This document shows, in pieces, positions 1-64,000 of a DNA stretch of 64,000 nucleotides. How positions within the stretch are numbered: position 1 is the stretch's first letter; the number at the start of each line of letters is the position of its first letter. Both the position numbers and the translations under genes were made by a program. The notes under the pieces are model-generated. The model had not been told where the DNA came from and ran no database searches. It saw only the letters and a program-made list of their open reading frames with translations. Origin of the DNA: Pseudomonas sp. BSw22131 (GTDB taxonomy: Bacteria > Pseudomonadota > Gammaproteobacteria > Pseudomonadales > Pseudomonadaceae); assembly GCF_026810445.1 (NCBI RefSeq), contig NZ_CP113949.1, positions 124,001-188,000 of the forward strand, read 5' to 3'.

Positions 1-2
1 AT

Positions 3-221
3 AAGCCGGGCCATGTGAGCACTACGATGCCGGGCAATATCGTCGATGTGCTGGTCAAGGAAGGTGACACTGTCAGGGTGGGTCAGGCGGTGTTGATCAC
101 TGAAGCAATGAAGATGGAGACCGAGGTTCAGGCAGCGGTCACTGGCAAAGTCGTGGCGATTCATGTGGCCAAGGGTGATCGCGTGAACCCAGGCGAGATG
201 CTGGTCGAGATCGAGGGCTGA
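3..221 (+). CDS. Biotinyl (BCCP) domain, C-terminus of oxaloacetate decarboxylase/pyruvate carboxylase-type subunit (5' end outside window)
   Basis: The reading frame is open from the window edge, so this is the last ~72 residues of a longer protein. It shows the biotinyl-lipoyl fold, with the biotin attachment motif EAMKMETE in the middle (the lysine carries biotin) and the typical end GDRVNPGEMLVEIEG. In this family the domain swings carboxybiotin between active sites. In Pseudomonas the usual host of such a C-terminal domain near this locus is the OadA/PycB-like carboxyltransferase subunit, but the catalytic part is not in the window, so the exact enzyme is inferred. A rho-independent terminator follows at 295-322. 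Confidence 0.85.
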   Translation, partial: KPGHVSTTMPGNIVDVLVKEGDTVRVGQAVLITEAMKMETEVQAAVTGKVVAIHVAKGDRVNPGEMLVEIEG

Positions 222-294
222 TGGCACCGCAATACTGACACCGAGGCGCCCATCGAGCGCCTCAGGTCACGTAAAGAATTTTTGATTTCCTCTG

Positions 295-322
295 GGGGAG
301 CTCTCGTGGCTCCTCTTTTTTT
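295..322 (+). terminator. Rho-independent terminator after the biotinyl-domain gene
   Basis: Seven base pairs (GGGGAGC with GCTCCTC, including a G-T pair) enclose a seven-base loop and are followed directly by seven T residues. A second GC-rich hairpin without a T tract lies at 243-263 (GAGGCGC/GCGCCTC). Confidence 0.8.
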
Positions 323-399
323 GCCTGCGATTTGGCTGGCGATATCGCTGTTTCACGTAGGGGTCCCCGCAACAACGGATGACCTATACAACCTGCGCG

Positions 400-993
400 T
401 TATTTGTAGTTTTTCTGAAAGATTTGCAGCACGTCTTTAAAGCTCACCTTGCGACTGGCGATCTTTTGCATTTTGTCTTCTGGCAGATAACTGAACTTGA
501 CGTAGAGCAAATCACCTTTCTGTTTTTCGGTTTCTTTCAGGCCCGCCAGGGACTTCTTCATGGCGTCCAGTGTGGTGGGAGCGGTTGCGATACTCACCCA
601 CGCCGGCACCGGAATCGCGCCGGCAAAATAACTGACGACCTGGACCATCGTGTCGCCGATTCCGAATACACCTGTGAATCGCGCTTTGGGTGTGTACGGT
701 GAAATACCCATGTAGATATCGGGCAGGGACGTGATTCGGTTTTCAATACCTTGATGTTGATGGCTCAACAGGAAATCGAATATTTGCAGCGCTGTTCCCA
801 CGATCACCAGCGACTGCGCACCGGTGCCCGTCTCCGAGAACAGGTGATAGTTGTTGCTGCTGACGACCGATTTTTTCAGCTGACCTCGATCAACAATGAC
901 ACTTCCATACTTGCCTGCCGACAGCGTTGGCTTGGGCACGCGCCATGGATTAATCGGCGCGACGGGAGGGGTTACTGCACTGGTATTTATCAT
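400..993 (-). CDS. Hypothetical protein, 197 aa, no recognised family
   Basis: I do not recognise this protein. The chosen ATG at 993 has an AAGG Shine-Dalgarno nine bases upstream; an in-frame ATG at 1002 has the same AAGG touching it and is a poorer start. The first 25 residues are rich in Ser, Thr and Pro and lack a signal peptide. The middle (from about GVFGIGDTMVQVVSYFAG) is hydrophobic and could be one or two membrane-associated helices. The C-terminus is basic. Base composition is lower in G+C than the flanking genes, suggesting accessory DNA. No partner gene overlaps it; the next gene upstream on the same strand is an acetyltransferase 200 bases away. Confidence 0.6.
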   Translation of the reverse strand: MINTSAVTPPVAPINPWRVPKPTLSAGKYGSVIVDRGQLKKSVVSSNNYHLFSETGTGAQSLVIVGTALQIFDFLLSHQHQGIENRITSLPDIYMGISPYTPKARFTGVFGIGDTMVQVVSYFAGAIPVPAWVSIATAPTTLDAMKKSLAGLKETEKQKGDLLYVKFSYLPEDKMQKIASRKVSFKDVLQIFQKNYK

Positions 994-1192
994 CTCTAAC
1001 ATCCTTGTTAGTTATGGGGGGGGCTCCGATATGGAGCGTTATGGTTGCCGCGCCTAACGTAAGCGTTGCCCGCGAAAACCGCCAGACGATAAGTGGCGCA
1101 GTGTATTGCCGGTTGTAAACAAGCGTATGCAGTCGGTGAAAAGGCGCGATGCATAACCTCGGCGATGCATGGGCCATTCGCGTGCGCCTCTA

Positions 1193-1873
1193 TCACTGAG
1201 GGTGAGTACCACGGCAGCTTTCCAACGTTTTGAGCTGTAAATCATTTTCAAAGTTATCCGTATCCAGCCACGTCTCGAACGCGTTTTGCAGCACGGGCCA
1301 TTCGCTGTCAATGATCGAGTACCAGGCTGTGTTGCGGTTCCGGCCTTTCACCACCATGTGTTGGCGGAACGTCCCTTCATAGGTGAAACCGAAGCGCTCG
1401 GCTGCGCGCCTGGAGCGGGCATTGTCGCCATTACATTTCCATTCCAGACGCCGATTGCCCAGTGCGAAGGACTCTCTGGCCAACAAATAAACCGCTTCGG
1501 TGCCTTTTGGAGTGCGCTGCATGGAGGCGGCAAAGGTGACGTGACCAATTTCGATGCGGCCATGGGCTGGAATAATCGACATCAGGCTCAGGTAGCCGTC
1601 AGTAGCGCCGGTTTGCTGATCGATCACGGTGTAGAACCACGGGTCGGTTCCGCCTTGAAGCGACGACAGAAACTCATCGAACGCCGCTCGCTCGGAGAAA
1701 GGGCCGTATGGCAAATAATCCCACAGCTTTTCATCGCAGCCAGGACCTTGCAGTGCGCCCCATAAGCCGTCTCCATGGCGCGCGAGGTCAAGCTTTTCCA
1801 GCCGCACGAATCGGCCTTCCAGCGTGCGGGTTTCAGGCAGTCCGGCGGGTTGCCAGTGTTCTGTGTTCGACAT
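1193..1873 (-). CDS. GNAT acetyltransferase, RimJ/RimL type
   Basis: At 226 aa this matches the RimJ/RimL-like subgroup of GNAT N-acetyltransferases, which transfer acetyl from acetyl-CoA to N-terminal or small-molecule amines. Recognisable blocks are the opening RTLEGRFVRLEKLD strand, the IEIGHVTFA core strand, and the RLEWKCNGDNARSRRAAERFGF motif, which is the characteristic C-terminal signature (compare NxxSxxxxEKxGF in the family). The substrate cannot be read from sequence. It is followed on the same strand by the orphan gene at 400-993 and preceded by a second GNAT gene, with 31 bases between the two acetyltransferases, so co-transcription is plausible. Confidence 0.85.
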   Translation of the reverse strand: MSNTEHWQPAGLPETRTLEGRFVRLEKLDLARHGDGLWGALQGPGCDEKLWDYLPYGPFSERAAFDEFLSSLQGGTDPWFYTVIDQQTGATDGYLSLMSIIPAHGRIEIGHVTFAASMQRTPKGTEAVYLLARESFALGNRRLEWKCNGDNARSRRAAERFGFTYEGTFRQHMVVKGRNRNTAWYSIIDSEWPVLQNAFETWLDTDNFENDLQLKTLESCRGTHPQ

Positions 1874-1904
1874 GTGCGGTCATCCGTTCGGTGTGATTCA
1901 GGGC

Positions 1905-2351
1905 TTAAAGCATTTTGCGGAACTGGATATAGCCAGGCCGCTGCGCAATACGTTCGTAAAGCTGGATCGCCGTTGCATTGGTTTCGTGGGTCAGCCAGTG
2001 AACCTTGTCGCAGCCGTCCTGCTTCGCCGTGACGTAAACGTGTTGGATCAGCAAGCGTCCGACCCCGGTGCCGCGCTGTTCGGGCGCGACAATCAAGTCC
2101 TGCAGGTAGCACGCATTGTGGATGCTCCAATTGGAGCGGTGGTAGATGAAATGCACCATGCCCACCGCGTTTCCATCCTTCCAGGCCAGCGCAGCATGAG
2201 TCGGCTCGCTGCCATCGAGTAAGCGCTCCCATGTGCTCTGGCTGACGCTCTCTGGCAGTTCGGTTTTGTAGAACCGCAAGTAGGCTTGCCACAGGGGCAA
2301 CCATTGCGCGTGGTCGTCAGGGGTGACCGGTTTTATCTGGACGTCAGGCAT
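1905..2351 (-). CDS. GNAT acetyltransferase, PaiA-like position next to a PaiB homologue
   Basis: This is a compact 148-aa GNAT protein. The acetyl-CoA pyrophosphate loop reads EQRGTGVGRLL (RGTGVG at residues 93-98), preceded by the LQDLIVAP strand and followed by NATAIQLYERIA, the usual final helix. Its start codon overlaps the end of the PaiB-like gene by eight bases, so the two are probably translationally coupled. In Bacillus the PaiA acetyltransferase (a polyamine N-acetyltransferase) and PaiB are likewise paired. The genomic pairing suggests an analogous role here, but sequence similarity to PaiA itself was not tested. Confidence 0.88.
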   Translation of the reverse strand: MPDVQIKPVTPDDHAQWLPLWQAYLRFYKTELPESVSQSTWERLLDGSEPTHAALAWKDGNAVGMVHFIYHRSNWSIHNACYLQDLIVAPEQRGTGVGRLLIQHVYVTAKQDGCDKVHWLTHETNATAIQLYERIAQRPGYIQFRKML

Positions 2352-2985
2352 CCGAGTCTCCTTGGCTCATCAAGTGGGCAACGTGCCGATCGTTTGCATC
2401 ACCGCTGGCGGTCAGGCCATCTCGCACCCCGGCGGCGTCCTCGGCGCTGCGGTTCTGGTTTAATTTGCGCTTGCCCTCAAGTCGCGTAATGGACAGCGCA
2501 AAGCCGACGATGGCACTCAGCATCTTTTCGATGTAGTCGGCTGGCGCATCAGCCACGGCCCAAGGGGTGGGGCGTCTGGACTCATGTTTGTCGGTCAATG
2601 CACTGACCAGCGCGAGCAGGCGCTGATGGTCGGTGAACACTTCGGCGCGCCCGTAGGCGTGAATGGCCAGGTAGTTCCAGGTCGGCACCACCTTCCCGTG
2701 TTCAGCTTTGGCAGGGTAGAACGAGGGGCTGATGTAGGCGTCGGCGCCCGGAAAGATCACCATCACTTCGGCGCCATTTTTTAGCGCTTTCCACTGCGGA
2801 TTGGCCTTGGCGAAATGCCCGTAAAGCGTGGCGTGCTCACCTTCCTCAGGCCGGAACAGAAGCGGCAGATGGCTCGCTTGCAGTCCCGAAGCATCGCACG
2901 TGACTAGAATAGCCAGCCGGGCGCCCTCAATCTGCGTATGCAGGCTGGCGACATCGGCTTCTTTGAAATAGCTAGGTGTGTACAT
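2344..2985 (-). CDS. FMN-binding negative transcriptional regulator family protein (PaiB-like)
   Basis: The 213-aa protein begins MYTPSYFKEADVASLHTQI, the standard opening of the PaiB/FMN-binding split-barrel family, and contains the conserved HLPLLF and YGHFAKANPQW segments plus ISPSFYPAK and VPTWNYLAIHAYG. These are the flavin-binding split-barrel signatures. PaiB was named as a negative regulator of sporulation and protease genes in Bacillus, but in most bacteria the family acts on an unknown substrate. It overlaps the downstream GNAT gene and is divergent from a MocR regulator across 89 bases, an arrangement that suggests MocR controls the pair. Confidence 0.9.
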   Translation of the reverse strand: MYTPSYFKEADVASLHTQIEGARLAILVTCDASGLQASHLPLLFRPEEGEHATLYGHFAKANPQWKALKNGAEVMVIFPGADAYISPSFYPAKAEHGKVVPTWNYLAIHAYGRAEVFTDHQRLLALVSALTDKHESRRPTPWAVADAPADYIEKMLSAIVGFALSITRLEGKRKLNQNRSAEDAAGVRDGLTASGDANDRHVAHLMSQGDSDA

Positions 2986-3024
2986 GGGATTTTCCTTGGC
3001 GACGGGCCCAATCCTAGGCAGCCT

Positions 3025-3071
3025 ATTGGTCGGTTGTAAGAACCATTAATGGTCAATTTCATAGGACCAAT
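3025..3071. promoter_or_regulatory. Putative operator cluster between the PaiB-like gene and the MocR gene
   Basis: Within the 89-base divergent promoter, ATTGGTC (3025-3031) and ATGGTC (3049-3054) are in direct orientation, and GACCAAT (3065-3071) is inverted. The middle site lies in a perfect 12-base palindrome ACCATTAATGGT (3042-3053). Direct plus inverted GGTC-type half sites are the usual layout of operators bound by MocR/PdxR-family regulators. The last half site sits directly before the MocR start codon and overlaps its ribosome binding region (AGGA), which would allow autoregulation. Assignment to this MocR is inference. Confidence 0.5.
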
Positions 3072-3074
3072 CAC

Positions 3075-4628
3075 ATGACACCGTCAAAGCCCTCGCTGAC
3101 CTTCGACTTCGCCGGTATCGAACTGGACCCGCGTCAGGGCCTTAGCCGTCAGCTTTACCAAGGCCTGCGCCAGCGGATTCTCGACGGTCGTCTGGGCGGT
3201 GGCACGCGCTTACCCGCCAGCCGGGATCTGGCGGCGTTGTTGTCGATCTCGCGTAATAGCGTGATGCGCGCATACGACCAGCTTTACGCCGAAGGCTTCA
3301 CTGAGGGGCGTGTTGGCGATGGGACTTACGTCGCTCATCTGCCCGACAAAACCACCGCTACGAAAAAACTATCCACAAAACTGTCCACAGGGTTAACAAC
3401 AGGCTTACCCACAGGTTTATCCACAAAACCGACCAAGCCCACTGATTTTTTATCCAGTAAAGTTATCCACAGCACTGCGCTGATGCTGCTTGATCGGCAC
3501 CATTTGAGCGAGCGTAAAACCGGCTTACCACGCGCTTTTCGAGTGGGCCTGCCAGCGTTTGACCTGTTCCCTTTTGCAGTGTGGGGCAAGTTGCACTCGG
3601 ATTTCTGGCGAAAGCCCGACATGCAGCAACTCGGTTACGGCGACGCCGCAGGGGAGTGGCGTCTGCGAGAGCTGATCGCTGTCTACCTGCGCACCTCTCG
3701 AGATTTGCACTGCTCTGCTGAACAAATTGTGATCACCAGTGGTGCGCAACAAGCAATTAGCCTTTGTGCACAGCTGCTGTTAGAGGTTGGCGACGGCGTT
3801 GCTGTGGAAAACCCCGGCTATCGCGCTGCCGGTCATGCTTTTGCGATTGCTGGTGCGACCTTGCACGGTATTTCGGTGGACAGCGAGGGCATAAGCTGTG
3901 ACGAGTTGGCCAGGCACGACAGCAAGCTTGTGTATGTCACGCCGTCTCATCAGTACCCGACCGGGGTCACGATGAGTCTGGCGCGGCGTCTTCAATTGTT
4001 GGCGTGGGCCGAACGAACCGGCGGCTGGATCGTGGAGGACGACTACGACGGGGAGTATCGCTACGGCGGTGCGCCATTGGCTCCGCTGGCGGCGCTGGAT
4101 CGGCAGGGTCTGGTGCTTTATGTCGGCACCTTCGGCAAAGTGGCGTTTCCTGCGCTGCGGTTGGGTTATCTGGTGTTGCCGCTGAGCCTGGTCGAGCCCT
4201 TCTGCCAGCGGCGTGCTGTGGACATGCGTCACTCTGAGATAGGCACCCAAGCGGTGATGGCCGAGTTCATCGCCGCCGGGCATTTCCAGCGGCATATCCG
4301 TCGCATGCGCCGCGCCGCGCCGAGTCGGCGTAATGCTTTGCTGTCGGGCTGGCCTGACAGTATTGCGGGGTGCGGGCCGATGCCCAAACCCATGGCGGGT
4401 CTGCACGTAGCATTAAAGGTCGACAGCCTGGCACGCGAGCAGGCGCTGGTCGCGCTGGCTGACAGCGTAGGCGTTGAGGTCAATGCATTGAGTGAATACT
4501 GGCTGCCGGATTCTTCAACGCCCATTGATGAGCGGGCAGGGTTGGTGCTGGGGTTCGCGGCGGTGCCTGAGGCAGATATCGAGCTGGCGCTGGAGAAGCT
4601 GCGCGCGGTTTGGAGCATGCGTCAGTAG
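3075..4628 (+). CDS. MocR-family transcriptional regulator (GntR winged helix fused to aminotransferase fold)
   Basis: The protein has 517 aa. Residues ~15-95 form a GntR-type winged helix (LSRQLYQGLRQRILDGRL, GTRLPASRDLAALLSISRNSVMRAYDQL). A linker at ~95-140 leads into a fold-type I aminotransferase domain with the PLP lysine in GTFGK (K355). MocR proteins use bound PLP to sense a ligand and control nearby genes. The likely targets are the divergent PaiB/GNAT pair. The linker is unusual: five tandem tetrapeptides of the form (K/G)-L-(S/T/P)-T, encoded by a 12-base repeat that also spells DnaA boxes. Rare TTA leucine codons are concentrated there. Confidence 0.93.
   Translation: MTPSKPSLTFDFAGIELDPRQGLSRQLYQGLRQRILDGRLGGGTRLPASRDLAALLSISRNSVMRAYDQLYAEGFTEGRVGDGTYVAHLPDKTTATKKLSTKLSTGLTTGLPTGLSTKPTKPTDFLSSKVIHSTALMLLDRHHLSERKTGLPRAFRVGLPAFDLFPFAVWGKLHSDFWRKPDMQQLGYGDAAGEWRLRELIAVYLRTSRDLHCSAEQIVITSGAQQAISLCAQLLLEVGDGVAVENPGYRAAGHAFAIAGATLHGISVDSEGISCDELARHDSKLVYVTPSHQYPTGVTMSLARRLQLLAWAERTGGWIVEDDYDGEYRYGGAPLAPLAALDRQGLVLYVGTFGKVAFPALRLGYLVLPLSLVEPFCQRRAVDMRHSEIGTQAVMAEFIAAGHFQRHIRRMRRAAPSRRNALLSGWPDSIAGCGPMPKPMAGLHVALKVDSLAREQALVALADSVGVEVNALSEYWLPDSSTPIDERAGLVLGFAAVPEADIELALEKLRAVWSMRQ
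3369..3471 (+). other. Cluster of DnaA-box-like nonamers inside the MocR linker
   Basis: Two perfect DnaA boxes TTATCCACA lie at 3417-3425 and 3463-3471. One-mismatch copies are CTATCCACA (3369-3377) and TTACCCACA (3405-3413), and two-mismatch copies are at 3381-3389 and 3450-3458, all in the same orientation within 103 bases. Four of the six are in the same codon phase (Leu-Ser/Pro-Thr or Leu-Ser-Ser), but the last perfect box is read in another phase (Val-Ile-His), so the nonamer recurs independently of the peptide. Whether DnaA binds here is not known from sequence. Confidence 0.6.
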
Positions 4629-4874
4629 CATTCAGTGTGGTATCAAAACCACTAAGATATATCGGAAATATATATAGCAAAATGAAAGGCAGATAATCAC
4701 TAATCAATCTAGTTTAATGATTGTATGTTTTTTATCCTAGACTATGGTTAACTGGAAGTACGCAGATTTTAGCTCGATGATGTACGACCATGCGTGTAGT
4801 GTTTTTAACGGCTCATCGTTTTCTTCGGTCAGCGTATGAGCAGTATTTTGACTTGACATAATCAGGGAAAGAAA
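4629..4874. other. AT-rich intergenic region upstream of the four-repeat protein
   Basis: These 246 bases are clearly richer in A+T than the flanking MocR gene (for example runs of ATATATCGG and TTTTTTATCC). I see no terminator with a T tract and no confident promoter hexamers. The composition shift begins here and continues into the next gene, consistent with a shared foreign origin. Confidence 0.4.
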
Positions 4875-6404
4875 ATGACAATTAAAAAAAATTTAATTAC
4901 GCCGAATGTTTCAGGCTCATTCTCCGTAATGACTGACAAGGAAATATTTGAGGCTCAGTTACCTGGTGTCGAGGTCGATTCCACCTTGAAGGTATTCGGA
5001 GTCAATGGGGGCAGTTCATTTTTTTGCTCTCTCGCATTTGATATAGAAAATAAAACGTACGACCTGTCTGATTCGGCAGGGCCTATTCAAATGACTTATT
5101 TATACGCTCCGAGCGGGTCAGACGTTGTGATAATGAGAGCCGACTCTGGAAAAGCTGAAGTGTTGTGGGATCGAATCGCTAATAATCTCAGTGTGAGTTT
5201 TAGCTGTGCCCGCAGCGGTATACCGGGTTTTACCGCGCAGGACGGCACCCTCACACTGGACACTTCAAACCTTCCTGCGTTGCCCGAATCTGATGGGATG
5301 ACTGCGACGACGAGCCTTGGGCCATTTGTTGCCAAAGTAGGGAGTCTTATCTCCGAGGGCCGAATCGTCGTGGGAGGAGGCACCGAATCTATTTCTGGAG
5401 GCTTGGGTAATTATATTTTGATTTCATTTCCGGAAAAACTTGCCGTTGGAACCTATACAGTAGGGTCGCCTGAGTTTGCTGATATTAAAATGCAATGCAT
5501 TGTCGGATCAGGTGGTTTGAAGGATGCCACCAGCGGCAGCTTTGAGTATATTGAACATGATCTGGTAAAAAAGTCTACAAGGGCGGCGTTCACTTTTGAA
5601 ACGAACGAAATCAAGATTTGGGATGGTCATTATTCTGCGGGGTATGAGTCTAACCTTCTGCGCAATGCGCGCAGAGGAACTCCTTATCTGTTAACAGGCA
5701 GCTTCAGTGGAGTGATAAATGGACAGGCCGAGCAGTCAAAAAATATGTTATCGATGCAAAACGAATATTATTGGGACATATCAGTATTTTTTAGCACTGA
5801 AACGCTCACGCTCAGCATTCCTCTAAACTCATCTGTAGGGTCCACTCCTATTGTTGCGCCGGACAAGCAGGGTGCGCATTTGGTTTATTCGGCGGGGCAG
5901 GCCCACGCAACGTCTGGGCAACTTGAGATATCCCGAATTGGTTGGGGACCGAACCTTGCACTCAACGCTACATTTGATTGCAGAAACGACAACATCGAGC
6001 CTGCGTTGACGATTCAACAAGCGTCTATTGAGATTGTTGGCCCTGCGCATCCCACCTACGTAACAGCAACGATCAATGGCCAGCCATTCCAGGCAACTAC
6101 CTTTGAAGTGCTGGATGTTTTCGGATCGACTTTGTTCGGCTATGCGGAGGACTCAAGTTTCGTATCGATAACGCTGGACCAGTCATTGCTGGCGGGCACC
6201 TACACACTGCCTGACGCCCGTATTACAATCAGTTACCATCCTGCTGGCGGTGCCAGGATAGTGGCCAAAACCGGCATTTGCGTTCTGGCGTCCGAGCTAG
6301 ACAAAGGTTACCTGTCAGGCTCGTTCAATTTTGACAACGATGGATACTCCGTCACGGGTGGGCAATTTTCCTTCGTAAAAGTGCGCCGAATGACCAAGGG
6401 CTAG
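4875..6404 (+). CDS. Hypothetical repetitive beta-rich protein, 509 aa
   Basis: I do not recognise a named family. The start has a good ribosome site (AGGGAAAGAAA then ATG). There is no signal peptide or membrane segment. The sequence divides into four weak repeats of about 100 residues (roughly 13-112, 149-249, 274-372 and 394-505). Each begins near a G-S/P-F strand, carries a central loop often ending in GTYT (AVGTYTV, LAGTYTL), and ends with a (S)SG-x-(F/L)-x-(F/I) strand followed by a hydrophobic pair of strands such as AAFTFETN or GQFSFVKV. Such alternating hydrophobic strands suggest stacked beta-sandwich domains. Codon use and A+T content differ from its neighbours, indicating horizontal acquisition. 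It lies alone between MocR and a sulfur transporter. Confidence 0.7.
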   Translation: MTIKKNLITPNVSGSFSVMTDKEIFEAQLPGVEVDSTLKVFGVNGGSSFFCSLAFDIENKTYDLSDSAGPIQMTYLYAPSGSDVVIMRADSGKAEVLWDRIANNLSVSFSCARSGIPGFTAQDGTLTLDTSNLPALPESDGMTATTSLGPFVAKVGSLISEGRIVVGGGTESISGGLGNYILISFPEKLAVGTYTVGSPEFADIKMQCIVGSGGLKDATSGSFEYIEHDLVKKSTRAAFTFETNEIKIWDGHYSAGYESNLLRNARRGTPYLLTGSFSGVINGQAEQSKNMLSMQNEYYWDISVFFSTETLTLSIPLNSSVGSTPIVAPDKQGAHLVYSAGQAHATSGQLEISRIGWGPNLALNATFDCRNDNIEPALTIQQASIEIVGPAHPTYVTATINGQPFQATTFEVLDVFGSTLFGYAEDSSFVSITLDQSLLAGTYTLPDARITISYHPAGGARIVAKTGICVLASELDKGYLSGSFNFDNDGYSVTGGQFSFVKVRRMTKG

Positions 6405-6468
6405 AACGGTGTGATTGATCCCTGGATGGACCAGTCGGTGAAGTCTCGCATTTACTTGGTCTAGTTCG

Positions 6469-6505
6469 CGCGGGGGGCGCTACGCTCAGGCGTACACTCC
6501 CCGCG
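6469..6505. other. GC-rich hairpin upstream of the YeeE/YedE gene
   Basis: CGCGGGG (6469-6475) pairs with CCCCGCG (6499-6505), and an inner TACGC/GCGTA stem closes over TCAG. No T tract follows. It could stabilise the 3' end of the upstream transcript or lie in the leader of the transporter gene, whose ATG is 26 bases further on. Confidence 0.4.
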
Positions 6506-6531
6506 ATCAATATTCACAGCCGAGTTATTAC

Positions 6532-7743
6532 ATGAGCTTTCCTTTTTCTGCGGCGCCTGATCGCAAGTCTTTCACGGCATTGATCGCCTTCGTTCTTTTA
6601 CTGATAGCCGCCGTGTTTCTCCAAGCCACCGTAGGCGGGAAACAGGTAGCGCTGCTAATCGTCGGGGCCGCTCTGGGCCTGACGCTTTATCACGCAGCGT
6701 TTGGTTTCACGTCGGCCTGGCGCGTATTCATCAAGGAGCGTCGCGGCGCTGGCCTGCGAGCGCAGATGGTGATGCTGGCGGTGGCCGTTGTGTTGTTCTT
6801 CCCTGCATTGGGCGCAGGCACCTTATTCGGCTCGCCCGTGACCGGGCTGGTTGCGCCAGCAGGCGTATCGGTGATCTTCGGTGCGTTCATCTTCGGCATC
6901 GGCATGCAGCTGGGCGGAGGTTGCGCGTCGGGCACGCTGTTCACTGTCGGTGGCGGCAATGCGCGGATGCTGATCACTTTGCTGTTCTTCATCATCGGTT
7001 CTCTGATTGCCACGCACCACGTGGACTGGTGGTTTTCGCTGCCGTCCTTCCCGGCCACTTCCATTGTGAAAACCTTTGGTGTCGTGCCCGCGCTGGTTTT
7101 CAGTCTGGCGCTGTTTGCGTTGATCGCCTTCATCACGGTGAAGCTCGAAAAGCGCCGGCATGGCGCACTTCAAACTCCTGTCATCAGTGAACACGTCGGC
7201 CTGCGTCGATTCTTGCGAGGCCCGTGGCCGTTGGTGTGGGGCGCAATCGGGCTGGCACTGCTTAATTACGCCACATTGGCGTTGGCCGGTCGGCCGTGGG
7301 GCATCACCTCTGCCTTCGCGTTGTGGGGCGCCAAAGTAGCGAGCGGTCTAGGCGTGGATGTTGGCAGTTGGGTGTTCTGGCAGGTTCCCGCAAATGCCAA
7401 GGCGCTGGCGGCACCGGTGTGGGAAGACATCACCACCGTGATGGACATCGGCATCATGATTGGGGCGTTGTTGGCGGCGGGACTGGCAGGGCGTTTTGCT
7501 CCGAGCCTGAAGATTCCGGTTCGCTCAATGGTTGCTGCCGTGATAGGCGGTTTGCTGCTGGGCTACGGCTCGCGCCTGGCCTACGGCTGCAACATCGGCG
7601 CGTACTTCAGCGGCATTGCGTCTGGCAGCCTGCATGGCTGGTTGTGGCTGGTTGCCGCTTACATCGGCAACGTGGCGGGCGTGCGGATTCGTCCGTTTTT
7701 CTTCGCCGGCGAACGGCAGCCAGTCGTGCTGACCGGCTGGTGA
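6532..7743 (+). CDS. YeeE/YedE family inner-membrane sulfur (thiosulfate) transporter-like protein
   Basis: This 403-aa, very hydrophobic protein has about ten predicted membrane segments and two copies of the family signature: QLGGGCASGTLFTVGGG near residue 130 and SRLAYGCNIGAYFSGIASG near residue 345. In the characterised member TsuA/YeeE, the conserved cysteines of such repeats relay thiosulfate across the membrane; both cysteines are present here (GGGCASG and YGCNIG). Fused two-repeat forms like this one are common in Pseudomonas. No sulfurtransferase gene (TsuB/YeeD) lies beside it, so the transported species is inferred. The gene converges on the transketolase gene across a REP-rich spacer. 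Confidence 0.88.
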   Translation: MSFPFSAAPDRKSFTALIAFVLLLIAAVFLQATVGGKQVALLIVGAALGLTLYHAAFGFTSAWRVFIKERRGAGLRAQMVMLAVAVVLFFPALGAGTLFGSPVTGLVAPAGVSVIFGAFIFGIGMQLGGGCASGTLFTVGGGNARMLITLLFFIIGSLIATHHVDWWFSLPSFPATSIVKTFGVVPALVFSLALFALIAFITVKLEKRRHGALQTPVISEHVGLRRFLRGPWPLVWGAIGLALLNYATLALAGRPWGITSAFALWGAKVASGLGVDVGSWVFWQVPANAKALAAPVWEDITTVMDIGIMIGALLAAGLAGRFAPSLKIPVRSMVAAVIGGLLLGYGSRLAYGCNIGAYFSGIASGSLHGWLWLVAAYIGNVAGVRIRPFFFAGERQPVVLTGW

Positions 7744-7763
7744 TCACGCTGCCCTTGATATCG

Positions 7764-7893
7764 TAATCGCGAGCAAGCAAGGCCTACCGGGACCGTATTC
7801 TCCTGTAGGCGCGCGCTAGCCCGCGAATGGCAGCGTGTCAGAAAGTCTTCCAATCCGACACAACGTTATCGCGGGCAAACGCGCTACTGCAGG
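7764..7893. repeat. REP cluster between converging genes (three units)
   Basis: Three short palindromic REP-type sequences are visible: around 7764 (TAATCGCGAGCAAGC), 7801-7826 (TCCTGTAGGCGCGCGCTAGC followed by CCGCGA) and 7866-7893 (TTATCGCGGGCAAACGCGCT followed by ACTGCAGG). They lie between the 3' ends of the YeeE/YedE and transketolase genes, the usual location of such elements in Pseudomonas. Confidence 0.7.
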
Positions 7894-7903
7894 TGTGCTT
7901 GCC

Positions 7904-9985
7904 TCAGGCGATCTGTTCTTTAGCCAGTTTCACGATGTTCTCCACCGTAAAACCGAACTTGGCTTGCAGCTTCTCTATCGGCGCCGAAGCTCCGAAAGTA
8001 TTCATCACCACCTTCGCGCCGGTCTGCCCGACATAGCGGTCCCAGCCCATCGGCCCGGCCTGCTCGACCACGACACGACCTTTGACGCTCGGCGGGAAAA
8101 CGCTGTCGCGGTAGCTCTGGTCCTGATCCTCGAACAGTTCCCAGCTCGGCATTGATACGACACGGGCGCTCACGCCCGCTGCCTTGAGCTGCTCGAACGC
8201 GGCGACCGTCATACCGACTTCACTGCCGGTTGCGATCAGAATCACATGCGGGTCGCCTTCACCTGAGTCGGCCAGCACGTAAGCGCCCTTGGCGACGCCT
8301 TCAGCACTGGCATATATCGAGCGGTCCAGTGTCGGCAGCGGCTGACGCGACAGCACGATGCAGGATGGACGGTGAGTCTGCGCCAGTGCGATTTTCCAGG
8401 CCTGAGTCGTCTCGTTGGCGTCACCAGGGCGCAACGTGATCAGGCCCGGTGTGGCACGCAGCTGCGTCAGTTGCTCAATGGGTTGGTGCGTGGGTCCGTC
8501 TTCACCGACGCCGATGGAGTCATGCGTGAACACGAAAACGACCGGCAGCTCCATGATGGACGCCAGACGAATCGGCGGCTTCATGTAGTCGCTGAACACC
8601 AGGAATGTCGAGGTGTACGGGCGGATATAGGACAGCGCCAGACCGTTGGCAATCGAGCCCATGGCGTGCTCGCGCACCCCGAAGTGCAGGTTGCGGCCGC
8701 CGTAGCTTCCGGCTTCGAAACTCCCGGCACCGTCGAACGTCAGGTTGGTTTTGGTCGACGGCGAAAGGTCGGCAGAGCCACCGATCACCCACGGTATTTT
8801 CGCGGCGAAGGCGTTCAGCACTTTCCCGCCCGACGCACGCGAGGCGATGCCTTTTGCATCAGCTTCAAACTGTTCCAGCTTGTCCTGCCAGCCGTCCGGC
8901 ATTTCGCCTGCACGCATGCGTTTCAATTGATCGGCCAGCTCGGGCTCGTTCTTCTCGACACTGGCAAGCGTTTGCTGCCATTCGTCGTACTCGCTCGCGT
9001 TGTGGGCGAGTAGGGCGTCGCGCAGGCAGTGCCTGGCCTCTTCCGGTACCAGGAAGCTTGAATTCTCGTCCCAGCCGTAGGCTTTTTTGGTCAGCTTGAT
9101 TTCGTCATCGCCCAGTGGTTCGCCGTGCGCGGCCGAGGTGTTGTGCTTATTGGGGGAGCCAAAACCAATCACGCTATCGACCACGATCAACGTCGGCGCG
9201 CTGTCGGTCTGTTTGAATACATTCAGCGCCTTGGCCAGTGCTTCGGCGTCGTTGGCGTCGGCCACGTGCAACGTATTCCAGCCATAGCCTTCGAAGCGCG
9301 TCTGCACGTCGTCGCTGTAGGCAAGTTCCGTATGACCTTCGATGCTGATGGTGTTGTTGTCGTAGATCCAGCACAGGTTCGACAGCTTGAGATGGCCCGC
9401 AAGCGAAGCGGCTTCGGCGGTCACGCCTTCCATCATGTCGCCGTCGCCGCACAACACGTAAACGTTGTAATCGAACAAAGTCGCGTCGGGGCGGTTGAAG
9501 TACTCGCCCAGCCAGCGCTCGGCCATCGCCATGCCCACGCTATTGGCGCAACCCTGGCCAAGCGGCCCGGTTGTGGTTTCAACCCCTGTGGTCATGCGGT
9601 ATTCAGGGTGGCCAGGGGTTTTTGAGTCCAACTGGCGGAACTGCTTGATGTCCTCAAGACTGATGGCAGGTTTGCCAGAGGGTGTGCCGTGTTCGTCGAT
9701 TTCGACGACGCCCGCCAAGTGCAGCAGCGAGTAAAGAAGCATCGAAGCATGGCCTACCGACAGCACAAAGCGGTCGCGGTTGGGCCAGTCAGGGTGTTCG
9801 GGGTGATAACGCAGGAAGTCTTTCCACAGCGTATAGCCGACCGGCGCGAGTGCCATTGGCGTGCCCGGATGGCCGGAGTTGGCCTTCTGCACGGCGTCCA
9901 TGGCCAATGTGCGGAGGGTGTTGATGGTCAGTTGGTCGCGGTCGGTATGTGGTTCGATGGAGCGAGACGTTGAAGACGAGCCCAT
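7904..9985 (-). CDS. Transketolase (atypical second-type)
   Basis: The protein has 693 aa. The start at 9985 is preceded by GAGGAGA with good spacing; an in-frame upstream ATG at 10018 lacks one. Thiamine-diphosphate domains are clear: AMDAVQKANSGHPGTPM at the N-terminus, GDGDMMEG for the Mg-ThDP loop, HNTSAAHG, then HFGVREHAMGSIANG and GEDGPTHQPIEQL of the pyrimidine domain and ATGSEVGMTV of the C-terminal domain. It would interconvert pentose and triose/hexose phosphates. It differs from the form I recall for the Pseudomonas housekeeping TktA beside epd/pgk, for example by an insertion after LLHLAGV. There are no pentose genes alongside, so it is probably a paralogue with a specialised role. 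Confidence 0.92.
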   Translation of the reverse strand: MGSSSTSRSIEPHTDRDQLTINTLRTLAMDAVQKANSGHPGTPMALAPVGYTLWKDFLRYHPEHPDWPNRDRFVLSVGHASMLLYSLLHLAGVVEIDEHGTPSGKPAISLEDIKQFRQLDSKTPGHPEYRMTTGVETTTGPLGQGCANSVGMAMAERWLGEYFNRPDATLFDYNVYVLCGDGDMMEGVTAEAASLAGHLKLSNLCWIYDNNTISIEGHTELAYSDDVQTRFEGYGWNTLHVADANDAEALAKALNVFKQTDSAPTLIVVDSVIGFGSPNKHNTSAAHGEPLGDDEIKLTKKAYGWDENSSFLVPEEARHCLRDALLAHNASEYDEWQQTLASVEKNEPELADQLKRMRAGEMPDGWQDKLEQFEADAKGIASRASGGKVLNAFAAKIPWVIGGSADLSPSTKTNLTFDGAGSFEAGSYGGRNLHFGVREHAMGSIANGLALSYIRPYTSTFLVFSDYMKPPIRLASIMELPVVFVFTHDSIGVGEDGPTHQPIEQLTQLRATPGLITLRPGDANETTQAWKIALAQTHRPSCIVLSRQPLPTLDRSIYASAEGVAKGAYVLADSGEGDPHVILIATGSEVGMTVAAFEQLKAAGVSARVVSMPSWELFEDQDQSYRDSVFPPSVKGRVVVEQAGPMGWDRYVGQTGAKVVMNTFGASAPIEKLQAKFGFTVENIVKLAKEQIA

Positions 9986-10277
9986 TAAATTTCTCCTCGT
10001 GACGTGTTGCTGATACATCCAGACAAGAGTGGAGCACAGTGGGCAAGGCTTTGTTCCGTGAATAATGGCCGACGGTCCGGGTTGCGTTTGCCTGGAGCTG
10101 CTTTAACGCGCCAGGACCTGCCCCAGGCAGTGCGCGCGTGATCAGGATGGGAGGCAAATAACGGAACCGATTCAGCTACTGGTCGGAGAGCGCCTGGCGT
10201 GGCGAACCATATTCGCCGTTTGCATTCAAAGTCTGGCGTGTCGGGCATCTGTCCGTATCTGGTGAACGATTGAAGAA
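9986..10277. other. Divergent spacer between transketolase and bestrophin genes
   Basis: These 292 bases must hold both promoters. I see a small CTGCC/GGCAG hairpin near 10119-10131, but no convincing promoter hexamers, operator or RNA gene. Confidence 0.35.
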
Positions 10278-11195
10278 ATGGGGTGGCCTTTGCAGCAAAT
10301 GCTCATCAAGAAGTACCGCGCCGTGATCAGGACCTTTACCTACATCGGTTGGTCGCTGTTCTGGCTGCTGATCTGGGACGTGGTGGTGACCGTCGACTTC
10401 ATGCTTTATCTGGAGCGCAAGATCACATTGCCGTCCATGCCGCTGACCTTGCTGGGTTCTGCGCTGGTGGTGCTGACCAGTTTTCGTAATTCCAGCGCCT
10501 ACAACCGCTGGTGGGAAGCACGGACCCTGTGGGGCGCGCTGGTCAACAACTCGCGCAGTTACGCCCGGCAGGTGCTGACGCTGATTGATGACGAAGATGA
10601 GCTGAACCCGGTCAAGGCTGTGCTGTTGCGTCGGCATGTGGCGTACGTCGAGTGTCTGTCGGCGCACCTCAAGGGCGGACATTGCGACGAGGACGTGACG
10701 GCGATGATCCCGCGCGCGGAATACGAACGCCGCACACGCACCAACAACTTTCCAAACGACATCCTCAACACGTCGGCTGCGATCATCGCCAAGGAATACA
10801 AAGCCGGGCGCCTGGACAGCATTCGTCTTGAGCGGCTTGAGGCCACGCTGGTGGAGATTTCCAACTGCCAGGGCGGCATGGAGCGAATCGCCAATACGCC
10901 GCTGCCGTATCCCTACGTGACCTTCCCACGACTGTTTATCACCCTGTTTTGCATCATCGTGCCCATCGGTCTGGTGGAAACACTGGGCTGGTTTACGCCA
11001 CTGGCCTCGACCGTGGTCGGTTTCATGTTGCTGGCGATAGAGAAAATCGGCACCGATCTGCAAAGCCCATTCAAGGCCTCCGAGCACGAAATCCAGATGA
11101 AAGCGCTGTGCGCAAACATCGCAGGCAACCTGAACTCGATGTTGCGTGACGCCACAGAGGAGCGGGACGAGAGGGAGATGCCGCTGACAGTCTGA
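10278..11195 (+). CDS. Bestrophin family (UPF0187) anion channel-like membrane protein
   Basis: This 305-aa membrane protein shows the bestrophin hallmarks: two N-terminal membrane helices, then LVVLTSFRNSSAYNRWWEAR (the conserved SFRxxxxYxRWWEAR neck region), and the late ETLGWFTPLASTVVGFMLLAIEKIGTDLQSPF block, with the conserved IGxxLQ(D/S)PF motif. Bacterial bestrophins form pentameric channels in the inner membrane; some conduct cations, others anions. The start is ATG at 10278 after TTGAAGAA; an alternative ATG lies at 10299. It stands alone, divergent from transketolase, with a REP array after it. Confidence 0.9.
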   Translation: MGWPLQQMLIKKYRAVIRTFTYIGWSLFWLLIWDVVVTVDFMLYLERKITLPSMPLTLLGSALVVLTSFRNSSAYNRWWEARTLWGALVNNSRSYARQVLTLIDDEDELNPVKAVLLRRHVAYVECLSAHLKGGHCDEDVTAMIPRAEYERRTRTNNFPNDILNTSAAIIAKEYKAGRLDSIRLERLEATLVEISNCQGGMERIANTPLPYPYVTFPRLFITLFCIIVPIGLVETLGWFTPLASTVVGFMLLAIEKIGTDLQSPFKASEHEIQMKALCANIAGNLNSMLRDATEERDEREMPLTV

Positions 11196-11235
11196 CCCGC
11201 TGCGGCGCGCTGTCTGGTCAGGCCATACGACACAA

Positions 11236-11387
11236 TCGCGAGCAAGCGCCCCCCACAGGTTCTGTATGGGGCTCAAAACCTTGGTGGTATTGAGGTCATT
11301 GTGGGAGGGCGCTTGCTCGCGACTGAGTTACAACTGACACGTCCAGGTTGCATGGCACGCCGATATCGCGGGCAAGCGCGCTCCTAC
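11236..11387. repeat. Inverted REP pair plus a third REP
   Basis: 11236-11256 (TCGCGAGCAAGCGC then CCCCCACA) and 11300-11322 are nearly perfect inverted copies that would form a long hairpin in RNA. A third related unit lies at 11363-11387 (ATATCGCGGGCAAGCGCGCT then CCTAC). This is a BIME-like array between converging bestrophin and putrescine-binding genes, where it may act as a transcript boundary. Confidence 0.75.
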
Positions 11388-11396
11388 GGATTTTAG

Positions 11397-12497
11397 CTAC
11401 GTCCCCGACTTGATCTTGGTCCATACGCGGGTGCGCGCCCGTTCTGCATCGCGGGGCAATGGCGTCAGGGTGTAGAGCGTCTTCATGGCCTCTTCGGTCG
11501 GGTACAGATTGGGGTTGTTGCGGATCGCCGGATCGACCAGTTCGGTCGCGTCCTTGTTCGGGTTTGGATAGCCGACAAAATCACTGATCGGCGCGATGAC
11601 CTTGGGCTGCAGCAGGTAATTGATGAACGTGTGTGCGTCCTCGGAATCCTTCGCCCCCTTCGGAATGGCCAGCATGTCGAACCAGATCGGCGCGCCTTCT
11701 TTGGGCAAACGCATATCCACCACCACGCCATTTTTGGCTTCCTTGGCCCGATTGGCGGCTTGCGAGAAGCTGCCCGAGTAACCCACCGCGACACAGATAT
11801 CGCCGTTGGCAATATCGGCCATGTACTTCGATGAGTGGAAATAGGTGATGTACGGACGAATCTTCATCAGCAGCGCTTCGGCCTTGGTGTAGTCCGCAGG
11901 ATTTTTACTGTTCGGATCCAGCCCCAGATGCTGCAGGGCCAGTGGCAATATCTCGGAGGGCGAATCCAGCAATGTCACGCCGCAGCCCTTGAGCTTGCTG
12001 ATGTTCTCTTCCTTGAAGATCAGGTCCCAACTGTCCACGGGCGCGTTATCGCCCAGTGCCGCCTTGACCTTGGCCGGGTTGTAACCAATCAGAATCGTGC
12101 CGTACATGTAGGGCACCGCGTATTTGTTGCCGGGGTCGTTGGCTTCCAGCAACTTCATCAGCTTGGGATCAAGGTGCGAATAGTTCGGCAGCTTGCTCTT
12201 GTCCAGCGGCTGGAACACACCGGCTTCGATTTGCTTGGCCAGAAACACGTTGGACGGTACCACCACGTCGTAACCCGAGTTGCCCGTGAGCAGCTTGGCT
12301 TCAAGCGCTTCATTGGTGTCGAAGATGTCGTAGATCAGATTGACCTTGGTGTCCTTCTTGAAGTCCTCCAGGGTTTTAGGCGTTATGTAGTCGAACCAGT
12401 TGTAGACGCGCAGGGTTTTGGCTTCGTCGGCCTGAGCCGCACCGGCCAACAAGGCGGCGCAGAGCGATGGAGCAATGAGACGCTTGAGTCTGTTCAT
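11397..12497 (-). CDS. potF: Periplasmic putrescine/polyamine-binding protein (PotF/SpuD-like)
   Basis: The 366-aa protein has a signal peptide ([19 protein letters not shown], cleavage after AQA near residue 23) and the PotD/PotF-type mature start [13 protein letters not shown]. Also diagnostic are [29 protein letters not shown] and [12 protein letters not shown]. These proteins capture putrescine or spermidine in the periplasm and deliver it to a PotGHI-type ABC importer. No permease or ATPase genes are adjacent, so it must feed a transporter encoded elsewhere or act as a sensor. It follows the acetylpolyamine amidohydrolase gene by 29 bases on the same strand, supporting an operon for polyamine use. 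Confidence 0.92.
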
Positions 12498-12526
12498 CGT
12501 GTTCTCTCTCTTCTGGATCGGAGGGG

Positions 12527-13555
12527 TCAGGCGCTTTCGAAACCTTCCAGCACGTTCACGGCATTGATGCCGATTTCCTCGACGGCATAGCCGCCTTCCA
12601 TCACAAATAACGTTGGTTTGCCCAAGCGTGCTATGCGCTGGCCCATACGCAGGTAATCCGGGCTGTCGAGCTTGAACTGTGAAATGGGGTCGTCCTTGAA
12701 CGTGTCAACACCCAGCGACACCACCAACACGTCTGCGTCGTAGCGCTCAATCTCGGCGCATGCCTGCTCCAGCGCGGCGCTCCATTGATCCCAGCCCGTG
12801 CCGGCCGCCAGTGGATAGTTGAAGTTGAATCCTTCTCCAGCGCCTTCACCCGTTTCGTCGGCGTAGCCCAGAAAAAATGGAAACTCGGCCGCAGGATCCC
12901 CGTGGATGGACGCAAACAGCACGTCACTGCGCGCGTAAAAGATCGATTGAGTGCCGTTGCCGTGGTGATAGTCCACGTCGAGGATCGCGACCTTCTTGTG
13001 CCCCCGATCGATGAACGCCTGTGCGGCGATGGCGGCGTTGTTCAGGTAGCAATAACCCCCCATCAAATCGCTGGCAGCGTGATGGCCTGGCGGACGGCAA
13101 AGGGCGAAAGCGCTGCGTGCGCCATTCTGGATGGCATCCTGTGCAGACAACGCCACCTGCGCTGCGCTATACGCCGCTTGCCAGGTGCCTGCGGTAATCG
13201 GCGCGCCGCCGTCGAAGCTGTAATAGCCCAGCTCGCCGTGCAGACTTTTCGGCATCACAGGGCGCAGTGTGCGGGCGGGCCAGGTGAAGGGCAGCAGATC
13301 GCCCTCCGTGCCGGTCGCTGCCCAGCGGTCCCACGCCCCTTTGAAAAACGCCAGATAGGCTGGCGTGTGGACGTTCTGAATAGGCGTCAGACCGAAATCT
13401 CTGGGCGCCTGGATTTCACCGAGCTGGCGGTCCTTCACCCTTTGCAACACATGGTCGGCTCGCGCAGGCATCTCGAAACACGGCATCAGTTGTCCGTCGA
13501 TCAGTTCGCAGCGGCCATGGTGCAGGTGGTGGTCGTCCGAATAGATGGTCAGCAT
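12527..13555 (-). CDS. aphA: Acetylpolyamine amidohydrolase (histone deacetylase fold)
   Basis: At 342 aa this has the length of the bacterial acetylpolyamine amidohydrolases, which release acetate from acetylputrescine, acetylcadaverine or acetylspermidine in the cytoplasm. The deacetylase motifs are intact: RPPGHHA (His158, His159), [10 protein letters not shown] with zinc ligands Asp195 and His197, LGVDTFKDD with Asp284, and EGGYAV with Tyr323. As I recall them, these positions coincide with the numbering of the characterised Mycoplana ramosa enzyme. It precedes the putrescine-binding protein gene in an apparent operon, with an AraC gene upstream on the same strand. Confidence 0.94.
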
Positions 13556-13626
13556 GTTCTCGTGCTCCGTGTGGCTTGGCTATTGCTCATTCTTGGCGGG
13601 CGCGGCCCGTTCGTGAACGACGCAAG

Positions 13627-13669
13627 CGGCCAAAAGGGGATATATCCGGCCAAAAATAATGGCCGAAAA
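13627..13669. promoter_or_regulatory. Putative AraC-type operator upstream of aphA
   Basis: CGGCCAAAA occurs at 13627-13635 and again at 13647-13655, exactly 20 bases apart, and a third related GGCCGAAAA lies at 13661-13669. Direct repeats two helical turns apart are the standard target layout of AraC-family activators, and such a gene ends 55 bases away. The region lies ~75 bases before the aphA start. Binding is inferred. Confidence 0.5.
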
Positions 13670-13724
13670 TCGCCCGCTAATGAGGCGTTACGCCCCGTTT
13701 TGAGGCGCAGGTGTCATGCCTGGC

Positions 13725-14720
13725 TCAGCCGCGAAACTGACTGGGCGCCACGCCGCTCCAGCGAATGAAGGCGTGACGAAAGCTGGCGGTTTCACTGAAC
13801 CCCAGCGCTTCAGCAATTCGGTGGATGGGCAAGCTATCTTCCTGCAACAACTGCTTGGCGCGCTCAAAGCGCAGATCGTCGAGCAGTTGCTGGTAGCTAC
13901 TGCCGGTGGCAAGAAGATGACGGCGGAGGGTGCGCTCGGAGCAGTTCATTTTTTGCGCAATCACGGCCAGGCTTGGCGCGTGATCCAGTTGCACGGCAAG
14001 TAACTCGCGGATGCGTCCCAGCCAGGCTTGTCGCCCGCTGAACTCGATGTTCTGCCGCCTGCAGCGCTCTCGCATGTCGCGATGGGTAATGGGATCGGCC
14101 AGTGGCAGCGGTTGGTCGAGCCAGCTTCGCTCGAACGCAAACGCGTTGTCGTCGGCGAGGCCAAACGCAAGCGCGCAAGAGAAGCTGTCGTGGTAACGGG
14201 GTTGGTAATCCGGCGCCGCATGGGCGAAGCGTGCAGCCAGCAGCGGCAGCGGCTTGCCGAGCAAGTCGTCGCAAATGACCTTGAGCGAGCCCAGGCACAA
14301 CTCGGCGTTGAACACCCGCAGGCCTTCATCGTCCCGGTAGTCGCTGGCGCTGAACCAGACACGCTGGCCGTCCTCGATCAGCTTCAGTTCAAACAGCGTG
14401 CCCAGCAGTGCGGGATACTCCAGCGCCAGACGCAATGCGTCACCGAAAGTGGCAGCGGTGAGCAATGCGTAACCGAGAATCCCGTAGGACGACACGTGCA
14501 TGCGGCGCCCCAGTTGCAACCCGACCTCTTTGCGCAGCGCAACCGCATTGGCGCAGACCTGCATCTCCTGATAGGTAGTGATGCGGATATCCGGCCGGCA
14601 CAGGTCCGCCTGGGTGATCCCGCTCCCCGCCAGCAGCGGCTCGCTGCTCAAACCCTCATCCGCAAACGTGCTGATAACGAGCGATACCGCGTTGAGGGTG
14701 GTGAGGTGGGAGTGCAGCAT
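13725..14720 (-). CDS. AraC-family transcriptional regulator
   Basis: The 331-aa protein (start chosen at the ATG opening MLHSHLTTLNAVSLVI; longer in-frame starts reach 14798) carries the ~190-residue N-terminal domain typical of the OruR/ArgR-like branch (RLGRRMHVSSYGILGYALLTA). Two helix-turn-helix units sit at the C-terminus, SLAVIAQKMNCSERTLRRHL and PIHRIAEALGFSETASFRHAF, ending in GVAPSQFR. Its position upstream of aphA-potF, and the GGCCAAAA direct repeats between, suggest it controls polyamine use. The effector is unknown. Confidence 0.9.
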   Translation of the reverse strand: MLHSHLTTLNAVSLVISTFADEGLSSEPLLAGSGITQADLCRPDIRITTYQEMQVCANAVALRKEVGLQLGRRMHVSSYGILGYALLTAATFGDALRLALEYPALLGTLFELKLIEDGQRVWFSASDYRDDEGLRVFNAELCLGSLKVICDDLLGKPLPLLAARFAHAAPDYQPRYHDSFSCALAFGLADDNAFAFERSWLDQPLPLADPITHRDMRERCRRQNIEFSGRQAWLGRIRELLAVQLDHAPSLAVIAQKMNCSERTLRRHLLATGSSYQQLLDDLRFERAKQLLQEDSLPIHRIAEALGFSETASFRHAFIRWSGVAPSQFRG

Positions 14721-14796
14721 GGCGTGATTCCGGTCAGATGGCTGATCGGAGCGGAGCAAGTGTTGTGCCGAGGTTAGTCCGCCTGGCTGCACAGGC

Positions 14797-15060
14797 ATGA
14801 GGCATGAGCGTGAACTGCTTGGTGACGGTTGCAGTGGAAAAAGCGGAGGATACCGAACGCTGCTGTCCGCCAGGCTGGGGGCAAGCTATGTGTTTCTTTT
14901 CGGGTTCTCCAAGAGCTCGATGGCCAGTATCAGTCAGTCCGAGAAAAAAGCGTTGCGGTACACAGGGAAAGTTTTATTGGCGCTGTCGGCAGATGAGCTT
15001 TGCACAGCGCTAAAGAGCGGCATTCTGGAGGAGGTTCATTGTGAGCAGCAAAATCATTGA
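14797..15060 (+). pseudogene. Remnant of a HigB/RelE-type toxin gene, N-terminal half missing
   Basis: The frame encodes a recognisable toxin C-terminus: GKSGGYRTLLSARLGASYVF, then LFGFSKSSMASISQSE and ALKSGILEEVHC, matching the RelE-like toxins normally ~110 aa long. The expected ~45 N-terminal residues (the TFARWMKK-type start) are absent: upstream of residue ~12 the frame encodes unrelated sequence and reaches a stop at 14743-14745, close to the AraC start region. No ribosome site precedes the ATG at 14797. I infer a 5' deletion. The 3' end overlaps the antitoxin gene by 20 bases, as in intact loci. Confidence 0.6.
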
Positions 15061-15346
15061 GGCGCTGCGTTCAGATCTTGAGCAATTGCACGAGATCGGC
15101 GCAGTGAGCAAAGTCACCATGCGCGAGTTTGACGCCATCTGCCCGCCGCCCGTCAGGGAGCTTAGCGCTTCAGCTATCCGCGATTTGCGAGTGTCATTGA
15201 ATTTCAGTCAGCCGATCTTTGCGCTGTATCTAAACGCTATAGCTTCAACTGTCCGAAAGTGGGAGCAGGGTGATACTCGGCCTGCCGGGCCTGCTCTTAA
15301 ATTGCTGAACATGATCGCCGACAAGGGATTGCAGGCGATTATTTGA
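15041..15346 (+). CDS. HigA-like antitoxin, XRE-family DNA-binding protein
   Basis: The 101-aa protein starts at GTG, with a strong GGAGGAGG site just upstream that lies inside the toxin remnant. A helix-turn-helix of the Cro/XRE type is present at residues ~43-85 (LSASAIRDLRVSLNFSQPIF, then STVRKWEQGDTRPAGPALKL). The N-terminal segment is the usual toxin-contacting part. It appears intact while the toxin is truncated, so it may persist as an autorepressor or as an antidote to related toxins elsewhere. The overlap with the toxin frame is the standard toxin-first HigBA layout. Confidence 0.85.
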   Translation: MSSKIIEALRSDLEQLHEIGAVSKVTMREFDAICPPPVRELSASAIRDLRVSLNFSQPIFALYLNAIASTVRKWEQGDTRPAGPALKLLNMIADKGLQAII

Positions 15347-15369
15347 TCGGTCTGCAGGTAAAGCCACGA

Positions 15370-16374
15370 TCAGCGCAGCTCGCCGCACAGATCCAGCTCC
15401 ACCAACCGGCGCACGTCATCTTGCGAAAGGCCTGCGCCGATCAGTGCGTGAAGCTTGCCGAAGGCGGCTTCGCGGGTCATGCCGCCACCGGACAGCACAC
15501 CCGCTTCGCGCAAGCGACTGCCGGCTTCGTACACGTCCAGCTCAACTCCGCCTTCATGACACTGGGTGATGGCGACCACACAGATGCCCTGTTTATGGGC
15601 GCGGTCGAGGCTTGCGAGAAAGGCCGGATTATCGCTTGGGCCTGTGCCGCTGCCGAAGCATTCCAGCACCAGCCCCTGAATACCGCTGTCGATCAGCGCA
15701 TCCAGTTGTGGCGCGCCGATGCCAGGAAACAGCGGCAGCACGCCAACATTGGCCAGTTGCCTAGGCGCGCTGTAGCCCAGCGCATCGGGCAGATCGCGCG
15801 CAGCCTGACCGCCTTTGCTGCGGTTCAACGCTGCGAACGGGTGACGCCCAAAGCTGCGAATCTTCGCGCAACGTGTCGGCTCCAGCAGCTCACCATGGAA
15901 GTACAGGTGAGCGGCTGGCGACAGACCTTCGCCGAGCGATTGCAGGGCGCCGTTGACGTTTTCCCAGGCATCGCTGTCGGGTACGCCCGCTGGGAGCATC
16001 GAACCGGTGAACACCACGGGTGCGTCCAGGCCGATCAGTTGAAAGCTCAATGCCGCCGCGCTGTAGGCCAAGGTATCTGTGCCGTGCAGGATCAGCACGG
16101 CATCGCAGCCGTCTAGGTCAACTGCCTCGACCACCGATTCACGCAATCGCAACCAGTAGGCCGGGCTCATATTGGCGCTGTCGATCAGAGGTGACATTTC
16201 ACGAAACGACCACTGCGGCACGCTGAGGCTGGGCAGCGCGGCCAATTGCTCAGCCATCCGCGCCTCAAAACCTGAAGCCGGTGCAAGCCCGTTTTCACTG
16301 GCTTGCATGCCGATGGTGCCGCCCGTGTACAGCACTCTTACGTGCTTTGCCGCAGCGAACTGTTCGCGATTCAT
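15370..16374 (-). CDS. ansA: Type I (cytoplasmic) L-asparaginase
   Basis: The 334-aa protein lacks a signal peptide and carries both asparaginase signatures: VLYTGGTIGMQ (catalytic Thr in TGGTIG) and LILHGTDTLAYSA (the Thr-Asp of the second site). LECFGSGTGP and GGGMTREAAFGKLH complete the family pattern. It would hydrolyse asparagine to aspartate and ammonia in the cytoplasm. It is the last gene of a same-strand run aspA, AGCS symporter, ansA; the symporter stop is 15 bases before its ATG, so these two are certainly co-transcribed. Together they import and degrade asparagine/aspartate to fumarate. Confidence 0.93.
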   Translation of the reverse strand: MNREQFAAAKHVRVLYTGGTIGMQASENGLAPASGFEARMAEQLAALPSLSVPQWSFREMSPLIDSANMSPAYWLRLRESVVEAVDLDGCDAVLILHGTDTLAYSAAALSFQLIGLDAPVVFTGSMLPAGVPDSDAWENVNGALQSLGEGLSPAAHLYFHGELLEPTRCAKIRSFGRHPFAALNRSKGGQAARDLPDALGYSAPRQLANVGVLPLFPGIGAPQLDALIDSGIQGLVLECFGSGTGPSDNPAFLASLDRAHKQGICVVAITQCHEGGVELDVYEAGSRLREAGVLSGGGMTREAAFGKLHALIGAGLSQDDVRRLVELDLCGELR

Positions 16375-16389
16375 GTCTGCCCCTGATGA

Positions 16390-17844
16390 TTAACGTGCGT
16401 CGGCGACGGGTTTGCCTGTGGCGCCAGCTTCGGTCGCAAAAACCTGCTGAGTGCCGGGCTTGGGCCAGGCCTGCAAGTCCAGGTCCAGATCCGGGAACTT
16501 GCTCGAATCGAACACCGGCGTTTTGATCCCTGCCTTACGCTGATCGTCGTAGTCGCGCAGGATACGCAGGCCGATCTTGAACAACATCGCCAGCGCAATC
16601 AGGTTGACGAACGCCAGGAGCGTCATGGTGATGTCCGCGAAGGCGAACACAGTGCCGAGGTCTTCGACAGCGCCCCACAGGATCAACGCCAACACCAGAG
16701 CACGATAGCCGATCAGCACCTTGCGGCTTTCACCGATCAGGAAGCGCAGGCTGTTTTCGCCAAGGTAGTAGTTGTAGAGGATCGAGGTGAAGACGAACAA
16801 CGACAACGCCACGCTGATGAACAGCTTGCCCCAGTCGCCGACTACCGCCGCCAGGGAGTTCTGGGTGAGTGCGATGCCGTCCCCTTCAAAGCCCGGTGTG
16901 TAGAAACCCGACAGCAAAATCAGCAGCGCAGTGCAGGTACAGATGACGAACGTGTCGAGGAATACGCTAAACGCCTGAACCACGCCCTGCGCAACCGGGT
17001 GTTCCACCTGCGCCACAGCAGCGACGTTGGGCGCGCTGCCCAGGCCCGCTTCGTTGGCGAATACGCCGCGCTTGACGCCCATCACGATAGCGCTGCCGAT
17101 CAAGCCACCGAACACAGGGTCCATGCCGAAGGCGCTGCGCACGATGGTCAGCAGCATTTCGGGAACGTGTTCGAACTGGACGGCGATGACGTAGATCGTG
17201 ACGGCGATGTAGATCAGCGTTTTGACCGGGACCAAGAGATCGGCCACGGCTGCGATGCGTTTGATGCCACCGATGAACACCAGGCCCAGCAATACGGCGA
17301 GCCCGATGCCTGCATAGGTGGGCGAGACGCCGAATGCGTCGTTCAATGAGTGGGTCACTGCATGAGATTGCAGGCCGTTGAAGGCAAAGCCGAACGTCAC
17401 CAGCAGCAACACCGCCATGACCATGCCCAACCAGCGTTTACCGAGGCCGTGCTGAATGTAATAAGAGGGGCCTCCCCGGTATTGGCCTTCGGAATCGCAC
17501 CGTTTGTACAACTGGCCGAGTGAGCATTCGAAAAAACTGCTGGCCATGCCGACCATGGCCGTTACCCACATCCAGAACACAGCGCCCGGCCCGCCCAGCG
17601 TGACGGCAATGCCGACGCCTGCGATGTTGCCGGCACCAACGCGGCCAGCGAGGCTCAACATCAGCGCCTGAAAAGAGCTCAACTGGCCCGAGCTGCTGCG
17701 CAGGCTGTCACGGAACACCGCGAACATGTGGAAGAAGTGGCGCAACTGAACGAAACGCGAGCGAATCGTGAAATATCCACCGAGCCCGACGATGAGCACG
17801 ATCAGTACTTTTCCCGAGAGGAAGTCGTTGATGACTTCAAGCAT
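16390..17844 (-). CDS. AGCS-family sodium:alanine/amino-acid symporter
   Basis: The 484-aa integral membrane protein starts at the ATG 17844, with GAGGAACATTC before it (a longer frame to 17877 lacks a site). AGCS signatures are clear: FQALMLSLAGRVGAGNIAGV, GPGAVFWMWVTAMVGM, GGPSYYIQHGLGKRW and NEAGLGSAPN. The family couples Na+ entry to uptake of small neutral amino acids. Here the neighbours (asparaginase after it, aspartase before it) suggest asparagine or a related substrate, though specificity is not readable. It is separated from aspA by a terminator and a repeat element, so it may also have its own promoter. Confidence 0.92.
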   Translation of the reverse strand: MLEVINDFLSGKVLIVLIVGLGGYFTIRSRFVQLRHFFHMFAVFRDSLRSSSGQLSSFQALMLSLAGRVGAGNIAGVGIAVTLGGPGAVFWMWVTAMVGMASSFFECSLGQLYKRCDSEGQYRGGPSYYIQHGLGKRWLGMVMAVLLLVTFGFAFNGLQSHAVTHSLNDAFGVSPTYAGIGLAVLLGLVFIGGIKRIAAVADLLVPVKTLIYIAVTIYVIAVQFEHVPEMLLTIVRSAFGMDPVFGGLIGSAIVMGVKRGVFANEAGLGSAPNVAAVAQVEHPVAQGVVQAFSVFLDTFVICTCTALLILLSGFYTPGFEGDGIALTQNSLAAVVGDWGKLFISVALSLFVFTSILYNYYLGENSLRFLIGESRKVLIGYRALVLALILWGAVEDLGTVFAFADITMTLLAFVNLIALAMLFKIGLRILRDYDDQRKAGIKTPVFDSSKFPDLDLDLQAWPKPGTQQVFATEAGATGKPVADAR

Positions 17845-17938
17845 TGAATGTTCCTCGCTTATTTTGAGGGGCCGCACTATACCGGTGCGGATGGTTGGCG
17901 TCTGTAATCGGATTGCCTGACCTTCTCAGACGCGTTGA

Positions 17939-18020
17939 TCTGCAGGCGCGAATTTATTCGCGCGGCGCTGTTACTGATTCAACCCATGACGCCGCTTCGC
18001 CAACAAGTTGGCCCCCGCAG
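17939..18020. repeat. Composite ~80-base palindromic repeat, copy 1
   Basis: Two small palindromes (GCGAATTTATTCGC and GCCAACAAGTTGGC) are joined by the segment CTGATTCAACCCATGACGCC. A close second copy lies at 35611-35694; over the last ~38 bases the two differ at a single position. The element lies in the 308-base spacer between aspA and the AGCS gene. Confidence 0.8.
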
Positions 18021-18058
18021 GGATCGTGCGGGCAGCGGAATTTCCAAGAACTCCAGGC

Positions 18059-18093
18059 AAAAAAAAGGGCCTGAAGCACTTGGCTTCCGGCCC
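18059..18093 (-). terminator. Rho-independent terminator downstream of aspA
   Basis: On the minus strand a ten-base stem with one mismatch (GGGCCGGAAG/CTTCAGGCCC) closes over a seven-base loop and is followed by eight T residues. It lies 60 bases past the aspA stop codon and would separate aspA transcripts from the symporter/asparaginase genes at least in part. Confidence 0.85.
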
Positions 18094-18152
18094 TCAAAAG
18101 GTCGAGGGGTGTCTAGACCCTCAGCCTGGTGATCGTTTGCAGCGGTGTGCGA

Positions 18153-19577
18153 TCAAGCCTTCAGGGGCACGAGTCGCGGAGCAATCATGTTTTCAGGGCG
18201 CAGGATATCAGCCAGCATTACGTCGTCGAGCAAGCCTTCCTCGCGCACCAGTTCCAGTACGCCGCGCCCTGTTTCCAGTGCGATACGGGCAATCCGGGTG
18301 GCGTTTTCGTAACCGATGTACGGGTTCAGGGCGGTGACGAGCCCAATCGAGTGCTCAACCAGTTCACGGCAACGTGCTTCGTTGGCCGTGATGCCGACGA
18401 TGCAGTGCTCGCGCAGCATGTCCATGGCGCGTTGCAGCAGGCGGATCGAGTCGAAAATCTTGTAGGCGATCAGCGGTTCCATCACGTTCAGCTGGAGCTG
18501 ACCGCCTTCTGCCGCGATGGTCAGCGCCAGATCGTTGCCCATGATCTCGAAGGCGCACATGTTCACGGCCTCGGGGATCACTGGATTGACCTTGCCCGGC
18601 ATGATCGAGCTCCCCGGCTGGCGGGCCGGCAGGTTGATCTCGTTGATGCCGGTGCGCGGACCGCTCGACAGCAAACGCAGGTCGTTGCAGATCTTCGACA
18701 GTTTCACGGCGGTGCGCTTGAGCATGCCGGAAAACAGCACGAACGCGCCCATGTCGGAAGTGGCTTCGATCAGATCGGCGGCGGGCACCAGAGGCTGACC
18801 ACTGATGGTTGCCAGACGCTGAACGGCCAGATGCTGGTAGCCCGGATCAGCATTGATGCCGGTGCCGATGGCCGTACCGCCCAGGTTCACTTCAGTCAGC
18901 AGCTCAGGCGCCATGATGCGCAGGCGGTTGAGGTCCTCGGTCAACGTGGTGGCGAACGCACGGAATTCCTGGCCCAACGTCATTGGCACCGCGTCTTGTA
19001 GCTGGGTACGGCCCATTTTCAATACGTGGCTGAATTCCTGGCCTTTGGCTGCAAAGGCCTGAATCAGGCTGTTGAGGCTGGCCAGCAGCGCGTCATGACC
19101 CAGCAGCAACCCCAGACGAATAGCCGTGGGGTAAGCGTCGTTGGTCGACTGCGCCATGTTCACGTCATTGTTGGGGTGCAGGTATTGGTATTCGCCCTTT
19201 TCATGGCCCATTGCTTCAAGTGCAATGTTGGCGATGACTTCGTTGGCGTTCATGTTGGTCGAAGTGCCTGCGCCGCCCTGAATCATGTCCACCACGAACT
19301 GGTCGTGGAAATCTCCGCGAACCAGACGCGCGCAGGCTTCGCTGATGGCGGCATGCTTGGCTGCGTTCAGGTGACCGAGTTCGTGGTTGGCATCAGCGGC
19401 GGCCTGCTTGACCATCGCCAGTCCGACGACCAGCTTGGGGTAGTGCGAAATCGGGACGCCGGAGAGGTGAAAGTTGTTCACCGCACGCAGGGTCTGGATG
19501 CCGTAATACGCGTCAGCGGGAACGTCGAGAATGCCAAGCAAGTCTTTTTCGGTGCGAAATGATGCAGCGCAGGACAT
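18153..19577 (-). CDS. aspA: Aspartate ammonia-lyase (aspartase)
   Basis: The 474-aa protein has the full length of the aspartase/fumarase superfamily and carries the signature GSSIMPGKVNPV at residues 322-333 (the mobile loop with the catalytic serine), plus GGAGTSTNMNANEVIAN, MAQSTNDAYPTA and KMGRTQLQDAVP. It converts aspartate to fumarate and ammonia. The opening RTEKDLLG...YYGIQTLRA separates aspartase from fumarase C. It is divergently transcribed from a LysR gene across 189 bases and has its own terminator downstream; the symporter and asparaginase genes continue on the same strand. Confidence 0.94.
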   Translation of the reverse strand: MSCAASFRTEKDLLGILDVPADAYYGIQTLRAVNNFHLSGVPISHYPKLVVGLAMVKQAAADANHELGHLNAAKHAAISEACARLVRGDFHDQFVVDMIQGGAGTSTNMNANEVIANIALEAMGHEKGEYQYLHPNNDVNMAQSTNDAYPTAIRLGLLLGHDALLASLNSLIQAFAAKGQEFSHVLKMGRTQLQDAVPMTLGQEFRAFATTLTEDLNRLRIMAPELLTEVNLGGTAIGTGINADPGYQHLAVQRLATISGQPLVPAADLIEATSDMGAFVLFSGMLKRTAVKLSKICNDLRLLSSGPRTGINEINLPARQPGSSIMPGKVNPVIPEAVNMCAFEIMGNDLALTIAAEGGQLQLNVMEPLIAYKIFDSIRLLQRAMDMLREHCIVGITANEARCRELVEHSIGLVTALNPYIGYENATRIARIALETGRGVLELVREEGLLDDVMLADILRPENMIAPRLVPLKA

Positions 19578-19766
19578 GATAGAGAAAGTCTCAAAGAGGG
19601 CACGGGCTAAGCCGGAACGCCTTGAATACTAGGCCTGTAGGCTATTGTGGACCAATGCTGTTAAGCGCTGGCCTATGCACAAACGGCATAATGCGGATGT
19701 GACGTTCGGTTTGTGACGAGCGTATGAATGGATCAAGGATCTGAAAGCGACCTGTGAGAAGACACC

Positions 19767-20669
19767 ATGAATCTTGAAAGCAAATGGCTGGAGGACTTCA
19801 GCGCTTTGGCCGCTACGCGCAGCTTTTCTCAAGCGGCTGAGCGCCGATTCGTGACGCAGCCGGCGTTCAGTCGACGCATTCGCAGCCTTGAGGCGGCATT
19901 GGGCCTGACGCTGGTCAATCGCTCGCGAACCCCTATAGAGCTGACCGCCGCGGGCCAATTGTTTCTGGTGACGGCCCGTACGGTGGTCGAGCAGCTCGGT
20001 GAAGTCCTGCGACATCTGCACCACCTGGAAGGCGGGCAGGGTGAAGTGATGCAGATAGCGGCGGCGCATTCGCTGGCGTTGAGCTTCTTCCCTCGCTGGA
20101 TCGCCCAATTGCGTAACGAAGGTCTGAACATCGCCACACGTCTTGTCGCCACCAACGTCGGTGATGCTGTGCACGCGTTGCGCGAAGGCGGATGCGACCT
20201 GATGCTGGCGTTCTATGACCCCGATGCCGCGCTGCAAATGGACGCCGAGATATTCCCGTCGCTGCATCTGGGCATGACGGAAATGCTACCGGTGTGCTCG
20301 ACCGATGCAGACGGCAAGCCGTTGTTCGATCTGGAAGGCGAACACAGCGTGCCATTGCTGGCCTACAGCGCCGGTGCGTTCCTCGGTCGCTCGGTGAATC
20401 TGCTCCTGCGCCAGCGTAGTTTGCGCTTCACCACGGTGTACGAAACGGCGATGGCCGACAGCCTCAAGGGCATGGCGCTGCAAGGCCTGGGTATCGCGTG
20501 GGTCCCACGGCTGAGCGTGGTCGCCGAGCTTGAGCGTGGTGAACTGGTGATCTGTGGCGGGGCAAACTGGCAGGTGCCGCTGGAGATTCGTCTGTACCGC
20601 TGCGCGCTGGTGCGCAAAGCCAACGTGCGATTGCTGTGGAGAAAGCTGGAAAATCCAGCGGCCCAATAG
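19767..20669 (+). CDS. LysR-family transcriptional regulator, probable regulator of aspA
   Basis: The 300-aa protein has a winged helix at residues ~5-62 (LEDFSALAATRSFSQAAERR, then FVTQPAFSRRIRSLEAALG) and a periplasmic-binding-protein-like effector domain to the end. It is divergent from aspA, the classic arrangement for a LysR protein that activates the neighbouring gene and represses itself; the shared 189-base region would carry its site. The effector could be aspartate, asparagine or fumarate. That assignment rests on position only. Confidence 0.9.
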   Translation: MNLESKWLEDFSALAATRSFSQAAERRFVTQPAFSRRIRSLEAALGLTLVNRSRTPIELTAAGQLFLVTARTVVEQLGEVLRHLHHLEGGQGEVMQIAAAHSLALSFFPRWIAQLRNEGLNIATRLVATNVGDAVHALREGGCDLMLAFYDPDAALQMDAEIFPSLHLGMTEMLPVCSTDADGKPLFDLEGEHSVPLLAYSAGAFLGRSVNLLLRQRSLRFTTVYETAMADSLKGMALQGLGIAWVPRLSVVAELERGELVICGGANWQVPLEIRLYRCALVRKANVRLLWRKLENPAAQ

Positions 20670-20835
20670 GCTTTAACTTGTTTTCCTACCGCATGTAATC
20701 GCCAGCGCCTACGCGTTGCGCTGTCTGGTGGGGGATGAATTCAAATAAGTCCGTCTATAAGTTTGGTGCTGAGGATCGTATTCCTCACATCACGCCCGTC
20801 ATGAAGACAGGCCCTTACTTCTATAAGGATTTAGA

Positions 20836-21399
20836 ATGCCAACTGCCAGACAGCCCATTAGCTTGTATGTTTTCTATCACGATGACGTCGATGCAGCGAC
20901 GCAGCGGGTCGTTCCCAGAAACTACCTCAAAGACTGTATTCAAGAGCTGACGAAAGTCACCGGTCGTGAGTTCATCATCCAGTACCTACGTTCTGTTCCC
21001 GGCATGACGGACATGAATTACAAAGGCTACGAAAGACAGATAATTGCCGACTGGGATAAGAAAGTGCGCCTCTACGCCAGTCAGCAGAATCTTTCGCTGG
21101 AAAAAACAGACAGGTACATGCTGGTCACCCAGGATAAATTGAACGAAAACATCGTGGGTGTTGCGTACCAAGGCAAAAATAGCCTGATTGCCTCGCTGTT
21201 TACTTATCAGGCGATTGGTCATGAACTCGGGCACAGTTTTGGCGCCGAGCATGAGGACGCAGAGTTGCAACACAATGCCTTCGGCGGCGTGTGTGAAACG
21301 TTCGTGTATCCCAATCGAGATACCAGCCGCGGGAATTGCTATTCCTACAGCGTAAAGAATCGCCAGCGGATCGTTGATTTTCTAGGCACCGAGGCCTGA
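20836..21399 (+). CDS. Small metzincin-like zinc metalloprotease domain protein
   Basis: The 187-aa protein begins after AAGGA with six or seven bases of spacing. The zinc motif is explicit: GHELGHSFGAEHEDAE, that is HExxHxxGxxH with His129, Glu130, His133, Gly136 and His139. The second family segment reads GGVCETFVYP then NCYSYS; metzincins carry a methionine (Met-turn) here, and this protein has Val, with no Met anywhere after His139. There is no signal peptide, so it is either cytoplasmic or exported by an unseen route. Base composition is lower in G+C than aspA or purE. It has no obvious partner gene. Confidence 0.75.
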   Translation: MPTARQPISLYVFYHDDVDAATQRVVPRNYLKDCIQELTKVTGREFIIQYLRSVPGMTDMNYKGYERQIIADWDKKVRLYASQQNLSLEKTDRYMLVTQDKLNENIVGVAYQGKNSLIASLFTYQAIGHELGHSFGAEHEDAELQHNAFGGVCETFVYPNRDTSRGNCYSYSVKNRQRIVDFLGTEA

Positions 21400-21509
21400 T
21401 TCGGTCCCTCGTTTGTAGATGACGCAAGCCTTGCGGGGCAATCACAACACGGGACGAATCCCGACTAACGGGTGGTCGCCAAAAGGGCTGCTTTCCCGGC
21501 GCATTGCGC

Positions 21510-21598
21510 TATACTGCGCGGCCTTTGGCCGGTTGCACCGGTCATAATTCGTACGACAAGCCACGCCGGTATTCCCCGCGTGGCTTGTTGTTTTTAGA
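21510..21598 (+). promoter_or_regulatory. purE promoter and leader with intrinsic terminator before the gene
   Basis: A -10-like TATACT lies at 21510-21515 (no good -35). A perfect 11-base stem (ACAAGCCACGC with GCGTGGCTTGT, 21556-21588) is followed by TGTTTTT, ending 35 bases before the purE ATG. Two small GC-rich hairpins (GGCC/GGCC and CCGGT/ACCGG) precede it. If transcription starts near 21522, the terminator lies inside the leader, which would fit attenuation. Alternatively it terminates the upstream gene's transcript. Confidence 0.55.
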
Positions 21599-21632
21599 CG
21601 CGCCTGCGGGCGCCCGATGAAGAGGCACGACG

Positions 21633-22124
21633 ATGAGCGCACTGGTTGGCGTGATCATGGGCTCCAAGTCCGATTGGTCTACCCTTAGCCACACCGCCGA
21701 TATGCTTGAAAAGCTCGGCATTCCGTACGAACTCAAAGTGGTATCGGCTCACCGCACCCCTGACTTGCTGTTCCAGTACGCCGAAGAGGCCGAAGGCCGT
21801 GGGATCGAAGTGATCATCGCCGGTGCCGGTGGTGCAGCGCACTTGCCAGGAATGTGCGCTGCCAAGACCCACCTCCCTGTTCTTGGCGTTCCGGTGCAGT
21901 CATCGATGCTGTCGGGCGTCGACTCCTTGCTGTCGATCGTGCAGATGCCAGCTGGCATTCCTGTCGCGACGTTGGCCATCGGCAAAGCAGGCGCGATCAA
22001 TGCGGCGCTGCTGTCGGCCAGCATCCTTGGTGCCAAGCACCCGCAATTCCACACGGCGCTGAAGAAATTCCGCGCTGAACAGACAGACAGCGTTCTGGAC
22101 AATCCAGACCCGCGCCAGGCCTGA
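21633..22124 (+). CDS. purE: N5-carboxyaminoimidazole ribonucleotide mutase
   Basis: The 163-aa protein shows the class I PurE pattern: [13 protein letters not shown] at the N-terminus, [15 protein letters not shown], the glycine-rich [14 protein letters not shown], and [20 protein letters not shown]. It moves the carboxylate of N5-CAIR to give CAIR in purine synthesis, following PurK. AGAGG lies before the ATG. The purK gene starts seven bases after the stop codon. Confidence 0.96.
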
Positions 22125-22131
22125 GGTTTTC

Positions 22132-23214
22132 ATGAAGATCGGTGTAATCGGTGGCGGCCAGTTGGGTCGCATGTTGGCTCTTGCGGGTACGCCGCTGGGT
22201 ATGAACTTCGCCTTTCTCGACCCTGCGCCGGACGCCTGCGCGGCCGCCCTGGGCGAGCATTTGCGTGCCGATTACGGCGATCAGGATCACTTGCGTCAGC
22301 TGGCTGATGAAGTGGACCTGGTGACTTTCGAATTTGAAAGCGTACCTGCCGAAACTGTGGCGTTCCTGTCGCAGTTCGTGCCGGTCTATCCAAGCGCCGA
22401 AGCCCTTCGCATCGCACGTGATCGCTGGTTCGAGAAAAGCATGTTCAAGGACCTGGGTATCCCGACACCCGAGTTCGCCGACATTCAATCCCAAGGGGAT
22501 CTCGATGCAGCCTTGGCCAGCATCGGCCTGCCAGCGGTGCTGAAAACCCGCACGTTGGGTTACGACGGTAAAGGTCAGAAGGTTCTGCGCACTGCACAGG
22601 ATGTCGTCGGTACATTCGCTGAGCTGGGCAGCGTCCCGTGCCTGCTGGAAGGCTTCGTACCGTTCAGCGGTGAAGTGTCGCTGATCGCCGTGCGTGGCCG
22701 TGACGGCGAAACACGTTTCTACCCGCTAGTGCACAACACCCATGACAGCGGGATCCTGCGCCTGTCCATCGCCAGCACCGACCACCCGCTGCAAGCGCTG
22801 GCTGAGGATTACTCTGGCCGCGTGCTCAAGCAGCTGGATTACGTGGGCGTGATGGCCTTCGAGTTCTTTGAAGTCGATGGCGGGCTGAAGGCCAACGAAA
22901 TCGCTCCGCGCGTGCACAACTCCGGGCACTGGACCACAGAAGGCGCTGAGTGCAGTCAGTTCGAAAACCATCTGCGTGCCGTTGCCGGATTGCCACTGGG
23001 TTCAACTGCCAAGGTCGGTGAGAGCGCGATGCTCAACTTTATTGGCGAAGTGCCTGCTGTGGATAAGGTTATCGCCATCGACGATTGCCATCTGCATCAC
23101 TATGGCAAGGCCTTCAAGGTCGGCCGCAAAGTCGGGCACGCCACGGTACGCAGTCACGACCGCGCCACGCTTGAACGTCAGGTAAAGCGCGTCGAGGCAT
23201 TGATCAAGCCTTGA
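22132..23214 (+). CDS. purK: N5-carboxyaminoimidazole ribonucleotide synthase (ATP-grasp)
   Basis: The 360-aa protein opens with IGVIGGGQLGRMLALAG and contains the ATP-grasp blocks LPAVLKTRTLGYDGKGQ, PCLLEGFVPFSGEVSLIAVR, and NEIAPRVHNSGHWT, all diagnostic of PurK. It makes N5-CAIR from AIR, ATP and bicarbonate, the substrate of PurE. Length and order match the standard gammaproteobacterial purEK operon. An isolated perfect DnaA box (TGTGGATAA, minus strand) lies within the gene at 23058-23066, but it stands alone. Confidence 0.96.
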   Translation: MKIGVIGGGQLGRMLALAGTPLGMNFAFLDPAPDACAAALGEHLRADYGDQDHLRQLADEVDLVTFEFESVPAETVAFLSQFVPVYPSAEALRIARDRWFEKSMFKDLGIPTPEFADIQSQGDLDAALASIGLPAVLKTRTLGYDGKGQKVLRTAQDVVGTFAELGSVPCLLEGFVPFSGEVSLIAVRGRDGETRFYPLVHNTHDSGILRLSIASTDHPLQALAEDYSGRVLKQLDYVGVMAFEFFEVDGGLKANEIAPRVHNSGHWTTEGAECSQFENHLRAVAGLPLGSTAKVGESAMLNFIGEVPAVDKVIAIDDCHLHHYGKAFKVGRKVGHATVRSHDRATLERQVKRVEALIKP

Positions 23215-23329
23215 TCGGCCAATGCGGGCGGCGCTTTCGATTGAACCAATGCGCCACCGCACATCTCTCATAGCGTGATGCCAATACCGGTGTAGGCTTT
23301 GGCGTATTCATTCTAAAGAGGGAAATGGC

Positions 23330-23575
23330 ATGGGAATCATCGGAACCATCTTCATCGGCTTGATCGTTGGCCTGTTGGCTCGTTTCCTGAAGCCGGGTGA
23401 CGACAGCATGGGCTGGATCATGACGATTCTGCTCGGTATCGCCGGCTCGCTGGCTGCGACCTACGGCGGCCAGGCGCTGGGCATCTACCGTGCTGGCGAG
23501 GGCGCTGGTTTCCTTGGCGCATTGGTCGGCGCGATCATCTTGCTGGTCATCTACGGCATGATCAAAAAGAAGTAA
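23330..23575 (+). CDS. GlsB/YeaQ/YmgE family stress-response membrane protein
   Basis: This small 81-aa protein is almost entirely three membrane helices with the typical GLIVGLLARFLKPGDDSMGW and GALVGAIILLVIYGMIKKK segments. Members of this (transglycosylase-associated) family are induced by stress in enterobacteria; their activity is unknown. AAAGAGGGAAA precedes the ATG. A strong hairpin follows the gene. Confidence 0.9.
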   Translation: MGIIGTIFIGLIVGLLARFLKPGDDSMGWIMTILLGIAGSLAATYGGQALGIYRAGEGAGFLGALVGAIILLVIYGMIKKK

Positions 23576-23586
23576 ATCTCTGACTG

Positions 23587-23615
23587 GCCCTCTGCGCTAT
23601 TGCAGCGCGGAGGGC
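23587..23615 (+). other. Strong hairpin after the GlsB-like gene
   Basis: A twelve-base stem (GCCCTCTGCGCT with AGCGCGGAGGGC, one G-T pair) over a five-base loop lies 12 bases after the stop codon. There is no T tract, so it may protect the 3' end or act as a poor terminator. Confidence 0.6.
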
Positions 23616-23655
23616 TAGAATGCCCGGCAATCAATTCCCCTTCGCCGAGCCTCCA

Positions 23656-24192
23656 ATGCGTCGTCTCCTCTTCATCTCCCTGTTGCTGGTCTCCGGCCTT
23701 GCACACTCCGCTGAAATCCCTGAAACCGATTGGCTTGACCTCATGCCCAAGTCGGATCAGAAAGCCCTCGAAGCCATGCCTGATATCGATCACAACTCCC
23801 CGGAAGCGCAGGGGACGTTCGACAGCAAGGGCGGTTTGAAGCAAAGCAAGGGTTTGCCCGCCGTGATGTACTCAACCAAAACCGTGCCCGCCATGAACGG
23901 CAAGAACATCCGTTTGGGCGGCTATCCGGTGCCGCTTGAAACCGACGCCAAGGGCAGAAGCACGCTGTTCTTTCTGGTGCCTTACCCTGGCGCCTGCATC
24001 CACGTTCCGCCACCGCCGCCCAATCAGCTGGTGCTGGTGCGCTACCCGAAAGGTTTGAAAATCGACGACATCTACACGCCGCTTTGGGTGATCGGGCCGT
24101 TGAAGATCGAAACGGTCAACAACGACCTTGCGGATGCGGCTTACGCGCTGGACGCGTCCAAAGTGCGCGTAGTGACTGAAGCGGATCTTTGA
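23656..24192 (+). CDS. DUF3299-like exported protein
   Basis: The 178-aa protein (start at the ATG opening MRRLLFISLLLVSGLAHSAE) has a signal peptide cleaved near residue 17-18. The mature part carries the conserved DUF3299 features: IRLGGYPVPLE, LFFLVPYPGACIHVPPPPPN and LWVIGPLKIETV. The family is periplasmic and of unknown function; the Cys and PPPPN motif are its best-conserved part. The gene stands alone, followed by a REP pair. Confidence 0.85.
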   Translation: MRRLLFISLLLVSGLAHSAEIPETDWLDLMPKSDQKALEAMPDIDHNSPEAQGTFDSKGGLKQSKGLPAVMYSTKTVPAMNGKNIRLGGYPVPLETDAKGRSTLFFLVPYPGACIHVPPPPPNQLVLVRYPKGLKIDDIYTPLWVIGPLKIETVNNDLADAAYALDASKVRVVTEADL

Positions 24193-24200
24193 AATATATC

Positions 24201-24290
24201 TGTAGGCGCGAATTTATTCGCGAAGCTTGTGTGCAGACGCTAGAAATGTGGCGGCTCTACGACGTCTCGCGAATGAATTCGCTCCTACAG
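24201..24290. repeat. Inverted REP pair
   Basis: TGTAGGCGCGAATTTATTCG (24201-24220) and CGCGAATGAATTCGCTCCTA (starting 24268) are in inverted orientation around a 45-base centre, between converging genes. The first half is the same palindrome seen at 17942 and 35715. Confidence 0.75.
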
Positions 24291-24299
24291 GGAGGCTCG

Positions 24300-25223
24300 T
24301 CACGCTATAGCGATGGGCTCTGCCCAGACACTCACGCTCATCACATGCATCTCATTCGGCGCAATCGTCACGATGTCGCGCAAGACATTGGCCGTTTCGA
24401 CGCAAACCATCCCCTGCCAGCCATCCGGCTGCATATCGGAAAAGGTTTTGGTCTTGTCGATCCACGGGTTCCAGAGCACCGCAGAATTTGAGCCTAACGT
24501 CTGAATATGGATTTTGCGATTCCACGCAGGGTCGACAATGGATAGCAACTCAGGGGTGTCCTGATAGATGCGGTCAGTCTCGGCGCTGAACGTGAGGTCC
24601 CCGGATTGCACCTGTTCGTCGTTCCAGCTCACCAGCGTGTTCAGGTATTTCACACCGTCCAGGCCTTCAACGCTGATCTGATGCACATCGCTCACCGCAA
24701 AATAGCTGTGCAGCGCCTGGCTCAGCGTCACCGGCTCATTGCCCGCATTGAAACTCACGAGACTGACGTTTAACGCGTCATCCAGGCGAATGTGCAGCTT
24801 CAAGCCCACTTTGTGTGGCCAGCCGGGCAACTGTCCCTCAGCCAGTGGCTGGATGAATTCGATGATCAGCGCGTTCCCGTCTTCGCCCATGCCCATCAAC
24901 TCCCAGTCGATGGCACGGACCTCGCCGTGCGCGTTGGCAGGCTCGGTGCTTTGGCGCATGGCCTGAACGCTTTGCGGGTTGCGCTGGAAATTACCGAACC
25001 ACGGCCAGCACACGGGCATGCCGCCACGGATTGGCTTGCCCTTCTTGAACATGGCGCCGGGGTTGGACCAGATGAGCGGCTGCTGACCATCAATCTGGTA
25101 GCTGATGATGTGTGCCCCTTGCTGGGCGATCACCAGCTCGGCATGGCCGTGGCGGATGCGCCAGCAGTTGAGCTCATCGAGCACGATGGATTCGACATGT
25201 GTCGCAGGCGTTTGCGGCGTAGG
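24300..25223 (-). CDS. D-hexose-6-phosphate mutarotase (YeaD-like)
   Basis: The 307-aa protein (ATG at 25223; a longer frame begins only at TTG 25268) contains the aldose-1-epimerase fold motifs of the YeaD group: QQGAHIISYQIDGQQPLIW, PIRGGMPVCWPWFGN, AHGEVRAIDWELM, HSYFAVSD and VLWNPW. It would interconvert anomers of glucose-6-phosphate. Length and motif spacing match YeaD. No sugar genes lie beside it. Confidence 0.9.
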   Translation of the reverse strand, partial: PTPQTPATHVESIVLDELNCWRIRHGHAELVIAQQGAHIISYQIDGQQPLIWSNPGAMFKKGKPIRGGMPVCWPWFGNFQRNPQSVQAMRQSTEPANAHGEVRAIDWELMGMGEDGNALIIEFIQPLAEGQLPGWPHKVGLKLHIRLDDALNVSLVSFNAGNEPVTLSQALHSYFAVSDVHQISVEGLDGVKYLNTLVSWNDEQVQSGDLTFSAETDRIYQDTPELLSIVDPAWNRKIHIQTLGSNSAVLWNPWIDKTKTFSDMQPDGWQGMVCVETANVLRDIVTIAPNEMHVMSVSVWAEPIAIA

Positions 25224-25324
25224 CATAAGGTTCTCACTCAAGGCAGTGACTGAATCAGACTCCGCCAAGCTTGATCAGTTTGCCGCGCAATGCCAAGCGC
25301 CAAGAAGCCACCTATCGCGACGTG

Positions 25325-25726
25325 TCAGCGGCGAGCCGGTACCGAACGGGTGCGGCCGCTGCCATCGATAGCCACGAACACGAACACAGCCTCGGTGACC
25401 TTGCGCCACTCGCTGGACAGCGGGTCGTCACTCCAGACTTCGACCATCATCTGGATTGAGCTGCGGCCGATTTCCAGCGTCTGCGTGTAGAACGACAGTT
25501 GAGCCCCCACCGCCACGGGTACCAGAAACGCCATCCGGTCGATGGACACAGTTGCCACGCGTCCGGCTGCGACCTTGCTTGCCATCGCGGTGCCGGCGAG
25601 GTCCATCTGTGCCACCAGCCAGCCACCAAAGATATCGCCGAAACCATTGGTTTCGCGGGGGAGGGCGGTGATTTGCAAGGCGAGATCGCCCTGCGGAATT
25701 GGATCTTCTTGTTCGAGCTCGATCAT
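25325..25726 (-). CDS. Acyl-CoA thioesterase, YciA-like hotdog fold
   Basis: The 133-aa protein reads GDLALQITALPRETNGFGDIFGGWLVAQMD: the conserved N/D-x-x-G-D-IFGGWL segment, with the catalytic Asp, of the YciA/acyl-CoA hydrolase family, followed by the RVATVSIDRMAFLVPVAVG strand pair. It would hydrolyse short to medium acyl-CoA. It is followed on the same strand by the mutarotase gene ~100 bases away; no functional link is evident. Confidence 0.9.
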   Translation of the reverse strand: MIELEQEDPIPQGDLALQITALPRETNGFGDIFGGWLVAQMDLAGTAMASKVAAGRVATVSIDRMAFLVPVAVGAQLSFYTQTLEIGRSSIQMMVEVWSDDPLSSEWRKVTEAVFVFVAIDGSGRTRSVPARR

Positions 25727-26107
25727 GCCTGTGCCTCTAACCCACGACTCTCAAAGCCTTGGATACATTGAAAAAGGGAAACTCTGCGAAATCGACTTGG
25801 GTAAATGCTTTCGCACAACTTCCCTGCGCTGACCGGGGCGCAACTGCGGCCGGGGAGTATATCGGGCGACGCCTTCAGCTACGACCTTCCGGTTCTCATT
25901 TTGACCGGCTGATGTTTCTATCTATGTGTATTTAGAAACAATTTGCTATCGTGCCGGACCGATCTGGCCCACCACGCCACTTCTGGCACGCAATTTTGAT
26001 GCCCGATTGCACAGTCGAGTCGATAAAACGCGTGCGGTGCCGTTATCCCCGGCCTTCGTCGCTATTGATCATTCGCCTCAACCGAGCCTCAAGAGAGAAG
26101 CCTTTTC
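25727..26107. promoter_or_regulatory. Long spacer upstream of the MFS gene with an inverted-repeat operator candidate
   Basis: This 381-base region holds no gene I can support. A -35-like TTGACC (25901-25906) is followed by an inverted repeat TGTTTCTA (25913-25920) / TAGAAACA (25933-25940) with a 12-base AT-rich centre that would cover the -10 region. This looks like a repressor operator for the downstream transporter. The rest shows no distinct signal. Confidence 0.4.
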
Positions 26108-27400
26108 ATGTCCTCTGTGCCCTCAAGTGCTGCGCACCCTTCGCGCCCACTGACCCGTAACGATTACAAAACCCTGTCGCTGTCTGCCTTGGGCGGTGCG
26201 CTGGAGTTTTACGACTTCATCATTTTCGTGTTCTTCGCGGCCGTGGTCGGCAAGCTGTTTTTCCCCGTGGACATGCCCGAATGGCTGCGTTTGATGCAGA
26301 CGTTTGGCATCTTCGCTGCCGGTTATCTGGCGCGGCCGGTTGGCGGCATCGTGATGGCGCATTTTGGCGATCTGCTGGGCCGCAAGAAAATGTTCACGCT
26401 GAGCATTTTCCTGATGGCGGTGCCGACGCTGATCATGGGTCTGCTGCCCACGTACGCTCAGATAGGCATCTGGGCACCGCTTTTGCTTTTGCTGATGCGC
26501 GTGATTCAAGGCGCCGCAATCGGTGGCGAAGTACCGGGCGCCTGGGTATTCGTTTCCGAACACGTTCCCGCACGTAACGTCGGTTACGCTTGCGGCACAC
26601 TCACGGCCGGTCTGACCGCGGGCATTTTGCTCGGTTCGCTGGTCGCTACTGCCATCAATAGCGTCTATAGCCCGATTGAAGTGTCGGACTACGCCTGGCG
26701 CATTCCCTTCCTGCTCGGTGGCGTGTTTGGACTGATGTCGGTTTACCTGCGCCGCTGGCTGCACGAAACTCCTGTATTTGCTGAGTTGCAGTTGCGTAAG
26801 GCACTGGCTGACGAAGTCCCGCTCAAGGCCGTGCTGCGTGATCATCGCGGCGCTGTTGTGCTGTCTATGGCGTTGACGTGGTTGCTGTCGGCAGGTGTCG
26901 TGGTGGTCATTCTTATGACCCCGACCATTTTGCAAACGGTCTACGGGTTCAGTCCTGCCGTGGCCCTCAAGGCTAACAGCCTCGCCATCGTGATGCTGAC
27001 GCTCGGTTGCATCATCGCCGGCGCGGCGGCTGATCGTTTCGGCGCAGGCCTGGTTTTTCTGATCGGCTCGATGTGCCTGCTGGTCAGTTCCTGGACGTTC
27101 TATCACACGGTCGGCGCATACCCTGACTGGCTGTATCCGCTGTACGCCGTTACCGGCCTGTTTGTCGGCACCATCGGCGCGGTGCCGTTCGTGATGGTCA
27201 AAGCCTTCCCGCCGGTGGTGCGGTTTTCCGGGCTGTCGTTCTCATACAACCTGGCGTACGCGATCTTTGGCGGGCTCACCCCGATGGTCGTGACTTTCAT
27301 GCTCAAGGCCAACCCCATGGGGCCGTCGTGGTACGTGGCAGTCTTGTGCGCGTTGGGGATGGGCATTGGAGTTTATTTGCTGATGAGAAAGCCTACCTGA
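26108..27400 (+). CDS. MFS transporter, metabolite:H+ symporter (ProP/MHS-like)
   Basis: The 430-aa protein with twelve predicted membrane segments begins with the MHS-subfamily signature [20 protein letters not shown], followed by [20 protein letters not shown] and [20 protein letters not shown]. Relatives move proline/betaine, dicarboxylates or shikimate with protons; the substrate here is unknown. A terminator at 27459 follows and separates it from pstS. The inverted repeat upstream suggests regulation by a repressor encoded elsewhere. Confidence 0.88.
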
Positions 27401-27458
27401 CCGGTATCCTTTTTACGGTCCGGAGTAGCGCCGCCTATCAGTATCCAAGACGCCACGC

Positions 27459-27497
27459 AGGCCGTTACCCGATCGGGCAACGGCCTTTCATCTTTTT
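27459..27497 (+). terminator. Terminator after the MFS gene, abutting the pst Pho box
   Basis: AGGCCGTT pairs with AACGGCCT around an inner CCC/GGG stem, and TTCATCTTTTT follows. The last T residues are the first bases of the Pho box. Confidence 0.75.
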
Positions 27498-27524
27498 GTC
27501 ATATTCCGTTCATAGAGTAGTCAT
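27496..27524 (+). promoter_or_regulatory. Pho box upstream of pstS, three half sites
   Basis: TTGTCAT (27496-27502), CGTTCAT (27507-27513) and TAGTCAT (27518-27524) repeat every 11 bases, the spacing of PhoB half sites (consensus CTGTCAT). The pstS start is 50 bases further on. PhoB is encoded in this window. Confidence 0.85.
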
Positions 27525-27573
27525 GCGGCCGCTGTTCTCAGGTCGCTTTTCCAAGCCTTGCCCGGAGCCCTGT

Positions 27574-28575
27574 ATGACACTCTCCCGTTTGATGACTGCG
27601 ATGACGCTGGTTGCGGCCAGCGTTGCCACTGCCAATGTGGTCGCGGCGGTTGATCCGGCTATCAAGCCTTACGTCAAAACCAGTGGCGTGTCGGGCAATC
27701 TGTCCAGCGTGGGCTCCGACACCTTGGCCAACTTGATGACCATGTGGGCTGAGGCCTACAAAAAAGAATACCCAACCGTGAACATCCAGATTCAGGCTGC
27801 GGGCTCTTCCACGGCGCCGCCTGCATTGACCGAGGGCACGGCGACCATCGGACCCATGAGTCGCAAGATGAAAGACGGTGAGCTTTCTGCGTTCGAGCAG
27901 AAGCACGGCTACAAGCCTACAGCGATCCCGGTGGCAGTCGATGCGCTGGCCGTGTTCGTGCACAAAGACAACCCGATCAAAGGCCTGACCCTGCAGCAAG
28001 TGGACGCGATTTTTTCGGCGACACGTTTGTGCGGTGCCAAAGCGGACGCCAAGACCTGGGGCGATGTCGGCGTCACGGGGGATCTGGCGGGCAAGTCGAT
28101 CCAGATGTTTGGGCGTAATTCGGTGTCGGGTACGTACGGTTATTTCAAAGAAGAAGCGCTGTGCAAAGGTGATTTCAAGGCCAACGTCAACGAGCAGCCT
28201 GGGTCCGCGTCTGTGGTCAGCTCAATCAGCAGTTCATTGAACGGCATTGGTTACTCGGGCATTGGTTACAAAACGTCCAGCGTTCGCACTGTTCCGCTTG
28301 CCAAAAAAGAAGGCGCGGCGTTCGTGGAAGACAATGAGGTGAATGCTCTCAATGGCACATACCCTCTGGCGCGGTTCCTTTATGTGTACGTCAACAAGGC
28401 GCCCAACAAGCCGCTGGCGCCACTGGAAGCTGAGTTCATCCGTCTGATTCTGTCAAAACAAGGTCAGGAAGTTGTCATGAAAGACGGTTACATTCCCCTA
28501 CCAGCCAAGGTGGTTTCCAAGGCCCTTGGTGATCTGGGACTACAAGAAGGTGCTGCGGGCGTCGCAGCTAAATAA
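27574..28575 (+). CDS. pstS: Periplasmic phosphate-binding protein
   Basis: The 333-aa protein (ATG at 27574 with GGAG upstream; the frame stays open further upstream but into the MFS gene) has a signal peptide ending at AVAA-type residues near 24. The mature protein carries [47 protein letters not shown], and [17 protein letters not shown]: the phosphate-binding loops of the Pseudomonas PstS/DING-like class. It delivers phosphate to PstCAB and feeds the PhoR signalling complex. A terminator directly after it would give higher pstS than pstCAB expression. Confidence 0.95.
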
Positions 28576-28654
28576 CCCCGATGTGGCGCGAGTAATCGCC
28601 CCACTCATGAATAACAAGCAGGCCTTATGGATCGAGGCTCGCCACACAAGCATC

Positions 28655-28691
28655 AGTCCGCTGCCACGGTCCAAGGGCGGCGGGCTTTTTT
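28655..28691 (+). terminator. Terminator between pstS and pstC
   Basis: An eleven-base stem (AGTCCGCTGCC with GGCGGCGGGCT, two G-T pairs) precedes six T residues. It lies 80 bases after the pstS stop and just before the pstC Pho box. Confidence 0.85.
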
Positions 28692-28702
28692 GCGTCACCG
28701 CT

Positions 28703-28720
28703 CTGTAATGTTTTTGTCAT
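28703..28720 (+). promoter_or_regulatory. Pho box upstream of pstC
   Basis: CTGTAAT-GTTT-TTGTCAT fits the PhoB 7-4-7 half-site pattern and stands 22 bases before the pstC ATG. With the terminator before it, pstC probably has its own PhoB-driven promoter. Confidence 0.75.
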
Positions 28721-28742
28721 ACAGGACCGCTAGGGTGTGCGC

Positions 28743-31028
28743 ATGAATGATCTGGCCAATTCATCGATGACCGAAAAATCTCCGCCCGAGCGCATTGATT
28801 TCAATACGCCGGAGCTGCAACGCAAGCGCCGTATGCGTGCGTTCAAAGACCGACTGACCCGCTGGTATGTACTGGTTGGCGGTCTTGCAGTATTGGCCGC
28901 GATCACCCTCATTTTTTTCTATCTGGCTTACGTCGTTGCGCCGCTGTTTCAGGGTGCGGACCTCACCACCAAGGCCGTTCAAACCCCTGCCTGGATGCAA
29001 GACGCGGGCAACCCGATGATCCTCACCATCGAGGAGCAGAATCAGGTCGGCCTGCGGGTATCGGACAAAGGCGAGGCGCTGTTCTTCAGTCTCGATGACG
29101 GCACCGAACTCAAGCGCGTGGTGTTGCCCGTGCCGTCGGGCGTGCGCGTGACGTCGGTCGGTCAGGACCAGCCTGGCAAACCATTACTGGCGGTGGGGCT
29201 TTCCAATGGCGGCGTGCTGGTGTTCAGGCATGCGTATGCCGTCACCTATCCCGGCAACAAGAAAACCATCACCCCGGCCATCACCTATCCCTATGGCGAG
29301 ACCCCGCTGGCGCTGGATGAACAAGGGCGCGCCATTGAGCACGTCAACCTCAATGCGACCGATTCGACTTTGATTCTCGCGGGCTCGACCGGTACGCAGT
29401 TGCATGTTCTTTCGCTAAGCCATACAGAAAACCTGATGACCGGCGAAACCACTCAGGAACAGAGCCGCATCGAGCTGCCGCAATTGTCTGCGGACGTTAA
29501 AGCGATCTATGTCGATCCGCGCCAACAATGGCTGTACGTGATAAATGGCCGTGCCCAGGCAGACGTGTTCGACTTGCGCGACCGCACCCTCAACGGGCGC
29601 TACAAACTCCTTGAAGATGGCAACGCCCAAATCACCGCCAGCACACAGCTGGTCGGCGGGATCTCGCTGGTGATCGGCAACTCCCGGGGCGTCATCGCTC
29701 AGTGGTTCATGGCCCGTGACACCGACGGCGAGCAGCGTTTGCAGCACATTCGCGACTTCAAAATGGGCGGTGCGCCGATTACTCAGATCACCGCCGAGCA
29801 GCGTCGCAAGGGCTTCATCGCGATGGACGCTTCGGGCAAGCTCGGGGTCTTCCACAGCACCGCGCACCGCACGCTTCTGGTTGACCAGGTCACCGAGGGG
29901 CCGGGTGTGATCGGCCTGTCGCCACGTGCTGATCGAGTGGTGGTCGAGCAGGGCGGTAAATTGCTGCCGCTGACGTTGAAGAACCCGCACCCCGAAGTGT
30001 CGTGGAGCGCCCTGTGGAGCAAGGTCTGGTACGAGAACTACGACTCGCCGCAGTACGTGTGGCAATCAACGGCGTCCAACAGTGAGTTCGAGCCCAAACT
30101 GAGTCTGGCGCCGCTCACGTATGGCACGCTCAAAGCGGCGTTCTATGCCATGTTGCTGGCCGCGCCGTTGGCCATCGCGGCTGCGATCTACACCGCCTAC
30201 TTCATGGCCCCCGGTATGCGGCGCAAGGTCAAGCCTGTGATTGAACTGATGGAGGCGATGCCTACGGTGATCCTCGGGTTCATCGCCGGGCTGTTCCTCG
30301 CGCCCTATCTGGAGGCGCATTTGCCAGGCATTTTCAGCCTGTTGATATTCACCCCGTTCGGCATCCTGCTGGCCGGCTACCTGTGGACCCGACTGCCTGA
30401 CTCGATCCGCCTGCGCGTGCCGGACGGTTGGGAAAGTGCGATCCTGATTCCGGTCGTTCTTTTGATCGGCTGGGCGTCGCTGGGTATGAGTTCGCACATG
30501 GAAAACTGGTTTTTCGGTGGTGACATGCGCTCCTGGATTACCAACGATCTGGGTATTACCTACGACCAGCGCAACGCGCTTGTGGTCGGCCTGGCGATGG
30601 GTTTTGCAGTCATCCCCAATATCTATTCCATTGCTGAAGATGCCGTGTTCAGCGTGCCGCGCGGGCTGACACTCGGCTCGCTGGCGCTGGGCGCGACGCC
30701 TTGGCAAACCCTCACCCGTGCGGTGATCCTGACCGCCAGCCCGGGCATCTTCTCGGCACTGATGATCGGCATGGGCCGTGCGGTGGGCGAAACCATGATC
30801 GTGCTGATGGCCACCGGTAATACTCCGATCATGAACATGAATCTGTTTGAAGGCATGCGCACCCTGGCGGCCAACGTCGCAGTCGAGATGCCGGAGTCCG
30901 AAGTGGGAGGCAGTCACTATCGAGTGTTGTTCCTCGCCGCGTTGGTGCTACTGATGTTCACCTTCGCCATGAACACCTTGGCAGAGCTGATCCGTCAGCG
31001 CCTGCGCAAGAAATACTCGTCTCTCTAA
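28743..31028 (+). CDS. pstC: Phosphate ABC transporter permease, large PstC form
   Basis: The 761-aa protein (ATG 28743, AGGG upstream) is more than twice the size of the ~320-aa E. coli PstC. One membrane segment (residues ~48-67) is followed by a ~370-residue extracytoplasmic insert rich in beta strands, and the six-helix permease domain starts only near residue 457 (LTYGTLKAAFYAMLLAAPLA). The coupling loop EDAVFSVPRGLTLGSLALGA and the VGETMIVLMATGNTP segment are intact. It pairs with PstA in the membrane. The insert is usual in Pseudomonas; its role is unknown to me. Confidence 0.93.
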   Translation: MNDLANSSMTEKSPPERIDFNTPELQRKRRMRAFKDRLTRWYVLVGGLAVLAAITLIFFYLAYVVAPLFQGADLTTKAVQTPAWMQDAGNPMILTIEEQNQVGLRVSDKGEALFFSLDDGTELKRVVLPVPSGVRVTSVGQDQPGKPLLAVGLSNGGVLVFRHAYAVTYPGNKKTITPAITYPYGETPLALDEQGRAIEHVNLNATDSTLILAGSTGTQLHVLSLSHTENLMTGETTQEQSRIELPQLSADVKAIYVDPRQQWLYVINGRAQADVFDLRDRTLNGRYKLLEDGNAQITASTQLVGGISLVIGNSRGVIAQWFMARDTDGEQRLQHIRDFKMGGAPITQITAEQRRKGFIAMDASGKLGVFHSTAHRTLLVDQVTEGPGVIGLSPRADRVVVEQGGKLLPLTLKNPHPEVSWSALWSKVWYENYDSPQYVWQSTASNSEFEPKLSLAPLTYGTLKAAFYAMLLAAPLAIAAAIYTAYFMAPGMRRKVKPVIELMEAMPTVILGFIAGLFLAPYLEAHLPGIFSLLIFTPFGILLAGYLWTRLPDSIRLRVPDGWESAILIPVVLLIGWASLGMSSHMENWFFGGDMRSWITNDLGITYDQRNALVVGLAMGFAVIPNIYSIAEDAVFSVPRGLTLGSLALGATPWQTLTRAVILTASPGIFSALMIGMGRAVGETMIVLMATGNTPIMNMNLFEGMRTLAANVAVEMPESEVGGSHYRVLFLAALVLLMFTFAMNTLAELIRQRLRKKYSSL

Positions 31029-31041
31029 GGAAGGTAAGTTC

Positions 31042-32712
31042 GTGAAGCAGAACTCCCTCAAGAGCTGGTTCAAAAGCGGCGCCCCTGGCGTCTGGCTGAG
31101 CGCGGGTGCGGTGTCGGTTGCCGTGATCATGACGCTGGGCCTGCTGCTGGTGATTGCGGTGCGAGGGCTCGGGCATTTCTGGCCAGCCGATCTGATTGCT
31201 GCGCAGTACGACGTGCCGAATCAGCAAAGCAACGTGCTGGTGGGCGAGTTGGTGCAGTCCGAGCGTGTGCCTCGCGCAAGACTCAAGGGCGCCGGATTGC
31301 CGGTGCCTGATAACGGACCGGAGTTCATGACCCGCGACCTGTTCAAGGTCGGTAATCGCGATATAGGCGCCAGCGATTTCACGTGGGTGGTCGAGGAATG
31401 GCTGACAGACAAGCGCAAGCCCGCCGAACTGATGACCCTTGAGCGCCGCGAATGGGGAAACTTTTACGGCTATCTGGTTAACGTGAAAGAAAACGGCAAG
31501 GTTGTGGCCGAAGGCGAGGCCGCGTGGCCGACGCTGCAGGCGCGTATCGCGCGGGTTGAAAAGCTTGCCGATGAACTGGACAGCCTGGAGAAGGGCGACA
31601 TCGGCGCGATCAACCATGGCATCGAGCGTCTGCGCTTGCAGGCGCGCAAGCTGGAGCTCGAAGGTAATTACGACGCGGCAGCACAGGCCGACATCGCCAG
31701 CGAGCGGGCCGAGTACGACGCACGCTACAAAGAGATCGAGTCCCGGCTGGGCAAACTTCACGAGGCCTTTAACCGCGACAGCCTGACTGCGCGCGATGCC
31801 AATGGCAAAGAAGTCGAGATCAGCATTGGCAAGGTCGTTCACGCCTACCAGCCCAATGCGATGAGTACGTTCACCAAGCTTGGGTTCTATTTCCAGAAGC
31901 TGTGGGAATTCCTCAGCGAAGACCCGCGTGAAGCCAACACTGAAGGGGGAATCTTCCCGGCCATCTTCGGTACGGTGATGATGACCCTGATCATGGCCGT
32001 GATCGTCACCCCGTTCGGTGTGCTGGCAGCGGTTTATTTGCGTGAGTACGCGCGTCAGGGACCGATGACCCGCCTGATCCGTATCGCCGTGAATAACCTC
32101 GCAGGCGTCCCGGCTATCGTTTACGGCGTGTTCGGTCTGGGCTTTTTTGTTTACGTGCTCGGTGGCTCGCTGGATCAGCTGTTCTTCTCGCAAGCTTTGC
32201 CGGCGCCGACCTTTGGTACGCCTGGCCTGCTCTGGGCTTCGTTGACTCTGGCGCTGCTCGCCGTGCCGGTGGTGATCGTGGCCACCGAGGAAGGGCTGGC
32301 ACGCATTCCGCTTACTCTGCGCGAAGGCTCGTTGGCGCTGGGCGCAACCAAGGCTGAGACGCTGTGGAAGATTGTCTTGCCCATGGCCAGCCCGGCGATG
32401 ATGACCGGCCTGATCCTGGCTGTTGCGCGTGCGGCGGGTGAAGTGGCGCCACTGATGCTGGTGGGCGTGGTGAAGATGGCGCCATCGTTGCCGGTGAATG
32501 GCAACTTCCCGTATCTGCACCTGGACCAGAAAATCATGCACTTGGGTTTTCATATTTACGACGTCGGGTTCCAGAGCCCGAACGTCGAAGCGGCGCGACC
32601 GCTGGTGTACGCAACGGCGCTGCTGCTGGTGCTGGTGATCGCTTTGCTGAACCTGGCGGCAGTAACGCTGCGTAACCATCTGCGCGAGAAATACAAGGCG
32701 TTGGACATTTGA
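31042..32712 (+). CDS. pstA: Phosphate ABC transporter permease, large PstA form
   Basis: The 556-aa protein starts at GTG, with AAGGAAGG upstream, 13 bases after pstC. After one N-terminal membrane helix there is a ~240-residue periplasmic insert with a charged, probably coiled-coil stretch (IARVEKLADELDSLEKGD). The permease domain begins near residue 305 (FPAIFGTVMMTLIMAVIV) and contains EGLARIPLTLREGSLALGAT, the loop contacted by PstB. E. coli PstA is ~296 aa, so this is the large Pseudomonas form matching the large PstC. A heptamer repeat element starts three bases after its stop codon. Confidence 0.93.
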   Translation: MKQNSLKSWFKSGAPGVWLSAGAVSVAVIMTLGLLLVIAVRGLGHFWPADLIAAQYDVPNQQSNVLVGELVQSERVPRARLKGAGLPVPDNGPEFMTRDLFKVGNRDIGASDFTWVVEEWLTDKRKPAELMTLERREWGNFYGYLVNVKENGKVVAEGEAAWPTLQARIARVEKLADELDSLEKGDIGAINHGIERLRLQARKLELEGNYDAAAQADIASERAEYDARYKEIESRLGKLHEAFNRDSLTARDANGKEVEISIGKVVHAYQPNAMSTFTKLGFYFQKLWEFLSEDPREANTEGGIFPAIFGTVMMTLIMAVIVTPFGVLAAVYLREYARQGPMTRLIRIAVNNLAGVPAIVYGVFGLGFFVYVLGGSLDQLFFSQALPAPTFGTPGLLWASLTLALLAVPVVIVATEEGLARIPLTLREGSLALGATKAETLWKIVLPMASPAMMTGLILAVARAAGEVAPLMLVGVVKMAPSLPVNGNFPYLHLDQKIMHLGFHIYDVGFQSPNVEAARPLVYATALLLVLVIALLNLAAVTLRNHLREKYKALDI

Positions 32713-32715
32713 TGA

Positions 32716-32846
32716 GCTTCAAGCTTCAAGCTTCAAGCTAAAAGCTACAAGCTACAAGCTACAAGCTACAAGCTACAAGCTACAAGCGGAAGGCCAAAGC
32801 CAGCCGCAGTTTTTTTACTTGCGGCTTGCAGCTTAAAGCTTGCAGC
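32716..32846. repeat. Heptamer-array inverted repeat with terminator-like core, between pstA and pstB
   Basis: Ten tandem heptamers (three GCTTCAA, one GCTAAAA, six GCTACAA; 32716-32785) face four heptamers in inverted orientation (TTGCGGC, TTGCAGC, TTAAAGC, TTGCAGC; 32819-32846). The centre (32786-32816) contains GCGG-AA-GGC CAAA GCC-AG-CCGC followed by AG and seven T, an intrinsic-terminator-like hairpin. The arms pair with about one mismatch per heptamer. A shorter member of the same family is at 56930-56997. Confidence 0.85.
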
Positions 32847-32864
32847 TACGAACGGAGTGAGCTC

Positions 32865-33698
32865 ATGCCACAAAATCCTCCCGCCCACGGCATCAACATG
32901 TCGGCGCTGGGCCGCAAGCGACAAAGCCTGGACCTGGCGAGTGAGCCCGTGGCCCTCGAAGTTCCGGGTTTGAGCCTGTTCTACAACGACAAGCAGGCGT
33001 TGTTCGACATCAGCATGAACATCCCCAAGCAACGGGTGACGGCGTTCATCGGGCCGTCGGGCTGTGGCAAGTCGACGTTGCTGCGCACCTTCAATCGCAT
33101 GAACGATCTGGTCGATGGCTGTCGTGTACAGGGCGCGATCAATCTGGACGGCCACGACATCTACACCAAGGGCGAGGACGTCGCCGAGCTGCGTCGTCGC
33201 GTCGGTATGGTTTTTCAAAAACCCAACCCGTTTCCCAAGACCATCTACGAGAACGTGGTCTACGGCCTGCGGATTCAGGGGATCAATAAAAAGCGCATGC
33301 TCGACGAGGCTGTCGAGTGGGCCTTGCGCGGCGCGGCGTTATGGGACGAGGTCAAAGACCGTCTTCATGAGTCCGCGCTGGGCCTTTCGGGTGGTCAGCA
33401 GCAACGTCTGGTGATTGCCCGCACTATCGCCGTCGAGCCTGAAGTACTGCTGCTAGATGAGCCGTGTTCGGCACTTGACCCGATTTCGACCCTCAAAGTC
33501 GAAGAACTGATCTACGAACTGAAATCCAAATACACCATTGTGATCGTTACCCACAACATGCAGCAGGCGGCGCGTGTATCGGATTACACCGCCTTCATGT
33601 ACATGGGCAAGCTGGTCGAGTTCGGTGACACCGATACGTTGTTCACCAATCCGACCAAGAAACAGACTGAAGACTACATAACCGGTCGTTACGGCTAG
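32865..33698 (+). CDS. pstB: Phosphate ABC transporter ATP-binding protein
   Basis: The 277-aa protein (ATG 32865 with GGAG upstream) has Walker [10 protein letters not shown], the Q loop [19 protein letters not shown], signature LSGGQQQRL, Walker [14 protein letters not shown] and the H loop [16 protein letters not shown], all of the PstB type. It powers PstCA. A repeat element with a terminator-like core lies between pstA and this gene, so the level of PstB relative to the permeases may be set post-initiation. Confidence 0.96.
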
Positions 33699-33765
33699 CA
33701 CTTAGTTCGTCAGTCAGCCCTGAACCACCGCAGCGGTCTCGCAACTCATCGGACGGACATTGAGC

Positions 33766-34524
33766 ATGATCAAAGACAGCCACACACATCACATCTCCCA
33801 GCAGTTCAATGCCGAGCTTGAAGAAGTTCGCAGCCACTTGCTGGAAATGGGCGGCCTGGTAGAAAAGCAGGTCAACGACGCAGTTACCGCACTGATCGAC
33901 GCCGACTCAGGTCTGGCGCAGCGCGTGCGTGAAGTCGACGACCGCATCAATCAGATGGAGCGCAACATCGACGAGGAGTGCCTGCGCATTCTGGCTCGCC
34001 GTCAGCCTGCCGCATCCGACCTGCGTTTGATCATCAGCATCTCCAAGTCAGTCATCGATCTGGAACGCATCGGCGACGAATCGACCAAAATCGCCCGTCG
34101 CGCGATTCAGTTGTGCGAAGAGGGTGAGTCCCCGCGCGGCTACGTGGAAGTGCGACACATCGGTGATCAGGTGCGCAGCATGGTGCGTGACGCGTTGGAT
34201 TCGTTTGCGCGATTCGACGCTGATCTGGCGCTGTCTGTCGCTCAATACGACAAAACCATTGACCGCGAATACAAAACTGCTCTGCGCGAGCTGGTCACCT
34301 ACATGATGGAAGATCCGCGTTCGATCTCCCGTGTATTGAACGTGATCTGGGTACTGCGTTCTCTCGAGCGTATTGGCGACCATGCGCGTAATATCTCTGA
34401 ATTGGTCATCTATCTGGTGCGCGGCACTGACGTGCGTCACCTGGGCCTCAAGCGCATGCAGGAAGAAGTTAAGGGCCGCATTGCCGAAACTCCTAATGTT
34501 CCGGACGCACCTGACGATAAATAA
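33766..34524 (+). CDS. phoU: Phosphate signalling complex protein PhoU
   Basis: The 252-aa protein consists of two PhoU helical repeats: FNAELEEVRSHLLEMGGLVEKQV and DLRLIISISKSVIDLERIGDESTKIA, then VRDALDSFARFDADLAL and VIWVLRSLERIGDHARNISELVIYL, with the two metal-binding ExxxD-type motifs. It holds PhoR in the off state when PstSCAB is saturated and controls phosphate uptake. Pairs of PhoU repeats are full length here. The ATG at 33766 is preferred over TTG at 33760. A strong terminator follows, closing the operon. Confidence 0.95.
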   Translation: MIKDSHTHHISQQFNAELEEVRSHLLEMGGLVEKQVNDAVTALIDADSGLAQRVREVDDRINQMERNIDEECLRILARRQPAASDLRLIISISKSVIDLERIGDESTKIARRAIQLCEEGESPRGYVEVRHIGDQVRSMVRDALDSFARFDADLALSVAQYDKTIDREYKTALRELVTYMMEDPRSISRVLNVIWVLRSLERIGDHARNISELVIYLVRGTDVRHLGLKRMQEEVKGRIAETPNVPDAPDDK

Positions 34525-34536
34525 GACTGCCTGCGA

Positions 34537-34575
34537 GAAAACGCCCGGCACACGCCGGGCGTTTTCGTTTTCCGG
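34537..34575 (+). terminator. Terminator after phoU
   Basis: A perfect thirteen-base stem (GAAAACGCCCGGC/GCCGGGCGTTTTC) with an ACAC loop is followed by a T-rich stretch (GTTTTCC). It closes the pst-phoU operon 12 bases after the phoU stop. Confidence 0.9.
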
Positions 34576-34695
34576 TTTTCAATCGTCAAGTCGCCCGCGA
34601 ACAATATGTCCCGGTGTCGTCAAACAGTTTGGCAGTTGGCTTAGCGGCCAGCGATATGCTCGCCATTTGGGGTGAACACGCCATCAGGAGCGTCG

Positions 34696-35589
34696 ATGAG
34701 TAAAGTCAGTGTTTTGGTGGTGGATGACGCGCCATTCATTCGTGATCTCGTAAAAAAAGGGCTGCGTAATGCCTTCCCGGGCGTTCAGCTGGAAGACGCA
34801 GTCAATGGCCGTAAAGCCCAGTTGCTGTTGACCCGCGAGGTGTTCGACCTGGTGCTGTGCGACTGGGAAATGCCAGAGATGTCAGGCCTTGAACTGCTGA
34901 CGTGGTGCCGTCAGCAGGACAACCTGAAGACCATGCCCTTCATCATGGTCACCAGCCGAGGTGACAAGGAAAACGTGATTCAGGCGATCCAGGCCGGCGT
35001 TTCCGATTTCATCGGCAAGCCGTTTACCAATGAGCAGTTATTGACCAAGGTCAAAAAGGCGCTGCACAAGGTAGGCAAGCTGGAGGCGCTGATGACCGGT
35101 GCGCCGGCGCGCATGACGTCTGCGTTTGGCAATGACTCGTTGGGCGCGCTGACGGGTAATCGTCCGGAAGTGGTGACCACCTCGGCTTCGCCTGCACCTG
35201 CTCAGCCGTCGATCAGGCCTGCCGCACCCGTTGCGCCGTCGCCTGAGCCGAAGGGGCGCGGGCAAGGGCAACTGCGCTTGCCGAGCGGCACACAGCCGTG
35301 TGTCATCAAGGCGCTGACGCTCAAGGAAGCGCTGCTGCTGGTACGTCGCGGCGATATCTTGCCGCAGATCCTGGAAACGGCGGTGCTCGATCTGGAACAA
35401 GGTGAAAACGCCGAGGTCGCACGCCTGAATGGCTACCTGCATGCCATCGCCGCGTTCGAGCAGAAGCCCGACAGCGACTGGCTGCAAGTGACCTTTCGCT
35501 TCGTCGATCAGGACGCTCAGAAGATGGACTACCTGTCCCGTCTGATCGCACGCGGCACCGCGCAGAAGCACTTTATTCCCGGCGCTTGA
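34696..35589 (+). CDS. Response regulator: CheY-like receiver with PilZ-like C-terminal domain
   Basis: The 297-aa protein (ATG 34696, AGGAG upstream) has a receiver domain with Asp10/Asp11, the phosphorylation site Asp56 (LVLCDWEMPEMSGLE), and VTSRG and IGKPF completing the fold. A Pro/Ala-rich linker (~residues 155-190) joins a C-terminal ~100-residue domain (KALTLKEALLLVRRGDILPQ ... WLQVTFRFVDQDAQKMDYLS) that looks PilZ-like (ending with a hydrophobic strand and IxRLI helix), though the RxxxR c-di-GMP motif is not obvious. Its position after phoU suggests a link to phosphate control; no kinase gene is adjacent. Confidence 0.8.
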   Translation: MSKVSVLVVDDAPFIRDLVKKGLRNAFPGVQLEDAVNGRKAQLLLTREVFDLVLCDWEMPEMSGLELLTWCRQQDNLKTMPFIMVTSRGDKENVIQAIQAGVSDFIGKPFTNEQLLTKVKKALHKVGKLEALMTGAPARMTSAFGNDSLGALTGNRPEVVTTSASPAPAQPSIRPAAPVAPSPEPKGRGQGQLRLPSGTQPCVIKALTLKEALLLVRRGDILPQILETAVLDLEQGENAEVARLNGYLHAIAAFEQKPDSDWLQVTFRFVDQDAQKMDYLSRLIARGTAQKHFIPGA

Positions 35590-35610
35590 AGGCCCGCCGG
35601 CCATCGCTTT

Positions 35611-35740
35611 TCTGCAGGAGTGAATTTATTCGCGAGGCGCCGGGGCTGATTCAGCCCATGACGCCGCTTCGCCAACAAGTTGGCTCCTACAGAGGGGTTG
35701 GAGTGCTGCTGGTCTGTAGGCGCGAATTCATTCGCGTGGC
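35611..35740. repeat. Composite palindromic repeat copy 2, plus an extra REP
   Basis: 35611-35694 repeats the element at 17939-18020 (GAATTTATTCGCG, then CTGATTCAGCCCATGACGCC and GCCAACAAGTTGGC). A further REP (TGTAGGCGCGAATTCATTCG) follows at 35715. The 336-base spacer 35590-35925 otherwise holds only the promoter side of the peptidase gene: GATTGATACGG and ATCAATCGGC around 35843-35872 form a weak inverted pair. Confidence 0.75.
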
Positions 35741-35925
35741 GTCAGTGCGGCTCCGACGAAACGCTGTAAGGGGTGCATAGAAATTGCAAATCCCAGCGCA
35801 TCTGCCGCTGACGCGATTTCCTTGACGCTTGGTGTGTTGCCGATTGATACGGATGAGTCCTCATCAATCGGCATCGCTGTTAGTCTGGCCGTCATTCGCC
35901 CATCTCCCTGAACAGACGTATTCCG

Positions 35926-36828
35926 ATGCTCGAGCGCTTGCTGATCTTATGTGCTTTGCTGCTGACCGCCCAATCGGCATGTGCGTTCACGATCTATAAA
36001 TACACCGATGCCAACGGCGTTGTGTCGTTTACCGATCATGCAGTACCGGGCGCGGCGGTGCTCAAGTTGCGTGAGCGCATGGTCGAACGGATCGATCGGC
36101 AAGTGCGTCTGAACGTCAAGAAAGACAAGGGCGTCGACAACCTCTACGTGCGCAATGACCTTTACGCGCCAGTGGAAGTCGAGCTGAAACTGGCCGGGGT
36201 CAAAAATGTGCTCGGCGTTGCCGATCAGGTCATCCGCCGCACTGTTCCTGCACGCAGCACCGAGCGCCTGATCGCCTTGAGCCCCAAACAGGCTGGAATG
36301 GCCATGAGCTACAAGCCAAGCCTGCGCTCCATCGTCGGCGACCCACAACGCAGCTCGGGCTCGCTGGCTTATCGTTATCCGTTGCCATGGGTGGGCGGCC
36401 CGTTTCGTTTGAGTCAGGGCCCTAACGGTGCATACAGCCATTTTGGCGCCAAGAGCCGCTACGCCATGGACATCGCCATGCCCGAGGGCACGCAGATCAT
36501 TGCGGCGCGGGGCGGTACCGTGATCAAGACTGAAAACAGCCAGAGCGGCAGAGGCGCCAACCCTTCAGGCAATTTCGTGAGGGTGTTGCATGACGACGGC
36601 ACCATGGGCGTCTACCTGCACCTGATGCAGGGCTCGGTGGTGGTCAAGGAAGGGCAGCACGTGGTGGTGGGCAGTGCGTTGGGGCGTTCGGGCAACACCG
36701 GTAACAGCACCGGCCCGCACCTGCATTTTGTGGTGCAGCGCAACGTCGGGCTGGCGCTGGAGTCGATTCCCTACGAGTTTGCCCAACCGGTGCAGAGCCT
36801 GCCGAACTTTGCAGTGGGCGGGAATTGA
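35926..36828 (+). CDS. Exported M23-family peptidase with N-terminal DUF4124 domain
   Basis: The 300-aa protein has a signal peptide (first ~20 residues, ending SACA), then a DUF4124 motif (TIYKYTDANGVVSFTDHAVP) and a C-terminal LytM/M23 domain: SHFGAKSRYAMDIAMPEGTQ supplies the first His and Asp zinc ligands, and GPHLHFVV the HxH motif. Such enzymes cut peptide cross-links of peptidoglycan in the periplasm, or act as activators of other hydrolases when residues are missing; all ligands seem present here. It is located between the phosphate genes and a CNNM-type protein gene, with no visible operon partner. Confidence 0.88.
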   Translation: MLERLLILCALLLTAQSACAFTIYKYTDANGVVSFTDHAVPGAAVLKLRERMVERIDRQVRLNVKKDKGVDNLYVRNDLYAPVEVELKLAGVKNVLGVADQVIRRTVPARSTERLIALSPKQAGMAMSYKPSLRSIVGDPQRSSGSLAYRYPLPWVGGPFRLSQGPNGAYSHFGAKSRYAMDIAMPEGTQIIAARGGTVIKTENSQSGRGANPSGNFVRVLHDDGTMGVYLHLMQGSVVVKEGQHVVVGSALGRSGNTGNSTGPHLHFVVQRNVGLALESIPYEFAQPVQSLPNFAVGGN

Positions 36829-36857
36829 AAGACTGAGTGACGCTTCTGCGCGGAGGG

Positions 36858-36990
36858 CGTGGGAGCTCGGCTTGCCAGCGATGGGCTGCGCGGCGGCCCC
36901 AAAACCTTGCAACGCGGTTTGCCTGACACACCGCACTCACAGATTTTACTTCCGCTGCGCGGCAGATCGCCTGCAAGCATGGCTCCCACG
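36858..36990. repeat. Inverted REP pair between converging genes
   Basis: CGTGGGAGCTCGGCTTGCCA (from 36858) and GATCGCCTGCAAGCATGGCT followed by CCCACG (36965-36990) are inverted copies of the GTGGGAGC-type REP. They lie in the 209-base spacer between the M23 peptidase and CNNM genes. Confidence 0.7.
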
Positions 36991-37037
36991 GCCTCCGTCC
37001 AGAATCAACGGCGACCGGATTGCTCGGGGGCGTGGCA

Positions 37038-38378
37038 TCAATCCAGCTTCAACACCTTGGCCAGAACGATTTTCGGGCCTTTCATCTTTTTGATGATGAT
37101 GCGCAGGCCTTCGACTTCCATCACTTCCTCTTCTTCAGGCACCCGCTTGAGGCTGTCATAGATAAGCCCCGCCAGCGTTTCGGCCTCTACATGATCCAGA
37201 TCGATGCCCAGCAGGCGTTCGATCTTGAACAACGGCGTGTCGCCCCGCACCAGCAGTTTGCCTGGCTGATACGCGAGGATGCCGCGCTCGGCCTTACGGT
37301 GTTCGTCCTGAATGTCGCCGACCAACACTTCAAGTACGTCTTCCATGGTCAGGTAACCGATGACCTTGCCGTCGGCTTCTTCGACCAGCGCAAAGTGCGC
37401 GCCGCCCTGGCGGAACTGCTCCAGCAAGCGGGACAGCGGCATGTGCTTGGACACGCGCTCCAGCGGCCGGGTCAGCTCGGCGAGGTTGAACGACTCAGGC
37501 ATGTGATCCAGCGCGGCCAGCTCAAGCAGCAAGTCCTTGATGTGCAACAGACCGACAAACTCCTCCCGCTCCGCGTCGTATACCGGATATCGGCTGAATT
37601 TATGCCGACGAAACAGCGCCATGATTTCCTTGAGCGGCGCGTTGCAATCCAGCGTCACCAGGTCTTCCCGGGAGTTGGCCCAGTCGACCACTTCCAGCTC
37701 GCCCATCTCCACGGCAGACGCCAGTACGCGCATGCCCTGATCACTTGGGTCCTGACCACGGCTGGAGTGCAGAATCAACTTGAGCTCTTCACGGCTGTAA
37801 TGATGCTCGTGATGCGGGCCGGGCTCGCCCTGGCCTGCAACCCGCAGAATGCCGTTGGCGCTGGCATTGAGCAGGTAAATGGCCGGGTACATCGCCCAAT
37901 AGAAGAGGTACAGCGGCACTGCGGTCCACAGCGACAGCAATTCCGGTTTGCGGATCGCCCATGACTTGGGTGCCAGTTCACCGACCACGATGTGCAGGTA
38001 CGAGATCATGAAGAACGCAGAGAAGAACGAAATCCCCTTCACCACTTCAGGCGACTCCACTCCGACGGCTTCAAGCAAAGGTGCGAGCAAGTGCGCAAAT
38101 GCGGGCTCGCCGACCCAGCCCAGGCCGAGCGACGCCAAAGTAATACCCAGCTGGCAGGCAGACAGGTAAGCGTCAAGCTGGCTGTGTACGGTGCGCAGAA
38201 TCCGGCCTCTCCAGCCATTTTTCTCTGCGATGGATTCAACCCGCGTCGAGCGCAGTTTGACCATCGCGAACTCGGCAGCAACGAAAAAGCCGTTGAGCAG
38301 TACCAGAATCATTGCGAAAAGAATCATGCCGAAGTCGGCAAACAGGGAGGAGGCGCTTAAAGCAGGGGAAGGGTCCAT
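37038..38378 (-). CDS. CNNM/HlyC-CorC family membrane protein (DUF21-CBS-CorC)
   Basis: The 446-aa protein begins with a DUF21 membrane domain (MILVLLNGFFVAAEFAMVKL, GITLASLGLGWVGEPA, then VVGELAPKSWAIRKPE), followed by a CBS pair (residues ~215-335: VMALFRRHKFSRYPVYDAER, GLLHIKD) and a C-terminal CorC_HlyC domain. Family members transport or sense Mg2+ and related cations at the inner membrane. The start is the ATG at 38378; a longer frame runs to 38408. It is convergent with the M23 peptidase gene and upstream of it lies phoR on the same strand. Confidence 0.9.
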   Translation of the reverse strand: MDPSPALSASSLFADFGMILFAMILVLLNGFFVAAEFAMVKLRSTRVESIAEKNGWRGRILRTVHSQLDAYLSACQLGITLASLGLGWVGEPAFAHLLAPLLEAVGVESPEVVKGISFFSAFFMISYLHIVVGELAPKSWAIRKPELLSLWTAVPLYLFYWAMYPAIYLLNASANGILRVAGQGEPGPHHEHHYSREELKLILHSSRGQDPSDQGMRVLASAVEMGELEVVDWANSREDLVTLDCNAPLKEIMALFRRHKFSRYPVYDAEREEFVGLLHIKDLLLELAALDHMPESFNLAELTRPLERVSKHMPLSRLLEQFRQGGAHFALVEEADGKVIGYLTMEDVLEVLVGDIQDEHRKAERGILAYQPGKLLVRGDTPLFKIERLLGIDLDHVEAETLAGLIYDSLKRVPEEEEVMEVEGLRIIIKKMKGPKIVLAKVLKLD

Positions 38379-38475
38379 GATGGAGTTTTGCGGGTTCCGT
38401 GTGATCAAAAGAGGGCGCAGCCGCCCGGTAACAGGGGCGCAAGAGGCGCAATTTAGCGGCTATCCGCCAGCTTTG

Positions 38476-39777
38476 CTAGGGCTTGGTCATCTGGATCGGT
38501 GGGAAGTTGCAGATAAACACGCTGCCCTTGCCCATCACGCTGTTGATCTCAAGCGCGGCCCGGTGACGCAACAGCACGTGTTTGACGATTGCCAGGCCCA
38601 GCCCGGTGCCGCCGGTGTTGGACGCACGACTGGAATCGACGCGGTAGAAGCGTTCGGTCAGACGTGGCAGGTGCTTGCTGTCGATACCGAGCCCGTTGTC
38701 CTGAACGCTCAAATGCGCGCCGCGAGAGTCGGTCCACCAGCGAATGCGGATATTGCCGTCTGCTGGCGTGTATTTGACGGCGTTGAAGATGAGGTTGGAA
38801 AACGCGCTACGCAGCTCAGGCTCGCTGCCTTTGAGGCTGGTCTCGCTGTCGATTTCCAGCGTGATCTGTTGGTTCTTGTTGCCGGACAACTCCTGAGCGT
38901 CGTTGGTGATGCTGCGCAATAGCGCGGAGACTTCCACGGGCTGGTTGTCGGACGGGTAATCCGTCGCCTCAAGCTTTGCCAGCAGCAACAGATCGTTGAG
39001 CAGCGTCTGCATGCGCCCGCCTTGCTGGTGCATCTGTTGCAGCGCCCGGCCCCAGCGTGGATTGACCTCTTCAACGTTATCGAGCAGCGTTTCCAGATAG
39101 CCACAAATTACCGTCAACGGCGTGCGTAGCTCATGGGAAACGTTGGCGACGAAGTCTTTGCGCATCTGTTCCAGCTGGTGAATGCGCGTAACGTCGCGCA
39201 CGAGCATCAAATGCTCGTTGTTGCCGTAGCGGGTGATCAACAGCTGGATGCGCAGGCGATCACTGGCAGGCGAGGGGATTTCCAGTGGCTCGGTGTAGTT
39301 GTTTTGCTCGAAGTATTCTTTGAAACGCGGATGGCGCACCAGGTTCGTGACCGGCTGGCCGCTGTCCTGAGGTGTCTTGAGGCCCAGCAAGGTTTCAGCG
39401 GCGCGGTTCCACCATTCAAGGTTGCCCTCGCTGTCGAGCATGATCACCGCATCACGGAGCGCTGCGGTGGACTCCTGAACCCTGTCGATAACCGCCTGCA
39501 AGCGCCCGCGCACGCGCATGTCGCGTCGCTGCAGGTGATAAATACTGTCGAATACCTCGCCCCACAACCCATAGCCGTCAGGCGGTGGTTCGTCGGCTTT
39601 GTGATGGCGCAGCCAGTCGTGCAGGCGCAGCAACTGCTTCAACGTCCAGGCCAGATACAACGCCAGCCCGATGGCCAGACACCAGCCGTAGTGCCCGCTG
39701 ATCAAGCCCGCCAGCAGTGAGCCCGTGACCAAGAACAGCAGATGGCGAATCAGCGTGCCGTGCCAGTTGTGATTCAA
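38476..39777 (-). CDS. phoR: Phosphate regulon sensor histidine kinase
   Basis: The 433-aa protein has two N-terminal membrane helices, a short PhoR domain, a PAS domain (~residues 100-190: DAVIMLDSEGNLEWWNRAAE), the HisKA box FVANVSHELRTPL with His215, and an ATPase domain with the N box, DNGLGID (G1) and GTGLGLAIVKHVL (G2). It phosphorylates PhoB under phosphate limitation and is restrained by PstSCAB-PhoU. It follows phoB on the same strand by 54 bases. The domain order is that of E. coli PhoR. Confidence 0.95.
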   Translation of the reverse strand: MNHNWHGTLIRHLLFLVTGSLLAGLISGHYGWCLAIGLALYLAWTLKQLLRLHDWLRHHKADEPPPDGYGLWGEVFDSIYHLQRRDMRVRGRLQAVIDRVQESTAALRDAVIMLDSEGNLEWWNRAAETLLGLKTPQDSGQPVTNLVRHPRFKEYFEQNNYTEPLEIPSPASDRLRIQLLITRYGNNEHLMLVRDVTRIHQLEQMRKDFVANVSHELRTPLTVICGYLETLLDNVEEVNPRWGRALQQMHQQGGRMQTLLNDLLLLAKLEATDYPSDNQPVEVSALLRSITNDAQELSGNKNQQITLEIDSETSLKGSEPELRSAFSNLIFNAVKYTPADGNIRIRWWTDSRGAHLSVQDNGLGIDSKHLPRLTERFYRVDSSRASNTGGTGLGLAIVKHVLLRHRAALEINSVMGKGSVFICNFPPIQMTKP

Positions 39778-39831
39778 TTAAAACGCGTCCTTGTCCTGAG
39801 CAAACTGTCGGCAGCCGCCCCAAATGCTTGT

Positions 39832-40521
39832 TCAGCTTTTGGTAGAAAAGCGATAGCCGGTGCCGCGCACGGTTTGTACCAGATTCTCGTAGGCATCGCC
39901 GAGGGCTTTGCGCAGGCGGCGGATGTGAACATCAACGGTGCGCTCCTCGACATAGACGTTGCCACCCCAGACCTGATCGAGCAATTGCCCGCGAGTGTAA
40001 GCGCGTTCCTGGTGGGTCATGAAAAATTGCAGCAGGCGGTATTCGGTAGGGCCCATTTCAGCGGGTTTGCCATCGATGGTTACGCGGTGGCTAATGGGGT
40101 CGAGCAGCAGGCCGCCTACTTCGATTGGCGATTCACCATCGGTCGGGCCTGCACGGCGCAGCACAGCCTTGAGGCGGGCGACCAGTTCACGCGGGGAGAA
40201 GGGTTTGGTGATGTAGTCATCGGCGCCGACTTCAAGGCCCTGAATCTTGTTGTCCTCTTCGCCTTTGGCCGTGAGCATGATGATCGGGATGTCCCCCGTC
40301 AGCTCGTCACGTTTGAGTCTGCGGGCCAACTCGATGCCAGAAGTGCCAGGCAGCATCCAGTCAAGCAGGATCAGATCCGGTTTGCGATCAACGATGATGG
40401 CGTGAGCTTGTTGCGAATTCTCAGCCTCCATGCAGTCGTAGCCGGCCATTTCCAATGCAACGGCGATCATTTCGCGAATCGGTGCTTCGTCGTCAACGAT
40501 CAGAATGCTCCTGCCAGCCAT
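39832..40521 (-). CDS. phoB: Phosphate regulon response regulator
   Basis: The 229-aa OmpR/PhoB-type regulator has receiver Asp10/Asp11, phospho-acceptor Asp54 ([10 protein letters not shown]), Lys in [11 protein letters not shown], and a C-terminal winged helix ([40 protein letters not shown]). Phosphorylated PhoB binds Pho boxes; such sites precede pstS, pstC and phoB itself. The phoB-phoR order and 54-base spacing are standard. Confidence 0.96.
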
Positions 40522-40574
40522 GCCTAGAACCTCTTGTCATTTAACTGTCTTGGGGCGCATTAGATAACGGAATT

Positions 40575-40592
40575 ATTGCAGTCGTGTGACAG
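40575..40592 (-). promoter_or_regulatory. Pho box upstream of phoB
   Basis: Reading the minus strand, CTGTCAC-ACGA-CTGCAAT gives the PhoB 7-4-7 layout about 55 bases before the phoB ATG, indicating autoregulation of phoBR. It also lies ~100 bases before the divergent gene at 40695. Confidence 0.8.
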
Positions 40593-40694
40593 GTTTCTGA
40601 GTCGCTGGCGGGAAAGCCTGATGTAGCGCTAAGCTTGAGGTCTTGTCCTACAACAAAGTTGTCCCACAACGACTACAAAAAGAGGATTCATCTG

Positions 40695-41075
40695 ATGGCT
40701 AAGTTTTCATCTTCCCTTCTTGGTCTGCTTGCTGCCGCAGCGCTTGCATCGTCTGGCATGGCGTTCGCCGCAGAACCTGCCATGACCAAGGACGGCATGC
40801 TGGTCGACCATAAAGGCATGACGCTTTACACCTTCGACAAAGATACCTCAGCCGGTAAGTCGGTTTGCAACGATCAATGTGCAACCAACTGGCCGCCGCT
40901 TACGGCATCCAGTTCCGACAAGTCTGTCGGGGACTGGACCGTCATCAAGCGTGACGACGGCGCATCACAGTGGGTTTACAAAGGCAAAGCGCTGTACACC
41001 TTCAAAAACGACAAGGCGGCTGGCGACAAAAGTGGCGATGGCAAAGGTGACGTCTGGCACATCGCTAAACCCTAA
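40695..41075 (+). CDS. Exported COG4315-type protein with two YTF repeats
   Basis: The 126-aa protein (ATG 40695 with AGAGGA upstream) has a signal peptide ending at GMAFA|AE. The mature part holds two repeats of the secreted-repeat family: GMTLYTFDKDTSAGKSVCND and GKALYTFKNDKAAGDKSG, with CNDQCATNWPPL between them. The function is unknown; related proteins are secreted or surface-attached. No lipobox is seen, so it is probably free in the periplasm. It is divergent from phoB and may share its Pho box. Confidence 0.88.
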   Translation: MAKFSSSLLGLLAAAALASSGMAFAAEPAMTKDGMLVDHKGMTLYTFDKDTSAGKSVCNDQCATNWPPLTASSSDKSVGDWTVIKRDDGASQWVYKGKALYTFKNDKAAGDKSGDGKGDVWHIAKP

Positions 41076-41112
41076 GCTCCTCAACCACTGATACGTGTGC
41101 GCTGGCCGGTGG

Positions 41113-42003
41113 TCAGCGCATTGCGTAGTCCAGGACGATCCCGACAAAAATCGCCAGCCCCGCCCAATGGTTATGCAAAAACGCCTTGAAGCAGACTTGA
41201 GGCTCGCGGTTGCGGGTTGACCAGAATTGCCAGGCGAAACATGCCGCCGCCACCAGCAGTCCCATCAAGAAGTACAGACCCAACTCAAAGCGTGCCCCGG
41301 CCAGCATCAGGCAGCCGAGCGCCAGGCATTGCAAGGTAATGATGATGACTCGATCCGCATCGCCGAACAGCACGGCAGTGGACTTGACGCCGATCTTCAA
41401 ATCGTCTTCGCGGTCTGTCATCGCGTAATACGTGTCGTAACCCACCGTCCACAACAGATTGGCGATGTACAACAGCCAGGCGGCGGCAGGCAAGTCGCCG
41501 GTCTGCGCCGTGAAAGCCATCGGCATACCCCACGAAAACGCTGCCCCCAGCACCACCTGCGGGTAATACGTATAACGCTTCATGAAGGGATAGCAGGCCG
41601 CCAGCGCCAGCCCTCCGAACGACAGCCAGATGGTGGTTGCGTTGGTCAGCAGCACCAGCAAAAAGCTTAAACCCACCAGAATGGCGAACAGCACCAGCGC
41701 CTCTTTACTGCTGACTTTGCCGCTCACCAATGGGCGTTGTTCGGTGCGTTTGACGTGGCCGTCCACTTTGCGGTCGGCGAAGTCGTTGATCACGCAGCCC
41801 GCAGCGCGCATCAGGATCACGCCGACCACGAAGATCGATACATTGGCCAGTGACGGTGAACCTTTGCCGGCAATCCACAGCGCCCACAAGGTTGGCCACA
41901 GCAGCAGATAAATACCGATGGGCTTGTCGACGCGGGTCAATTGCACGAAGTCCCATGCGCGAGGGTTCAGCCGGTTCAGGGATTTGAGTAGCGAAACGTA
42001 CAT
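41113..42003 (-). CDS. ubiA: 4-hydroxybenzoate octaprenyltransferase
   Basis: The 296-aa membrane protein has eight or nine helices and both prenyltransferase Asp motifs: [15 protein letters not shown] (NDxxDxxxD) and [20 protein letters not shown] (DxxxD). It attaches the polyprenyl tail to 4-hydroxybenzoate in ubiquinone synthesis. Its ATG overlaps the ubiC stop (TGATG), so the two genes are translationally coupled, and UbiC makes its substrate. A GCGCTG/CAGCGC hairpin overlaps the gene end. Confidence 0.95.
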
Positions 42004-42587
42004 CAGCGGGGCTCCGCAACGAAGGGGGCAGCGAGTTCGATGGCGTGCCACAGCGTAGGCAGGAAGACTTCGGCGACCAGAATGCTCAAGCCTGAGCGGG
42101 TGAAGCATGAGCGACGAGCCCACAAGCCGTCTTGTGCACTATCGGCGGGCAACGAGGCTGCCGGATAGCGAGAGACTTGTAGCGGTCCGCGGATAAAAGC
42201 CTTGTCGCTGAACAGCAGTTCGCCAAGCGAGCGGGTGCCCAGTTTGTCCATGTGCAAGCCGTCCAGCTCCAGTGCGCTGCGAGCGGCAACGCTGCGCGCG
42301 AAGACCCAGGTTTCCCCATTGCCGCGCAGATACACTTCCCTGACCCAGCCTTCACTGCCTTCGGGCAGTTCAAGCGCCGTGCATTCATCCGGGCGCAATG
42401 TTTGCCAGCCTTCGTGCAGCGGCATGACGCTGAAGCCGTTATTGGATAAGCGGCTAAGGCGACGGGTCAGCGAGTCTTCGTTGAAGAGCCAATCGAGAAT
42501 CACAGGCTCGGGCGTGTCGGTCATCTGATCGCGCAGACGCCAGTTTTGGGACGCAAATGCAGGATTTTGCTGGATCACGGTGAGCAT
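42003..42587 (-). CDS. ubiC: Chorismate pyruvate-lyase
   Basis: The 194-aa protein shows the UbiC pattern: [36 protein letters not shown] (with the active-site Arg), [11 protein letters not shown] and LVAEVFLP. It splits chorismate into 4-hydroxybenzoate and pyruvate, the first committed step of ubiquinone synthesis. The upstream residues ([15 protein letters not shown]) fit the N-terminal strand of other Pseudomonas UbiC, so the longer start at 42587 is preferred over the ATG at 42524, although neither has a clear ribosome site. It overlaps ubiA by one base. Confidence 0.92.
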
Positions 42588-42790
42588 TTATTGGCAGCAA
42601 TCGAGGCGCCGAGCTTAGCACGATTGGCCGTTTTCACTGACCAATGCGCCAGAGCCTTTGCGTCGATGAGGCTTGCGTCAAAGCCCTGCGATCAGTAAAA
42701 CGCCCTGACCCAGTTAATAATCAGGCGGCGCCGCAAACAGACTGGGCGCGTATCGCCGCCTGAGTTCATAAAGCCTGAGAGAACCGACCG

Positions 42791-42958
42791 ATGAAGAAGT
42801 GGCAATGTATTGTCTGTGGCCTGATTTACAACGAAGCCGATGGTTGGCCGGATGACGGCATTGCGCCCGGCACCTTGTGGCAGGACGTACCTGAAGATTG
42901 GCTATGCCCGGATTGTGGCGTCGGCAAAATGGATTTCGAGATGATCGAAATCGGCTGA
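42791..42958 (+). CDS. Rubredoxin
   Basis: This 55-aa protein begins [20 protein letters not shown] and has the two iron-binding CxxC knuckles CIVC and CPDC, with the typical [20 protein letters not shown] end. It is a complete rubredoxin, a single-iron electron carrier. The reductase gene starts 35 bases downstream, so the pair forms an NADH to rubredoxin electron path, in pseudomonads often used by alkane hydroxylases or in oxidative stress defence. Confidence 0.96.
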
Positions 42959-42992
42959 TGCGTCACACCTTTTCATTATTCAGGAGAAACGA

Positions 42993-44141
42993 ATGAACGC
43001 ACCTGTCGTGATCATCGGCACCGGCCTTGCGGGTTACAACCTCGCTCGGGAATTTCGCAAGCTCGATGGCGAGACGCCGCTGCTGCTGATTACCGCTGAC
43101 GATGGGCGTTCGTACTCCAAGCCGATGCTGTCCACCGGGTTTGGCAAGAACAAGGATGCCGATGGCCTGAGCATGGCTGAGCCAGGCACGATGGCCGAGC
43201 AACTCAAGGCCCAGGTGCGCACGCACACGCGTATCAGCGGCATTGACCCGGGCCACAAAAGGCTCTGGATTGGCGAAGAATCTGTGCCTTATCGTGATTT
43301 GATTCTGGCGTGGGGCGCAGAAACGGTGCGTGTGCCGATAGAAGGCGACGCCAGTGATGCCATCTTCCCGATCAATGACCTGGAAGATTACGCGCGCTTT
43401 CGCCTGGCAGCGGCTGGCAAGCGTCGGGTGCTGATACTGGGCGCGGGCCTGATTGGATGCGAGTTTGCCAACGACCTGATACTGGGCGGTTACGAGGTTG
43501 ATCTGGTGGCCCCGTGCGAGCAAGTCATGCCTACGTTGCTGCCCACTGCGGTGGCGACGGCAGTGCAGGCCGGACTCGAAAGCATCGGTGCCCGGTTTCA
43601 CCTCGGCCCTTTGGTGACACGCCTGTCACGCGTTGAACAAGGGCTTGAAGCCCATTTGTCTGACGGCCAGGTGCTGGCTTGCGATGTGGTGTTGTCGGCC
43701 ATCGGCCTGCGCCCACGAATGGATCTTGCGGCAGCGGCAGGCCTGGAAACCGGCCGTGGCATCGTCGTTGATCGTCATCTGAAGACCTCTCATGCCAACA
43801 TCTTTGCGCTGGGCGATTGTGCCGAAGTGGATGGCCTGAACATGTTGTACGTGATGCCTCTGATGACATGCGCCCGGGCATTGGCGCAAACCCTGGCGGG
43901 CACGCCTGCTGCGGTGAAGTACGGGCCCATGCCTATCACTGTCAAAACGCCGGCGTGCCCATTGGTGGTTTCGCCGCCGCCCAAAGGCACTGAAGGCGTT
44001 TGGAGTATTGAAGGGCAAGGCGCGGACATCAAGGCGCTGTGCCACGACGATGCCGGAAACCTGCTCGGCTATGCGCTCACCGGTGCAGCTGTCATGGAAA
44101 AGCTGGCACTGAACAAGACATTGCCGGCTTTGCTGGCTTAA
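42993..44141 (+). CDS. Rubredoxin:NAD+ reductase, FAD-dependent
   Basis: The 382-aa flavoprotein has two dinucleotide-binding motifs: [20 protein letters not shown] at the N-terminus (FAD) and [20 protein letters not shown] near residue 145 (NAD), and the second FAD site [14 protein letters not shown]. Its position behind rubredoxin assigns it as the cognate reductase. AGGAGAAACG precedes the ATG. A coupled rubredoxin-reductase pair such as this is typical in Pseudomonas next to ubiCA. Confidence 0.93.
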
Positions 44142-44300
44142 ATACCGGTCGTTCTGTCGGATAAGCCGCGATTTTGTTCTCAGAAACGTCTGGCACGTAC
44201 TGGCGCAGCTCTCGGCAGCGTGCCATCCTCATTCGCGTCAGCCGCACCGTAGAGCCGTTGCGGCGCCTGCTCGCTGCTCAGGACGAGTAGCACGGCACAT

Positions 44301-44308
44301 AACAACAA
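44301..44308 (+). promoter_or_regulatory. Possible Hfq/Crc CA motif in the HU leader
   Basis: AACAACAA matches the AAYAAYAA motif bound by Hfq with Crc in Pseudomonas mRNA leaders. It sits 22 bases before the HU start codon in an A-rich stretch. Such short motifs also occur by chance. Confidence 0.3.
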
Positions 44309-44330
44309 AAAACCGTAAAAGAGGCTTCAT

Positions 44331-44660
44331 ATGCGTAAACCAGATCTCGCAGCCGCCATCGCTGAAAAAGCAGACCTCACCAAAGAACAAGCCAATCGCG
44401 TACTCAACGCGGTCCTGGAAGAAATCACGGGTGCCTTGCACCGCAAAGACACTGTAACCCTCGTAGGTTTTGGTACTTTCCTGCAGCGTCATCGCGGTGC
44501 ACGGACAGGCAAAAACCCGCAAACGGGTGAGCCGGTGAAGATCAAGGCAAGCAACACGGTGGCGTTCAAACCGGGTAAGTTTTTGAAAGACAGCGTCAAT
44601 CCGGTAAAAGAAAAAGAAACAGCACCGAAAGCCGCCAAAGCTGCCAAGGCCGCTAAATAA
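44331..44660 (+). CDS. HU-family DNA-binding protein with basic Ala/Lys tail
   Basis: The 109-aa protein matches HU up to residue ~90 (MRKPDLAAAIAEKADLTKEQ, VTLVGFGTFLQRHRGARTGK, GEPVKIKASNTVAFKPGK), including the DNA-bending arm with its RxGxNP-type tip (RTGKNPQTGE). It then extends ~19 residues, ending APKAAKAAKAAK, which resembles a histone-like tail and is longer than the ~90-aa housekeeping HU proteins. It probably shapes the nucleoid. A terminator follows at 44698. AGAGG stands before the ATG. Confidence 0.94.
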   Translation: MRKPDLAAAIAEKADLTKEQANRVLNAVLEEITGALHRKDTVTLVGFGTFLQRHRGARTGKNPQTGEPVKIKASNTVAFKPGKFLKDSVNPVKEKETAPKAAKAAKAAK

Positions 44661-44697
44661 GTTCGACGCCTTAGCGGGAGGCGCAGAGCAAAAAAAT

Positions 44698-44731
44698 GGG
44701 CATATCAACGCGTGTTGAATGCCCTTTTTTT
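44698..44731 (+). terminator. Terminator after the HU gene
   Basis: GGGCAT pairs with ATGCCC, and CAAC with GTTG inside it, followed by seven T residues. An A run before the stem makes it usable from the other strand too. Confidence 0.85.
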
Positions 44732-44868
44732 CGTCTGTGGTTTGAGCCTGCGCAAGGATCTATGTCGCCATTTGCGACCGACTGGTTCTACGTGCGACTG
44801 CCTGATACAAGCCCGCTACACTGCGATTCGGTCGCGACATCCAGACTGATCAGCTGAGAGCTTTGGGC

Positions 44869-45243
44869 ATGAAATTTCGTTTTTTATTGTGGGCGCTCGG
44901 GTTGCTGATGGCCCGCGCCAGTCGCAACAATCCTGCGTTTCAACAGCAGCTATCGGGCAAAGACCTGACCTTTCAACTGCAGACATTTGACGGCAAAGTT
45001 GCTCGGCATTTCATCGTCAGAAACCAGCGAATCAGCAGCCACGGCGGCGTTGTACCGGAGCCGGCGTTCTCCATAGCCTTCAAGGACGCCGCGTACGGCT
45101 TCGCCACGTTGCAGGCGAAAAACAAGCAACTGGCCTTCATGCAGGGCGTTCAGGACAAAAACATTCAGGTCAAAGGCAACACCGGCCTGGTGATGTGGTT
45201 TCAGGGCCTGATGAAGTACCTGAAGCCGAGAAAGAAGAAATAG
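44869..45243 (+). CDS. Small SCP2-like protein of unknown function
   Basis: The 124-aa protein (ATG 44869; TTG 44863 also in frame) opens with a hydrophobic stretch FRFLLWALGLLMARASR that could be a membrane anchor or an uncleaved signal. It continues with a fold reminiscent of sterol-carrier (SCP2-like) domains, DLTFQLQTFDGKVARHFIV, FSIAFKDAAYGFATLQ and IQVKGNTGLVMWFQGLMKYL. The tail is very basic (KPRKKK). The similarity is by pattern only. It converges on the HDOD gene through a hairpin at 45248-45285. Confidence 0.7.
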   Translation: MKFRFLLWALGLLMARASRNNPAFQQQLSGKDLTFQLQTFDGKVARHFIVRNQRISSHGGVVPEPAFSIAFKDAAYGFATLQAKNKQLAFMQGVQDKNIQVKGNTGLVMWFQGLMKYLKPRKKK

Positions 45244-45247
45244 ATGA

Positions 45248-45285
45248 CCGCAGGATAAACTCCCTGCCCGGGAGGGATCCTGCGG
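45248..45285. other. Hairpin between converging genes
   Basis: CCGCAGGAT pairs with ATCCTGCGG, with CTCCC/GGGAG inside. No T tract; probably a shared 3'-end structure of the SCP2-like and HDOD genes. Confidence 0.6.
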
Positions 45286-45296
45286 CCTACTGGCTG

Positions 45297-46691
45297 TCAG
45301 TGAAACTGCGCAGCCAGTTCCCGCAGTAGAGTTTCTGCTTCGAGCACTTTGTGCACCACGTCATCGGCTTTTTCGCGTGGCAATTCCAGGCGCTCGAACA
45401 GCTCGTCCGGAATGTCTTCAGCCGGGCCAGAGCCAATGCCTTGATTCTTCAGCAGGCCCACCGCCAGAAAAACCAGATTCGCGTAGGCCGCGTGTTCACG
45501 GTCGTAATGCGGGTCGTGCTGGAAGCGCAGTGCGGTGGACAGTTCTTCCGGCATGTCCCAGTTACGCATCAGCCACGAGCCGATCTGCTCACGTGTGATG
45601 CCCAGCAAATGCTGCTCGACAAAGCTGTGATGCAGGTGCGGATTGACCTCGATCTGCCGGCAGATCAACGAGAAATGCGGCGGAAACACGTGAGCCAGCA
45701 GCAGATAGCCGAAGTTATGCAGCAGACCGGCCAGGTAGGTCAGGCCACTCTCAGGACGCTTTGCCCGCGGCATTGCCCGCGTCAGCCCCTCGATCACAGC
45801 GGCCGTGTAGATGGACTGCTGCCAGTATGGCGTCGACTGTTGCGGATGATCCTTCGGCAGACTCAGGGTTTTACCAAGCGCCAGGCCAAGTGCGAGGTTG
45901 ATGACCAGATCGAACCCCAGTACCCGCACGATCGCATCTTCTACAGAACGAATCTTCCCGGCAGAGCCGTAATAGGGCGATGACGCCCAACTGACCACTT
46001 GAGCGGCCAGTGACGGATCGGTCTCGACCACGCCAGTAATGTCGTCGATGGTTGCGTCGGGATCAACACGCAGTTTGATGATTTTTTGCGCAGTGTCAGC
46101 CAGCGGCGGGATCTCGACTGTTGCTTCAAGACGCTGTTGGATGCGCCGGGCGGTGAAGTCCTGCATTGCCTTGCTGATCTCCTGACGGTCATCGTCCGGA
46201 CGGTGCAGGTTCGGCTGAATCGCAGTCACAGGCTCGCCAAAGCGTGCCGCACTGGCTTTGCTCAGCATGCTCCTGAAGTCGTCGCTGGAAATCTCCAGCA
46301 GCACGCCTGGTTCGCCCGAGTCGATAAGCAGCAGGGGCTCTTGCAGCATGCGTTCTTCGTACAGGCAGGGACAACTGGTCAAAGCGGGGAGCGCCGGCAG
46401 GACGCGCAGGTTGTGTTTTTCCAGCATCTGCTCAATGCGCTCCTGAGACACCGCTGTCAGTTTGCGCCCGGTTAATTCAGTGATCCGGCTCAGGTCCAGC
46501 AAGTGACTTTGCGGGAACAGAATCAGCAGCGCCCCGACAGAGTCGTCCACCAGAACCGCTTGAACCTTCTGTGCCATAGGGATGTGTTTATCGGCCATGA
46601 CTTCGCGGCAATTGATGGCCAATTTGCCAAGCAGCTGCCGTACGACAGACGAGGCGCGAGTGGTGGGGTCGACGTGGGCAACTTCTGTCAT
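45297..46691 (-). CDS. YbaK-like domain fused to an HDOD domain
   Basis: The 464-aa protein has an N-terminal ~150-residue domain (DSVGALLILFPQSHLLDLSR, LTGRKLTAVSQERIEQML, then LPALPALTSCPCLYEERMLQ) resembling the YbaK/ProRS-editing fold, which deacylates mischarged tRNA. From residue ~190 there is an HDOD domain (LEATVEIPPLADTAQKIIKL, VVETDPSLAAQVVSWASSPY, YLAGLLHNFGYLLLAHVFPP), a degenerate HD signalling module. Whether the editing site is functional was not tested. It is the last gene of the oxyR-recG-HDOD run on this strand. Confidence 0.85.
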   Translation of the reverse strand: MTEVAHVDPTTRASSVVRQLLGKLAINCREVMADKHIPMAQKVQAVLVDDSVGALLILFPQSHLLDLSRITELTGRKLTAVSQERIEQMLEKHNLRVLPALPALTSCPCLYEERMLQEPLLLIDSGEPGVLLEISSDDFRSMLSKASAARFGEPVTAIQPNLHRPDDDRQEISKAMQDFTARRIQQRLEATVEIPPLADTAQKIIKLRVDPDATIDDITGVVETDPSLAAQVVSWASSPYYGSAGKIRSVEDAIVRVLGFDLVINLALGLALGKTLSLPKDHPQQSTPYWQQSIYTAAVIEGLTRAMPRAKRPESGLTYLAGLLHNFGYLLLAHVFPPHFSLICRQIEVNPHLHHSFVEQHLLGITREQIGSWLMRNWDMPEELSTALRFQHDPHYDREHAAYANLVFLAVGLLKNQGIGSGPAEDIPDELFERLELPREKADDVVHKVLEAETLLRELAAQFH

Positions 46692-46778
46692 GGTCTGGAT
46701 CCAAGTTCCTACAATCGTTGGAGTATAACCAGCTTAGTTACGATGAGGGTGTGGCAGTCATGGATTGCGCTGACTGCT

Positions 46779-48854
46779 TCACACTTGACCGTACTGCTGG
46801 CCATGTCGCAGCCACCGTTCCAGCAATGGGCTGACGTGCTTCGGCCATCGTTCGAGCAGCGCCTGGGCGGCGTCCCTGACAGCAGGTAACAAATCTGCAT
46901 CTCGCATCAGGTCTGCGACCTTGAATTGAAGCAGGCCGGTTTGCCGTGTGCCGAGCATTTCCCCAGGGCCGCGAAGCTCCAGATCTTTTTCCGCGATCAC
47001 GAAGCCGTCGTTGGTTTCACGCATGATGCCCAGCCGCTGGCGGCCAATTTGCGACAGCGGCGGGTGGTAGAGCAGCACGCAATGGCTCGCCGCGCTGCCT
47101 CGCCCGACACGCCCGCGCAACTGGTGCAACTGCGCGAGGCCCAGCCGCTCGGGGTTCTCAATGATCATCAGGCTGGCATTGGGCACGTCAACCCCCACTT
47201 CAATAACCGTGGTTGCCACCAGCAGTTGCAGCGCGCCCTGTTTGAACTCGGCCATTACCGCAGCTTTTTCAGCGGGTTTCATACGGCCATGAATCAAGCC
47301 CACACGCAGCTCGCCGAGGGCGCTGGTCAACTCTTCAAAACTGGTTTCGGCGGCTTGGCAGGTCAGCTCTTCGGACTCCTCGATCAGGGTGCATACCCAG
47401 TACGCCTGACGGCCTTCCGCACACGCGTTACGCACCCGTTCGACCACTTCGATGCGGCGGCTGTCGACCACCAGCACGGTGTTGACCGGTGTCCGGCCGG
47501 GCGGCAGTTCATCAAGGATCGAGGTGTCCAGGTCTGCGTACGCGCTCATGGCCAGCGTTCGCGGAATCGGCGTTGCGGTCATGATCAACTGATGAGGGCA
47601 CATTCGTCCGCCGACGCCTTTTTTGCGCAGCGCCAGACGTTGCTGCACGCCGAAGCGATGCTGTTCGTCGATGATCACCAACGCGAGATTCTTGAACTGC
47701 ACTTCATCCTGAAACAGCGCGTGGGTGCCCACGACCATCTGTGTGCCGGTGGCGATCTGCTCCAGCGAGGTGGCGCGCGCCTTGCCCTTGAGCTTGCCCG
47801 CGAGCCAGGCGGTCTCGATGCCCAGCGGCTCCAGCCAGCGTTTGAAGTTGATGTAATGCTGCTCGGCCAGAATCTCGGTCGGCGCCATCAGCGCCACTTG
47901 ATAGCCTGCCTCAAGGGCCTGCAGCGCAGCCAGCGCGGCGACCACAGTTTTACCGGCGCCCACATCGCCCTGAATCAGGCGCAGCATGGGTTCGTGTTGA
48001 CTGAGGTCGTATGCAATTTCGTTACCCACCCGCTGTTGTGCACCCGTCGGCGGGAATCCGAGATTGGCGAGAAACTGCTTGGGCAGCTTTTTGGCAGGGG
48101 GCAATGCAGGCGCCCGTTGCGAGCGCAGGCTTTCACGCAGGCGCTGCTGGGACAATTGATGAGTCAGCAGTTCCTCGAACGCCAGCCGGTGCTGCGCCCA
48201 GTGATGACCCAGCGCCAGCTCCTCAACATCGGCATCGGCGGGGGGATGGTGCAAATAACGAATGGCTTCGTCGAGCGGTGCCAGTTGGTAATCGCGGGCC
48301 AGCTCTTCGGGCAGCCAATCGGGAAGGCTTTTGGGGCCGAGCATCGACAGGCTCTGCTGGCACAGCTGGCGCAGGCGCTGCTGAGTCAGGCCTTCGGTCG
48401 TCGGGTAGATTGGCGTGAGCGTCACGTCCACCGGGGGCGGTTCATCGCCCGTCAGCGCGCGGTACTCAGGGTGATAGATTTCAAGCCCTGACGCACCGGG
48501 ACGTGCCTCGCCATAGCAGCGAACGTGGGTGCCACGTTTCAGGCTGTCCTTCTGCGCGTTGCTGAAATGGTAGAAACGCAGACTCAGTACGCCGGTGCCA
48601 TCGCCAAGCCGCACCAACAGGCTGCGGCGCTTTCCCATCACCACATCGGCGCCGCTGACCACGCCCTCGATCACCGCATCCTGCCCAGGGCGCAGTTGGC
48701 CAATGGGCACGACGCGGGTTCGGTCCTGATAGCGCAGCGGCAGATGAAAAAGCACGTCCTGAATGTTTTCCAGGCCGACCTTTGCCAGCTTTTCAGCCAT
48801 GGCCTCGCCGACGCCCTTGAGCGCCGTCACCGAGACGTGTGACAGCTCCGTCAT
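46779..48854 (-). CDS. recG: ATP-dependent DNA helicase RecG
   Basis: The 691-aa protein has the full RecG length, with the N-terminal wedge domain (residues ~1-150), then helicase motifs I (GDVGAGKTVVAALAALQAL), Ia (MAPTEILAEQHYINFKRW), II (IIDEQHRFGVQQR), III (MTATPIPRTLAMSAY), and V/VI (ATTVIEVGVDVPNASLMIIE, QLHQLRGRVGRG). It regresses stalled forks and processes Holliday junctions. It follows oxyR closely, nine bases between the genes, as in many pseudomonads. Confidence 0.96.
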   Translation of the reverse strand: MTELSHVSVTALKGVGEAMAEKLAKVGLENIQDVLFHLPLRYQDRTRVVPIGQLRPGQDAVIEGVVSGADVVMGKRRSLLVRLGDGTGVLSLRFYHFSNAQKDSLKRGTHVRCYGEARPGASGLEIYHPEYRALTGDEPPPVDVTLTPIYPTTEGLTQQRLRQLCQQSLSMLGPKSLPDWLPEELARDYQLAPLDEAIRYLHHPPADADVEELALGHHWAQHRLAFEELLTHQLSQQRLRESLRSQRAPALPPAKKLPKQFLANLGFPPTGAQQRVGNEIAYDLSQHEPMLRLIQGDVGAGKTVVAALAALQALEAGYQVALMAPTEILAEQHYINFKRWLEPLGIETAWLAGKLKGKARATSLEQIATGTQMVVGTHALFQDEVQFKNLALVIIDEQHRFGVQQRLALRKKGVGGRMCPHQLIMTATPIPRTLAMSAYADLDTSILDELPPGRTPVNTVLVVDSRRIEVVERVRNACAEGRQAYWVCTLIEESEELTCQAAETSFEELTSALGELRVGLIHGRMKPAEKAAVMAEFKQGALQLLVATTVIEVGVDVPNASLMIIENPERLGLAQLHQLRGRVGRGSAASHCVLLYHPPLSQIGRQRLGIMRETNDGFVIAEKDLELRGPGEMLGTRQTGLLQFKVADLMRDADLLPAVRDAAQALLERWPKHVSPLLERWLRHGQQYGQV

Positions 48855-48863
48855 ACTGCCTGC

Positions 48864-49787
48864 TTAACTCGCTTGTGCTTTAGGTTTGGCAACCGAGCAC
48901 AGACGAATGGAATCGGCAAGAATTTCGATGGCTTTGGGACGGGGGAAGCTCGCACGCCAGGCGATCGCAACTGTGCGGAACGGCACCGGTGGAGACAGTG
49001 GACGCACTTCAATGACGCCGGGCGCGTAGTGATGGCTGTCGACTGCGGACATCGGCAGGATCGAAACACCCAGTCCCGAAGCCACCATGTGGCGGATGGT
49101 TTCCAGCGAGCTTGACTCAACCGTTGTGTGTTTTGCGCTGTCCCCGCCTTTGACAAGCGTTGGGCATGCTTCAAGCACCTGATCGCGGAAGCAATGGCCT
49201 TCACCAAGCAGCAGCAGGCTCTTGTCGTTGAGCGCCGAGGCGTCAATGGTGGCTTTCTGCGTCCAGGGATGATCGGCAGGCATCAGGACATAGAAAGGTT
49301 CGTCGTATAGCTGCAGCGTCAAAACGTCGGCTTCGTTGAACGGCAGCGCGATGATGATCGCGTCGAGCTCCCCGTTGCGCAGCTTGTCGCGCAATACGTG
49401 GGTGAAATTCTCTTCGATGTACAACGGCATTTGCGGGGCGACCCGATGCAGTTGTGGAATCAGGTGCGGGAACAGATAAGGCCCTACGGTATAGATTGCG
49501 CCGACCTTGAGAGGAGCAGTGAGCTGATTCTTCCCGGTTTGGGCCAGTTCACGAATGCCTTGGGCCTGTTCGAGCACTTTTTGTGCCTGAGCCACGATGC
49601 CCTCGCCAACCGGCGTAAGACGTACAGCACTCTTGCTGCGCTCGAAAATCAGCACGCCGAGTTCATCTTCCAGCTTTTTGACGCCCACCGACAAGGTAGG
49701 CTGGCTCACATGGCAGCGCTCGGCCGCGTGGCCAAAGTGCTGCTCTTGAGCGAGGGTAACGATGTAGCGCAATTCTGTAAGGGTCAT
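48864..49787 (-). CDS. oxyR: Peroxide-responsive LysR regulator OxyR
   Basis: The 307-aa protein carries the LysR winged helix (LRYIVTLAQEQHFGHAAERC, VSQPTLSVGVKKLEDELG) and the redox pair Cys199 (GEGHCF) and Cys208 (VLEACP), the exact positions of the E. coli OxyR disulfide. It senses H2O2 and activates catalase and peroxidase genes; here recG follows it, a known OxyR-recG pairing in Pseudomonas. It lies between tonB and recG on the same strand, 91 bases after tonB. Confidence 0.95.
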   Translation of the reverse strand: MTLTELRYIVTLAQEQHFGHAAERCHVSQPTLSVGVKKLEDELGVLIFERSKSAVRLTPVGEGIVAQAQKVLEQAQGIRELAQTGKNQLTAPLKVGAIYTVGPYLFPHLIPQLHRVAPQMPLYIEENFTHVLRDKLRNGELDAIIIALPFNEADVLTLQLYDEPFYVLMPADHPWTQKATIDASALNDKSLLLLGEGHCFRDQVLEACPTLVKGGDSAKHTTVESSSLETIRHMVASGLGVSILPMSAVDSHHYAPGVIEVRPLSPPVPFRTVAIAWRASFPRPKAIEILADSIRLCSVAKPKAQAS

Positions 49788-49878
49788 AACGTGCGTCCAT
49801 TAAGCTGCGGCCCCAGCATAGCGGGTGCAATCGATAGACGCACGTTATCAGCCCAATCGGTTTAACAAAATCAAGGTT

Positions 49879-50622
49879 TCAGCGTTTATCCAGCGAGTAA
49901 ACGAACGGTGCGACCACTTCTAACGAGCCATTGTTGAGCAATTCGGCCGGAGGCTTGGGCAGCGGCTGCGCTCGACGAATCATTTCAAGCGTGGCGCGAT
50001 CCAGTGCTGCACTGCCCGATCCCCCCGCAATTTCGTAAGAAAGTACGTTGCCGTCCTTGTCGACCACGAAGCGCAAGCGGCTGATGCCTTGGGTGCCGCG
50101 CCGACGCGCATCTTCCGGATAGCGCTTGAATTTGCTCAAGTGACGCAACAGATCGCCCTGCCAGTTGGGCAATGCATTGCTCGGCGGTGCAGGAGGCGCC
50201 GCTTGTGGCGCTGCTGATTTCTCCGGCTTGGCGTTGGAAGGAGGCGTGTCTACCGGCTTTTCGTCAGCTGGCTTTTCTTCCTTCGGTGGCTCGATCTTTT
50301 TTACCGGCTTGGGTGGTTGGGGCTTGGGCTTGGGCTTGACCGGTTTGGGAATCGCGATTTCCGGTTTTGGCGCTTCGGCAATCGGCGGGATCGGTAGCGG
50401 CTCTTCAGGCGCTGGAGGCTGTGGCGGCTGCACCACCTTTGGCGGTGGCGGGGGCGCAGGCTCGGGAATGGGTGCCAACTCGACCATCATCGCCGCCGGT
50501 GGTAGCTCGATGGCCTGCGAAGTGGGCCAGCGCAAGGCGACGATGATCGCAATGGCATGGACCGCCAGCACCAACAACAGACTACCGCTATAGCGCGTCA
50601 GTTTTTGGCGCCTACTGATCAT
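49879..50622 (-). CDS. tonB: TonB energy-transducing protein
   Basis: The 247-aa protein has an N-terminal membrane anchor (YSGSLLLVLAVHAIAIIVAL), a long proline-rich periplasmic spacer (PEPAPPPPPKVVQPPQPPAP and many Lys-Pro pairs, residues ~50-140), and a C-terminal TonB domain (RYPEDARRRGTQGISRLRFV, then LDRATLEMIRRAQPLPKPP). With ExbB and ExbD it transmits proton-motive energy to outer-membrane siderophore receptors. It overlaps exbD by four bases (ATGA), completing an exbB-exbD-tonB operon. Confidence 0.95.
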   Translation of the reverse strand: MISRRQKLTRYSGSLLLVLAVHAIAIIVALRWPTSQAIELPPAAMMVELAPIPEPAPPPPPKVVQPPQPPAPEEPLPIPPIAEAPKPEIAIPKPVKPKPKPQPPKPVKKIEPPKEEKPADEKPVDTPPSNAKPEKSAAPQAAPPAPPSNALPNWQGDLLRHLSKFKRYPEDARRRGTQGISRLRFVVDKDGNVLSYEIAGGSGSAALDRATLEMIRRAQPLPKPPAELLNNGSLEVVAPFVYSLDKR

Positions 50623-51044
50623 TTCTTACCAACCGTCTCAAGACCGACCAGCCCGACTTTCAAATACCCGGCACTGCGCAGCGCGTTCATGACTTCCATC
50701 AGATCGCCGTAATCCACGCCTTTGTCGGCCTGGAAGAAGATCGTCGTGTCTTTTTTGCCTTTGGTCTTGGCGTCGAGCGTTGGACCGATCAGCTCGCGTG
50801 CGACTTTCTCGTCGCCCAGGTACAGGCTTTGGTCAGCCTTGACGCTGAGGAACACCGGTTTCTCGGGTCGCGGTGCAGGTTTTGCCGTGGAAGCAGGCAG
50901 GTCGACCTTGATGTCTACGGTTGCCAGCGGGGCTGCCACCATGAAGATGATCAGCAGGACCAGCATCACGTCGATGAACGGCGTGACGTTGATTTCGTGG
51001 TTTTCGACGAGATCATCGCCGCCTTCGTTCAGATGCAGGCCCAT
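50619..51044 (-). CDS. exbD: Biopolymer transport protein ExbD
   Basis: The 141-aa protein shows the ExbD/TolR pattern: a short cytoplasmic start, one membrane helix with the essential Asp (VTPFIDVMLVLLIIFMVAAP, Asp in FIDVML), and a small periplasmic domain ending GYLKVGLVGLETVGK. It forms the proton channel with ExbB. Its stop overlaps the tonB start and its own start is four bases after exbB. Confidence 0.95.
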   Translation of the reverse strand: MGLHLNEGGDDLVENHEINVTPFIDVMLVLLIIFMVAAPLATVDIKVDLPASTAKPAPRPEKPVFLSVKADQSLYLGDEKVARELIGPTLDAKTKGKKDTTIFFQADKGVDYGDLMEVMNALRSAGYLKVGLVGLETVGKK

Positions 51045-51047
51045 GGT

Positions 51048-52016
51048 TTACCCCATTTTTACCATGTGCGGCGTCTGGCTACGCTCAGCAACAGGTTGGT
51101 GATCCAGATCACGGCTGACCAGCAGCAGCACATGTGCGGAGGCGTCGGACACCTGCGCTTTGTAGCCTGCAATCGAGCGGGCGAAGACGTTATAGATGAC
51201 AACGGCCGGAATCGCTGCAACCAGACCCAGCGCGGTCGCCAGCAAGGCCTCGGCGATGCCGGGCGCTACGACTGCAAGGTTGGTGGTCTGGGTTTTGGCG
51301 ATGCCGATGAAGCTGTTCATGATGCCCCACACGGTGCCGAACAGACCCACGAAGGGCGCGGTAGAGCCGATCGTGGCGAGCACGCCGGTGCCCATGCTCA
51401 TGTTGCGGCCACACGCGGCCACCAGCCTTTCGAGGCGGAAGCTCACACGCTCTTTGATACCTTCGCGTTCGCGGCTGTTAACCGACAGGCGCATTTCTTC
51501 GAGCGCGTCATGCACCAGCAGATTGGCCAGGGTGCCTTGTTTGCTGGCGCTGGCACTGGCTTCGTCCAGCGTGCGGGCTTTCTTCAGATTGGCGATTTCA
51601 CCCCGCAGACGGCGCTTGGCGCCCAGCAGTTCGAAGCCTTTGGATATCCAGATAGTCCAGGTGATGATCGAGGCAATTGCCAGACCGATCATCACGGCCT
51701 TGACCACGACATCCGCGTTTTTGTACATGCCCCACGGCGACAGGTCGTGGGACATGCCCAGACTATTCTCCTCGGGCGCAGCTTCCATTGACTCGGCTGG
51801 AGCGGCAGGCGCTTGAACGGGAGGGGCGGCGGCGGTGTCAATCGGTGTAGAAGTCGGCGCCGCTGATTGTACAGAGGTGGGTTGCGTTGGCGCGGTGGCA
51901 TCTGCCAGAGCGACCGGTGTCAGCATCAGGCTGAACAGCATTGCTGCGATACCGCGCATTGCACGAGGCAGGTGTGGAAGCTTGATAGGTGAAGCGGGGG
52001 CTGGGATAGGTATCAT
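51048..52016 (-). CDS. exbB: Biopolymer transport protein ExbB, long form
   Basis: The 322-aa protein (ATG 52016; a longer frame runs to 52094) has a signal-like hydrophobic start, a Pro/Ala/Thr-rich ~70-residue extension as in Pseudomonas ExbB, then three membrane helices of the MotA/TolQ/ExbB family (KAVMIGLAIASIITWTIWIS, GVLATIGSTAPFVGLFGTVW, GIAEALLATALGLVAAIPAV). It is the channel body of the TonB motor. A possible Fur site lies ~90 bases upstream. Confidence 0.94.
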   Translation of the reverse strand: MIPIPAPASPIKLPHLPRAMRGIAAMLFSLMLTPVALADATAPTQPTSVQSAAPTSTPIDTAAAPPVQAPAAPAESMEAAPEENSLGMSHDLSPWGMYKNADVVVKAVMIGLAIASIITWTIWISKGFELLGAKRRLRGEIANLKKARTLDEASASASKQGTLANLLVHDALEEMRLSVNSREREGIKERVSFRLERLVAACGRNMSMGTGVLATIGSTAPFVGLFGTVWGIMNSFIGIAKTQTTNLAVVAPGIAEALLATALGLVAAIPAVVIYNVFARSIAGYKAQVSDASAHVLLLVSRDLDHQPVAERSQTPHMVKMG

Positions 52017-52103
52017 GCTGACCGGACCTGAGGTGAAAAATAGGTGTTCGTTCTCGAGACGTCGCGCTGGCGCGAGGCGAGCGGAGGAGAACAAAGGGCC
52101 AGC

Positions 52104-52126
52104 ATTATTGCAAGTAATTCTCGTTA
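52104..52126 (-). promoter_or_regulatory. Possible Fur box upstream of exbB
   Basis: Read on the minus strand, AACGAGAATTACTTGCAATA is close to the GAGAATnATTTGCA form of many Pseudomonas Fur sites and lies upstream of a TonB operon, which is usually iron-repressed. The match is partial. Confidence 0.45.
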
Positions 52127-52228
52127 ACGAAAGTAACAGAGTTTCTTTTTTTCTTTCAATCGCGTCTCGCCGGTCAGTTGTACGGCCTGTTTACGCGATC
52201 GGAACCCCATCTGATCTGGAGATTTAAC

Positions 52229-53086
52229 ATGGCGGCCCCTCGCGTTTTGATCGCCGGTTGCGGCGATATCGGCAGTCGCTTGGCTTTGCAGTTGCTGCCG
52301 CATGGCTGGACTGTTTACGGGCTACGCCGCTCGATTGAGCGTCTGCCGGAGCATGTCGTTGGCGTCAGTGCAGACCTTTTCGACACCCGGATGCCTGCAC
52401 AGTGGCCCGCGGGTGAGATCGATTATCTGGTGTACTGCGCGACGCCCACCGACCGCGATGAAGCCGGCTATAGGGCGGCTTATGTAGATGGGTTGCGTCA
52501 CGTGATTGACTGGACCCATCGCAGTGGTCAGCGGCCAAAACGTCTGATCTTTGTCTCCAGCAGCAGCGTCTACGGCCAGCAGCAGGGAGAGTGGGTGGAT
52601 GAAAGCTCGCCGACGCTGGCCAGCGGGTTTTCCGGTGAAATAATGCTTGAGGCCGAGCAAGTCGCACTTAATAGCGGGTTTGCAGCAAGCGTGGTCAGGC
52701 TGACCGGCATCTACGGGCCGGGCCGCAGCGACTTGATGAACCGAGTGCGTCAGGGCTACAGCGTGGCAATCAACCCGCCTTTATATGGCAACCGGATACA
52801 CGCCGACGATGCGGCTGGGCTTTTGGCGTTTCTGCTGCAGGCGGATGAGCAAGGCGTTGCGCTGGAAGACTGCTACATCGGCGTGGACGATGCGCCTGAT
52901 CCGTTGTCTGACGTGGTGCAATGGATGCGCCAACGATTGGGCGTAACCGAGTGGTCTGAAGAGACCAGCATACGCCGCGCCGGGAGCAAGCGTTGCAGCA
53001 ACACGCTCGCCAAAGCCGTGGGCTGGACGTTGCGTTATCCGAGTTATCGGGAAGGGTATGAGGCGATGTTGAAGGCTGAGGCGTGA
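52229..53086 (+). CDS. NAD(P)-dependent epimerase/dehydratase-like protein (YeeZ-like SDR)
   Basis: The 285-aa protein (ATG 52229 with GGAG upstream) has the Rossmann start RVLIAGCGDIGSRLALQLLP, FVSSSSVYGQQQGEWVDESS with the SDR active-site Tyr (SVYG), VVRLTGIYGPGRSDLMNRVR and a later NRIHADDAAGLLAFLLQ. These identify an extended SDR related to YeeZ. The substrate is unknown. It is divergent from exbB. Confidence 0.9.
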   Translation: MAAPRVLIAGCGDIGSRLALQLLPHGWTVYGLRRSIERLPEHVVGVSADLFDTRMPAQWPAGEIDYLVYCATPTDRDEAGYRAAYVDGLRHVIDWTHRSGQRPKRLIFVSSSSVYGQQQGEWVDESSPTLASGFSGEIMLEAEQVALNSGFAASVVRLTGIYGPGRSDLMNRVRQGYSVAINPPLYGNRIHADDAAGLLAFLLQADEQGVALEDCYIGVDDAPDPLSDVVQWMRQRLGVTEWSEETSIRRAGSKRCSNTLAKAVGWTLRYPSYREGYEAMLKAEA

Positions 53087-53100
53087 GCGCCTGACCGACC

Positions 53101-53165
53101 TTGTAGAAGCGCACTTGCCAGGAAGGCCCGTCGTACGGACCTCACTCATCGCGGCAAGCGCGCTC
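53101..53165. repeat. REP pair between converging genes
   Basis: CTTGTAGAAGCGCACTTGCC and TCGCGGCAAGCGCGCTCTAA (near 53149) are inverted degenerate REP units, between the SDR and lipoprotein gene ends. Confidence 0.6.
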
Positions 53166-53188
53166 TAAAAGCTATGAAGCGCAGTCAA

Positions 53189-53926
53189 TCAGTTCTTCTG
53201 CAACACCCACTGGCTGGCGCCAGGACGCAGATCTGGCATTTCATCAGCTTTGGCGTTGTTCACTGCCTGGAAAATTTCCAGCTGATTACCACTGCGAACG
53301 AATATCCAAGGGTTGCCCTGCTCGTTCTTTTCAAGCCACATGCTGTCGTATTCGCCACTCATGGCTGCACAGTCGCCAGCCAGGCATAGCGCATAACGGT
53401 CATTGCCCGGCAGGCCGGACACGCTGCCATCAGGCTGGAATTCAACCACGCCGCCTTGCCCCTCGCCTTGGACGATGGACCATTTGCCGCCTAGGTAGGC
53501 ACTGTAAAGACCGCGTTCGAAGCTGGTCCCTGGCTGAGCGCCGGCAGGTGCGGCTTCCTTCGGTGCTTTGAAGCGCTGCTCGGGGCCGGAGTCGGTGGCG
53601 GTCTGGACCAATGCGTCTCCTTTGAGCGTCAAGTCTTCAAAAGAATTGCCATAAAAGTCGATGCGCAACTTGCCGTCGGCGGCGCTGACAATCTTGCCTT
53701 CACTGAGCTCAAAGCCGTTCGACGCGATTGCCTTGCCGCCCTTGGTGTCGATGTTCCACTCAAGATTCGGCCCGTGGGCAAGCAAGGCCTGACGCAGGTT
53801 TCCGCCTTCAGCGGCTGCATCGATGGCTGTCTGGTTGATCCAGGCCCCGTCAGGACTAGGGTTGGAATGGCTGGCGCAGCCGCTCAAAAGTGCGGCCAGC
53901 AGCGAGAGGGCGAACGCAACGCGCAT
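53189..53926 (-). CDS. Putative lipoprotein, hypothetical
   Basis: The 245-aa protein has a lipobox (LAALLSGCASHS, Cys at residue 17) and so is exported and lipidated. The rest shows mixed strands (WNIDTKGGKAIASNGFELSE, KWSIVQGEGQGGVVEFQPDG, CLAGDCAAMSGEYD) without a family I can name. It follows the RidA gene on the same strand, separated by ~60 bases, and may be part of that transcript. Confidence 0.8.
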   Translation of the reverse strand: MRVAFALSLLAALLSGCASHSNPSPDGAWINQTAIDAAAEGGNLRQALLAHGPNLEWNIDTKGGKAIASNGFELSEGKIVSAADGKLRIDFYGNSFEDLTLKGDALVQTATDSGPEQRFKAPKEAAPAGAQPGTSFERGLYSAYLGGKWSIVQGEGQGGVVEFQPDGSVSGLPGNDRYALCLAGDCAAMSGEYDSMWLEKNEQGNPWIFVRSGNQLEIFQAVNNAKADEMPDLRPGASQWVLQKN

Positions 53927-53986
53927 AAGCGGAGTCCTTCCTTTTCTCAGAGGGGGTGGCGGAACGCAAAGCGCTCCGCGAGGGAT

Positions 53987-54367
53987 TTACTCGATAACGA
54001 GAATGGCGTCCATCTCAACCATGGCGCCTTTGGGCAAAGCCGCTACACCAATCGCCGCGCGAGCAGGGTAAGGCTGTTCAAAATACTTGCCCATGATCTC
54101 GTTGACCTTGGCAAAGTGACTCAGGTCCGTCAGGAAGATGTTCAGCTTGACGATGTCCTTAAATGAGCCGCCGGCCGCTTCGGCAACCGACTTCAGGTTT
54201 TCAAACACCTGAACGGTCTGGGCTTCGAAGCCTTCAACCAGTTCCATGGTCTTTGGATCGAGTGGGATCTGTCCGGACATGTAGACAGTGTTGCCAGCTT
54301 TGATTGCCTGAGAGTACGTGCCGATGGCAGCAGGCGCTTTATCGCTGGTAATGACGGTCTTGCTCAT
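53987..54367 (-). CDS. ridA: RidA/YjgF family enamine/imine deaminase
   Basis: The 126-aa protein has the family signatures: [50 protein letters not shown] and the C-terminal [20 protein letters not shown] (with the catalytic Arg). It hydrolyses reactive enamines such as 2-aminoacrylate. It lies just downstream of spoT on the same strand, an arrangement widely seen in gammaproteobacteria. Confidence 0.95.
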
Positions 54368-54393
54368 GAAGAACTCCTGTTAACGGGGGGTGG

Positions 54394-56502
54394 CTACGCG
54401 CGCATGCGGGTGATGCGGATCACGCCGGTGAGGGCGCGTAGTTTCTTGATCACGCGGGCCAGGTGTACGCGGTCGTGCACGCTGACCACCAGTTGGACCA
54501 CGCTGATGCGGCCATCGCGCTCATCCATACTGATTTTTTCAATGTTGCCGTCCGCCGCGTTGACACTGCTGGCCAGCAGCGCGATCAGGCCGCGCTGGTG
54601 TTCCAGCTCGACACGCAGCTCGACGTTGAATTCGCCCGTGACATCCTTGGCCCAGGACAGCTGGATGCATTTTTCCGGATTGTGGCGCAGTTCGCTGATG
54701 TTTCGGCAATTGTCCAGATGCACCACCATGCCTTTGCCCGCAGACAGGTGCCCGACGATAGGATCGCCCGGGATAGGCGTGCAGCATTTGGCATAGCTGA
54801 GGACCAGCCCTTCAGTGCCGCGAATCGCCAGCGGACCTTGGGCGTTGGGCAGTTCTTCGCCTTCGGTGGCCAGCAACCTGCGGGCAACGACATACGCCAT
54901 GCGATTACCCAGGCCGATGTCTTCGAGGAGGTCTTCAATGACCTCGACCCGGTACTCGGCAAGGATCAGTCCCACGCGCTCGGCGGGTACTTTCTCCAGG
55001 TTGGTTTCGAACCCGTTAAGCACCTTGTTCAACAGCCGCTCCCCCAGGCTGATGGACTCGGAGCGCCGTTGCAGCTTGAGCGCATGGCGGATATGCGTGC
55101 GCGCCTTACCGGTGACCACGAAGTTAAGCCAGGCAGGATTTGGCCGTGCGCCCGGGGCGCTGACAATTTCGACTGTGGAGCCGCTCTGCAGCGGTTCAGA
55201 CAACGGCGCCAGTCGGCGGTTGATCCGGCAGGCGATGCAACTGTTGCCAACGTCGGTATGGACGGCGTAAGCAAAATCGACGGCCGTGGAGCCTTTGGGC
55301 AGCTCCATGATTCGTCCCTTGGGCGTGAACACATACACCTCGTCAGGGAACAGGTCGATCTTGACGCTTTCGATGAATTCCAGCGAGTTGCCGGCACGTT
55401 GCTGCATTTCCAGCACGCCTTTTACCCACTGGCGTGCGCGTGCGTGGGTGCCTTTTGGCTGCTCATCGCCGGACGACTTGTACAGCCAGTGTGCCGCAAT
55501 CCCGTTATTGGCCATTTCTTCCATTTCGCGAGTGCGAATCTGGATTTCTATGGGCACGCCATGCATTCCGAACAGCGTCGTATGCAGCGACTGGTAGCCG
55601 TTGGCTTTAGGGATTGCGATGTAATCCTTGAAACGTCCAGGCAGCGGCTTGTACAAATTGTGTACAGCGCCAAGGACGCGATAGCAGGTGTCCACCTTGT
55701 CGACGATGATGCGGAACGCATAAACGTCCATGATCTCGTTGAATGCCCGACGCTTGCCGCGCATCTTTTTGTAGATGCCGTACAGGTGCTTCTGACGGCC
55801 GCTGACTTCGCCCTCGATCTCGTCGACTGCAAGGCAGTGGCTCAGAGATTCTTCGATCTTGTTAACCAGCTCTTTTCGATTGCCCCGTGCACGTTTGACG
55901 GCCTGGCCAATGCGCGAGGAGCGCATGGGGTACATCGCCTTGAAACCCAGGTCTTCGAATTCGATACGCACGCTGTGCATGCCCAAGCGGTTGGCGATGG
56001 GCGCATAGATTTCGAGGGTTTCTTTGGCGATGCGGCGGCGCTTTTCACCGGATAAGACTTCCAGTGTGCGCATGTTGTGCAGGCGGTCTGCGAGCTTGAC
56101 CAGAATCACGCGGATATCGCGTGCCATGGCCATGGCCATCTTCTGGAAGTTTTCGGCCTGAGCTTCGGCTTTGGTTTCGAAGTTCATCTGGGTCAGTTTG
56201 CTGACGCCGTCGACCAGTTCGGCCACAGTTTCACCAAACTGCGCACAGAGCGCTTCTTTTGCGATGCCGGTGTCTTCGATCACGTCATGCAACATGGCGG
56301 CCATCAGGCTCTGATGGTCCATGTGCATGTCAGCAAGGATATTGGCCACCGCCAGTGGATGCGTGACGTAGGCTTCGCCGCTTCGACGGCGTTGGCCGTC
56401 GTGAGCCTGTTCGGCATAGAAATACGCCCGGCGAACCAGATTGACCTGGTCTTTGCCGAGGTAGGTCGAGAGGCGATCGGCGAGGGCGTCTATGCTCGGC
56501 AT
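54394..56502 (-). CDS. spoT: Bifunctional (p)ppGpp synthetase/hydrolase SpoT
   Basis: The 702-aa protein has all SpoT domains: an HD hydrolase domain (HPLAVANILADMHMDHQSLM, MLHDVIEDTGIAKEALCAQF), the synthetase domain (KRRAFNEIMDVYAFRIIVDK, GYQSLHTTLFG), a TGS domain (VYVFTPKGRIMELPKGSTAV) and a C-terminal ACT domain. The hydrolase HD residues are intact, separating it from RelA. It sets (p)ppGpp levels in starvation. It sits between rpoZ and ridA, the standard order gmk-rpoZ-spoT. Confidence 0.96.
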   Translation of the reverse strand: MPSIDALADRLSTYLGKDQVNLVRRAYFYAEQAHDGQRRRSGEAYVTHPLAVANILADMHMDHQSLMAAMLHDVIEDTGIAKEALCAQFGETVAELVDGVSKLTQMNFETKAEAQAENFQKMAMAMARDIRVILVKLADRLHNMRTLEVLSGEKRRRIAKETLEIYAPIANRLGMHSVRIEFEDLGFKAMYPMRSSRIGQAVKRARGNRKELVNKIEESLSHCLAVDEIEGEVSGRQKHLYGIYKKMRGKRRAFNEIMDVYAFRIIVDKVDTCYRVLGAVHNLYKPLPGRFKDYIAIPKANGYQSLHTTLFGMHGVPIEIQIRTREMEEMANNGIAAHWLYKSSGDEQPKGTHARARQWVKGVLEMQQRAGNSLEFIESVKIDLFPDEVYVFTPKGRIMELPKGSTAVDFAYAVHTDVGNSCIACRINRRLAPLSEPLQSGSTVEIVSAPGARPNPAWLNFVVTGKARTHIRHALKLQRRSESISLGERLLNKVLNGFETNLEKVPAERVGLILAEYRVEVIEDLLEDIGLGNRMAYVVARRLLATEGEELPNAQGPLAIRGTEGLVLSYAKCCTPIPGDPIVGHLSAGKGMVVHLDNCRNISELRHNPEKCIQLSWAKDVTGEFNVELRVELEHQRGLIALLASSVNAADGNIEKISMDERDGRISVVQLVVSVHDRVHLARVIKKLRALTGVIRITRMRA

Positions 56503-56562
56503 GGTGAGTATCCTCGCCGCTGACAGTGACCCTGCGCCGTACTACGTCGACCTGGCATAGGC

Positions 56563-56826
56563 TTAAACGGCCTCGTTGGACTCGTCCTCGAAGGCCGCGA
56601 ACAGCGGCTCATCTTCAACGATTTCGGCTTCTGCGATCACAGCGTAATCCATCAGGCCAGCGGCGATTTCGCGCAGTGCCATGACGGTAGGCTTGTCATT
56701 TTCCCAGGCCAGCTTTGGTTCTTTGCCGCCGGTTGCCAGTTGACGAGCACGTTTGGTAGAGAGCATGACCAGCTCAAAACGGTTATCCACGTGTTCTAGG
56801 CAGTCTTCAACGGTTACGCGAGCCAT
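56563..56826 (-). CDS. rpoZ: RNA polymerase omega subunit
   Basis: The 87-aa protein begins [20 protein letters not shown] and contains STKRARQL and [17 protein letters not shown], the omega signatures. It stabilises RNA polymerase and is part of a ppGpp site on the enzyme, which fits its position before spoT. The ATG at 56826 is preferred to the in-frame start at 56844. Confidence 0.96.
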
Positions 56827-56929
56827 GGGTATTCCTCGTAGCAAATGCGATATGCGCGTTGCCCGGTTGGGCGAGCGGACTCAGCAGTTTAAAAAATCAC
56901 CAGCGTTTAGGGAAGGAAAGATTTCATCA

Positions 56930-58489
<1,560 letters not shown>

Positions 58490-58745
58490 GGGAATTACCT
58501 CAAAAAAGTCAGGCATGGGAAAAGCCGGCATCGGGCGAGATTCGCCCGAATTGACGTCGTGACAAATCGACGGGCTACAAAGGCGCAGGATTGTAGCGCA
58601 GTGCGGCGTATGCGCCCAAATAACGCTGTGTGCAAGGCGATGCATGATCCTCACAACGTTGTGAAGCTTAGACTTTCCGGGCTGCCGAATGCTGCCAGTG
58701 GTCATCGCGTATCGATTAGCTATGCCCAGGGCAGGTAGTCGCCTC

Positions 58746-58751
58746 TATAAT
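58746..58751 (+). promoter_or_regulatory. Likely -10 box of the rph promoter
   Basis: A perfect TATAAT stands 37 bases before the rph ATG, without a clear -35. The surrounding spacer (58490-58787, yicC-rph divergent) shows no other site. Confidence 0.5.
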
Positions 58752-58787
58752 GCTCGGCAGTTTTCCGTCTCAGTACAGGTATCCCAG

Positions 58788-59510
58788 ATGAAACGTCCAA
58801 GTGGTCGCGCTGCCGATCAGCTCCGCTCGATCCGCATCACCCGCAACTACACCAAGCACGCCGAGGGTTCTGTGCTGGTCGAGTTCGGTGACACGAAAGT
58901 GATCTGCACCGTCAGCGTCGAAAACGGTGTGCCGCGCTTTCTCAAAGGTCAGGGCCAAGGCTGGTTGACCGCCGAGTACGGCATGTTGCCGCGTGCTACC
59001 GGCGAGCGTAATCAGCGTGAAGCCAGCCGTGGCAAACAAGGCGGCCGCACCCTGGAAATTCAACGCTTGATCGGTCGCTCGCTGCGCGCTGCCCTGGACA
59101 TGTCCAAGCTGGGCGACGTCACGTTGTATGTCGATTGCGACGTGATTCAGGCTGATGGTGGTACCCGTACTGCGTCGATCACCGGCGCCATGGTTGCGCT
59201 GGTTGATGCGCTGAAGACCATCAAGAAGCGCGGTGGCCTCAAGGCTGGCGATCCGCTCAAGCAGATGATCGCAGCTGTGTCCGTGGGCATGTATCAAGGT
59301 GAGCCAGTGCTGGATCTGGATTACCTGGAAGACTCGGCGGCCGAAACCGACCTTAACGTCGTCATGACGAGCGCCGGTGGCTTTATCGAAGTGCAGGGCA
59401 CCGCAGAGGGCGCGCCGTTCCAGCCTGAAGAGCTCAATGCAATGCTGGCGCTGGCGCAGAAAGGCATGACCGAGTTGTTCGAATTGCAGAAAGCCGCATT
59501 GGCCGACTAA
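58788..59510 (+). CDS. rph: Ribonuclease PH
   Basis: The 240-aa protein begins [20 protein letters not shown] and carries the RNase PH phosphate-binding and catalytic blocks [60 protein letters not shown] and the [20 protein letters not shown] strand. It trims the 3' end of tRNA by phosphorolysis. The start is chosen by homology; an upstream in-frame ATG at 58689 has no site. It is divergent from yicC. Confidence 0.96.
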
Positions 59511-59536
59511 CGCTTTATTACTCCAGGGAACGCGCC

Positions 59537-59905
59537 ATGATTGACAGCCAGCCTCCGCTGCCGTTGCCGAGTAAGGAAGCTCGCCAGTGGGCGATGCTGT
59601 GTCATTTTGCGGCGTTCTTTGGTTTGGTATTTCCTTTCGGTAATCTGTTGGGGCCGCTGATTGTCTGGCAGCTCAAGAAAGAAACCGACCCGTTCATCGA
59701 TGCGCAGGGCAAGGAAGCACTGAATTTCCAGATCACGGTTTCCATCGCGACTATGATCTGCTTTCTGCTGATGATCGTGGTCGTTGGCTTCCCGTTGTTG
59801 ATGCTGGTGGGCACCGTTGCGCTGGTGCTGACCATCATTGCGGGTATAAAGGCCAACGATGGTGTCGCTTACCGCTATCCGTTTATTTGGCGGCTGGTGA
59901 AATAA
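59537..59905 (+). CDS. DUF4870 (Tic20-like) membrane protein
   Basis: The 122-aa protein contains three or four membrane segments and the DUF4870 motif ARQWAMLCHFAAFFGLVFPF ... QLKKETDPFIDAQGKEALNF. The function is unknown; the GKEALNFQ-type motif is conserved family-wide. It follows rph by 26 bases and probably shares its promoter. A bidirectional terminator lies after it. Confidence 0.9.
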   Translation: MIDSQPPLPLPSKEARQWAMLCHFAAFFGLVFPFGNLLGPLIVWQLKKETDPFIDAQGKEALNFQITVSIATMICFLLMIVVVGFPLLMLVGTVALVLTIIAGIKANDGVAYRYPFIWRLVK

Positions 59906-59947
59906 GTTTTTACTCTTGATGACTAAGTGCTCGCCGATCAGCACGCG

Positions 59948-59977
59948 AAAAAAAGCCGACATGAAGTCGGCTTTTTT
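59948..59977. terminator. Bidirectional terminator between DUF4870 and crc
   Basis: AGCCGAC/GTCGGCT with a five-base loop is flanked by an A run (59948-59953) and a T run (59972-59977), so it can end transcripts from both strands. Confidence 0.9.
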
Positions 59978-59992
59978 GCGTGCGTCGGGACG

Positions 59993-60772
59993 TCAGATTG
60001 TCAGCGTCCAGTCGTAATCCACGATTAACGGCGCGTGCTGCGAGAAGCGCGGTTGACGTGGCAGGCGAGCGCTGCGTACGAAGCGGCGCAGGCCTGGGGT
60101 CAGCAACTGGTAGTCGAACCGCCAGCCCAGATTGAGCATCTCGGCTTGTTCGTTATCTGGCCACCAACTGTACTGATCGCCTTCCCGGCTGAATTCGCGC
60201 AGGGCATCGACATAGCCCATGTTGCCCACGATTTCGTCCATCCATGCACGCTCCGGCGCAAGGAAGCCCGGAGATTGCTGGCTATCGCGCCAATTCTTGA
60301 TGTCTAGCTTCTGCTGAGCGACATACAGCGAGCCGCAATATATGTACTCGCGACGCTTGCGACGTTGCTTGTCCAGATATTTGCCGAAGTCATCCATGAG
60401 CTTGAATTTCTGGTTCAAGTCTTCGTCGCCGTTCATTCCCGAAGGAAGCAGCAACGTTGCAATACTGACTTTGTCGAAATCTGCCTGCAGGTAACGCCCG
60501 TAGCGGTCGGCTGTCTCAAACCCTAGCCCGTTGATGACCGCCTTCGGCTGCAACCGCGAGTAAAGCGCCACGCCACCTTGGGTAGGGACTTCAGCCTCGC
60601 AGGCATAAAGGAAGTAGCCATCCAGCTGGAAGGCTGGATCGTCCAGTTCGAAGGCGGAGGCGCGGGTGTCCTGAAGGCAGATGACGTCGGCATTCTGAGC
60701 TTGCAGCCAACTGAGCAAACCACGCTCGACTGCGGCCTGAATGCCATTTACGTTCACACTGATGATCCGCAT
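59993..60772 (-). CDS. crc: Catabolite repression control protein Crc (ExoIII-like fold)
   Basis: The 259-aa protein equals the known Crc length. It has the endonuclease/exonuclease/phosphatase fold (RIISVNVNGIQAAVERGLLS, ADVICLQDTRASAFELDD, NMGYVDALREFSREGDQYSW), and its position beside pyrE is the standard Crc locus. Crc works with Hfq to repress translation of catabolic mRNAs carrying A-rich motifs. Catalytic residues of true ExoIII enzymes are partly altered in Crc. An in-frame ATG at 60784 would add four residues. Confidence 0.95.
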   Translation of the reverse strand: MRIISVNVNGIQAAVERGLLSWLQAQNADVICLQDTRASAFELDDPAFQLDGYFLYACEAEVPTQGGVALYSRLQPKAVINGLGFETADRYGRYLQADFDKVSIATLLLPSGMNGDEDLNQKFKLMDDFGKYLDKQRRKRREYIYCGSLYVAQQKLDIKNWRDSQQSPGFLAPERAWMDEIVGNMGYVDALREFSREGDQYSWWPDNEQAEMLNLGWRFDYQLLTPGLRRFVRSARLPRQPRFSQHAPLIVDYDWTLTI

Positions 60773-60798
60773 AAATGGCCCCAAAAATCACGTGCGTG

Positions 60799-60805
60799 TA
60801 TGATA
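60799..60805. promoter_or_regulatory. Overlapping face-to-face -10 boxes for crc and pyrE
   Basis: TATGAT (60799-60804, plus) and TATCAT (60805-60800, minus) occupy the same seven bases in the 82-base divergent spacer. Either could be used alone; both -35 regions are weak. Inferred only from hexamer matches. Confidence 0.35.
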
Positions 60806-60854
60806 CCCGAGCTCTACCTAATTAGCTAAATCCGTGGTATTCGGGGCTTTTTTC

Positions 60855-61496
60855 ATGCAGGCGTATCAGCGCGATTTCATCCGTTTTGCCATCGAACGTG
60901 GGGTTTTGCGTTTCGGTGAGTTCACTCTCAAGTCTGGACGCACCAGTCCCTACTTCTTCAATGCCGGTCTATTCAACAGCGGTTCTGCCTTGGCGCAACT
61001 GGGACGTTTCTACGCGTCCGCAGTGGTTGAAAGTGGTATTTCATTCGACGTCCTGTTTGGTCCAGCCTACAAGGGTATCCCTCTGGCGGCAGCCACAGCA
61101 GTGGCGTTGGCTGAGCATCACGGGCGCGACCTGCCGTGGTGCTTCAATCGCAAGGAAGCCAAGGATCACGGCGAAGGTGGCAGCTTGGTGGGAGCGGCGC
61201 TTGAAGGCGAAGTGTTGATCATCGACGACGTCATCACCGCCGGTACGGCGATTCGCGAAGTGATGCAGATCATCAACCATCAAGGCGCGAAGGCTGCGGG
61301 TGTGTTGATCGCGTTGAATCGCCAAGAGCGAGGCAACGCTGAGCTGTCGGCGATCCAAGAAGTCGAGCGTGATTTTGGCATTCCGGTTGTGAGCATCGTT
61401 TCGCTCAATCAGGTGCTCGAATACCTGGCGGACGATCCACAGCTCAAGCAGCATTTGCCCGCTGTAGAAGCTTACCGGGCTCAGTACGGAATCTGA
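60855..61496 (+). CDS. pyrE: Orotate phosphoribosyltransferase
   Basis: The 213-aa protein has [20 protein letters not shown] at the N-terminus, the [20 protein letters not shown] block and the PRPP loop [20 protein letters not shown]. It forms OMP from orotate and PRPP in pyrimidine synthesis. The ATG at 60855 gives the normal length; a GTG at 60834 is in frame. It is divergent from crc, and the DUF4124 gene follows by 21 bases. Confidence 0.96.
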
Positions 61497-61517
61497 GTCG
61501 CCAGAGGATGGGGTTTT

Positions 61518-62120
61518 ATGCTCAAGCTGGGCGCCGTAGTGTTTTGTCTTTCGTGGGGCGTGAGTGCCCTCACGCCTGTAGAGGCGGCCGATAACCCGTC
61601 TATCTTGCTTTACCGTTACGTCGACAGTCGGGGTGTAACGGTGATGGACACGCAGGGTGTGCCGCCCGAGTACGTTGGCAAAGGCTATGAAGTATTGAAT
61701 CAACGCGGTCGTGTGATTCAGGTGATCCCCCCTGCGCCGTCAGCCGAAGAAGTCCGTCAGGCGCAGGCGGCCAAAGTCCAGGCTGACGCGGATGCTCAAC
61801 TTACCCACCTCTACACCAGTCTTGCCGATATTGATCGTGCCCGCACACGCAGGCTTGCCGAACTGGACGCTCTGATCGCCGTTGCCCAAGGCAACGTTCA
61901 AGGCCTTGTCGCCCAGCAAGCTTCGCTGCAAAGCCAGGCGGCCGATCAGGAGCGAGCGGGGCGACAGGTGCCCAAGACGCTGATCGATCAAATGGACGAC
62001 CTACGTGACCAGCAGCAAAACCTCAAAGGCGATATCCAGCGTTATCAGACCACTCGGCAGCAAGCCGATGCAGCTTATGAAGTGGACCGGGCCCGATTGC
62101 AGAAATTGCTGCAGCCCTGA
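61518..62120 (+). CDS. Exported DUF4124 protein with coiled coil
   Basis: The 200-aa protein has a signal peptide (first ~20 residues, ending VEA) and the DUF4124 segment ILLYRYVDSRGVTVMDTQGV, like the N-terminus of the M23 peptidase at 35926. Residues ~85-195 form a long, charged helix (LAELDALIAVAQGNVQGLVA, LRDQQQNLKGDIQRYQTTRQ), probably a coiled coil in the periplasm. The function is unknown. It is likely co-transcribed with pyrE. Confidence 0.85.
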   Translation: MLKLGAVVFCLSWGVSALTPVEAADNPSILLYRYVDSRGVTVMDTQGVPPEYVGKGYEVLNQRGRVIQVIPPAPSAEEVRQAQAAKVQADADAQLTHLYTSLADIDRARTRRLAELDALIAVAQGNVQGLVAQQASLQSQAADQERAGRQVPKTLIDQMDDLRDQQQNLKGDIQRYQTTRQQADAAYEVDRARLQKLLQP

Positions 62121-62138
62121 AGCTGCAGCGGGAAGTTT

Positions 62139-64000
62139 TCAATCAACGACGTTGATAGGTATGTCGCGCAGCCCAAGTTGCTTCGCCGCTTCGACTCGAT
62201 GATTGCCGTTGACGACGACATAGCCAGCCCCTGTTCTGCGCACGTCAACGGGCAGAAGCGGAACTCCCTCCTCGATAGCCTGCTTGGCCGACTGGACCCG
62301 GGCGGGGACCAGATTTGTCCTCCCCGATGTAATACGATCTATTGAGACGCGTTGCACGCCCGCTGCTTCGTCCTTGAGCGTCCCCCAACTGTTGAGCACT
62401 TTATAGTCGTAAGTTTTCCCAACATTCACCGTGCCGTTGGTGAAGAGATCGGCGTACGTTTGCTGACCAATGTCCTGCACCATCAGACTCTCCGTTCCAT
62501 CGTCTTGTTTATAGGTATAAAGATCAGCACCTTCGTCGAATTCCGCACGAATATCGTCCAGAAGATTGCCCGCCAATGAGCCCTTTTTCGCCAGCGCTTC
62601 ATCGAGTTCTTTCCGGGTTTTAATTTTGTTCCCCTTCACTCCGGAAACCGGTCTTGGCAGCAGTGCCGATACCGAGCCACGGCCTGACATTGGATAGCCA
62701 ATGCGGTTGTTAACGCGTTGTGGGGGCTTAAATCCGCATTTTATTTTTATCAGCCTGGGACCGTAGGCCAGACCTGTAAACGGGTTGATCAAGTGATAAC
62801 CAACTCGTGTTGACGAAGTGGAGGTCGAAAGCGATCTGATTGGTACATTGGTAACGCCGCCGAGTCTTGCAAGCTGGTCCGAGGGTAGCGGGGGCCGCCA
62901 ACTGCGAGCGTTGACGCTTGAGAACAAACTCCCAACGTGGGTGTATTGCTCCGCCTGGTGTGTAGGGAATCTGAGACGATAACGCTGGGTCAGGGCCTGC
63001 ACCCCCATCAAGAAGCTTTGTCGTGATTTGCGAGCGTTCAAAGAGGTTCGCGCAAGGGTGATCAGGATCTTCGGATTCATCCCCTGCCAGATGTGTGCCC
63101 CTGTCAGTTTCAAGGCCGAAGCAGTAATGCCTGCAAACTTTGGGAGTACAAGCCGGATTCCAAATTTCAACGTCCCTGTCAAAAACTTCACCGTGCCGCC
63201 AAGTAACCTGATCACGGGATACAGCAATATCCCCGCTGCTTCCAAGGAGCAGGTCAACACGGCCGCCTCTTTGGTCGCCAGCGATCTCGCGCAGGCGAGT
63301 CCAGGCACGATAATCTCGAAACTCTGGAGAACAGGCGGGTATTGTTTGGCAATCTTTTCCGAATGGCTTTCATGACGATGGTAGTCGCGGCTCAGCCCTT
63401 CATTGAAAAACAGATTTTGAGCGGCTGCATACTCGGCAATCCTCGTGAGGCGCATCGTGGCGAGCGGTGCGTAATTAATGTTTTCGCCAGTGGGATCGAA
63501 TGTAGCGATCAAGTGGGGGATGACTGTCGACGTTTTTCCTTTGCGCGGACTTACCAGTTCGGCGTAGGGGTTCCAGTCCAGATCGAGCAGCTTCCCTTTT
63601 TGATGGATGTTCCTGCTACCGGGGGGGCGGGGCTCAACCTCGAATGCGGTCGGAAATGTGCTTCTACCTGTATGACGTATGAGTGCGCCTGTCAGCGGAA
63701 AGACCTCATAAAAAAAATGGTCACCGTGGTATTCGCAGCCGACGATAAATCCAAACCTTCCACGACTGTTCTGTCGGTCTTGCTCTTCTTCTGACTGCAC
63801 CGTCTTACCGGTTTCCAGGCGCAGCGAGTAAATGCTTACCCTCCCTGCGTTTATTGCAGCCCTGTCCCGGCTCGGCATTGTCGAAAGTGTTTGTTCGATA
63901 AGCACGGGGTAGCTTGATTTGGCGTCGAGGGCGTAGCGGTCGAATGCATCCTCATACAATGCTGGCATGTCGATTCCTTCAAGTCGCTTAAGGTCTCGAT
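62139..64000 (-). CDS. C-terminal part of a DUF6543/dermonecrotic-like large protein with a ParB-like domain, probable polymorphic toxin (5' end outside window)
   Basis: The frame is open to the window edge; the first in-frame ATG (63968) lies mid-sequence, so the true start is outside. Visible are >=619 residues. The N-terminal part (INAGRVSIYSLRLETGKTVQ, GRFGFIVGCEYHGDHFFYEV, FPLTGALIRHTGR) resembles the conserved block of large Pseudomonas DUF6543 proteins. Near residue 220-280 are hydrophobic segments. The last ~60 residues (VQSAKQAIEEGVPLLPVDVR, VVVNGNHRVEAAKQLGLRDI) match the ParB/sulfiredoxin-fold box GxHRxxAAxxLG, a nuclease or nucleotide-modifying domain in polymorphic toxins. No immunity gene follows; the next gene is on the other strand, 18 bases away. 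Confidence 0.8.
   Translation of the reverse strand, partial: RDLKRLEGIDMPALYEDAFDRYALDAKSSYPVLIEQTLSTMPSRDRAAINAGRVSIYSLRLETGKTVQSEEEQDRQNSRGRFGFIVGCEYHGDHFFYEVFPLTGALIRHTGRSTFPTAFEVEPRPPGSRNIHQKGKLLDLDWNPYAELVSPRKGKTSTVIPHLIATFDPTGENINYAPLATMRLTRIAEYAAAQNLFFNEGLSRDYHRHESHSEKIAKQYPPVLQSFEIIVPGLACARSLATKEAAVLTCSLEAAGILLYPVIRLLGGTVKFLTGTLKFGIRLVLPKFAGITASALKLTGAHIWQGMNPKILITLARTSLNARKSRQSFLMGVQALTQRYRLRFPTHQAEQYTHVGSLFSSVNARSWRPPLPSDQLARLGGVTNVPIRSLSTSTSSTRVGYHLINPFTGLAYGPRLIKIKCGFKPPQRVNNRIGYPMSGRGSVSALLPRPVSGVKGNKIKTRKELDEALAKKGSLAGNLLDDIRAEFDEGADLYTYKQDDGTESLMVQDIGQQTYADLFTNGTVNVGKTYDYKVLNSWGTLKDEAAGVQRVSIDRITSGRTNLVPARVQSAKQAIEEGVPLLPVDVRRTGAGYVVVNGNHRVEAAKQLGLRDIPINVVD

What the first reader, a model, noticed from the sequence alone, without database searches (positions are those of the whole stretch)
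3369..3471. DnaA-box cluster inside the MocR linker
Six DnaA-box-like nonamers, two perfect (TTATCCACA), lie in one orientation within 103 bases of coding sequence. They come from a 12-base tandem repeat encoding a (K/G)L(S/T/P)T peptide, but the last perfect box is read in a different codon phase, so the peptide alone does not explain the motif. A random 9-mer is expected about once per 130 kb per strand at even base composition. By general knowledge of Pseudomonas genomes this region lies not far from oriC, so a DnaA-titrating (datA-like) or DnaA-regulated site is conceivable. An isolated perfect box also occurs in purK, so single hits are not remarkable.
Basis: partly seen in the sequence, partly recalled or inferred. 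Interest (0 to 1): 0.75.

Follow-up and report, generated by a model that had tools for sequence, protein, structure and literature searches.

The report
DnaA-binding site hidden inside a gene
Inside the coding sequence of a regulator gene close to the replication origin, many Pseudomonas species keep the same row of binding motifs for DnaA, the protein that starts chromosome copying, which suggests a replication-control site written into a gene.

Summary
Codon choice shows that DNA, not peptide, is conserved: TTA 97-98% in two array columns against 3% elsewhere in the gene, ACA 91-100% against 9%. Of 182 orthologs 146 carry the array, and all 146 carry both extra parts; none of the 36 others has the extra box, though 12 match the Fis consensus. 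In 46 of 49 array-bearing genomes the gene lies 49-158 kb from dnaA on the same side. The 3-base gaps match the paired boxes E. coli DnaA prefers in vivo (PMC11317965). Most likely it is an origin-proximal, datA-like DnaA-binding control site dual-coded with a protein; DnaA-controlled transcription is the main rival. No conserved IHF consensus was found and binding is untested, so it is not filed as datA or DARS. A second, intergenic DnaA locus about 10% of the chromosome from dnaA was noticed.

The parts
3075..4628 (+). mocR gene: GntR-type winged helix + class I/II aminotransferase domain (517 aa), host of the element
   Evidence: ORF; Pfam GntR and Aminotran_1_2
3369..3377 (+). DnaA box 1, CTATCCACA (1 mismatch)
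   Evidence: at most 1 mismatch to TTATNCACA in 109 of 121 array-bearing orthologs
3381..3389 (+). DnaA box 2, CTGTCCACA (2 mismatches)
   Evidence: at most 2 mismatches to TTWTNCACA in 121 of 121
3393..3401 (+). weak unit 3, TTAACAACA
   Evidence: weakest unit, mean 2.2 mismatches over 146 orthologs
3405..3413 (+). DnaA box 4, TTACCCACA
   Evidence: at most 1 mismatch to TTATNCACA in 119 of 121
3417..3425 (+). DnaA box 5, perfect TTATCCACA
   Evidence: perfect in 139 of 146 orthologs
3426..3462 (+). 37-bp spacer of variable sequence and fixed length; holds a weak TTATCCAGT at 3450-3458
   Evidence: box 5 to box 6 start distance 46 in 120 of 123 orthologs scored with a sixth box; of the other three, two are off by one 12-bp unit (34, 58) and one (L065) is a register error of my script, seen on its sequence
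3463..3471 (+). DnaA box 6, perfect TTATCCACA in another codon phase (VIH)
   Evidence: missing in 23 of 146 array-bearing orthologs; GTT codon 98% against 8% background where Val is encoded
3720..3734 (+). Fis-consensus site GAACAAATTGTGATC (GnnYAnnnnnTRnnC)
   Evidence: 121 of 121 array-bearing orthologs; the only aligned Fis consensus conserved at 90% or more in the gene; also matched by 12 of 36 array-less orthologs
3764..3772 (+). further DnaA-like box TTGTGCACA (1 mismatch to TTATNCACA)
   Evidence: 121 of 121; codons CTT TGT GCA in 120, 120, 119 of 120 against 2, 5, 3 of 23 in the other set

Best explanation
A DnaA-binding replication-control site that is dual-coded with the MocR protein. 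Shown by sequence: a run of head-to-tail DnaA-box units with 3-bp gaps, a sixth box at a fixed 46 bp, a Fis-consensus site about 250 bp on and a last DnaA-like box, kept at the DNA level across a large part of the genus and close to oriC. Inferred: DnaA oligomerises head to tail along the array, Fis bends or shapes the DNA towards the outlying box, and because the locus is copied soon after initiation the doubled site withdraws (or, as at datA, helps inactivate) DnaA and so discourages re-initiation. The MocR interdomain linker tolerates the odd peptide that this requires.
For: Rare synonymous codons fixed in the array; the same nonamer kept in two codon phases; peptide-preserving null; box 5 to box 6 distance fixed while the 5' flank varies from 30 to 132 bp; Fis consensus and extra box present in 146 of 146 array-bearing orthologs, extra box in 0 of 36 others, and all decayed together in the nested loss L182/L212; six further genomes read afterwards all show array, Fis word and extra box (6 of 6). 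3-bp-spaced box pairs, often weak then perfect, are what E. coli DnaA binds in vivo, at datA and oriC among others, and one added base between the boxes strongly lowers binding (PMC11317965, results section read). Essential datA boxes all point one way (PMC5742627, passages). Side and distance: 46 of 49 array-bearing genomes at 49-158 kb from dnaA. Perfect boxes fall from 25 per 100 kb within 50 kb of oriC to 0.23 near the terminus in this genome.
Against: No binding or replication data. No conserved IHF consensus in the gene, although datA and DARS2 need IHF (passages). Nearness to the origin is not tied to the array: array-less relatives G113, G078, G138, G060, G187, G120 and G008 have mocR about 63-127 kb from dnaA too, while G029 keeps the array 1,335 kb away. 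23 of 146 array-bearing orthologs lack box 6. The loss lineage lives without the element; one member has mocR about 158 kb from dnaA (L212, if the two contig names are the same contig) and the other at least about 975 kb away (G129). The Fis consensus is partly forced by the encoded peptide: 12 of 36 array-less orthologs also match it. Orthologs share descent; the tree needs only two changes of state.
Confidence: 0.55

Rival explanations
1. DnaA and Fis bound inside the gene control transcription: they block or modulate elongation of mocR, or drive or repress an internal or antisense promoter, tying this PLP-type regulator and its divergent FMN-binding/GNAT neighbours to the cell cycle.
For: DnaA is a known transcription regulator (PMC8203912, abstract start in listing and passages). 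The element is in a regulator gene and stays with that gene when the gene lies elsewhere (G029).
Against: Sites lie about 290-700 bp inside the gene, not at its promoter. The multi-box phased array exceeds what a simple repressor site needs. Promoters were not looked for.
Confidence: 0.25
2. A DARS-like site that reloads DnaA with ATP with the help of Fis.
For: Length (404 bp against 455 bp for DARS2), several DnaA boxes plus a distant Fis-type site.
Against: The DARS core has box I opposite to II and III (PMC5742627 section 20); here the conserved boxes point one way. DARS2 needs IHF; no conserved IHF consensus found.
Confidence: 0.09
3. The boxes are conserved by another DNA-binding factor or process that happens to use TTATCCACA-like repeats (for instance MocR binding its own gene).
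For: No binder was tested; MocR-type proteins do bind direct repeats (recalled, not tested).
Against: The motif is the exact DnaA consensus with the DnaA-preferred spacing, and the one variant of the extra box (TTGTTCACA) changes the free N position of the DnaA consensus.
Confidence: 0.08
4. The repeat is just a slippage-prone (K/G)LSTG peptide linker and the boxes are incidental.
For: The unit is a 12-bp tandem repeat in frame.
Against: Codon choice, the two-frame box, fixed spacing, peptide-preserving null and coupling to parts 250-300 bp beyond the last box.
Confidence: 0.03

Closest known systems
datA of Escherichia coli (DnaA-ATP hydrolysis / titration locus)
   Same: Cluster of DnaA boxes outside oriC, essential boxes head to tail, on the origin side of the chromosome, holds a 3-bp-spaced double box.
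   Different: datA is non-coding and needs IHF; this one is coding, has a Fis-consensus site and no conserved IHF consensus, and lies at 0.9-2.6% (46 genomes) instead of about 10% of the chromosome from the origin.
DARS1 / DARS2 of Escherichia coli
   Same: DnaA boxes plus a Fis site within about 400-450 bp (DARS2).
   Different: Inverted box I of the DARS core is missing; no conserved IHF site; coding.
oriC-proximal DnaA-box clusters (DBCs) of Bacillus subtilis
   Same: Clusters outside oriC; removing all six gives early initiation, taken to show sensitivity to free DnaA (PMC5295017 passages).
   Different: Different phylum; the same review calls their role minor; Fis part and coding position not described in the passages seen.
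Origin-proximal enrichment of DnaA boxes in E. coli/Salmonella (Olivi 2025, PMC12371093, abstract and passages)
   Same: Gradient of DnaA boxes towards oriC, seen here too.
   Different: That work is on overall density; this is one fixed multi-part element. The word Pseudomonas does not occur in that main text.

Membership tests
datA | several DnaA boxes in one orientation | tested here: met
datA | IHF-binding site between or beside the boxes | tested here: not met
   no aligned WATCARNNNNTTR with at most 1 mismatch in 80% or at most 2 in 90% of 121 array-bearing orthologs; consensus scan only
datA | non-coding | tested here: not met
   lies in an open mocR reading frame
datA | promotes DnaA-ATP hydrolysis / represses re-initiation | not testable with these tools
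   needs biochemistry and flow cytometry
DARS | core with box I opposite to boxes II and III | tested here: not met
   conserved boxes are on the + strand; only the palindromic part of the extra box also gives a minus-strand match with 2 mismatches
DARS | Fis site (DARS2) | tested here: met
   consensus only, 121 of 121; binding not tested
DnaA-box cluster (general) | more clustered boxes than chance | tested here: met
DnaA-box cluster (general) | bound by DnaA | not testable with these tools
   no ChIP or footprint at hand
MocR family (host protein) | GntR helix domain fused to an aminotransferase-like domain through a linker | tested here: met

The most novel reading that the evidence does not exclude
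A large branch of Pseudomonas carries a replication-initiation control module written into protein-coding sequence: a DnaA array plus Fis site plus outlying box within mocR near oriC, working together with a second, intergenic DnaA locus about 10% of the chromosome from oriC as this group's counterparts of datA and DARS.
Probability: 0.35. Interest if true: 0.87.

Novelty: new variant of a known kind. Interest (0 to 1): 0.74.

Why it matters
In the papers seen, datA and DARS-type control loci are described for E. coli and relatives and box clusters for Bacillus and Streptomyces. Among the titles listed by nine paper searches (the longer result lists were cut, and 'datA' also matched 'data') I saw none on such a locus in Pseudomonas. 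A dual-coded site would show that replication control can be hidden from annotation inside a regulator gene, would explain an odd linker peptide, and can be tested by silent recoding without touching the protein.

Tried and rejected
Peptide-only explanation: rejected by the peptide-preserving null and codon analysis. Exact 46-bp pair as a signature beyond the genus: found in 6 of 293 genomes of the order, 4 of them in the window's own genus; the other two (G251, G392) were not examined. IHF site: looked for, not found. Known RNA in the region: one hit far below its gathering score, outside the element. Extra box as a standard oriC box: TTGTGCACA occurs in only 1 of 19 oriC regions compared, the window's own genome, against TTATGCACA in 8, so it stays 'DnaA-like'. 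Loss of the array because the gene left the origin region: G129 fits, L212 does not. Near-origin position as proof of function: weakened, since array-less relatives have mocR near dnaA as well. An FAD/NAD(P)-binding gene with six perfect boxes was tried as a control for 'near-origin genes in general'; only 2 of 25 genomes have it, so it is no good control. A weaker synonymous island at codons 170-177 was left out of the element. One search stopped on a script error and was rerun. A Fis-size protein is encoded in the genome (106-aa ORF with an HTH_8 hit; called Fis from recall).

Limits of the counts: of 199 sampled genus genomes 143 were read at the locus for the alignments, and 7 more later (G113 and six, checked). 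Of the 80 loci, 41 entered the tree (two near-copies were dropped, 182 rows), 5 more were only checked for boxes and 34 distant ones were not looked at. 'Array' means 3 or more nonamers with at most 1 mismatch in the linker; the first sorting (120 and 23) used 2 or more T[AG]TCCACA and put the weak array L064 on the wrong side, so 121 is used. One search used rounded chromosome lengths for 19 of 55 genomes; one search repeats it with exact ones and is the one cited. The extra parts were found by scanning and are post hoc; six genomes read afterwards agree.

Full report
What was claimed and what is there. Counting single boxes is not informative (4 TTWTNCACA in the window against 2.77 expected); the phased cluster is. 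In the whole 5.74-Mb genome a tandem pair TATCCACAN4TATCCACA with at most one mismatch occurs only twice, both times in this array, with none in the reversed control. Over the 39 genomes of that search 38 have a match somewhere; the array-less genomes have 0-2 matches, none at the mocR place, and the reversed control hit once each in G160 and G041. Redrawing codons for the same peptide 100,000 times gave two perfect boxes 6 times and four near-perfect boxes never.

Position. The window is G000:C1:124001-188000. dnaA starts at 5,737,718 on the minus strand; between it and an rpmH-like ORF (named from recall) lie four perfect boxes. The mocR midpoint is 129.4 kb from there, 2.3% of the chromosome. 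Perfect boxes are strongly concentrated around the origin: 25 per 100 kb within 50 kb, 9-10 at 50-150 kb, 0.2-2.5 further out (105 boxes in all against 18 for the reversed control).

Conservation of DNA, not peptide. Orthologs were read from 143 of 199 sampled genus genomes. In the 120 first classed as array-bearing, codons of the array are those that spell the boxes: TTA 98% and 97% in two Leu columns against 3.2% of Leu elsewhere in the gene; ACA 91-100% in five Thr columns against 8.8%; TCC 99-100% in three Ser columns against 14%; and in the last box, read in another phase, GTT 98% against 8%. Other columns are less fixed: box 1 Leu CTA 67%, unit 3 Leu TTA 69% and Ser TCA 79%, unit 4 Ser TCC 58% (where Ser is the residue in 52%). 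Twenty-one degenerate columns of codons 99-134 average 0.91 modal-codon frequency, 354 elsewhere 0.62. Box 5 is perfect in 139 of 146 orthologs. The distance from box 5 to box 6 is 46 in 120 of 123 scored; two of the exceptions differ by one 12-bp unit (34, 58) and the third (L065) is a register error of the script. 23 of 146 lack box 6. The distance from the G-x-G-T-Y motif to the first unit varies from 30 to 132 bp in the 144 where it could be measured. So array and spacer are length-fixed while the flank is free.

Two more parts. A scan of synonymous conservation along the gene showed, besides the array, islands at codons 215-222 and 229-233 (excess 0.40 and 0.37 in the array-bearing set, 0.17 and 0.12 in the other); a weaker one at codons 170-177 was left out, and stretches such as codons 302-332 are about equally conserved in both sets. 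The first island contains GARCAAATWGTGATC, which fits the Fis consensus used for DARS2, GnnYAnnnnnTRnnC (PMC4245941, passages), in 121 of 121, the only such aligned site in the gene conserved at 90% or more; the second is TTGTGCACA, at most one mismatch from TTATNCACA in 121 of 121. It is encoded by Leu-Cys-Ala-Gln. By the codon table the three free positions (CTT, TGT, GCA) all carry the base that matches the box, and the one mismatch is forced by Cys. On 182 rows array, Fis consensus and extra box occur together in 146; of the 36 others none has the extra box and 12 have the Fis consensus. So the Fis part is the weaker evidence, since the encoded peptide alone often yields it. The tree needs two changes of array state; L182 and L212 are the nested loss, and there array, Fis site and extra box are all degraded. 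Six genomes read only after this was worked out show all parts (6 of 6).

Who has it. Named carriers include P. frederiksbergensis, P. lini, P. antarctica, P. fragi, P. putida HAI-2, P. fulva and P. alkylphenolica; named non-carriers include P. xionganensis, P. panipatensis, P. marincola, P. oryzihabitans, P. borbori and P. putida ASAD. P. fulva has TTGTTCACA as its extra box, a change at the free N position of the DnaA consensus.

Distance to the origin in relatives. With exact contig lengths, 46 of 49 array-bearing genomes have mocR 49-158 kb from the dnaA start (median 86 kb, 0.9-2.6% of the chromosome), on the rpmH side and opposite to dnaA. The linker was read in all 49. G094 (+276 kb) and G125 (+134 kb) lie on the other side in the other orientation, and G029 is 1,335 kb away, where the intergenic locus below is displaced too. 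Six array-less genomes scatter (1.3 to 38% of the chromosome), and by coordinates four more (G060, G187, G120, G008) have mocR at 63-93 kb, so nearness to the origin is not caused by the array.

How it probably works. E. coli DnaA in vivo prefers pairs of boxes 2-3 bp apart, often a weak one followed by a perfect one, for instance at datA and oriC; one extra base between them strongly reduces binding (PMC11317965, results section). This array is a run of five such units with 3-bp gaps ending in a perfect box. datA's essential boxes all point the same way (PMC5742627 passages), as here; the DARS core has an inverted box, unlike here. I therefore favour a datA-like or titrating role with Fis as architectural partner, confidence 0.55, and DnaA-dependent transcription control as the chief rival, 0.25. 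P. putida Fis sites were predicted with the E. coli matrix and tested by footprint (PMC5612765 passages), and this genome encodes a 106-aa Fis-like protein. Against datA membership: coding position and no conserved IHF consensus.

Literature. Nine searches aimed at this question listed no title on datA, DARS or DnaA-box clusters outside oriC in Pseudomonas, nor on DnaA boxes in a MocR linker. Several lists were cut (for instance 20 of 86, 12 of 54), and the library lacks most subscription journals. The two papers holding MocR, linker, Pseudomonas and DnaA together mention MocR and linker once each (listing only). A review passage reports 12 DnaA boxes at the P. putida dnaA promoter and no autoregulation seen there (PMC8203912).

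Second locus seen in passing. The phased-pair search also hit an intergenic stretch between livF-like and short-chain dehydrogenase-like genes (named from recall) with five to six boxes, mostly one orientation, and conserved spacers in four genomes aligned. A BLAST search with one of them found it in 32 of 39 genomes, 29 at E below 1e-15; the query's end is a dispersed repeat, so the three weak hits (G065, G110, G164) may be chance, and five of the six array-less genomes searched have none. In 28 placed genomes it lies at a median of 10.4% of the chromosome from dnaA, 26 of 28 between 8.4 and 12.8%, on either replichore. By the map positions given in PMC5742627 (94.7 and 84.6 min) E. coli datA sits at about 10%. 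This may be the better datA counterpart, with the mocR element as an additional, coding one.

Noticed in passing
L277-L280, L289-L317; window's own genome about C1:789104-789595: Intergenic DnaA-box locus between livF-like and SDR-like genes with 12-bp phased boxes (TTTAACCACAGACTTATCCACAGG) and conserved spacers, at a median 10.4% of the chromosome from dnaA in 28 genomes: a datA/DARS candidate of Pseudomonas.
   Followed up: partly
L035:5375-7204 (C1 about 85-87 kb); L319, L320: A FAD/NAD(P)-binding gene about 88 kb from oriC holds six perfect DnaA boxes in its coding sequence; the two orthologs found (57% identity, 2 of 25 genomes searched) have six each within the matched stretch.
   Followed up: partly
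C1:5335105-5338955 (L039): Nine perfect boxes within 3.9 kb, in and beside ORFs that look like electron-transfer flavoprotein genes (names recalled).
   Followed up: no
C1:3073-3260 (L031): Box cluster upstream of a gidA-like ORF, possibly the second known Pseudomonas origin-type region (gene name and origin remark recalled).
   Followed up: no
L066-L068: Three relatives carry an extra in-frame stretch of linker (linker 106 residues against 79 here) in front of an intact box array.
   Followed up: no
L281, L282: TTTTACCCACAGCGTTATCCACAG phased pair upstream of a reading frame that looks like nrdA, a DnaA target in E. coli (gene name recalled).
   Followed up: no
window 32715-32787: AGCTACA repeated 10.4 times, 95% matches.
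   Followed up: no
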